Part shown: positions 1 through 32,353 of the stretch, piece after piece | How positions within the stretch are numbered: position 1 is the stretch's first letter | Layout: the number at the start of each line of letters is the position of its first letter | Translations under genes and position numbers: made by a program | NCBI GenBank assembly: GCA_024103515.1 | Contig: JAGGIK010000020.1 | Location: forward strand, 1-32,353 | Reading direction: 5' to 3' | DNA from: Snodgrassella sp. | GTDB lineage: Bacteria; Pseudomonadota; Gammaproteobacteria; Burkholderiales; Neisseriaceae | DNA: 32,353 nt | The notes under the pieces: generated by a model | Databases searched by the model: none | What the model saw: only the letters and a program-made list of their open reading frames with translations | Told to the model about the DNA's origin: nothing

Positions 1-119
1 TGTTATGGTAAGACACCCTGGCAAACTTGGGTAGAAAAGGACTGGCTAAAGAAAAGCAGCTAGAGAATTTATTTTACGCATCAGACAGTCATAGTGTTAG
101 AACGAATGTCGATGAGTAG
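1..119 (+). pseudogene. C-terminal remnant of an IS481-like transposase, frameshifted
   Basis: The first 63 bases read in one frame as a tail containing GKTPWQTWVEK and then stop. From about base 45 a second frame continues as LAKEKQLENLF and on to a stop at 117-119. The order GKTPxQTF/W, then LAKEK, is what I remember from the C-terminus of IS481-family transposases, so the two pieces probably belonged to one gene now broken by an indel near the A-run at 34-38. About 30 bases after the stop, around 123-153, a stretch ending in GCTCGTACA resembles the terminal repeat of such elements. The rest of the element lies off the window, so its intactness cannot be judged. Family assignment is from memory. 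Confidence 0.5.
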
Positions 120-347
120 GTAGTGTCTGTCAGATGAAGTTTGAGCTCGTACAGGTAAATAATTAAATCAAAATTACAAACGAAAATTTACTCTTAAGGT
201 AATAGTCAGAAATCTTTCAAAACCCTCTGTAATCCATTTATCATTTTAGATTAATAATTTCACAATTATTCTTTTAGAATATTATGATAAATACCTTCTG
301 ACCCTCTTTATGTCTTTTAAACAACAAAATTTAGAGCTCAATTAACA

Positions 348-372
348 AAGCCAGCTTAAATCAAGCTGGCTT
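348..372 (-). terminator. Terminator after obgE
   Basis: A perfect 10-bp inverted repeat (AAGCCAGCTT, 5-base loop, AAGCTGGCTT) lies 13 bases beyond the obgE stop. Read on the minus strand it is followed by TTTGTTAAT-like T-rich sequence, though the T-run is short. It probably ends the obgE transcript. Confidence 0.7.
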
Positions 373-385
373 CAAAGATAAAACA

Positions 386-1555
<1,170 letters not shown>

Positions 1556-1590
1556 TTATTTGATAGCCTTTACCAAAGTATCCGAGCTTC

Positions 1591-1596
1591 ATTATA
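1591..1596 (-). promoter_or_regulatory. Candidate -10 element for obgE
   Basis: Minus-strand TATAAT, about 70 bases upstream of the obgE ATG and on the obgE side of the rpmA terminator. No good -35 hexamer is seen at 16-18 bases, so this rests on the -10 and the position alone. Confidence 0.35.
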
Positions 1597-1648
1597 GCGC
1601 AAGCACAGCAAACCAGCGCTGCATATTCACCAGCATCAAACCTATTAA

Positions 1649-1677
1649 CAAAAAAGCCCTGCCAGCTGGCAGGGCTT
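1649..1677 (-). terminator. Strong intrinsic terminator after rplU-rpmA
   Basis: A perfect 24-bp palindrome (1654-1677, arms AAGCCCTGCCAG and CTGGCAGGGCTT) is followed on the minus strand by a run of T residues. This is a textbook Rho-independent terminator 15 bases beyond rpmA. Confidence 0.9.
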
Positions 1678-1692
1678 CAGATCAACTAAAAC

Positions 1693-1965
1693 TTATTCGT
1701 CTACGCCAGTATAAGGACGCACACTGACTGTTTTCCGATTCAATGCGCCTTTAGTGGCAAATTCAACATAGCCATCCACTTTAGCAAATAAAGTGTGGTC
1801 TTTGCCCATACCCACATTTTCACCAGCGTGAAAACGCGTGCCACGTTGACGAACAATAATAGAACCAGCCGGAATCAACTCATTACCAAAAGCTTTCACG
1901 CCCAAACGTTTAGCTTCAGAATCACGACCGTTGCGGGAACTACCGCCTGCTTTTTTGTGTGCCAT
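1693..1965 (-). CDS. rpmA: 50S ribosomal protein L27
   Basis: Large-subunit protein whose N-terminal tail reaches the peptidyl-transferase centre. The 90-residue product starts [20 protein letters not shown] and contains [21 protein letters not shown] and [17 protein letters not shown], the family signature regions. The length is normal. The start is preceded by AAGGA at good spacing. There is no N-terminal extension of the kind cleaved by Prp protease in Firmicutes. The gene lies 19 bases after rplU in the same operon and is followed by a strong terminator. Confidence 0.98.
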
Positions 1966-1984
1966 TGTTTATTCCTTCACTCAA

Positions 1985-2293
1985 TTAGGCAATCGCCACG
2001 ATTTCAATCTGGGTAAAATTCTGACGGTGACCTTGACGTTTCTGATAATGTTTACGACGACGCATTTTAAAAATACGTACTTTATCATGACGGCCATGTG
2101 CAATCACCTTGGCAGTTACCTTAGCACCTGCAATAAATGGGGTGCCCACCTTAACCGCTTCACCGTCAGCAATCATCAAAACTTCATTCAGTTCGATTTG
2201 GCTGTCGAGTTCTGCTGGTATCTGTTCTACTTTCAATTTTTCGCCAACGGCAACCTTATACTGCTTACCGCCGGTTTTTACGACCGCGTACAT
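1985..2293 (-). CDS. rplU: 50S ribosomal protein L21
   Basis: Large-subunit protein that binds 23S rRNA. The 102-residue product starts [24 protein letters not shown] and carries the [13 protein letters not shown] basic C-terminal region typical of L21. I chose the ATG at 2293 over an in-frame ATG four codons upstream because it matches the family N-terminus and has GGAG six bases before it. First gene of the rplU-rpmA operon. A near-consensus sigma-70 promoter and a leader with an inverted repeat lie just upstream. Confidence 0.98.
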
Positions 2294-2309
2294 ACTCAAC
2301 TCCAATTAG

Positions 2310-2370
2310 GAATTCTGTTAAAAATAAAAAAACCAAATTTCCGCTACAAACAAAACAAATAGCAGAATTC
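2310..2370 (-). promoter_or_regulatory. rplU leader with 8-bp inverted repeat closing next to the Shine-Dalgarno
   Basis: In the predicted rplU leader, GAATTCTG (2370-2363) is complementary to CAGAATTC (2317-2310). The 45-base loop between them is T-rich. The 3' arm ends about six bases before the GGAG that serves rplU, so the fold could influence initiation. L21 leaders with autoregulation are known in other bacteria; that this one works the same way is only an inference. Confidence 0.4.
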
Positions 2371-2373
2371 GCT

Positions 2374-2403
2374 ATTATAACTAACAATAATTACCCCTGT
2401 CAA
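2374..2403 (-). promoter_or_regulatory. Sigma-70 promoter of rplU-rpmA
   Basis: On the minus strand TTGACA (2403-2398), an 18-base spacer and TATAAT (2379-2374), both perfect consensus hexamers. The expected start near 2367 gives a leader of about 75 bases before rplU. Confidence 0.85.
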
Positions 2404-2583
2404 AACAATAACGTTTTGTGTAAGCAGATCAAAGTTCAAATAAACTGTCGGCGGTGGTTCCTTAAAGCACTAAGTACATTAGACCTACCTACAACAGCAA
2501 TACATAGAAAAAAACAGACTTCTTTTTACAACGAATTAAAAACTATTAAATGTTACATAGATAACCAACGAGCCAGATAACTT

Positions 2584-2612
2584 TTCGCAGTTCTATATAT
2601 TTAAAGTATAAT
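2584..2612 (+). promoter_or_regulatory. Sigma-70 promoter of ispB
   Basis: TTCGCA (2584-2589), a 17-base spacer and a perfect TATAAT (2607-2612). The predicted leader to ispB is about 68 bases. It is divergent from the rplU promoter; about 180 bases of AT-rich sequence between the two show nothing else. Confidence 0.75.
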
Positions 2613-2686
2613 AACTACTGTGACTCATTTAACCTGGAGTCAAGCCTCATCTGAACCTATCTTTCGTTATCGAAGATTTAAAACAC

Positions 2687-3661
2687 ATGCTTGAAAACCT
2701 GCCATATTTCCAGAAACATCTACCTGATGACTTAAATCGTGTCAACAGCGTTATTAATCGTGCGGTTAATTCAAACGTCGTGCTGATTTCTCAGGTAGGA
2801 CAATACATTATCAATGCCGGCGGCAAACGCCTACGCCCTATCCTTACCATTCTGGCTGGCAAAACACTGGGCTACCAGGATGATCCCCTATTTTCCCTGG
2901 CTGCCATGGTCGAATTTATCCACACTTCCACCCTATTGCATGATGATGTTGTAGACGAAAGCGATCTGCGTCGCGGGCGACAAACGGCCAATAACATGTT
3001 TGGCAATGCCGCCGCCGTACTAGTAGGTGACTTCCTCTATACCCGCGCCTTTCAGCTAATGGTTGCTTCAAATAATCTACGTATACTCGAAGTCATGGCT
3101 GAAGCCACCAACACGATTGCAGAAGGTGAAGTGATGCAGCTGATGAACATCGGCAATATTGATATAACCGAAGCAGAATACTTACACGTCATCGAATATA
3201 AAACCGCCAAACTGTTTCAGGCTGCCGCACAAGTGGGTGCCATACTGGCTCAGGCCAGTGAGACACAAGAACTGGCATTGAAAAACTACGGCACCCATTT
3301 GGGCACAGCCTTCCAAATTATCGATGATGTACTGGATTATACCGGTGAGCTATCCACCATTGGCAAAAACGTCGGCGACGATCTGGCTGAAGGCAAACCG
3401 ACTCTGCCTCTGATTTACTTGCTCAATCAGGGCAGCCCAGCCGCCGCAGCCGATGTACGCCATGCACTGAAACAGGCTGACCGCAGCTATTTTGACAAAA
3501 TCCATGAGCATGTAATCCATTCCGATGCGCTGGATTATTGCTCCACACAAGCTCAAAAAGCCATAGATTCTGCTGTTAACAGTCTGAAAGATTTACCAGA
3601 TAACGAAACTACCCAAGCCATGCACGATTTGGCATTGGCTTCTTTAGCTCGAATATCATAA
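2687..3661 (+). CDS. ispB: Octaprenyl/polyprenyl diphosphate synthase
   Basis: Trans-prenyltransferase that extends farnesyl diphosphate with isopentenyl diphosphate to make the ubiquinone side chain, in the cytoplasm. The 324-residue product has the first aspartate-rich motif LLHDDVVDESDLRRG near residue 85, the second motif FQIIDDVLDYTG near residue 211 and GGKRLRP near residue 45. The bulky residues upstream of the first motif fit a long-chain product. The N-terminus MLENLPYFQKHLPDDL matches neisserial IspB as I remember it. The Shine-Dalgarno is weak. It is preceded by a good sigma-70 promoter and followed after 46 bases by tRNA-Arg. Chain length (C40) cannot be read with certainty. Confidence 0.96.
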   Translation: MLENLPYFQKHLPDDLNRVNSVINRAVNSNVVLISQVGQYIINAGGKRLRPILTILAGKTLGYQDDPLFSLAAMVEFIHTSTLLHDDVVDESDLRRGRQTANNMFGNAAAVLVGDFLYTRAFQLMVASNNLRILEVMAEATNTIAEGEVMQLMNIGNIDITEAEYLHVIEYKTAKLFQAAAQVGAILAQASETQELALKNYGTHLGTAFQIIDDVLDYTGELSTIGKNVGDDLAEGKPTLPLIYLLNQGSPAAAADVRHALKQADRSYFDKIHEHVIHSDALDYCSTQAQKAIDSAVNSLKDLPDNETTQAMHDLALASLARIS

Positions 3662-3707
3662 AATAGCCGACTTGGGTGATTACAGTCAAAATGTATGTTT
3701 CGAAAAT

Positions 3708-3782
3708 CTCGCCGTAGTTCAACGGATAGAACACATGCCTCCTAAGCGTGCGATACAGGTTCGATTCCTGTCGGCGAGACCA
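3708..3782 (+). tRNA. tRNA-Arg (anticodon CCT)
   Basis: A full cloverleaf can be drawn: acceptor CTCGCCG/CGGCGAG, T8 A9, D-stem GTTC/GAAC, anticodon stem CATGC/GCGTG with loop CTCCTAA (anticodon 3741-3743, CCT, reading AGG), T-stem ACAGG/CCTGT with loop TTCGATT, discriminator A and encoded CCA (3780-3782). A weak promoter-like pair (TTGGGT 3672, TATGTT 3694) lies upstream. tRNA-Arg genes are common integration sites, and the DNA just downstream carries gene debris, but no second copy of the tRNA 3' end was seen. Confidence 0.96.
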
Positions 3783-4639
3783 AATTAATATTATTAATTT
3801 ATATATATCAATCATTTATTTTAAGACTGCAATCAATTTACCGTATAATTTATCTCTAAACCATATCATTAATAGGTAAAGTCTCACAATAATCTTTCCT
3901 CCCTCACAACAGACAATTAATTGGATACATTACTGGTTGTAAATTTTCTAGTACTGGTTTAGTAAGGTAGTTAGAATGCAATATTTGGTTTATCAAATAC
4001 CAATTTTTCTTTAACTGAGACCTCAACATCATTATCAACCAAGACACCAAAATAATCTTTAAGCAGATCAACCTTACGGCTATAAGCTTCACGCCCGTAA
4101 ATCCGACTACTTTAGCTGTAAAAGTTTTAATAATCCCAAAGATATCTTGAGTGATATAAACATCCACACCAAATCAGAAATCTGCCATAACTGGATTATG
4201 GGGAGCGATTACATTAAGCACTAAATGGGCTAAGGTTGCTTTTCTATTATCAGCATTAGACTGATATCCTATTTTTTACTAGAGGGAATAGACCTAAGTT
4301 ATTTTTCTTATTATAAAATAATAATTTGCAATGATTTATTTCACTAAATCAAATAAAAATCGAACAAAACAAAAGTTAAATTGCATAATACATAATAACT
4401 GTATAGATCAATATTTATAGCAAAAAATCAAATCGGCTATTACAACTTGGTGTACACTGATTCTATCTATAGTTCATACTGAATGATCAAACAAAGTAGA
4501 GAAAAATTTGCGTTGAACAAACATTAAAAGATTATTTTGCACATTCATTATATTATTTTAATGACCGCTCTACTTTACTTGCAAAAAAATACTCTATTGA
4601 TTTACATTCTTTTCATTGACGGAGCCGCTGATAAAGAAT
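3783..4639. other. AT-rich stretch downstream of tRNA-Arg, no intact gene
   Basis: Much more AT-rich than the flanking genes. Apart from the minus-strand remnant described separately (3971-4258) I see no coding frame with a credible start and Shine-Dalgarno, no RNA gene and no clear terminator. Confidence 0.6.
3971..4258 (-). pseudogene. Decayed reading frame of unknown function
   Basis: On the minus strand two frames read as protein-like sequence. The first, from about 4258, contains KATLAHLVLNVIAPHNPVM, hits an in-frame TGA at about 4174 and continues as GVDVYITQDIFGIIKTFTAK. Near 4100 the coding character jumps to another frame reading REAYSRKVDLLKDYFGVL, then VSVKEKLVFDKPNIAF and a stop at 3971-3973. 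The charged, balanced composition of the second piece looks genuine. One stop and one frameshift would be needed to join them. I do not recognise the family. Random AT-rich frames could also give this, so confidence is low. Confidence 0.35.
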
Positions 4640-5392
4640 TTTTTATGGGGCAATATCAAATTGCCATTGGATAAGCGCAGACCATATTATATGACTGATC
4701 ATCTAGCACGATACTTTCACTTGTGCCGACATAAATACCTGCCAACACAGTAGCGGATTCCCCTTCATTGATAAACCAGTATTATCGCTGTGATTATTTA
4801 AGTTATGCGGAGATTTTTTATCATAAGATTCGGGCGTTACCAACCATAATAATATTGCCGTATCGATACAGGCGCCCGCTATTAAATGGTTATACCAAAA
4901 CATAGGATCACAAACACAATTATTTATTACCGGCACAGCATGGGGCCATGGAACGGTACACATCTCAGCCATTTGCTGGCGGCGCATGAAATGAGTTGCC
5001 GCTATCTGATTACGCTTAACCCGGTAGACTATGGCAATCATGCTATTCGTCTAGCAAGTCATTTGATGCGAAAGGCCAAAATTTATACGCATGAATCGGT
5101 GCCAGTGAACGCAAACTAGATCAATATATGAGGCTTTCATATTCGTCTGCGGCAGAAATGCTATTTTAGTACACGGGGAAACTGGGTAGCTTTGGCTGGC
5201 GGGCAATGTCTGATCAACAATACCAAGCCAAAAGGCCATTTACAGGCAAACGCAGCTACTATACTGGTGCATCACCAAATCGAAGAGATGTTTAACTACC
5301 CTACTGCTCAAGACTGTAGTGCGGACTCTGCACTTCAGCAGGAAATTTACTCAATTGTACAACAGTCTGCGATTATACTGGCTGATCCTTAG
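4640..5392 (+). pseudogene. Degenerate gene with several frameshifts, unknown family
   Basis: The plus strand carries a chain of protein-like pieces in alternating frames: LPLDKRRPYYMTDHLARYF (about 4660-4720), IKWLYQNIGSQTQLFITGTA (about 4881-4940), HLSHLLAAHEMSCRYLITLN (about 4960-5020, continuing to a stop at 5119), ERKLDQYMRLSYSSAAEM (about 5107-5162), then a frame with GNWVALAGGQCLINN (from about 5177) ending ILADP and stop at 5392. The GC content here is higher than in the surrounding spacer, which supports former coding sequence. At least four indels or stops interrupt it. I do not recognise the protein. No intact start with a Shine-Dalgarno is present. Confidence 0.4.
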
Positions 5393-5546
5393 TTAAATAA
5401 ACCTACATCAGCCAATCGGCAGTAATTCAAATCCTTGCTACCCTGCATTCTTTATTGTTATTACCGGCAAAAGTAGATAACTTTTAGCCGCTGGCCTTCA
5501 GCCTTTGACCCTACACAACTGTAATTGAACCAGTACAGTTCAGCTT

Positions 5547-6338
5547 TTAATCTAACCAGATGGCACTTAGCATGCGCCCCGTTTTACCGTCACGCCGGTA
5601 AGAAAAATAACGATCACGCTGCAATACCGTGCACTCTGTACCACCATATACCTGATGTACACCTGCATCGGCCAAAGCCAATCGTGCCAATGCATAGATA
5701 TCGGCCAGATAGTGGTCATGACCAATATCAATAAATGCCACTTGTGCCTTGGGGTGGTGTAAACAGAATGCCTCCCATACTTCAACCCCAACTTCAAAGG
5801 CGTCCGGACCAATAGCCGGTCCTAGATAAGCGATGATTTCCAGGGGGTTAACCTGCATGGCTGCAACAGTATTCTGCAATACTCCTCCAGCCAGTCCACG
5901 CCAGCCGGCATGTGCTGCTGCTACTACCGTACCAGCGCGATCACATAGTAGCACCGGCAGACAATCTGCAGTCATGATAGCACAGGCCACTGCATCTCCT
6001 TCGTGACTGAAACTAGCGTCCGCTGACAGCGGATTTCCAGTCTCCATAGCGGCTAAGGCAAGGCGTGCTGCCACCACTTGCGTACTATGCACCTGTTGCA
6101 GATAGGCCAATGGTTGCTCAATCCGTTGCTGCACCAACGCACGATTGTGCAGCACAGCCTGAGCATCATCCCCTACATGTGTTCCGACATTAAGCGAAGC
6201 AAAAGGTGAGCAGCTAACACCGCCATGACGCGTTGACAGTAAAGTATGGACATTAGCCGGAGCCGGCCAGTCTGCGGTAAAGAAACTATTGCTATCCTGC
6301 CTCAGTCCCAATACCAGATTCATATCCCATTGTGTCAT
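5547..6338 (-). CDS. pgeF: Multicopper-polyphenol-oxidase (laccase)-fold protein, peptidoglycan editing factor PgeF family
   Basis: YfiH/PgeF-family enzyme; family members have purine nucleoside phosphorylase, adenosine deaminase or laccase-like activity, and the E. coli protein prevents misincorporation of L-Ser into peptidoglycan. The 263-residue product has the zinc ligands in the expected motifs: QVHS near residue 86, TADCLPVLLCD near 131 and AAHAGWRGL near 148, then GPAIGPDAFEVG. AAGGAT lies ahead of the ATG. It begins 11 bases after the rluD stop, the order also found in Neisseria, so the two are probably cotranscribed. Which of the family's activities applies cannot be told from sequence. 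Confidence 0.93.
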   Translation of the reverse strand: MTQWDMNLVLGLRQDSNSFFTADWPAPANVHTLLSTRHGGVSCSPFASLNVGTHVGDDAQAVLHNRALVQQRIEQPLAYLQQVHSTQVVAARLALAAMETGNPLSADASFSHEGDAVACAIMTADCLPVLLCDRAGTVVAAAHAGWRGLAGGVLQNTVAAMQVNPLEIIAYLGPAIGPDAFEVGVEVWEAFCLHHPKAQVAFIDIGHDHYLADIYALARLALADAGVHQVYGGTECTVLQRDRYFSYRRDGKTGRMLSAIWLD

Positions 6339-6349
6339 CAGCCATATCC

Positions 6350-7477
6350 TTAATCACGCACATAAATGACATCAACATCATAGTCATCATCATCCCAATT
6401 TTCATCCTCTGCATTGGCACCGAAATGGTGCTGCCATTGATCTTCATGTCTGAGCGATGAACACATACCAGCCTGTAACCTTAATACAGACAAAAGATGA
6501 TAAATATCCGCTGGCAACGGCGCCTCAAATTGAACGGTTTCTTCTGTCGAGGGATGAACAAAGCTCAAACGGTAGGCATGTAGCGCCTGCCGTGCCATTG
6601 TCTTGATCGCTGTTTTCACTTCTGGGCTGGCCGGATGACGGGGATTGCCATACTGCGGATCACCAGCCAATGGGTGGCCGGCAGCTTTCATATGCACACG
6701 AATCTGATGGGTACGACCGGTTTCCAGCTGACACTCAATATAGCTAAAATCCGCATAGCGTTCTAAAACTTTGACATGAGTAATGGCTTCCTTACCGCCA
6801 AAAGGTACGACTGCCATACGGGTACGGTTATGCGGATCACGACCAATTAAAGTTTCAATCTTGCCGTCAAAAGGCACCACGCCATCTGCAACGGCACGGT
6901 AAGTGCGTTTAACCGTTCGTTGTTGTAACTGGTTAACCAGATGATGCTGTGCTTGTAAGGTTTTAGCCACCACCAGCAAACCGCTGGTGTCTTTGTCCAG
7001 ACGGTGCACAATACCTGCACGCGGCACCTGCGCCAGTGACGGACAATAGGCCAAAAGACCATTCAATAATGTCCCCTGCCAGTTGCCTGCTGCCGGATGA
7101 ACCACCAGTCCTGCCGGCTTATTCAGAACCAGTACACTATCATCTTCATAAATCATGTCTAAGGGCATATCTTCAGGAGTAAATGCTTGCTGCATTTCAT
7201 CAGCCTGAATGACGACACTAATATTTTCGCCGCCAATTAATTTAAATTTAGGTACCACTACTGCATTATTTACGGTAACATGGCCTTCTTTTATCCAGCC
7301 AGTCAAGCGACTGCGAGAGTAATCTGGCATTAATTTGACTAAGGCAACATCCAGTCGCAAGCCAGCCAGTTCATTGGGTACAATCCAATTTTTGCAACTT
7401 TCTACAGAATGATCTGCCCCAAATGGCAAATCATCGTTATAATCGTCATCATTCTTTAACAAAGAAGTGTCTTTCAT
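6350..7477 (-). CDS. rluD: 23S rRNA pseudouridine(1911/1915/1917) synthase RluD
   Basis: Converts three uridines in helix 69 of 23S rRNA to pseudouridine. The 375-residue product has an S4-like RNA-binding domain (about residues 35-95, LDVALVKLMPDYSRSRLTGW) and the RluA-family catalytic motif GIVHRLDKDTSGLLVVAK with the catalytic Asp, followed by GRTHQIRVH. The acidic C-terminus (DDDYDVDVIYV) is as in Neisseria. The start MKDTSLLKNDDDY at 7477 matches the neisserial N-terminus in length and character. It has no visible Shine-Dalgarno, and an in-frame GTG at 7564 would lie inside bamD. The ATG shares the CATG at 7475-7478 with the divergent bamD start, so its upstream control sequence must lie within bamD. 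Confidence 0.95.
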   Translation of the reverse strand: MKDTSLLKNDDDYNDDLPFGADHSVESCKNWIVPNELAGLRLDVALVKLMPDYSRSRLTGWIKEGHVTVNNAVVVPKFKLIGGENISVVIQADEMQQAFTPEDMPLDMIYEDDSVLVLNKPAGLVVHPAAGNWQGTLLNGLLAYCPSLAQVPRAGIVHRLDKDTSGLLVVAKTLQAQHHLVNQLQQRTVKRTYRAVADGVVPFDGKIETLIGRDPHNRTRMAVVPFGGKEAITHVKVLERYADFSYIECQLETGRTHQIRVHMKAAGHPLAGDPQYGNPRHPASPEVKTAIKTMARQALHAYRLSFVHPSTEETVQFEAPLPADIYHLLSVLRLQAGMCSSLRHEDQWQHHFGANAEDENWDDDDYDVDVIYVRD

Positions 7478-8282
7478 GAAAAATTTGTTTTTAGCGGTGG
7501 CTTTAGGCTTATTACTGACAGCCTGTGCTAGCACAAGTACAGTCGATAAAGACTCGCAAACCACTCAGAATTGGTCTGTTCAGCGTTTGTATACAGAAGC
7601 ACACGATGAACTGATGCACCATAATTATACCCACGCTGAGAAATTATACGAAATTCTGCAGGCTCGGTTCCCTTATGGCGCCTATGCAGAACAGGCACAA
7701 CTTGACACAGCTTATGCGTATTATAAAGATAGTGAGCCAGAAAAGGCTTTGGCTGCTATCGAACAATTCCAGCGTCTGTATCCAAAGCATACTAACATGG
7801 ATTATGCCTTGTATCTGAAGGCTTTGATTCAGCTTAATGAAGACAAGTCTTTAGTAAGCAAAATAGCCAAACAAGACTGGTCAGACCGTGACCCAAAAGC
7901 GAACCGTGAAGCTTATACCACCTTTGCCGAGCTACTGGAACGCTTTCCAAACAGTAAATATGTAAATGATGCACGCGAAAAAATGCAGAAATTGCTCAAT
8001 GCCTTGGCAGGCCATGAATTGTCAGTAGCGCGCTATTATATGAAACGTGGCGCATGGTTAGCCGCCGTGGGACGTGCACAAACAATCATCTCAGAATATC
8101 AAAACACACCGAATGTTGAAGAAGCGTTGGCCATTATGGTGTCAGCTTACCAAAATTTGGGAGAGCAACAACTTAGTGATGATGCCAAACGTGTTTTGGT
8201 TCAAAATTTTCCCAATAGTCCGTATCGCCAGATGCCTTGGCGAGATCGTAATGATATCCCTTGGTGGCGTTACTGGAAATAA
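7476..8282 (+). CDS. bamD: Outer membrane assembly lipoprotein BamD (ComL)
   Basis: Essential lipoprotein of the BAM complex that folds outer membrane beta-barrels; the Neisseria homologue is ComL. The 268-residue product has a lipoprotein signal (MKNLFLAVALGLLLTACAS, lipobox LTAC, lipidated Cys19). Tetratricopeptide-type helix pairs follow over about residues 30-240 (SVQRLYTEAHDELMHHNYTH, YAEQAQLDTAYAYYK, ALAIMVSAYQNLGEQQL). I chose the ATG at 7476 over the GTG at 7467 because the lysine-plus-hydrophobic signal begins there. A TATAAT at 7438-7443, inside rluD, could be its -10. A clear terminator follows. Confidence 0.95.
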   Translation: MKNLFLAVALGLLLTACASTSTVDKDSQTTQNWSVQRLYTEAHDELMHHNYTHAEKLYEILQARFPYGAYAEQAQLDTAYAYYKDSEPEKALAAIEQFQRLYPKHTNMDYALYLKALIQLNEDKSLVSKIAKQDWSDRDPKANREAYTTFAELLERFPNSKYVNDAREKMQKLLNALAGHELSVARYYMKRGAWLAAVGRAQTIISEYQNTPNVEEALAIMVSAYQNLGEQQLSDDAKRVLVQNFPNSPYRQMPWRDRNDIPWWRYWK

Positions 8283-8318
8283 GTTGACTATTGTATCTGA
8301 TTTAGCTTGATGATCAAA

Positions 8319-8344
8319 GCCACCAGTTCTCTGGTGGTTTTTCT
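8319..8344 (+). terminator. Terminator after bamD
   Basis: CCACCAG, a 4-base TTCT loop and CTGGTGG followed by TTTTTCT, about 37 bases after the bamD stop. Stem and T-run both fit an intrinsic terminator on the plus strand. Confidence 0.88.
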
Positions 8345-9125
8345 GTTATTTATTGTATGCAATAACTTAACTACGGCGAGAAATATTTAATGACAAAGAC
8401 ATTTACCGTTAGATTTAACTGGTTTTATGAGTATTCTTTATTCAGGATAAACACCACCTGCGCAGTCTAATGAAAAGATAGCCGACAGTTTTACCTAAGG
8501 AAAAAGAAAATGAAGATAAATCCAAATAGTGAAATGTTTGAATGAATGTATTTTTAATCAGACTGCTGTTTTACTGATTACATTTTCTAATGCTAAAGCA
8601 CTGCGTAATCTAAAAGTGATTAATATTTATAGTCAGAAAAAAAAAGCAATGGTTTATTCAAGATGATAAAAAAGTTTTAATGTCATCAACTTATCATTTA
8701 AAAAACCTTATTACATTTACTTCTCAGAACAGATTTTTTTGAAACCAGGCATGCCTGCATAATTATGTTCGGAACGTTAGGTTGATGCTAAAGAGAAAAC
8801 TGCAGTAAAAATAATTAGTTTTACAAGCGGTAAAACTGGGTTGGATGGATTTAAACCTTTTGTTTATCAAATGTTGATTTCATTAACTGAAATATTAAAT
8901 TCCTTATCATTTTTTTCTAAAAACAACAGATAAAAACAAACTTGAAACGATCGCTTTTTAAAGGATCAACACACCGGTAATCGCTTATGTCATGATTTTA
9001 GAAATATATGTGGTTATATAATCTGAGTAATGTATCAAGTACATTTCCTAAACAATTTGATTATCAACTACTAATATTATTGCATTATATATAGAGCTTT
9101 AGGCACACCATTGCACCATTTGCTC
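8345..9125. other. AT-rich spacer with possible gene debris
   Basis: No intact gene. Fragments on the plus strand look protein-like: a signal-peptide-like piece TAVLLITFSNAKALRNLKV (about 8560-8615) after a short MKINPNSEMFE start at 8510, and a frame reading TSGKTGLDGFKPFVYQM (about 8822-8872) that ends at a TAA near 8933. They are in different frames, with stops between them, and could be a decayed secreted-protein gene or chance. I see no RNA gene or terminator for the convergent speD transcript. Confidence 0.4.
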
Positions 9126-9503
9126 TCAATAACAATGATGTATTTCAGCGGTACAACCTCTTTGCAATAAGCGTATTTCAATTCGTGCACCGACTAACTC
9201 CTGTTGAAATACACCGATGGCTGATTGCATCGACAAACGCCCACACATAAAAATGTCGACTGCTGCATAGTGATACTCAGGCCAGGTATGAATACTCATA
9301 TGAGACTCTGCTAGCAATAATACACCCGTAACACCACTGTTTCCTCCAAAAGTGTGAAAGTGACTGGTCAAAATATGCGCCTGTGCTGCTTGTGCAGCTT
9401 CATAAAGCAATCCTTTGATCGCCTGTTCATCTTTCAACCAAGCATGGTCCAGCAGATAAATCTCTAGTAAACAATGCTGCCCTATTGCATTTTCATTTTG
9501 CAT
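9126..9503 (-). CDS. speD: S-adenosylmethionine decarboxylase proenzyme, SpeD class 1B-like
   Basis: Pyruvoyl enzyme that decarboxylates AdoMet to decarboxylated AdoMet, the aminopropyl donor for polyamine synthesis. The 125-residue product is the short prokaryotic form. The self-cleavage motif is clear: AESHMSIHTWPEY with cleavage expected between Glu66 and Ser67, His72 for processing, and the catalytic Cys87 in DIFMCG. Its ATG overlaps the stop of the upstream DUF4178 gene (TAATG), so translation is coupled. It is the last gene of the leftward operon, facing away from the membrane aminopropyltransferase gene on the other side of the divergent region. The conserved motifs are complete, so activity is likely. 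The dedicated role within this locus is inferred from context. Confidence 0.93.
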   Translation of the reverse strand: MQNENAIGQHCLLEIYLLDHAWLKDEQAIKGLLYEAAQAAQAHILTSHFHTFGGNSGVTGVLLLAESHMSIHTWPEYHYAAVDIFMCGRLSMQSAIGVFQQELVGARIEIRLLQRGCTAEIHHCY

Positions 9504-11326
9504 TATTTATGCCAGTGACTATTGTAGTGGTGATAGCCAGAAGAACCAGAGACATTGCTTGTTTTGTAAACCTTCCAGTCGATACTAGTGAAGATAATCA
9601 CAATGATAAAAGCATAATAAGGAAACAACCTTATTCTAATTAAAAACGATTTAAATTTGCTGATATAATTCAAATACAAACATTGCCAAGCCAAATAAGA
9701 ACAAATAACGATTATGCCAATGGTAATCGTTTCATCTTCATCATTCAAACAAGCTAAAATAAATAAAGGCGCATTCATAAGTGTAAAGAGCATCATCCAT
9801 ATATCTGATTCATACGGGGAATAACTCATACTTTGCCGCCACCATTTATATAGCAATTTTTTATTGCGAAAATCTTCTGCGGTAATACTCTGATGTTCTT
9901 GAACAATATTATCGGCATTTTCTTTTGTCATTGGTTTTGCATGGATAACGGTTTTTTTATCCCTTTGAAACCATGTGGCAACCGCTGTCGCTGAAACTTC
10001 GCTGATCACAGACCAAGTTTGTTCTTGTGGATTTAATGTGGTAGACAGTTTATGTTTAGGGGTACCAAAATCTCGATAATAATTGATATCATCAGCCTTT
10101 ACTTGCCAATAAAAAGCACCGGCTGCGTACAATACCTGACCACCGTAATCATACAAACAGCGTAAATCTTCATCTCCAAATCCTGCTGGTGTGATGATGC
10201 TTGGATGATTAATTTTTGGCCAAATATCTAAAGTGCTAGCCAGCGACCACTGGTTGTCCTCCTGTTCAATCAACCATAAAAAACCTTTTTTAGGTGAATA
10301 CAATAAATATTCTGTCCAGACTGAAGAGAAATCATCCTCATTTATTTCATCTTCACTAAATGATGGAGTAATAGGTAGTTTCAATTCTTTCAAGGCGTCT
10401 TCGGGTGGTATTTCCTTGACGACTACCGCACCTAATACTAGCCAGTTATGTCTACCAATCCATGCCTTACTACCTGGTTTTATGGTTAGATTTTGTTTCT
10501 GCTGATCACGTTTTTTTTCGCTTTTCAGTAACTGAATTTTATCCTGATTGAGGCTAACTGAACTTTGACAATGCTGACAGACAATATAGGTAGCTAAAGC
10601 GCTAACCCATTGGATATTGCCACCACAGGATGGGCATTTTCCTGCTTGCATCGTGCCTTTAATTCGTCCTGATTGTGCACGAATCTGATCCGCTGTCCGG
10701 GTGTGCTGTAATTGTAATGCGTTTAGCTTGACACCTTCGCCAAAAAATACTTTTTGTTGGGTAGCCGAATCCGCATTCTCTATGGTCATAAAATATTTGC
10801 CCGAGCGCAGGTCTATGCTGTTAACCTTTTGCTGTCGTGACAATGGGAAGGGCAGCTCGCCTTCATAATTGCCTCGCTTTATTTGGCGAATATCGCTAAT
10901 AATCCAATTACGACCTTTATAAACCGGCTGAGTATGACCACACTGCAATGTATTAAGCTTTATGGTTTCTCCAATTTGTTCTCGCGTGAAAACAAAACGG
11001 TCACCTGCTTCGGACAACCACCCACTCTTTCCATCTGCAAAAAGTGCATGCCATTCGTTCCACATTCCCGCTTCATAATGAACCTGAATGCGACCAATTA
11101 ATACGAATGGTTTTCTATTCCATACTCCGGTTGTCCCAATCTGTAAAGGCGATAAATCATCTACAACTGCAGAGCAACGAGAGTCGAGAATTAATTGATC
11201 GTTATTGATCAGTAATACTGAATGACAGTATTGACAGACTGCTGTCAGCGAAGTAGCTGAATGTACTCCAATTTCAGCGCCACAACTGGGACAATTAGCA
11301 TGAAAAAACAGAGACTGATTATCCAT
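9503..11326 (-). CDS. Membrane protein with two zinc ribbons and two DUF4178 domains
   Basis: Function unknown. The 607-residue product begins with a zinc ribbon (C12-x2-C15, C31-x2-C34), followed by a beta-rich DUF4178-like domain (about 55-120). A second zinc ribbon (C231-x2-C234, C250-x2-C253) precedes a second DUF4178-like domain (about 278-370). The C-terminus has three predicted membrane segments (about 510-527, 533-553, 567-584) and ends in a Gly/Ser/His-rich tail. DUF4178 proteins are repeatedly found beside SPFH, DUF350 and AdoMet-decarboxylase genes, as I remember. It lies nine bases after the SPFH gene, and its stop overlaps the speD start by one base. A cytoplasmic ribbon-plus-DUF4178 part anchored by the C-terminal helices is my reading. 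Confidence 0.85.
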   Translation of the reverse strand: MDNQSLFFHANCPSCGAEIGVHSATSLTAVCQYCHSVLLINNDQLILDSRCSAVVDDLSPLQIGTTGVWNRKPFVLIGRIQVHYEAGMWNEWHALFADGKSGWLSEAGDRFVFTREQIGETIKLNTLQCGHTQPVYKGRNWIISDIRQIKRGNYEGELPFPLSRQQKVNSIDLRSGKYFMTIENADSATQQKVFFGEGVKLNALQLQHTRTADQIRAQSGRIKGTMQAGKCPSCGGNIQWVSALATYIVCQHCQSSVSLNQDKIQLLKSEKKRDQQKQNLTIKPGSKAWIGRHNWLVLGAVVVKEIPPEDALKELKLPITPSFSEDEINEDDFSSVWTEYLLYSPKKGFLWLIEQEDNQWSLASTLDIWPKINHPSIITPAGFGDEDLRCLYDYGGQVLYAAGAFYWQVKADDINYYRDFGTPKHKLSTTLNPQEQTWSVISEVSATAVATWFQRDKKTVIHAKPMTKENADNIVQEHQSITAEDFRNKKLLYKWWRQSMSYSPYESDIWMMLFTLMNAPLFILACLNDEDETITIGIIVICSYLAWQCLYLNYISKFKSFLIRIRLFPYYAFIIVIIFTSIDWKVYKTSNVSGSSGYHHYNSHWHK

Positions 11327-11335
11327 ATTTTCTGA

Positions 11336-12370
11336 TTAACCGGTAATTTTCTTAATGATTTCTGCTTTAGCGGCGTCATAATCATTCTGGCTGATCAGAT
11401 TCTGCTCCAACATACTTTTTAATTGGGCTAATTTAACTGTGTGATCCTCAGCAGTTAAGGTAGCTTGAGGCTGGACTTGGGCAAAATTAGGGTTTAAGGC
11501 TGCATTCATGCTGCCAGCAATACCCATCCCAGCAGCCAAACCAGCGCCAATACCGGCAATGCCACCTTCGTTTTCGGCCGCTTTGGGTATGGCTTGCGCA
11601 GTCTGATATTGAGTATAACGTCCAAGATCGCCGACAATACCCATTCCGATTCTTTCTTCCATGTGTTTTTGCAGATTTTCAGGAAGAGTAATGCTTTCTA
11701 CGGTAAAGGATTCCAATTGCAACCCTAATGCTGCGAATGCTGGTTGCAACAATTTAGTCATCTGTTCTGATAACTTAATCTGATTGGCCGCCATATCTAT
11801 AAAAGAAATATCCGCTGTACCGAAGGCGGTAGCCAAATTAGTAACAGCCAAATTTCTGATTTGTTCTTCCAGCTGTTCGGAACGATACTCTTCACAGACA
11901 CCTGTTACCTGACGAAAGAACATGGCTGGGTCCGCAATGCGAAAAGAATACATACCGTATGAACGCACGCTCACTACACCAAAATCCTGATCGCGTATGG
12001 TTACTGGCTGTGCCGTTCCCCATCGTTTAGACAACTGCTGACGCATGTTGAAGAAGTAGACATCAGATTTAAATGGTGATTCAAATAATTTTGACCAATT
12101 TTTTAGATTGGTGAGTAAAGGCAAGTTCTGAGTAGTCAGGCTATGTGTTCCCACGCCAAATAAATCGGCAATGGAACCTTCGTCCACAAACAATGCGGAT
12201 TGTGAATCACGCACAATCAGTGCTGCACCATTCTGGATTTCCTGATCACGTAATGGAAAACGCCACATCAGCACATTAGATTCTGGATTTTCCCATTGGA
12301 TGACATCAATAAATTGTTTCTTGATAAAACCGCCCAAACCTTTACTACCAAAAATTGAATCTAATATCAT
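11336..12370 (-). CDS. SPFH/Band-7 domain protein with SHOCT tail (YdjI-like)
   Basis: The 344-residue product resembles Bacillus YdjI and the Band_7_1 family (virion-core-protein-like SPFH proteins). Residues about 20-250 form the SPFH region, with VIQWENPESNVLMWRFP near the start and the typical LGLQLESFTVESITLPENL. A Gly/Ala-rich linker (about 268-288) follows, then a C-terminal SHOCT-type helical hairpin (about 312-344, KLAQLKSMLEQNLISQNDYD). No membrane helix is evident; SPFH proteins usually associate with membranes peripherally and oligomerise into microdomains. The start has GGAG eight bases upstream. A 270-bp gap from DUF350, with a palindrome, could hold its own promoter. It probably acts as the scaffold of this locus (inference). 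Confidence 0.9.
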   Translation of the reverse strand: MILDSIFGSKGLGGFIKKQFIDVIQWENPESNVLMWRFPLRDQEIQNGAALIVRDSQSALFVDEGSIADLFGVGTHSLTTQNLPLLTNLKNWSKLFESPFKSDVYFFNMRQQLSKRWGTAQPVTIRDQDFGVVSVRSYGMYSFRIADPAMFFRQVTGVCEEYRSEQLEEQIRNLAVTNLATAFGTADISFIDMAANQIKLSEQMTKLLQPAFAALGLQLESFTVESITLPENLQKHMEERIGMGIVGDLGRYTQYQTAQAIPKAAENEGGIAGIGAGLAAGMGIAGSMNAALNPNFAQVQPQATLTAEDHTVKLAQLKSMLEQNLISQNDYDAAKAEIIKKITG

Positions 12371-12524
12371 AAATTTTCTCCGATTTTGCCGTACACTGCC
12401 GATTACCCAATTTATGCAATTTAAGTAAATCTAAAATAACTAAACACTTTTTAGGTGCTGAACATTGATCTCGTCTGTCATTTTATCCTAAAAGCTTTGA
12501 GTGCCAGTGTTTCACCATAAAATA

Positions 12525-12548
12525 TTGATAATTTGATAGGTCTATCAA
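12525..12548. promoter_or_regulatory. Operator-like palindrome upstream of the SPFH gene
   Basis: A perfect dyad TTGATAG-GT-CTATCAA at 12533-12548, with a third TTGATA at 12525-12530. Read on the minus strand, the TTGATA of the right arm could be a -35 with a poor TATTTT -10 about 18 bases on, so a bound protein would cover the promoter of the SPFH-DUF4178-speD segment. No regulator is encoded nearby. Confidence 0.35.
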
Positions 12549-12640
12549 TAAACTTTTATATCACTTCCACATTTTCGATGTAGTCAGCTAAAAAACTGAA
12601 TTTGATCAATATGCACATTTTCTCTATTGAATATCTGATT

Positions 12641-13039
12641 TTAACTTAATGAAGCTGCATTTAAAATTCCAATAGAAACAGAAAAACCAAAAAACAAAAT
12701 ACCAACAGCCACATTGTTATTTTTCAATTCCTGATTGGCCTTAGGAATTAATAATGTGGTGATAAAATAGACCACAACTTGAATGACAGCTGCGCCTATA
12801 CCCCAGATAACAAAATCAAGCATACTGGCTGAATGGAGCATGCTTGAAATCAGAGTGATACTATAGCCGATCATAGTGCCTATTAAGGATAAAGCACAGG
12901 CAGCATTACCTTGTCGGATTAAACTGAGTTCGGATACTGGAGTAATCTTCAGATAAACTGAAATATAGGTGGCCATCATCACCAGACCGACAGCAAAAAA
13001 TTTTAAATACAGCAGGTATTGCCATAAATGTGTAGTCAT
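12641..13039 (-). CDS. DUF350 (YjfL-type) four-helix membrane protein
   Basis: The 132-residue product is almost entirely membrane-embedded, with four predicted helices (about 7-27, 45-67, 72-97, 107-130) and polar residues at the inner ends. It fits DUF350/YjfL in length, topology and the internal pattern of helix pairs. Function is unknown; family members occur in envelope-stress gene clusters in many bacteria. It is the first gene of the leftward set, and the next gene starts 270 bases away. The ATG at 13039 is preceded by GAGAG about 11 bases upstream, and that sequence lies in a small hairpin (13051-13066), which could hide the ribosome binding site. Confidence 0.85.
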   Translation of the reverse strand: MTTHLWQYLLYLKFFAVGLVMMATYISVYLKITPVSELSLIRQGNAACALSLIGTMIGYSITLISSMLHSASMLDFVIWGIGAAVIQVVVYFITTLLIPKANQELKNNNVAVGILFFGFSVSIGILNAASLS

Positions 13040-13460
13040 GTAGTCAAATCTCTCATAATAATGAGATTGGTATTTTTACCCCATCACATTTTCAACAATT
13101 GCAAAGAGTGTCTGATGTTGAAAAGTTAATGACAGAACGGTATAGCAAAATAATTTCAATTATAACAATATATCGGTTAATTTTAGTAAGACGATTAACT
13201 AAGCTGCAAGAAAATTTGTGCTTGAGCTAGGCTAACATAGCCATCAGATCAGCATCAATGGCTTAATCAATATCTTTCATACAGGTAATAATCCAAATAA
13301 ATAGGTTAAAAGGTTAAATTTCGCAGACGGTTCAGAATGAACATTTTATACAGGCTATAAGATCATATGGGTTACACTTTGAGTAAGTATATTAACACAA
13401 TATGAGTATTTATTAATATAATGAATTATTTTGCCATTATTGATTTTTAAGAGTTGAGCA
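13040..13460. promoter_or_regulatory. Divergent regulatory region between the two arms of the polyamine/membrane locus
   Basis: 421 bases separate the DUF350 start from the aminopropyltransferase start, long for divergent promoters. Visible elements: a hairpin TCTCAT-AATA-ATGAGA (13051-13066) overlapping the DUF350 Shine-Dalgarno; a minus-strand TATAAT (13164-13159); a plus-strand TATAAT (13417-13422), 39 bases before the GTG start; and two mutually exclusive hairpins, GGCTA/TAGCC (13230-13242) and AGCCAT/ATGGCT (13239-13263). Neither -10 has a good -35 partner, suggesting activator dependence. No open reading frame of note. Confidence 0.45.
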
Positions 13461-14969
13461 GTGAATCCAGCATTAATCATATCGGTGTTTATCGTAGCCA
13501 GTTGTGGATTGGCTTATGAATTAATTATGGCCGCTTTGGCCAGTTATTTGCTTGGTGATTCCATTCTGCAATTTTCTTCTATTATCGGCCTATATATGTT
13601 TGCGATGGGTATCGGTGCCCATTTGACCCGCTATATCAAAGATGAAGATACTTTAAGCCGCTTTATTGAGATTGAAATACTGGTAGGGGTGACTGGGGGT
13701 ATTTCTGCATTATTGTTATTTGTCTTGTTCGGGTTTTCGGCTGCTCCGTTCCGCACAATATTGTATGCACTCGTCGTGATTGTCGGGATGGTTACTGGAA
13801 TGGAATTGCCTTTAGTGATGCGGGTACTGAATCTGCGTCAAGTCGAATTTAAGGAAGTGGTAAGCCGGGTATTGACCTTTGATTATCTGGGGGCACTGGC
13901 CGTTTCTTTATTGTTTCCGCTAATTTTGGCTCCGCGCCTTGGAATGGCGCGTAGTGCGTTACTTTTCGGAATCTTGAATACAGTCGTGGCTTTGCTTACT
14001 GCCCGCCTGTTTAAATCCAGTTTACGAAAATATGGCCGCTTACGATTGCGCGGTGGTCTGGTGCTGTTTTTCTTGCTTGGTTTATTCGTCTATGCCAATC
14101 TGATCACCAGCAAAGCTGAACAGCGCTATTTTGGCGATCCGGTCATTTTTCAAACTGCATCACCCTATCAGCGACTGGCCATAACTAAATGGCACGATGA
14201 TACTCGTCTGTTTATCAATGGAAATCTGCAATTTTCATCTGTAGATGAAGCCCGTTACCATGAAGCATTGGTATTACCGGTGATGGAGCAAAATCCAAAT
14301 GCAAAAAATATTTTGGTTTTGGGTGGTGGAGATGGACTAGCGGCACGCGAAATCTTAAAATATCCGCAGGTTGAAAGAATTACGCTGGTTGATCTGGATG
14401 CAGCCATGACTGAGGTTTTTCGCCATTCAGCCGAGCTACGCCGCTTGAATGATAATTCTCTGAATCATCCAAAAATGGAGATTATCAACGCTGATGCTGC
14501 TCAATGGTTAGAAAAAAATCAGCAGAAATATGATGTGATAATTATTGATTTTCCCGATCCGTCTAATTTCTCACTGGGTAAACTGTATTCTGTGCCCATG
14601 TACCGCATGGTTGCTCGACATTTGAATTCACAGGGCAATATGGTTGTTCAATCGACCTCTCCCTATTTTGCGCCGCGCGCTTACTGGTGTATTGCTGAAA
14701 CATTGGAAGCTGCTGGCTTGAGAATTCTGCCTTATCATGTCTACGTTCCTTCTTTCGGGGAATGGGGATATGTAATGGCCAATGTAGATGGGCGGTTTAA
14801 AATTCCTGAACACTATCGTGTTGCCACCCGCTATCTGGATACAGAAAGTACCAAAGCCATGTTTTCTTTCCCCAAAGATATGGCTCGTTTGCCTGTTGAA
14901 CCAAATTACTTGAATACCCAGAAACTAGTAGAATATTTTGAAGCCGATTGGCGCATCGTTATGCGGTAA
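13461..14969 (+). CDS. Membrane-embedded spermidine-synthase-like aminopropyltransferase
   Basis: The 502-residue product has about seven predicted membrane helices in residues 4-216, followed by a spermidine-synthase-type Rossmann domain. Donor-site motifs are present: SPYQRLAIT, QFSSVDEARYHEALV (the DExxYHE region), GGGDGLAARE at 288-297, VDLD and NADA. The catalytic-base loop reads IDFPDPSNFSLGKLYS, with Asp363 in place of the first Asp of the usual D-S-T-D-P. The enzyme should bind decarboxylated AdoMet and transfer an aminopropyl group. The acceptor is unknown and may be membrane-associated. Translation starts at GTG, since a stop lies two codons upstream in frame. The FAD oxidase gene follows after nine bases. 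Soluble SpeE lacks the membrane domain. Confidence 0.88.
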   Translation: MNPALIISVFIVASCGLAYELIMAALASYLLGDSILQFSSIIGLYMFAMGIGAHLTRYIKDEDTLSRFIEIEILVGVTGGISALLLFVLFGFSAAPFRTILYALVVIVGMVTGMELPLVMRVLNLRQVEFKEVVSRVLTFDYLGALAVSLLFPLILAPRLGMARSALLFGILNTVVALLTARLFKSSLRKYGRLRLRGGLVLFFLLGLFVYANLITSKAEQRYFGDPVIFQTASPYQRLAITKWHDDTRLFINGNLQFSSVDEARYHEALVLPVMEQNPNAKNILVLGGGDGLAAREILKYPQVERITLVDLDAAMTEVFRHSAELRRLNDNSLNHPKMEIINADAAQWLEKNQQKYDVIIIDFPDPSNFSLGKLYSVPMYRMVARHLNSQGNMVVQSTSPYFAPRAYWCIAETLEAAGLRILPYHVYVPSFGEWGYVMANVDGRFKIPEHYRVATRYLDTESTKAMFSFPKDMARLPVEPNYLNTQKLVEYFEADWRIVMR

Positions 14970-14978
14970 AGCAGATCT

Positions 14979-16601
14979 ATGAAATTTAGCCGTCGTCGTT
15001 TTCTCACCCATGCTTTAGGTACCAGTTTAGTAGGTCTGACGGGTTATACCAGCTTTAGGCAATTTGTCCCCTCATTACCTGAAATTAACATCGATTTTCC
15101 GGGAAAAAATTTAGGTCATGCCCTGCGCAGAGCGAGTATAACTTTGCCAAAAAATATACCTACTATTCACACCAATATTGCCATTATTGGCAGTGGTGCT
15201 GCCGCTTTAACGGTCGCTTGGCGATTGTCTAGAGAAGGCAGAAATGACTATATGCTTTTAGAAGGGCCTGAACATAATGGCAATAATCGGGGAGAAATAC
15301 AATATGGGATACCTTATCCTACCGGTGCGCACTATCTGCCACTTCCTTCAGTTGAATCCACTCATATTCAGCAATTGCTGACTGATTTAAAGCTTTATCA
15401 CAATGGTGGTTATGATGAACTGGCAATGATACAGATTCCCAGTCAACGTCTGTTTTATCAACAGCATTGGCAAGAAGGTTTACTACCAGAAAATGATTTG
15501 GACAGTAAACGGTTTTTTCGATTTGTTCATCAGACCAGTAATCTGCGTGGTCAGGATGCAAAACGTTTGTTTGCGATTCCTTTAGTGTCGTCAAGCGACG
15601 ATAGTCAATGGCGCATGCTGGAAAAAATCACCTTCGCTCAATGGCTACAACAACATGGATACCGTTCAACAACTTTACTTTGGTATCTAGATTATTGTTG
15701 CCGCGATGATTACGGCCAGGGCATTAATCAGGTATCGGCATGGGCAGGTTTGCATTATTTTTGCGCCCGGGGCAATCAACAGTCTGAGCACGGCACAGTA
15801 CTATCTTGGCCAGACGGATTAAATGAACTTTCCCGAAGGATGCGCCAATTTTGTCAACTACAACCAGCACAACATTGGCCAACATCTGTTCAGCAACAAC
15901 TGCCGATCGCTTTAAATGCATCGGCACTGTCGATTAACGAACATGATACGGGTGTACGTATTCTGATGCAGACGGCACATGGTGAGTGTTATTGGCTTGA
16001 AGCAAACCACGCTGTTTGCGCCATGCCCTTATATATCGCTGCTTATGTGGTCAAAAATATCGCCCAGTATGGATTTGATCCGACTAAACACATGCCGGCA
16101 TATGCACCATGGATTATTGGTAATTTTTTAATGCGTGGCTTACCACCAGAAGTTTCTGGTGTACCGTTGTCTTGGGATAATGTGCTATATCAAGGTAAAG
16201 GCTTGGGCTATGTAGTCGCTACTCATCAGCAGATCAGGCAAGGCCCTCCGGCTTATACTTCTTTTACCACTTATACGGCTTTGAATCATGATACGCCGAC
16301 TAATATACGTCGCTGGATGTTGTCAGCATCGCCTGCAGAAATTTATGCGCAGGTAGCAACAGAATTGGAGAATATTTACGGGGTAAAACTGCGATCACAG
16401 GTTTTACAAGCGCGTTTAACTTTACGTGGTCACGCGATGGCTGTACCGCAACCGGGTTATTTAAGTAATCAAGGACTCTTGGTACTACGTAATCATCACA
16501 GCCGTTTACACTTTGCTCACAGTGATTTATCTGGGTATTCAATTTTTGAAGAAGCAAGCTACTGGGGCATGCAGGCTGCTGAACACATATTGCGTTTTTA
16601 G
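14979..16601 (+). CDS. Tat-signal FAD-dependent amine-oxidase-like protein
   Basis: The 540-residue product begins with a twin-arginine signal (SRRRFLTHALGTSLVGL), so it is probably exported folded to the periplasm or kept as a membrane anchor. An FAD Rossmann motif follows (NIAIIGSGAAALTVAWRL, G71-x-G73-x-x-A76) with acidic Glu95 for the ribose. The C-terminus SDLSGYSIFEEASYWGMQAA has the layout of the flavin-contacting end of the amine oxidase/phytoene desaturase superfamily. The third glycine of the dinucleotide motif is Ala, which is tolerated in the superfamily. It lies nine bases after the aminopropyltransferase gene, so a polyamine or aminopropylated substrate is suggested by context only. 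No strong Shine-Dalgarno is seen. Confidence 0.85.
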   Translation: MKFSRRRFLTHALGTSLVGLTGYTSFRQFVPSLPEINIDFPGKNLGHALRRASITLPKNIPTIHTNIAIIGSGAAALTVAWRLSREGRNDYMLLEGPEHNGNNRGEIQYGIPYPTGAHYLPLPSVESTHIQQLLTDLKLYHNGGYDELAMIQIPSQRLFYQQHWQEGLLPENDLDSKRFFRFVHQTSNLRGQDAKRLFAIPLVSSSDDSQWRMLEKITFAQWLQQHGYRSTTLLWYLDYCCRDDYGQGINQVSAWAGLHYFCARGNQQSEHGTVLSWPDGLNELSRRMRQFCQLQPAQHWPTSVQQQLPIALNASALSINEHDTGVRILMQTAHGECYWLEANHAVCAMPLYIAAYVVKNIAQYGFDPTKHMPAYAPWIIGNFLMRGLPPEVSGVPLSWDNVLYQGKGLGYVVATHQQIRQGPPAYTSFTTYTALNHDTPTNIRRWMLSASPAEIYAQVATELENIYGVKLRSQVLQARLTLRGHAMAVPQPGYLSNQGLLVLRNHHSRLHFAHSDLSGYSIFEEASYWGMQAAEHILRF

Positions 16602-16870
16602 ACTTGTTCTTGTGAGAAGGTCACAGATTTTTCTTATGCTAAAGTGATAGTTTAATTATCGTAGTTGCAGACATTATCAGTTTGTATTGTTAACATCTAA
16701 ATAAAAAACCGATAGTTAACCATCATAAAATAATGGTCGGTAAATCCCACTATCCATTAACATTCAACTTTTTAACATTTCAATATAGATATTCCGATTA
16801 GGCCCTAATGTAGAGGGAATTTTGGTTGCAGTTATTTTATTTTGAGACTATTTTCTGGTGCTAAGTGATT
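16602..16870. other. AT-rich convergent spacer after the FAD oxidase
   Basis: No gene. A weak imperfect hairpin (ACCAT/ATGGT with flanking ACCG/CGGT, about 16707-16742) lies downstream of the oxidase stop but lacks a T-run on the plus strand, so it is not a convincing terminator. Confidence 0.5.
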
Positions 16871-16900
16871 AAAAAAACCGCATGCTATCAACATGCGGTT
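16871..16900 (-). terminator. Terminator after gltBD
   Basis: AACCGCATG, a 7-base loop and CATGCGGTT; read on the minus strand the stem is followed by a run of seven T. It lies 15 bases beyond the gltD stop. Confidence 0.92.
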
Positions 16901-16915
16901 GATTTTATTTGTGCC

Positions 16916-18325
16916 TTAAACTTCCAGATAATCCATGATACTTTGGGCTGCTTCTTGACCTTCTGCTATTGCAGTTACCACTAGGTCAGATCCACGGGTA
17001 ATATCTCCGCCAGCAAAGATTTTAGAATTGGCTGTCTGTTGCTTATACTTGCCAGAAGTTTGAATTCTGCCTCGCCCATCTACCGTCACGCCAACTTTGC
17101 TTAACCACGGCATGGCATGCGGGGCAAACCCAAAAGCAACTATCACAGCATCGCAACTGATTATTTCTTCAGTGCCGGCAATAATTTCTGCTTGCCGTCT
17201 TCCGCGTTCATCTGCTTGACCCAGTGTGGTTTTCACCACAGTTAAACCGGTCACCTGATTGCGATCATTTGTGACCACCGCCAAGGGTTGAACATTGAAT
17301 TTAAATTTTGCCCCTTCTTCCTTGGCATTATTAAATTCTTTTTTCGAACCAGGCATATTGGCCTCATCACGGCGATAGGCACAGATAACTTCGCTTGCCT
17401 GCTGCCGCACAGCAGTGCGTATACAATCCATGGCAGTATCGCCACCACCAAGTACTACCACCCGTTTACCCGCCAGCGATACATATTGAGTGCTGGGCAA
17501 ATTCAGTAAGTGTTCGGTATTGCCGATCAGATAAGGTAAGGCAGAATATACGCCTTCAGCCTCTTCATTCTCTATTCCGGCACTCAGACCTTGATAGGTC
17601 CCGACACCTAAAAATACTGCATCATATTCTGTAACTAACTCATCCAGTGAAATATCTTTACCGACATTCACCCCAAGCTTAAATTCGATTCCCATATCAC
17701 TCAGTACATGACGGCGACGTTTCATCACTTCTTTGTCCAATTTGAAAGATGGAATTCCGAAAGTTAGTAATCCGCCAATTTCCGCTGCCCGCTCAAATAC
17801 AGTGACGGCAACACCACTACGGATCAGCCGGTCAGCACAACTCAGACCGGCCGGACCAGCCCCGACCACGGCCACTTTCTTGCCGGTTTTTTCCACACAA
17901 CTGATATCTGGTCGCCATCCCTGAGCAAAGGCTTGTTCGGTAATGTACTTTTCAATCGCACCAATGGTGACGGCACCAAATTCTGCATTTAATGTGCAAT
18001 CACCTTCGCATAACCGGTCCTGTGGACAGACACGTCCGCACACTTCTGGCAGGCTATTGGTATTGTGCGCCAGTTCCACCGCTTCAATAATACGACCTTC
18101 ATTGGCCAGACGCAGCCAATTAGGAATATTATTGTGTAACGGACATTTACTTTGACAATATGGGTTACCACATGCCAGACAGCGGTCGGCCTGCGCCACA
18201 GCCTGTGCCTTGGTGAATGGTTGATAAACTTCCACAAACTGATGCCGGCGTATGGTCATTGGTTCTTTAGGCGGACTAACACGCGGCACATCGACAAACT
18301 GATAAATATTTTCGCGTTGACTCAT
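16916..18325 (-). CDS. gltD: Glutamate synthase (NADPH) small subunit
   Basis: Supplies electrons from NADPH to the large subunit for glutamate formation from glutamine and 2-oxoglutarate. The 469-residue product has N-terminal cysteine clusters for two 4Fe-4S centres (CLACGNPYCQSKCP, then CGRVCPQDRLCEGDC), an FAD-binding GAGPAGLSCADRL near residue 154 and an NADPH-binding VVLGGGDTAMDC near residue 292. The length is normal for the family. The start has AAGGAAT upstream at good spacing. It follows gltB after 49 bases in the same operon and ends at a strong terminator. Confidence 0.97.
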   Translation of the reverse strand: MSQRENIYQFVDVPRVSPPKEPMTIRRHQFVEVYQPFTKAQAVAQADRCLACGNPYCQSKCPLHNNIPNWLRLANEGRIIEAVELAHNTNSLPEVCGRVCPQDRLCEGDCTLNAEFGAVTIGAIEKYITEQAFAQGWRPDISCVEKTGKKVAVVGAGPAGLSCADRLIRSGVAVTVFERAAEIGGLLTFGIPSFKLDKEVMKRRRHVLSDMGIEFKLGVNVGKDISLDELVTEYDAVFLGVGTYQGLSAGIENEEAEGVYSALPYLIGNTEHLLNLPSTQYVSLAGKRVVVLGGGDTAMDCIRTAVRQQASEVICAYRRDEANMPGSKKEFNNAKEEGAKFKFNVQPLAVVTNDRNQVTGLTVVKTTLGQADERGRRQAEIIAGTEEIISCDAVIVAFGFAPHAMPWLSKVGVTVDGRGRIQTSGKYKQQTANSKIFAGGDITRGSDLVVTAIAEGQEAAQSIMDYLEV

Positions 18326-18374
18326 GGTGCATTCCTTACATTATTTCTTGATCATTCAGGCTTCATTGGCCTAT

Positions 18375-21300
18375 TTATTGGGTAACTGCACGTAATTCGG
18401 TAACAGTACGTGGCTTGTGTCCCAACAATGCATTGACGTCATTGGCTTTGGGTTTAACCAGTACAAAACGATTAACATAGCTGTCCCATTCAGCCAGAAT
18501 GCGTTCGCCCAATGGGCTGAATGTGTTTTCCACATGTTCAGCAATCAAACCACGCAGGTTTTCCTGATGCATACTTAATGAAGTCAGTTCCAATCCCTCA
18601 ACCAACTCTGCATTGATGCGCTGCTTGAATCTACCGTCCACATCCAACACATAGGCAAAACCACCAGTCATACCGGCTCCAAAATTGATTCCGGTCTGAC
18701 CTAGAACACACACCACACCTCCGGTCATGTACTCACAACCATTATCACCGATCCCCTCAATGACCACAGTTGCTCCAGAATTGCGCACCGCGAATCGTTC
18801 ACCCGCCTTACCAGAAGCAAATAATTTACCACCGGTAGCACCATATAAACAGGTATTGCCAATAATCGTGGTTTCTTCCGGCCGGAAAGCTACCCCGCCA
18901 TGCGGCCGAATCACAATTTTGCCTCCTGCCATACCCTTACCGACATAGTCATTGGCATCGCCAGTTAGATACAGATTAACTGAACCGGCCAGCCACACAC
19001 CAAAACTCTGTCCGGCAGTTCCAGTCAGATGCAGATCAAATTTCTGAGTCGCCAGACCACGATTACCATAAGTTGCCGCAATCTGACCAGATAAAGAAGC
19101 GCCAACAGAACGATCTGTATTGTTGATGTCATAACTTAGTTCAACATCAGTACCATTAGTCACCGCATCTTTAACATCTTCCATAATGGTACGGTTAAGC
19201 TGTCCTTTATCGAAAGGTGGATTAGTCTGCGTACAGTAACTGGTGCTGCCCGCAGGCACTTTGGGCTGATAGAGAAGTTTGCTTAAATCCAATGTTGCCT
19301 GCTTAGGAGTGATACCGGTAACAACTTCCAGCAAATCAGTACGCCCGATCAAATCGTTCAGCTGAGTGACACCCAGTTGGGCCATGATTTCCCGCACATC
19401 CTGTGCAATAAATCTAAAATAATTCATCGCTTTTTCCGGTAAACCATGGAAATGTTCCTGCCGCAGAGTTTCGTCTTGCGTTGCCACACCTGTGGCACAG
19501 TTATTCAGGTGACAGATACGCAAATAGCGACAACCAAGCGCGATCATCGGCCCAGTACCAAAGCCAAAACTTTCCGCACCCAAAATGGCTGCCTTAACGA
19601 TATCCAAACCGGTTTTCAGGCCACCATCAACTTGCAGGCGTACCTTGTGACGCAGATTATTTTCAACCAGCGCCTGCTGAGCTTCTGCCAAACCAAGTTC
19701 CCAAGGGCTACCAGCATATTTAACACTGGTAATCGGGCTGGCACCAGTCCCACCATCATAACCAGAAATGGTAATCAAATCAGCATAGGCTTTTGTGACG
19801 CCCGTAGCAATGGTACCGATACCGGGCAACGACACCAGTTTTACTGAAATCAAAGCACGGGGATTAATCTGCTTCAAATCAAATATCAGCTGCGCCAAGT
19901 CTTCAATCGAATAAATATCATGATGTGGCGGTGGTGAAATCAGCGTTGAACCAGGTACAGCAAACCGCAGCTGGGCGATATAGGGCGTTACTTTATCACC
20001 GGGTAACTGTCCGCCCTCTCCCGGTTTAGCCCCCTGAGCGACCTTGATCTGAATAACATCGGCACTCATCAGATAAGCTGGCGTTACCCCAAAACGCCCT
20101 GAAGCTACCTGCTTGATACGTGAAACACGTTCCGTACCATAACGGCGAGGATCTTCACCACCTTCTCCTGAATTAGAAAAACCTCCTAGACGGTTCATGG
20201 CTGTTGCCAGCGCCTCATGTGCTTCTGGACTGAGCGCACCAATGGACATTGCAGCTGTATCAAAGCGCTGATACAGATTTTCTGCCGCTTCAACCTTTTC
20301 TACCGCAATTGGCGTAACCATTTCAGTTTTCAGACGCAGTAAATCTCGCAGCATGGTTGGCGGACGATTATTCACTACATCGGCATAACGGCGATATTTG
20401 GCATAATCACCACTGTTAATAGCAGCCTGTAACGTATTGACTACATCTGGGTTATAGGCGTGATATTCACCTTGTGGTTTGAATTTGAGATAACCACCGA
20501 TCTCCAAACCACGGCTTTTCTGCCAGGCAATTTTATGCATGGATTGCAGATCGGCATCCAGCTGAGCAAAAGTTGCCCCTTCAATGCGGTTAACCATGTT
20601 TTTAAAACACAGTTCCATTACTTCACGATGAAAACCGATTGCTTCAAACAGACAAGCACAGCGATAGGAAGAGATCGTCGAAATCCCCATTTTGGAGATG
20701 ATTTTATACAACCCTTTATTAATACCATCACGGAAGTTCATCATTACCACCCGCAAAGGCTTGGTGATTGCACCAATACTTACCATCCGCGCCAGACTTT
20801 CATAGGCCAGATATGGATAAATGGCCGTAGCGCCCAAACCAATCAGCACCGCAAAATGATGCGGATTTCGCGCTGATGCAGTTTCTACAATAATATTGGC
20901 ATCACAACGCAGATTCATTTCCACCAGCCGCTGCTGAATCGCACCAACACTGAGCACTGATGGAATCGGAATGTTATCTCGACTGATGTTACGGTCGGAA
21001 ATCACCAACAAAACAGCTCCATCACGAACAGCCTGCACTGCTTCATCGGCCAAACGGATCAGTGCATCTTTTAGACTGGTTTGCTTGGGATTATAGACAG
21101 CCTGTAGCAGATGTTGTTGATAATATTCTGGAGATAATTTCAATAACTGCATCATGTCAGAGTACAACAACACCGGTGATTTGAAGCTGACCCGATGTGA
21201 CATTCCCTCCGCTTCAAAAAACACACTCATTTCGCGCCCGATACAAGTGTTCAGACTCATCACATGTTTTTCACGTAAGGGATCTATCGGCGGATTGGTT

Positions 21301-22841
21301 ACCTGAGCAAAGTACTGACGGAAATAGTCATACAGTATCCGAGGTCGCTGTGACAATACCGCAAATGGCGTATCGTCACCCATCGATCCAACAGGTTCCT
21401 GCCCATTTTCGCCCAGCACACGTACCACATTTTCTAGTTCTTCCAGATTATAGCCAAACTGCTTCTGATAAATCAGCAATTTTTCTGGCGTCAAGCTGCT
21501 TTCTCCCACCTGATCATCCGGCAATTTCTCAAATGGAATCAAAGACAAAACATTTTTATCTAGCCATTGCTTATAAGGATGACGTGCTTTCAATTCGGCA
21601 TTGATTTCAGAAGATTGCAACAGCTTACCTTCACGCGTATCAATCACCAGTAATTCTCCAGGTCCAACTCGTCCTTTCTGAACCACCTCGTCCGGTGCGT
21701 AATCCCAAATACCTACTTCAGAAGCAATTGTAATCAGCCGGTCTTGCGTGATCACATAGCGTGCTGGACGCAAACCGTTGCGATCCAGTGTACATGCCGC
21801 GTAACGACCGTCACTAAGTACAATACCGGCCGGACCATCCCATGGCTCCATATGCATGGAATTAAAATCGTAAAAAGCGCGCAGATCATCATCCATATCT
21901 GGATTATGCTGCCAAGCCGGCGGTACCAGTAGACGCATAGCTCGGAACAGGTCCATACCACCGTTGACAAATAATTCCAGCATATTATCCATTGAGCTGG
22001 AGTCTGAGCCAGTTTCATTGACAAAAGGAGCCGCAGTCTGCAGATCTGGGATCAGTGGCGTGTGATATTTATAGGAACGGGCACGAGCCCAGGCACGGTT
22101 TCCAGAAATCGTATTAATTTCACCATTATGGGCCAAATAACGAAATGGTTGCGCCAGCTGCCAGCGAGGTAAAGTATTTGTAGAAAAACGCTGATGAAAC
22201 AAACAAATAGCACTCTGCATACGTAGATCAGCCAAATCAGGATAAAACTTCGGCAAATCCTTAGGCATGCATAAACCTTTATAGATCATCACCCGATTGG
22301 ACATGCTGCAGATATAAAAATCACGATGATTAATGTGTTTTTCAATCCGTCGGCGCGTCATGAATAGTCTTCGCTCCAGATCACGCATTAACCAGCCCGC
22401 AGGCGCATTGATAAAAACCTGTTCTATATGCGGCATATCGGCTAAAGCGATATCACCCAAAACGTTGGGATTAATTGGCACCGTACGCCACAATGCAATA
22501 TTTAACGTTTCGAAAGTCAGTTCTTCCTCAATGATTGCTTTATATTCCTGAATCAATACATCATCACGTGGAAAAAAAATCATGCCCACAGCAAAATTTT
22601 TCGCCAAAGTGATGCTTTCTTCTTCGGCTACTGCCTGAAAGAATTTTTGTGGCATTTGTAACAACAAACCACAGCCATCGCCAGTTTTACCGTCAGAAAG
22701 AATCGCACCGCGGTGCTGCATGCGGGATAACCCCAGAATGGCCGTGCGCACCACCTTGTGACTTGGCTCACCATCAATATTGGCAATCAAACCAAAGCCA
22801 CAATTTTCTCTAACCAAGGACTGGTCATATAATTTGGACAT
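18375..22841 (-). CDS. gltB: Glutamate synthase (NADPH) large subunit
   Basis: Catalytic subunit of GOGAT. The 1488-residue product begins with a short propeptide, MSKLYDQSLVREN, before the nucleophile Cys14 of the class-II glutaminase domain (CGFGLIAN). The central domain and the FMN-binding synthase domain follow (GEGGEDPRRYGTERVSRIKQ, SGYDGGTGASPITS). The 3Fe-4S cysteines sit in CRYLRICHLNNCATGVATQ, and the C-terminal GXGXG beta-helix repeats come last (GNTCLYGATGGKLFASGKAG). The start has a strong GAGGGGGG Shine-Dalgarno. A TATACT about 35 bases upstream of the start on the minus strand is a possible -10. All catalytic elements appear intact. Confidence 0.98.
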   Translation of the reverse strand: MSKLYDQSLVRENCGFGLIANIDGEPSHKVVRTAILGLSRMQHRGAILSDGKTGDGCGLLLQMPQKFFQAVAEEESITLAKNFAVGMIFFPRDDVLIQEYKAIIEEELTFETLNIALWRTVPINPNVLGDIALADMPHIEQVFINAPAGWLMRDLERRLFMTRRRIEKHINHRDFYICSMSNRVMIYKGLCMPKDLPKFYPDLADLRMQSAICLFHQRFSTNTLPRWQLAQPFRYLAHNGEINTISGNRAWARARSYKYHTPLIPDLQTAAPFVNETGSDSSSMDNMLELFVNGGMDLFRAMRLLVPPAWQHNPDMDDDLRAFYDFNSMHMEPWDGPAGIVLSDGRYAACTLDRNGLRPARYVITQDRLITIASEVGIWDYAPDEVVQKGRVGPGELLVIDTREGKLLQSSEINAELKARHPYKQWLDKNVLSLIPFEKLPDDQVGESSLTPEKLLIYQKQFGYNLEELENVVRVLGENGQEPVGSMGDDTPFAVLSQRPRILYDYFRQYFAQVTNPPIDPLREKHVMSLNTCIGREMSVFFEAEGMSHRVSFKSPVLLYSDMMQLLKLSPEYYQQHLLQAVYNPKQTSLKDALIRLADEAVQAVRDGAVLLVISDRNISRDNIPIPSVLSVGAIQQRLVEMNLRCDANIIVETASARNPHHFAVLIGLGATAIYPYLAYESLARMVSIGAITKPLRVVMMNFRDGINKGLYKIISKMGISTISSYRCACLFEAIGFHREVMELCFKNMVNRIEGATFAQLDADLQSMHKIAWQKSRGLEIGGYLKFKPQGEYHAYNPDVVNTLQAAINSGDYAKYRRYADVVNNRPPTMLRDLLRLKTEMVTPIAVEKVEAAENLYQRFDTAAMSIGALSPEAHEALATAMNRLGGFSNSGEGGEDPRRYGTERVSRIKQVASGRFGVTPAYLMSADVIQIKVAQGAKPGEGGQLPGDKVTPYIAQLRFAVPGSTLISPPPHHDIYSIEDLAQLIFDLKQINPRALISVKLVSLPGIGTIATGVTKAYADLITISGYDGGTGASPITSVKYAGSPWELGLAEAQQALVENNLRHKVRLQVDGGLKTGLDIVKAAILGAESFGFGTGPMIALGCRYLRICHLNNCATGVATQDETLRQEHFHGLPEKAMNYFRFIAQDVREIMAQLGVTQLNDLIGRTDLLEVVTGITPKQATLDLSKLLYQPKVPAGSTSYCTQTNPPFDKGQLNRTIMEDVKDAVTNGTDVELSYDINNTDRSVGASLSGQIAATYGNRGLATQKFDLHLTGTAGQSFGVWLAGSVNLYLTGDANDYVGKGMAGGKIVIRPHGGVAFRPEETTIIGNTCLYGATGGKLFASGKAGERFAVRNSGATVVIEGIGDNGCEYMTGGVVCVLGQTGINFGAGMTGGFAYVLDVDGRFKQRINAELVEGLELTSLSMHQENLRGLIAEHVENTFSPLGERILAEWDSYVNRFVLVKPKANDVNALLGHKPRTVTELRAVTQ

Positions 22842-23244
22842 ATCTACCCCCCTCTCGCTGCATTGATTGCAAAGTATAAATTAATTTAACAGAATGACTA
22901 ACATACAAAAATTTAATGAGTTAAGTCAAAATTTTCTTTCACTAAGTTACAAAGAAAAACACCAAAAAAATCCTAAAATTTAGATTAATTAACTATATAA
23001 AAAAGATATTGAACCTTCAAATTATGCTTTATTAAGAAAAAACAGCCATTTTTCACTAAATTTCATATTTAAAATAAATAGTAAAAATTGGACAAAAAAA
23101 TTTGCCATTGACAAAAAAATACCAATGACAAATTATTACAAATGAGAATAATTCCTATTTAAACAGTAGTATCAATCATTTACTCAATATATATAATTAA
23201 TCACACATTTATATTTCATAAACTCTGAAATAATATTAATTAAA
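22842..23244. other. Very AT-rich spacer upstream of gltB
   Basis: No gene. It must hold the gltB promoter near its left end; a minus-strand TATACT at about 22872-22877 is the best -10 seen. A sequence ATGAGAATAATTCCTATT at 23142-23159 partly resembles a Fur box but lies about 300 bases from gltB, past the end of ppnP, and has no obvious target gene. Confidence 0.45.
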
Positions 23245-23529
23245 TTATTTCTGTCCATAAGTACAAAAATATGCCGTATCCTGTAAAACTTTTACCGCAA
23301 ATTTCTCACCGGCAGCCACCTCAAACTCCTCATTCTCATGATAAATGCGCCAGTCATTACTCCCCGGTAACAACACAGATAAGGCACCGGAAATCACTTT
23401 CATCGTTTCTAGCCGTTCTGTTGAAAATGTATAGTCACCCGGCTGCATCACGCCGACAGTAGCGGGCAAGGTAGCGGTTTTCATCGAAATTGAAATAACT
23501 TTGCCATCAAAATATTCATTAATGCGCAT
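23245..23529 (-). CDS. ppnP: Pyrimidine/purine nucleoside phosphorylase PpnP
   Basis: Small cupin-fold enzyme (formerly DUF1255/YaiE) that phosphorolyses several nucleosides to base and ribose 1-phosphate. The 94-residue product matches the usual length, with MRINEYFDGKV at the start, VGVMQPGDYTFST and SGALSVLLPGS in the middle and FEVAAGEKFAVKV near the end. I chose the ATG at 23529 because GAGGAG lies seven bases before it and the family N-terminus starts there; an upstream in-frame ATG would add five residues. It stands alone downstream of the lipA terminator, on the same strand. Confidence 0.94.
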   Translation of the reverse strand: MRINEYFDGKVISISMKTATLPATVGVMQPGDYTFSTERLETMKVISGALSVLLPGSNDWRIYHENEEFEVAAGEKFAVKVLQDTAYFCTYGQK

Positions 23530-23565
23530 ATTTAATCTCCTCAATTACACCAATTAGATCCTGCC

Positions 23566-23603
23566 TGAAAAAGACAGGAAGATAAATCCTATCTTCCTGT
23601 CTT
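23566..23603 (-). terminator. Terminator after lipBA
   Basis: A 14-bp perfect stem (AAGACAGGAAGATA / TATCTTCCTGTCTT) with a 5-base loop; on the minus strand TTTTTCAGG follows. It lies directly after the lipA stop and ahead of the ppnP Shine-Dalgarno. Confidence 0.93.
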
Positions 23604-23606
23604 AGC

Positions 23607-24563
23607 TTATTCTCCGACCACACCAGCCAATTCTGCCTGTGCATCAGCATGATAGCTAGAGCGAACCATTGCCCCAATAGCACCATGTTTAAAGCCCATT
23701 TCGTAGGCATGCTTTTCAAACGTTTTGAACTGCTCAGGCGTCACATAACGTAGCACCGGCAGATGACTATTACTCGGCTGCAAATATTGGCCAATGGTGA
23801 TCATCTCTACATCATGTGCACGCAAGTCCTGCATCACTTGCAGAATTTCTTCATCAGTTTCACCCAGCCCCACCATTAAACCTGATTTCGTTGCCACTTC
23901 CGGCCGCAACGCCTTATATTCCTTCAGTAACTTTAATGAATGCAGATAATCAGCTCCCGGCCGTGCCTGCTTATACAACCGTGGCGCTGTTTCCAAATTG
24001 TGATTTAGCACATCAGGCGGCGTTTCGGCTAGAATCTGCAAAGCGGTTTCCAGTCGACCGCGAAAATCGGGTACCAGTACCTCAACTTGAGTGCGCGGAC
24101 TGACTTCACGAATAGCCGTAATACAATTAGCAAAGTGCTGTGCACCACCATCACGCAGATCATCGCGGTCAACTGAAGTGATCACCACATAGCGCAGATT
24201 CATTGCCCTAACCGATTCAGCCAAATGCATCGGTTCAGCTGGATCAAGCGGATTAGGACGACCATGCCCCACATCACAGAACGGACAGCGACGGGTACAA
24301 ATATCGCCCATAATCATAAAAGTCGCAGTCCCTTTGCTGAAACATTCACCAATATTGGGACAGCTTGCTTCTTCACATACCGTGTGCAGCTTCTGCTTGC
24401 GCACAATACTTTTAATTTCAAAAAATTTCTTATTACTGGGGAGTCTGGCACGAATCCAGTCCGGTTTTTTCAATTTTTCTTCCAGCGGTATAACCTTAAT
24501 TGGAATACGCGCCATTTTTTCCGCACCCTTATGCTTAACCCCTTGGCTATTATCTTGACTCAT
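23607..24563 (-). CDS. lipA: Lipoyl synthase
   Basis: Radical SAM enzyme that inserts two sulfurs into octanoyl chains on E2/H proteins. The 318-residue product has the auxiliary cluster cysteines [12 protein letters not shown], the radical SAM motif CTRRCPFC (CxxxCxxC), and the C-terminal RSSYHA that provides the serine ligand of the auxiliary cluster. The start ATG overlaps the lipB stop in an ATGA, so translation is coupled to lipB. A strong terminator follows. The downstream ppnP gene is separate. Confidence 0.97.
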
Positions 24564-25204
24564 AATACGACTTTCTGTGTAGATGGCCGCTCACAAAGCG
24601 GTGCATTCAATTGCAATATCAAATAATCGGTTAAACGATCTGCTACTTCTGCCAAAGATGGGCAAGGTTGGACCAGTGCAGCAAGCTGTGTCATCTCCAA
24701 ACCAGCATATCCACATGGATTAATATGCTTAAATGGCGCCAAATCCATATTCACATTCAGCGCCAGCCCGTGATAAACCGCGCCTTGCTTAATACGTAAG
24801 CCAAGTGAGGCAATTTTTTGACCGTTTACATATACACCCGGGCGTTGAGGATCATTGACCCCTAAGACTCCATAATCAGCTAATGTAGCAATAATACTGT
24901 TTTCCAGCCTGCTGACCAATTCCCGTACAGTAATGTGCCGGCGCTTAAAATCAATCAACGTATACACCACCAACTGGCCGGGACCGTGGTAGGTGACCTG
25001 CCCACCTCGATCAATCTGCACCACGGGAATATCATCATGTACTAGAATATGTTCAGGTTTACCGGCCATACCCTGAGTAAAAACCGCCGGATGTTCCACC
25101 ACCCAGAGCTCGTCTTCCGTGTGCTCAGAACGTGCAGCGGTAAATGCCTGCATCGATGCAAATACCGGCTCATAATCACGCAAACCCAGCTGTACCACTT
25201 TCAT
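24560..25204 (-). CDS. lipB: Lipoyl(octanoyl) transferase
   Basis: Transfers octanoate from acyl-carrier protein to lipoyl domains, the step before LipA. The 214-residue product has [19 protein letters not shown] near residue 66, the catalytic Lys in [11 protein letters not shown] near residue 130 and the catalytic Cys in [12 protein letters not shown] near residue 163. The start overlaps the ybeD stop as ATGA, and its own stop overlaps lipA in the same way. Both overlaps sit in almost identical 16-base sequences, and both upstream proteins end KVVL. Confidence 0.96.
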
Positions 25205-25473
25205 AATACAACTTTCACCATCGGATGCCCGCTCAATGCACGGTAAATATTATCCAGTTGTTGCTGACTTTCAGCGCGAATTACTACTGTTGCACTAATA
25301 TAATTACCCTTGCTGCTTGGTCTGCTGCTGATATTAGTCTCAGCTGTTTCTGGTGCGTGCTGCTGCACCACCTTTAAAACCATCGCTGTAAATTCAGGAT
25401 GCTGCTCACCCATTACCTTAATGGGAAAATCCTGAGGAAATTCCATAACACTGGTTTTCAGATTATCATTCAT
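25201..25473 (-). CDS. ybeD: DUF493/YbeD family protein
   Basis: Small ACT-like ferredoxin-fold protein of unknown biochemical role, often encoded beside lipB. The 90-residue product starts [20 protein letters not shown] and contains [16 protein letters not shown] and the regulatory-fold end [19 protein letters not shown] chose the ATG at 25473, preceded by AAGGT, over an upstream in-frame start that would add 17 unlikely residues. First gene of ybeD-lipB-lipA. The 109-base gap to the queC stop holds no clear terminator, so some read-through from queC is possible. Confidence 0.92.
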
Positions 25474-25582
25474 ATCTGTACCTTTTCTGTTAGCCACCTT
25501 TTGTAACACGATAATGAACAGCAATACAGGCTAAAAAAGTAAAAAATTATAATGCAAAGCAAATAATGCTGCCATGTAGCAC

Positions 25583-26293
25583 TCAGAAACGTCCGAGCAA
25601 TGCATTCACTTCACCCTGTACAGCTTCCTCAACCATCATCGCTTTATGTGCCAAATAAGTGGACAGACCGCGTTCACGCAGTACACAACTTGGGCACACA
25701 CCGCAACCACCAACAACACCATCGTAACAGGTGTGCGTATGTTCACGCACATAATCAAGATAACCCAGCTCATCTGCCAAAGCCCATGTCTGTGCCTTAT
25801 CCAGATACATTAACGGCGTTAGCAAACGAAAATTATAGTCCATTGCCAGATTCAGCGTCACATTCATCGATTGCACAAAAACCTGCCGGCAATCAGGATA
25901 GCCAGAAAAATCAGTTTCACAAACACCAGCAATAATGTCATGGATACCCAGACCTTTTGCATAAATGGCGGCATACAGCAAAAACAAAGCATTACGTCCA
26001 TCAACAAAAGTATTAGGCAAACTATCCGCCGGCGCCTCAATAGATTTTGTGGCATCCATTAACGCATTATGAGTAATGCCCTGCAATAATGATAAATCCA
26101 TTACCATCTGCACAACACCCAGATCCTGAGCTATCCAGCGTGCCTTTTCCAGCTCAACTGCATGTCGTTGTCCATAAAGAAAAGTAATTGTCTGTACATT
26201 TTCACGACCATACTGATCAATCGCTTGTAGCAGACAGGTAGTTGAATCCTGACCGCCGGAAAAAATTACCAGCGCTTTGGCAAAACGTTTCAT
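25583..26293 (-). CDS. queC: 7-cyano-7-deazaguanine synthase QueC
   Basis: ATP-dependent enzyme that converts 7-carboxy-7-deazaguanine to preQ0 in queuosine synthesis. The 236-residue product has the PP-loop motif [12 protein letters not shown] near residue 11 and the zinc-binding cysteines [10 protein letters not shown] near residue 200. [13 protein letters not shown] lies in the centre. The start ATG at 26293 has GGA about nine bases upstream. The leader contains a predicted preQ1-I-like aptamer just behind a perfect -10, which would fit feedback control by the pathway product. Confidence 0.96.
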
Positions 26294-26391
26294 CAATTTT
26301 CCATTTTCTAGTTTTGGTTTCAGACAAGCCAGCTACCTACACTGACCCACCTGTCGTGGGAAGGTTGCGAACCACGGAAAGCACAATTATA
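26294..26391 (-). promoter_or_regulatory. queC promoter and candidate preQ1-I riboswitch leader
   Basis: A minus-strand TATAAT (26391-26386) is followed about ten bases later by CGTGG (26376-26372), a 12-base loop TTCGCAACCTTC and CCACG (26359-26355). Stem length, loop length, the loop's UUC start and its final C match the preQ1-I aptamer core as I remember it. The A-rich tail with ACTAG that should follow directly instead sits at 26320-26308, after about 34 bases that can form a small hairpin (ACAGG/CTTGT). So either the aptamer carries an insertion or it is a look-alike. The gene behind it, queC, is a classic preQ1 target. Confidence 0.5.
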
Positions 26392-26485
26392 AAACATTTG
26401 CGCAAAGAAACGGTTACTTCGCCCCGAACACCTGCAAAACAGGTAAAATACATCTTTTAAGCATTATTCATATAGATAACTAACC

Positions 26486-27508
26486 ATGCTGGTATTGGGA
26501 ATTGAATCATCCTGTGACGAAACTGGTGTTGCCCTCTACGACACCGATCACGGACTGTTAGCACATCAACTGCATACACAGATAGCCATGCACGCTGAAT
26601 ATGGCGGTGTTGTGCCGGAATTGGCCAGCCGTGACCATATTCGTCGCCTCACCCCATTAACACAAGCCTGCCTACAAGAGGCAGACACAACTCTTGCACA
26701 GATTGATGCCATAGCCTATACACAAGGGCCTGGTCTAGGAGGCGCTTTACTGGCCGGAGCCAGCTTTGCCAATGCCTTGGCGTTCGCCCTCAATAAACCC
26801 GTTATTCCTGTCCATCACCTTGAAGGTCATATGCTTTCGCCGCTGCTAAGCGAGCATAAACCCACCTTTCCATTTGTTGCTCTGCTCGTTTCCGGTGGTC
26901 ATACCCAATTTATGGCCGTCAAAAACATCGGTGACTATATTTTACTGGGTGAAAGCATTGATGACGCTGCCGGAGAAGCTTTTGATAAAACAGCCAAACT
27001 TCTCGGACTGCCCTATCCCGGCGGCGCAAAATTATCCGAACTGGCCAAACTGGGACAGCCGGGTACTTTCAGCTTTCCTCGTCCGATGTTACATTCTCAC
27101 GATCTGAACATGAGCTTTTCTGGTCTAAAAACCGCCGTTCTCACTGCCGTAAACAAAATCAAAAACGACACCGGTTGTACAGAAGAACTCCCGGAACAGA
27201 CACGCAACAATATCTGTCTAGAATTTCAGAATGCAGTTGTCGACGTTCTGAGTACCAAAGCACGCCAGGCGCTGCAACAAACCGGCTATCGGCAACTGGT
27301 CGTCGCAGGTGGAGTTGGAGCCAACTGGCAACTACGTCAGACTTTAAGCCAGTTGCCAGGCATAGCGACCTTCTTTCCGCCCATGGCCTATTGTACCGAC
27401 AATGGCGCCATGATTGCTTTTGCTGGTGCCATGCACCTAACCAATGCGCAGCCGGCAGGCAACTTTAATGTTCGCCCGCGCTGGTCGCTAAGCGAAATCG
27501 TGCACTAA
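26486..27508 (+). CDS. tsaD: tRNA N6-adenosine threonylcarbamoyltransferase TsaD
   Basis: Catalytic subunit that makes t6A37 in ANN-decoding tRNAs, together with TsaB, TsaC and TsaE. The 340-residue product starts [19 protein letters not shown] and contains [10 protein letters not shown], the metal-binding HHLEGH near residue 112, LLVSGGHTQ and the ATP-site [13 protein letters not shown]. Length and motifs are complete. The Shine-Dalgarno is weak. It is divergent from queC; its promoter must lie in the 95 bases upstream, next to the queC promoter. The ABC-F gene follows after 43 bases. Confidence 0.97.
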
Positions 27509-27551
27509 GCTTCAGCCTACAGAACACGTATACTACTTACCATCATCACAC

Positions 27552-29468
27552 ATGATTGAAATTAAAAACCTTACTTTGCAGCGAGGTAACAAAACCTTGC
27601 TACAGAATGCCAACCTGAGCATCTACCCCGGTCAGCGCGTTGCCTTGATTGGCAAAAACGGCAGCGGCAAATCCAGCCTGTTTGCCTTAATTGAAGGCAA
27701 AATCAACTACGACAGCGGTGACTTTCGCCTACCCAAGCATTGGAAACCAGCTACCGTCAAACAAGAAACACCTGCACTGGACATCGCAGCCATCGATTTT
27801 GTGCTACAGGGCGATATTGAATTACAGCAACTACAACTTGAACTGCGACATGCCGAAGAAAGGAACGAAGGCATCCGACAAGGCGAATTACATGCCCGTC
27901 TGGAAGAAATCGATGCCTACAGCGCACCGGCGCGAGCAGCCAAATTGCTTACCGGACTGGGCTTTTCCCAGCAGGAACAGCTCCAACCGGTTAGATCATT
28001 TAGTGGGGGCTGGCGTATGCGCCTTAATCTGGCGCAGGCATTAATGTATCGTACCGAACTACTCTTATTAGACGAACCGACCAACCACCTAGATCTAGAA
28101 ACCGTGTTGTGGCTGGAAAACCATCTTGCCAGTATTAATACCACCCAGATCATTATTTCCCATGATCGCGACTTTCTCAACGCCACCACCAACATTACCG
28201 TTGAGCTGGCTCAGCAGCAACTAACCCTGTACGGCGGCAACTACGACTTTTACCAGCAGGAACGCGCCCAACGCCTCAGCCAGCAACAAAACGCCTATCT
28301 CAAACAACAGGCACATATCCAACATTTGGAAGCTTTTATCAACCGCTTTAAAGCTAAAGCGACCAAAGCAGTACAGGCACAAAGCCGCATCAAAGCGCTG
28401 GCGAAATTGGAACGCATTGCCCCAGCTCATCTGGATAGCGAATTCTCTTTCACATTCAACCAGCCCGAGCATTTACCCAACCCGCTGCTCAAACTGGAAA
28501 ATCTTAGCCTCGGTTACAGTGACAAAACCATTCTGCACAACATCAGCCTGTCCGTACAATCAGGGGCGCGCTATGGCCTACTGGGGGTCAATGGCAGCGG
28601 TAAATCCACCTTGATAAAAGCCATTTCTGGCTCACTATCGCCACAGGCCGGCCAGATCATTCGCGCCGAAAAACTTAAAATCGGCTACTTTGCTCAACAT
28701 CAGCTCGAAACCCTACGCGCCGACCAAAGTCCAGTGTGGCATATTCAGCAGCTATCGCCACAAGTACGTGAACAGGAAATCCGCAACTATCTTGGCAGCT
28801 TTGCCTTTATCGGCGAAATGGCGCTAGAGCCTATCGCCCCATTTTCCGGCGGCGAAAAAGCACGGTTAGCACTAGCCATGATCGTCTGGCAAAAACCCAA
28901 TTTACTGTTACTGGACGAGCCAACCAATCATCTCGACCTTGATATGCGTCATGCCTTGACCATTGCCTTACAAAGTTTTCAAGGTGCTTTGATTGTCGTA
29001 TCTCATGACCGCAGTTTACTCGAATCCACTACCGATTCATTTATCTACCTAAATCAGGGTACTTTGCACCATTTCGATGGCGATCTCAACAACTACCGTC
29101 AGTGGCGCCTGACGCAAGAACAAAACCATAACGAACTTTTGCACGCTTCAAGTGATAGCATAAATCGTAAAGAACAAAAAAAACAGCAAGCACAACAACG
29201 TCAGCAAAAAGCACGTCTAATCAAACCATTATTAGCCAACATCGAAAAGGCCGAACACGAAATGGATCGTTTGCAGCAACAGCTACAGCAATATGAGCAA
29301 TTTCTAGCCAATGAAGAAGCCTACCTTGACGAAAACAAAACAAAATTACAACAAACTATTACCCAATTAAGCGAAGTCAAAGTAAAATTAGCACAAATTG
29401 AAGAAAAATGGCTTGAATGGCAGCAACAGATTGAAGCCATAAACCAAACACATCTTATTGATGCATAA
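27552..29468 (+). CDS. ABC-F family ATPase, YheS type
   Basis: Soluble protein with two ATP-binding cassettes and no membrane segments; ABC-F proteins bind the ribosomal E site and help stalled translation. The 638-residue product has Walker A GKNGSGKSS near residue 36, signature SFSGGWRMRLN and Walker B LLLLDEPTNHLDL, then a linker with AKATKAVQAQSRIKAL. The second Walker A is GVNGSGKST, with signature FSGGEKARLA and LLLLDEPTNHLDL again. The last 110 residues are a Gln-rich coiled coil. The start and QETPALD region match YheS rather than Uup, EttA or RbbA, by memory. DUF4124 genes follow closely on the same strand. Confidence 0.94.
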   Translation: MIEIKNLTLQRGNKTLLQNANLSIYPGQRVALIGKNGSGKSSLFALIEGKINYDSGDFRLPKHWKPATVKQETPALDIAAIDFVLQGDIELQQLQLELRHAEERNEGIRQGELHARLEEIDAYSAPARAAKLLTGLGFSQQEQLQPVRSFSGGWRMRLNLAQALMYRTELLLLDEPTNHLDLETVLWLENHLASINTTQIIISHDRDFLNATTNITVELAQQQLTLYGGNYDFYQQERAQRLSQQQNAYLKQQAHIQHLEAFINRFKAKATKAVQAQSRIKALAKLERIAPAHLDSEFSFTFNQPEHLPNPLLKLENLSLGYSDKTILHNISLSVQSGARYGLLGVNGSGKSTLIKAISGSLSPQAGQIIRAEKLKIGYFAQHQLETLRADQSPVWHIQQLSPQVREQEIRNYLGSFAFIGEMALEPIAPFSGGEKARLALAMIVWQKPNLLLLDEPTNHLDLDMRHALTIALQSFQGALIVVSHDRSLLESTTDSFIYLNQGTLHHFDGDLNNYRQWRLTQEQNHNELLHASSDSINRKEQKKQQAQQRQQKARLIKPLLANIEKAEHEMDRLQQQLQQYEQFLANEEAYLDENKTKLQQTITQLSEVKVKLAQIEEKWLEWQQQIEAINQTHLIDA

Positions 29469-29477
29469 GGTATAAAA

Positions 29478-29957
29478 ATGAAGCAATATCAATTAATATC
29501 TGCACTAATTATGACCATTGGTCTGCTCAATACCTTCATTGCCGAGGCAAAAGTGTATACTTGCCTGCAAAACGGTCAAGTTGTCTACACCTCCAAACCC
29601 AGTGGCAACTGTGCTGAGGCCAAACTTCCTGCTATCGGCAGTTACAGCCATGCTCCACGCCCAAAAGTAGCATCCTCCAACATTGCTACTCGCCCACGCA
29701 ATACATCTACCCGCGTCGCTACTGCCTACAAAGGGCCACAACCATCTGTGAGTATCGTTCCTAAAGGCAGTGACAATACCCGTAAGGCTATTTTGCAACA
29801 GGAATTAACCAATGAACGCAATGCCTTGGCTCAGGCACAACAGGCACTTAATCGCAGCCGTACCGGTAAAGGTGGTAATATAACCGAACTGCAAAGTGCT
29901 GTACTTGACCGGCAACAAAACATACAGGCCATACAGCGCGAACTTGGCCGTATGTAA
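29478..29957 (+). CDS. Secreted DUF4124-like protein with C-terminal coiled coil
   Basis: Unknown function. The 159-residue product has a signal peptide (about residues 1-24, ending IAEA). A short DUF4124-type domain follows, VYTCLQNGQVVYTSKPSGNC, with two Cys that could form a disulfide. A Pro/Ser/Thr-rich linker leads to a coiled coil (about 105-159). AAGG lies ahead of the ATG. It starts nine bases after the ABC-F stop, so it is probably cotranscribed. The next gene, 26 bases on, is a diverged paralogue. The periplasm is the likely site. Confidence 0.8.
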   Translation: MKQYQLISALIMTIGLLNTFIAEAKVYTCLQNGQVVYTSKPSGNCAEAKLPAIGSYSHAPRPKVASSNIATRPRNTSTRVATAYKGPQPSVSIVPKGSDNTRKAILQQELTNERNALAQAQQALNRSRTGKGGNITELQSAVLDRQQNIQAIQRELGRM

Positions 29958-29983
29958 ACAAAACCATACAGGATAAATTCATT

Positions 29984-30409
29984 ATGAATACAAAGCTCAT
30001 ATTCGCTGCATTATGCTCCATAATTAGTACGGCTTCCATCGCTCAGGTTTACGAATGTATTGACAGTCGTGGCTACCGCAGCTATTCAGAGTCTCCGAAT
30101 GGTAAAAACTGCAAAGTGACCAATACCTCAACTGGATCATTTTCCGTTATTCAGTCTTACAAACCTCCTGTTGAAAGCCAAAATTTTGAAAATAATCACA
30201 ATAACTACAAAAAACCAGCAGAATCTTCTGCAGTACAAATAGCACGTCAGAATTTGAAAGACGCCCAAAAAGCACTTGAAGAAGGCAAAAAAATTCGCCT
30301 AGGCCGAGAGCGTAACTACGTATTTTACCTGAACCGCATCAAAGGACTAGAAGAGAATGTGCAAGCGCGCCAGGAAGAATTAAATAAAGCCATCAGCCAA
30401 CAGCAATAA
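29984..30409 (+). CDS. Secreted DUF4124-like protein, tandem paralogue
   Basis: The 141-residue product has a signal peptide (about 1-20), then VYECIDSRGYRSYSESPNG and a second Cys, matching the upstream neighbour in order and spacing. The C-terminal coiled coil contains ARQNLKDAQKALEEGKKIRL and YLNRIKGLEENVQARQEEL, a pattern I recall from neisserial DUF4124 proteins. AGGA precedes the ATG. Last gene of the run tsaD/ABC-F/DUF4124 pair. No obvious terminator with a T-run follows. Function unknown. Confidence 0.8.
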   Translation: MNTKLIFAALCSIISTASIAQVYECIDSRGYRSYSESPNGKNCKVTNTSTGSFSVIQSYKPPVESQNFENNHNNYKKPAESSAVQIARQNLKDAQKALEEGKKIRLGRERNYVFYLNRIKGLEENVQARQEELNKAISQQQ

Positions 30410-31781
30410 TTTAGGGCTAATATCATCTGTTGCCAGATCCCAATCTTTCTGGTAACAGAATGAACACAAACACCGCTTAATACATAATAGCCCCAGCAAC
30501 CCGACAGCACACAAACACCGCATTCTTGCGCTGAATAAACCAAATCAACTTACTGATAAATAAATGAAAAAACACAGTAAAGATCATAAATTACCACAAA
30601 ATCATAACACCCGCACACCACATTATCATCAAACCGATAGTGTTAGCAGCTAATTGTGCTAATAATATTTGTTGCTAAATTACCCTTCATAATCTGCATT
30701 AATCCTATCTCCCACAATCCCCCGCCTATATATAAAAATCTTTTTCCCTAGCCCACCGTTTATTAAAGTTCAATAACATTAGCCATCTGCTAAAATTTAT
30801 CTAGAGTGAGCGCGTTATACTATTTACATTCACAATATTGGCTCATCACCAATCGTTCCAGCCCTAGATTAAGTTGATTCAATTCTTTTATTGAATAAGG
30901 CTTAACTACACAAAATAGGCACAATCTGAAAGTAATACATCCTAATCTATTATTCAACAAAACGTGTCATACCTTTTCAACCATCCATCTAAATAAATTT
31001 ATATCTAAAATAAACCTAATAGTTTTAGATTATTTATATTACTAAAATCGTCGCTGTAGTTTCAAAACCTCATCAATAACATCCATAGCATGGACAAATA
31101 CCAAATTAAACGAATCCTGTTTTTCAGCAAGCAAAATAAACACATTGGGATAACTATTCTACCGGAACAAAGGTGTAACGCACTGATATTACTAAAATCA
31201 TTTTAAATAATACAACCGCCAGATAAACACTTGCTCACAATTGAGAATTTAAAACAATCAGTGTAAAAAAAGAATTGATGATTTCTTGAATATTTTTTCA
31301 ACCTGCATCAATTCTTTTATCCTAATTTGCAATAAGAAATAGCATATTTTTAACCAATACAAAAAAATGAGAGTGCCTTTTTCCACCGTCAAAATAAATA
31401 GAAAATTTAGATTTAACTAAGCATTGGTAGAATAAAGAGCAACATCCATATTAGCCCAAAAGCGACCTGATAAATACAACACATACCGTCTTACATATTA
31501 AGACATATATTTACCAGAAAAAATCAAAACTCAATACAATTACCAATAAAATCTTTCCAAACTTCTTATTTCTTAATGAATTAATTATTTAATAGCAGCA
31601 AATTACTGACTCTCGTCCTCAAATATGTTGCTATATTAAACACGCTTGGCATCATCAAAAAAACCGAACTTTAATTTCCAATCCGGCCAGTAGCAAAAAT
31701 AACCATGCCCATCAGTTAAACTTTAAGCCAATCTCTTTTGCGCGCCCCCCTTAAAACAGACTAATTTAACGAATAAATAGC
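30410..31781. other. 1.4-kb AT-rich stretch without recognisable genes
   Basis: No frame with both a credible start and protein-like composition. Visible structures: an 11-bp inverted repeat with one G-U pair, CTGTTGCCAGA (30427-30437) and TCTGGTAACAG (30448-30458), without a T-run on either side; a 13-base direct repeat ACACAAACACCGC (30464 and about 30510); and a 7-bp hairpin ATTCAAT/ATTGAAT at 30877-30896. It may be decayed DNA or hold an unseen small RNA. Confidence 0.5.
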
Positions 31782-31824
31782 AAAAAGCCCTTAACATTTA
31801 CCCGTCACGATAAATACCAAGGGC
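31782..31824 (-). terminator. Possible terminator after proP
   Basis: GCCCTT (31824-side on the minus strand) pairs with AAGGGC, which is followed by TTTTTG on the minus strand. The loop is long, 26 bases, so the structure is weaker than a classic terminator, but position and T-run fit. Confidence 0.5.
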
Positions 31825-31848
31825 AATACTGACTAAACTAATAAATCA

Positions 31849-32353
31849 TTATTCCATTTTCGGATGCAAATCAACATACTGCTGTTTGCGTTTTTCCAGC
31901 TCCTGAATCTGCTTGTGCAAACGGGCGATGGCAGCATCAATATCGTCCACACTCTGCTCAATATGCTCATACGTTTCAGCCAGCAACTCGCGGGCTTCCT
32001 TTTTATTCGAAGCCGAAGGAGAGACGCCACGCAATGGACGGTTAGCTGTTTCTTTCAGATAAATACCGGTAACAATTCCGATACCCCCCACCGCCATCAG
32101 ATAATAGGCCGGAATAAACAAATTATCAGTGGCATCCACCAGTGCCGCGGCGATAGTCGGCGTTAAACCGGCAACAATAATCGCAATATTAAAAGCACTC
32201 GCCAGTGCACTGTAGCGGATACGCGTAGGAAACAGCGCCGGTAAAGTTGATGCCATCACCCCAGTAAAGCAATTCAGAATCAGTGCCAGAATAAACAGGC
32301 CAAGAAAAATCAGTCCTACCTTGCCACTGGTAATCAGCTGAAAACAGGGAATG
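31849..32353 (-). CDS. proP: Proline/betaine transporter ProP, C-terminal part
   Basis: Proton-coupled osmolyte symporter of the major facilitator superfamily. Only the last 168 residues or so are in the window; the gene continues beyond the right edge. The last membrane helices are visible (GLIFLGLFILALILNCFTGV, then AFNIAIIVAGLTPTIAAAL and AYYLMAVGGIGIVTGIYL), with FPTRIRYSALA and KETANRPLRG. The long C-terminal helix with heptads (about 38 residues, EHIEQSVDDIDAAIARLH and onwards, ending HPKME) is the osmosensing coiled coil of group-A ProP. From memory it is close to E. coli ProP. Confidence 0.92.
   Translation of the reverse strand, partial: IPCFQLITSGKVGLIFLGLFILALILNCFTGVMASTLPALFPTRIRYSALASAFNIAIIVAGLTPTIAAALVDATDNLFIPAYYLMAVGGIGIVTGIYLKETANRPLRGVSPSASNKKEARELLAETYEHIEQSVDDIDAAIARLHKQIQELEKRKQQYVDLHPKME

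What the first reader, a model, noticed from the sequence alone, without database searches (positions are those of the whole stretch)
9126..16601. Divergent polyamine-plus-membrane-scaffold locus: SpeD, DUF4178, SPFH-SHOCT, DUF350 | membrane aminopropyltransferase, Tat flavo-amine oxidase
Six genes in two divergent arms combine an aminopropyl donor enzyme, a membrane-bound aminopropyltransferase, an exported FAD oxidase and three membrane/scaffold proteins. SpeD is coupled to the DUF4178 gene (TAATG), and the latter is nine bases from the SPFH gene, so these are cotranslated partners. From memory, related sets occur near PspA-type envelope-stress genes; no PspA or regulator is present here. 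I infer a pathway that puts aminopropyl groups on a membrane-linked acceptor at an SPFH platform and processes the product oxidatively outside. The acceptor is unknown.
Basis: partly seen in the sequence, partly recalled or inferred. Interest (0 to 1): 0.85.

Follow-up and report, generated by a model that had tools for sequence, protein, structure and literature searches.

The report
Membrane polyamine enzymes with lysine-ended tail
A bee-gut bacterium carries a known but unexplained set of six genes for putting small amine groups onto an unknown target, and comparison with about a hundred related gene clusters points to a likely target: the last amino acid, a lysine wherever such a tail was found, of a short protein tail predicted to stick out of the inner membrane.

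Summary
The operon kind is known: Ravi et al. 2024 describe DUF4178/DUF350/7TM-spermine-synthase operons, including a PspA-free variant with band-7/SHOCT, SpeD and a polyamine oxidase. The association is real: in 25 family genomes SpeD, DUF4178, DUF350, membrane SpeE and the oxidase occur in the same 16 and are missing from the same 9, even where scattered. The 12 Snodgrassella genomes with the locus have no PF01276 decarboxylase and one PF02784 protein each (LysA in the window's genome). New here: a seventh, unannotated element. The DUF4178 protein ends in a tail (…HWHK) that in most relatives is a separate 46-110 aa membrane peptide, and in some loci, PspA-type ones included, the end of a larger, mostly lipoprotein-like protein. 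It ends in lysine in 85 of 85 DUF4178 loci (68 of 73 rule-based picks; the rest by inspection), against 66 of 1089 background open frames. Charge distribution puts the SpeE catalytic domain outside. Best reading: the system aminopropylates this lysine in the periplasm and the exported oxidase acts on the product. No step is shown experimentally. The lipid/SPFH-platform acceptor is unsupported.

The parts
9126..9503 (-). SpeD, S-adenosylmethionine decarboxylase (class 1b type, keeps ESHxxIHTWPE)
   Evidence: PF02675 1.1e-32; TIGR03330 above cut-off; aligned to AdoMetDC structures
9503..11326 (-). DUF4178 protein (two DUF4178 stretches, CxxC pairs) with three C-terminal hydrophobic segments and the tail fused on
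   Evidence: PF13785; hydrophobic segments and tail
9506..9580 (-). C-terminal tail DWKVYKTSNVSGSSGYHHYNSHWHK: proposed acceptor; counterpart of the separate small membrane peptide of relatives
   Evidence: Sequence; last three residues WHK identical in 12 of 12 Snodgrassella proteins while the 40 columns before them average 0.56 conservation against 0.71 for the whole protein; counterparts
11336..12370 (-). SPFH/band-7 protein with a weak SHOCT match
   Evidence: PF13421 6.7e-72; SHOCT 18.8 bits, below cut-off
12641..13039 (-). DUF350 membrane protein
   Evidence: PF03994 2e-33
13040..13460 (.). divergent intergenic region between the two arms
13461..14969 (+). Membrane aminopropyltransferase: seven hydrophobic segments (about residues 1-213) then a spermidine-synthase domain (about 229-475)
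   Evidence: PF01564; PRK03612; hydropathy and charge; donor-site and catalytic motifs invariant in 60 sequences
14979..16601 (+). Tat-type exported Rossmann (FAD-type) oxidoreductase, presumed polyamine/amine oxidase
   Evidence: SRRRFL at N-terminus; PF13450; RR motif in 47 of 54 scored family members

Best explanation
The locus encodes an extracytoplasmic protein-modification system. SpeD makes decarboxylated AdoMet in the cytoplasm. The seven-TM aminopropyltransferase, whose catalytic domain is predicted to face the periplasm, transfers aminopropyl groups from it to the side chain of the C-terminal lysine of a membrane-anchored, exported Gly/Ser/His-rich tail. The lysine side chain is a butylamine and so resembles half of putrescine, the usual acceptor. 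In Snodgrassella the tail is fused to the DUF4178 protein; elsewhere it is a separate small membrane peptide or the end of a larger, mostly lipoprotein-like protein. The Tat-exported flavoprotein then oxidises the aminopropyl-lysine, perhaps to an aldehyde that can cross-link. SPFH, DUF350 and DUF4178 would hold and regulate the assembly at the inner membrane. Shown here by computation: the gene set, its co-distribution, the constant C-terminal lysine, the intact catalytic motifs, the scarcity of putrescine-forming enzymes in Snodgrassella. Inferred: topology, how the donor reaches the outside, the transfer to lysine, the oxidation, the role of the scaffolds.
For: C-terminal lysine in all 85 de-duplicated loci with DUF4178 (13 fused, 70 as an adjacent peptide, 2 beside speD in the same genome); 68 of the 73 rule-based picks end in K, the others settled by inspection. 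Also in 10 of 10 further class-wide loci, fetched as 10 of the 18 long SpeE matches listed; in 7 of the 10 the lysine ends a larger protein, 6 of these with a lipoprotein-like signal and none with a Pfam family above its cut-off; and in Ensifer and Alteromonas. Background: 66 of 1089 other open frames of 120 aa or more end in K, 8 in GK/HK. Lys codons are AAA 40, AAG 28, and 44 of 68 peptides show neither the ATGA nor the TAATG overlap; 47 of 68 tails hold no other lysine. SpeE-domain motifs invariant in 60 sequences, all at least 50% identical to the window's. K/R after TM2, TM4, TM6: 2.9, 3.9, 3.6 per protein; in the other loops 0, 1.0, 1.4: N-in, catalytic domain out. Fused forms have three hydrophobic segments (window, L091) or one (L127) between DUF4178 and tail by a crude count, which puts the tail outside. 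Oxidase carries a Tat motif in 47 of 54 scored. The same 16 of 25 family genomes hold all five parts searched. Precedent: E. coli YgiC and YjfC are annotated as peptide-spermidine ligases (title of Pederick et al. 2023 seen) beside DUF1190 proteins with Ser/Gly-rich tails ending in GG and, for yjf, DUF350 and PspA-family genes.
Against: A periplasmic catalytic domain needs decarboxylated AdoMet outside, and no exporter for it is known to me; the seven-TM part as a transporter is a guess. The lysine could be needed for another reason. 16 of the 80 named SpeE loci show no DUF4178 and no such tail in the stretch held, several of them on short contigs. A haloarchaeal membrane SpeE without SpeD nearby has no lysine-ended neighbour among the three checked. 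A second, soluble SpeE-like protein (PRK04457) is present in Snodgrassella G005, and lower-scoring PF01564 hits that may be its orthologues occur in all 25 family genomes, so decarboxylated AdoMet might also be used elsewhere. The oxidase lacks an amine-oxidase family match, and 8 of the 10 class-wide loci (L128-L135) show no oxidase in the stretch held.
Confidence: 0.5

Rival explanations
1. The tail with its C-terminal lysine is a binding or sensing element (for example contacting lipids, peptidoglycan or the oxidase), while the aminopropyl group goes to a lipid or small molecule at the SPFH platform.
For: SPFH and DUF350 genes accompany the set in most loci; published proposals speak of aminopropylation of other substrates (PMC11237479).
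Against: Nothing in the loci points to a lipid acceptor; the tail keeps one constant residue across fused, small-peptide and larger-protein forms.
Confidence: 0.25
2. The tail is aminopropylated, but in the cytoplasm before export, by a SpeE domain that faces inward; the seven-TM part only anchors the enzyme near the translocon.
For: Donor is made in the cytoplasm; spermidine synthases are cytosolic (general knowledge). Hydropathy-based topology can be wrong.
Against: Regular positive charge in the three alternate loops; lipoprotein and TM-anchored tails end up outside.
Confidence: 0.13
3. Ordinary polyamine synthesis: SpeD and membrane SpeE make spermidine from imported putrescine and the oxidase degrades polyamines outside.
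For: Family names; PRK03612 is called polyamine aminopropyltransferase; catalytic motifs kept.
Against: No PF01276 enzyme in the 12 locus-bearing Snodgrassella genomes and only one PF02784 protein each, LysA in G000; constant tie to DUF4178, DUF350 and tail; Li et al. 2019 report, as I recall its abstract, that such fusions do not replace spermidine synthase (paper not held).
Confidence: 0.07
4. The C-terminal lysine is the direct substrate of the oxidase (lysyl-oxidase-like), and SpeE acts on something else.
For: The oxidase looks exported and shares the locus with the tail in most DUF4178 loci.
Against: Lysine-ended tails persist in loci with no oxidase in the stretch held (L128-L135, L042-L044). 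The membrane SpeE is present in these, but by selection: the loci were found through it.
Confidence: 0.05

Closest known systems
PspA-free band-7/SHOCT + AdoMet decarboxylase + polyamine oxidase operons and DUF4178/DUF350/7TM-spermine-synthase operons (Ravi et al. 2024, PMC11237479; passages read)
   Same: Same gene families, same lack of PspA at the locus, same proposed link of polyamine chemistry and membrane; [quoted passage not shown]
   Different: The passages read do not mention a lysine-ended tail ('lysine' does not occur in the main text held) or its fusion to DUF4178; supplements not seen; they propose polyamine sensing or aminopropylation of unnamed substrates
AdoMetDC with MFS-SpdSyn fusion and DUF350 (Li et al. 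2019, Biochem J 476:2579; not held, recalled)
   Same: SpeD plus membrane SpdSyn plus DUF350; acceptor other than putrescine inferred there
   Different: Acceptor left unknown, as far as I recall; text not seen
E. coli YgiBC and yjfIJKLMC: peptide-spermidine ligases YgiC/YjfC with DUF1190 proteins (Pederick et al. 2023; only the title seen in reference lists, plus RefSeq annotation)
   Same: Anchored protein with a Ser/Gly-rich tail beside a polyamine-handling enzyme; DUF350 and a PspA-family gene in the yjf operon
   Different: The ligase uses ready-made spermidine; tails end in GG, not lysine; no SpeD or membrane SpeE annotated in the stretches seen
Hypusine and silaffin lysines (recalled)
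   Same: Lysine side chains extended with polyamine-type groups
   Different: Other enzymes, other organisms, internal lysines

Membership tests
PspA-free band-7/SHOCT polyamine operon of Ravi et al. 2024 | band-7 protein with C-terminal 2TM and SHOCT in place of the CesT/Tir-PspA dyad | tested here: inconclusive
   Band_7_1 6.7e-72; SHOCT only 18.8 of 27 bits; two TM segments not tested
PspA-free band-7/SHOCT polyamine operon of Ravi et al. 2024 | AdoMet decarboxylase | tested here: met
   TIGR03330 122.6 bits, cut-off 75.65
PspA-free band-7/SHOCT polyamine operon of Ravi et al. 2024 | polyamine oxidase | tested here: inconclusive
   Exported Rossmann protein; no amine-oxidase family match
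PspA-free band-7/SHOCT polyamine operon of Ravi et al. 2024 | 7TM-spermine synthase fusion, DUF350, DUF4178 | tested here: met
Bacterial AdoMetDC class 1b | AdoMet decarboxylase activity (not ornithine/arginine decarboxylase) | not testable with these tools
   Sequence motifs and model score fit; activity unknown
Aminopropyltransferases | donor-site and catalytic motifs (GGGDG, D363xxD366, QxxxxDExxYHE) | tested here: met
   Invariant in the 60 aligned sequences (positions chosen by me from recalled motifs); aligned to solved aminopropyltransferases
Flavin amine oxidases (Pfam amino-oxidase type) | match to a curated amine-oxidase family | tested here: not met
   Only PF13450 matched at E 0.01
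E. coli-type peptide-spermidine ligase systems | ATP-grasp GspS-like ligase at the locus | tested here: not met
   None among the six proteins scanned
Protein-lysine aminopropylation system (proposed) | aminopropyl group on the C-terminal lysine of the tail | not testable with these tools
   Needs mass spectrometry

The most novel reading that the evidence does not exclude
A widespread, undescribed post-translational modification: extracytoplasmic aminopropylation of the C-terminal lysine of a membrane-anchored tail by a seven-TM aminopropyltransferase that works on the periplasmic side, followed by oxidation by a Tat-exported flavoprotein; a second, independent bacterial way to polyaminate exported protein tails beside the E. 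coli peptide-spermidine ligases.
Probability: 0.42. Interest if true: 0.92.

Novelty: new variant of a known kind. Interest (0 to 1): 0.8.

Why it matters
The acceptor of the membrane aminopropyltransferases that accompany SpeD and DUF350 is an open question (unnamed 'other substrates' in PMC11237479). The constant C-terminal lysine turns it into a one-residue, one-mass test (+57.058 Da). If true, it would be a new protein modification in several bacterial phyla, a new use of decarboxylated AdoMet, and a link between polyamine chemistry and PspA/SPFH membrane maintenance, in a bee-gut symbiont among others.

Tried and rejected
Start-codon overlap as the cause of the terminal lysine: judged unlikely, because both Lys codons are used and 44 of 68 peptides show neither the ATGA nor the TAATG overlap; other kinds of overlap were not checked. 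A described family for the tail-bearing proteins: none above its Pfam cut-off for 7 small peptides and the Alteromonas lipoprotein (best for a small peptide DUF4766, 16.5 of 27 bits) nor for the 9 tail proteins other than the DUF4178 fusion of L126-L135, and no NCBIfam match for 5 small peptides. SpeD as an ornithine or arginine decarboxylase: not excluded by motif, since the passages read gave no usable residue key, but the SpeD model scores well. Structure prediction of the membrane enzyme: not available, so topology rests on hydropathy and charge. Actinobacterial loci (DUF4247 type) were not examined; one haloarchaeal locus was, without a tail. Two PF01564 copies per genome: in G005 the second is a soluble SpeE-like protein, left open. 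I first called the Alteromonas locus and L128 PspA-type; a Pfam scan shows TelA there, and PspA_IM30 only in L133-L135 of the proteins scanned; text mended. Literature: one search listed 1 unrelated paper, one search listed 20 of 33 (none read), one search found none for six aminopropyl-lysine/protein phrases; Li et al. 2019 and Pederick et al. 2023 were not readable here, so prior mention there cannot be excluded. One search used a wrong family accession (PgaD) and bears only on genome size.

How the tail counts were made: L046 and L050 were dropped as duplicates of L013 and L016; L001-L010 are short pieces of genomes already counted and were left out. The blind rule (nearest same-strand ORF of 40-130 aa with a hydrophobic N-terminal stretch after the last DUF4178) gave a pick in 73 of 85 loci, 68 ending in K. 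The five others: L011, L015, L016, L091 carry the tail fused to DUF4178 and the pick was an out-of-frame ORF; in L125 a spurious frame was nearer than the peptide ending FGGK. Of the 12 without a pick, 9 are Snodgrassella fusions, L102 has a peptide ending TGK missed by the rule, and L026 and L028 have it beside speD in the same genome. These last reassignments were made by looking for the tail, not blindly; the tails of L126-L135 were also read from gene lists by eye, three of them (L126, L127, L130) after a second, targeted look. Of 18 long SpeE matches outside the window's genome listed, I fetched 10. The 82 loci with both DUF4178 and SpeE fall into 20 single-linkage clusters at 70% SpeE identity, so they are not independent events. 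The background is open frames, some of which may not be genes.
Full report
What was checked. The six ORFs are at the stated coordinates with the stated families, TAATG overlap and 9-base gap. SpeD is a clear AdoMet decarboxylase by model score; the membrane enzyme is PRK03612, with a PF01564 domain after seven hydrophobic segments. The oxidase is a Tat-type protein with a Rossmann motif, but no curated amine-oxidase family matched it, so its substrate class is a presumption. The window lies in contig C21 of a 2.05 Mb, 86% complete genome.

Is the gene set a unit? Across 25 genomes of the family, DUF4178, SpeD, high-scoring membrane SpeE, DUF350 and the oxidase are each present in the same 16 and absent from the same 9. 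SPFH was not searched genome-wide; it lies beside the others in the loci read. In G016 the parts sit in five separate places of one chromosome, in G014 the oxidase is far from the rest, and G020 and G023 are partly dispersed; so co-retention is not just linkage. The counts are not corrected for relatedness, and 12 of the 16 are one genus. In the 16 order-level genomes the picture is looser: three (G026, G028, G037) hold all five parts, G036 has a DUF350 without DUF4178 or SpeD, G031 a sub-threshold DUF350, and G039 has a SpeD-SpeE soluble fusion without the rest. The 12 locus-bearing Snodgrassella genomes have no PF01276 decarboxylase and one PF02784 protein each, which in G000 is LysA (not identified in the other 11). 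Other putrescine routes and import are not excluded.

What is already known. Ravi et al. 2024 (PMC11237479, passages read) describe operons with DUF4178, DUF350 and a 7TM-spermine synthase, and a PspA-free variant with band-7/SHOCT, AdoMet decarboxylase and polyamine oxidase. They cite Li et al. 2019 for a polyamine-independent role of AdoMet decarboxylase (not held). So the locus is a member of a described operon class whose acceptor was unnamed.

The new element. In order-level relatives a tiny ORF sits next to DUF4178, mostly before speD: one hydrophobic segment and a Gly/Ser-rich tail ending in HK. In Snodgrassella the same element forms the C-terminus of the DUF4178 protein (window...GYHHYNSHWHK). 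I tested this over 85 loci with DUF4178 (two duplicates dropped): 13 fused (12 Snodgrassella, 1 Psychrobacter), 70 as an adjacent ORF, 2 beside speD of the same genome; all end in lysine. The blind rule alone gave 68 of 73; the rest needed inspection, as told in Tried and rejected. Loci come from Proteobacteria, Acidobacteria, Bacteroidota and Gemmatimonadota. The residue before the lysine was H in 57, G in 10 and V in 1 of the 68. Among 1089 other open frames of the loci 66 end in K and 8 in GK or HK. In partner families terminal K is uncommon: SpeD 5 of 79, oxidase 8 of 75, and not among the eight commonest residues printed for SPFH, DUF350 or SpeE. Lysine codons are 40 AAA and 28 AAG, 44 of 68 without ATGA or TAATG overlap, and 47 of 68 tails have no other lysine. 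In the 12 Snodgrassella proteins the last three residues are invariant although the 40 columns before them are less conserved than the rest of the protein.

The same ending occurs in loci of other builds. Of 18 long SpeE matches in a search of 274 genomes of the class I fetched 10; each has a protein next to the membrane SpeE or DUF350 that ends in GK or HK. Seven are larger proteins (L129-L135), six of them with a lipoprotein-like signal (all but L134); L126 and L128 are small peptides and L127 is a further DUF4178 fusion. L133, L134 and L135 hold PspA_IM30 genes, L133 also DUF2170; L128 and the Alteromonas locus hold TelA genes, L132 an ion-channel gene. The Alteromonas locus has a lipoprotein ending SSGK and Ensifer a peptide ending ESGK. 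Against: 16 of the 80 named loci have neither DUF4178 nor such a tail in the stretch held, and a haloarchaeal locus showed none in three neighbours.

Topology. In 60 membrane SpeE sequences K/R concentrate in the loops after TM2, TM4 and TM6 (2.9, 3.9, 3.6 per protein) and are scarce in the others (0, 1.0, 1.4). That puts the N-terminus inside and, with seven segments, the catalytic domain outside. The fused tails follow three hydrophobic segments in the window protein and L091 and one C-terminal segment in L127, and lipoprotein tails are outside by nature; 47 of 54 scored oxidases carry a twin-arginine motif (21 more oxidase frames were not scored because my Rossmann-motif pattern failed on them). 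Acceptor, enzyme and oxidase would thus share the periplasmic face. The weak point is the donor, which is made in the cytoplasm.

Mechanism. The SpeE domain keeps the donor-site and catalytic motifs in 60 of 60 sequences, all at least 50% identical to the window's. A lysine side chain ends in a butylamine, like putrescine, so transfer to it needs no new chemistry. E. coli offers a parallel: YgiC and YjfC are annotated as peptide-spermidine ligases (title of Pederick et al. 2023 seen), and the DUF1190 proteins beside them have Ser/Gly-rich tails ending in GG, in the yjf case next to DUF350 and a PspA-family protein. I infer two ways to reach a polyamine-bearing exported tail: ligation of spermidine to a terminal glycine, or aminopropylation of a terminal lysine. 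Phrase searches for protein or lysine aminopropylation in the open library found no paper (wider searches listed nothing on it by title); closed papers were not seen.

Verdict. Observation confirmed; operon kind known; unit supported; lipid/SPFH acceptor unsupported; a specific, conserved and testable acceptor candidate found.

Noticed in passing
G039 (order-level relative), L036 about 5508-6740: A 410 aa open frame matches both SpeD and spermidine synthase: a soluble SpeD-SpeE fusion in a genome without DUF4178, DUF350 or the oxidase.
   Followed up: no
Snodgrassella G005, L139 620-1453: A soluble SpeE-like protein named polyamine aminopropyltransferase (PRK04457); lower-scoring PF01564 hits that may be its orthologues occur in all 25 family genomes, including the 9 without SpeD, so the name is doubtful.
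   Followed up: partly
E. coli K-12, L137 88-726 and L138 745-1416: DUF1190 proteins YjfM and YgiB both end in a Ser/Gly-rich tail with terminal GG beside their peptide-spermidine ligases.
   Followed up: partly
G012 (Snodgrassella): This genome has PF01276 matches and a second, SpeA-sized PF02784 frame and lacks the locus, while the 12 with the locus lack both. G011 lacks the locus and these decarboxylases alike.
   Followed up: no
L108 6437-9910: Solitalea locus holds two DUF4178 and two DUF350 copies in alternation.
   Followed up: no
L128 6333-7517 and L044 11536-12642: TelA (toxic anion resistance) genes take the place of PspA in two related loci with lysine-ended tails.
   Followed up: no
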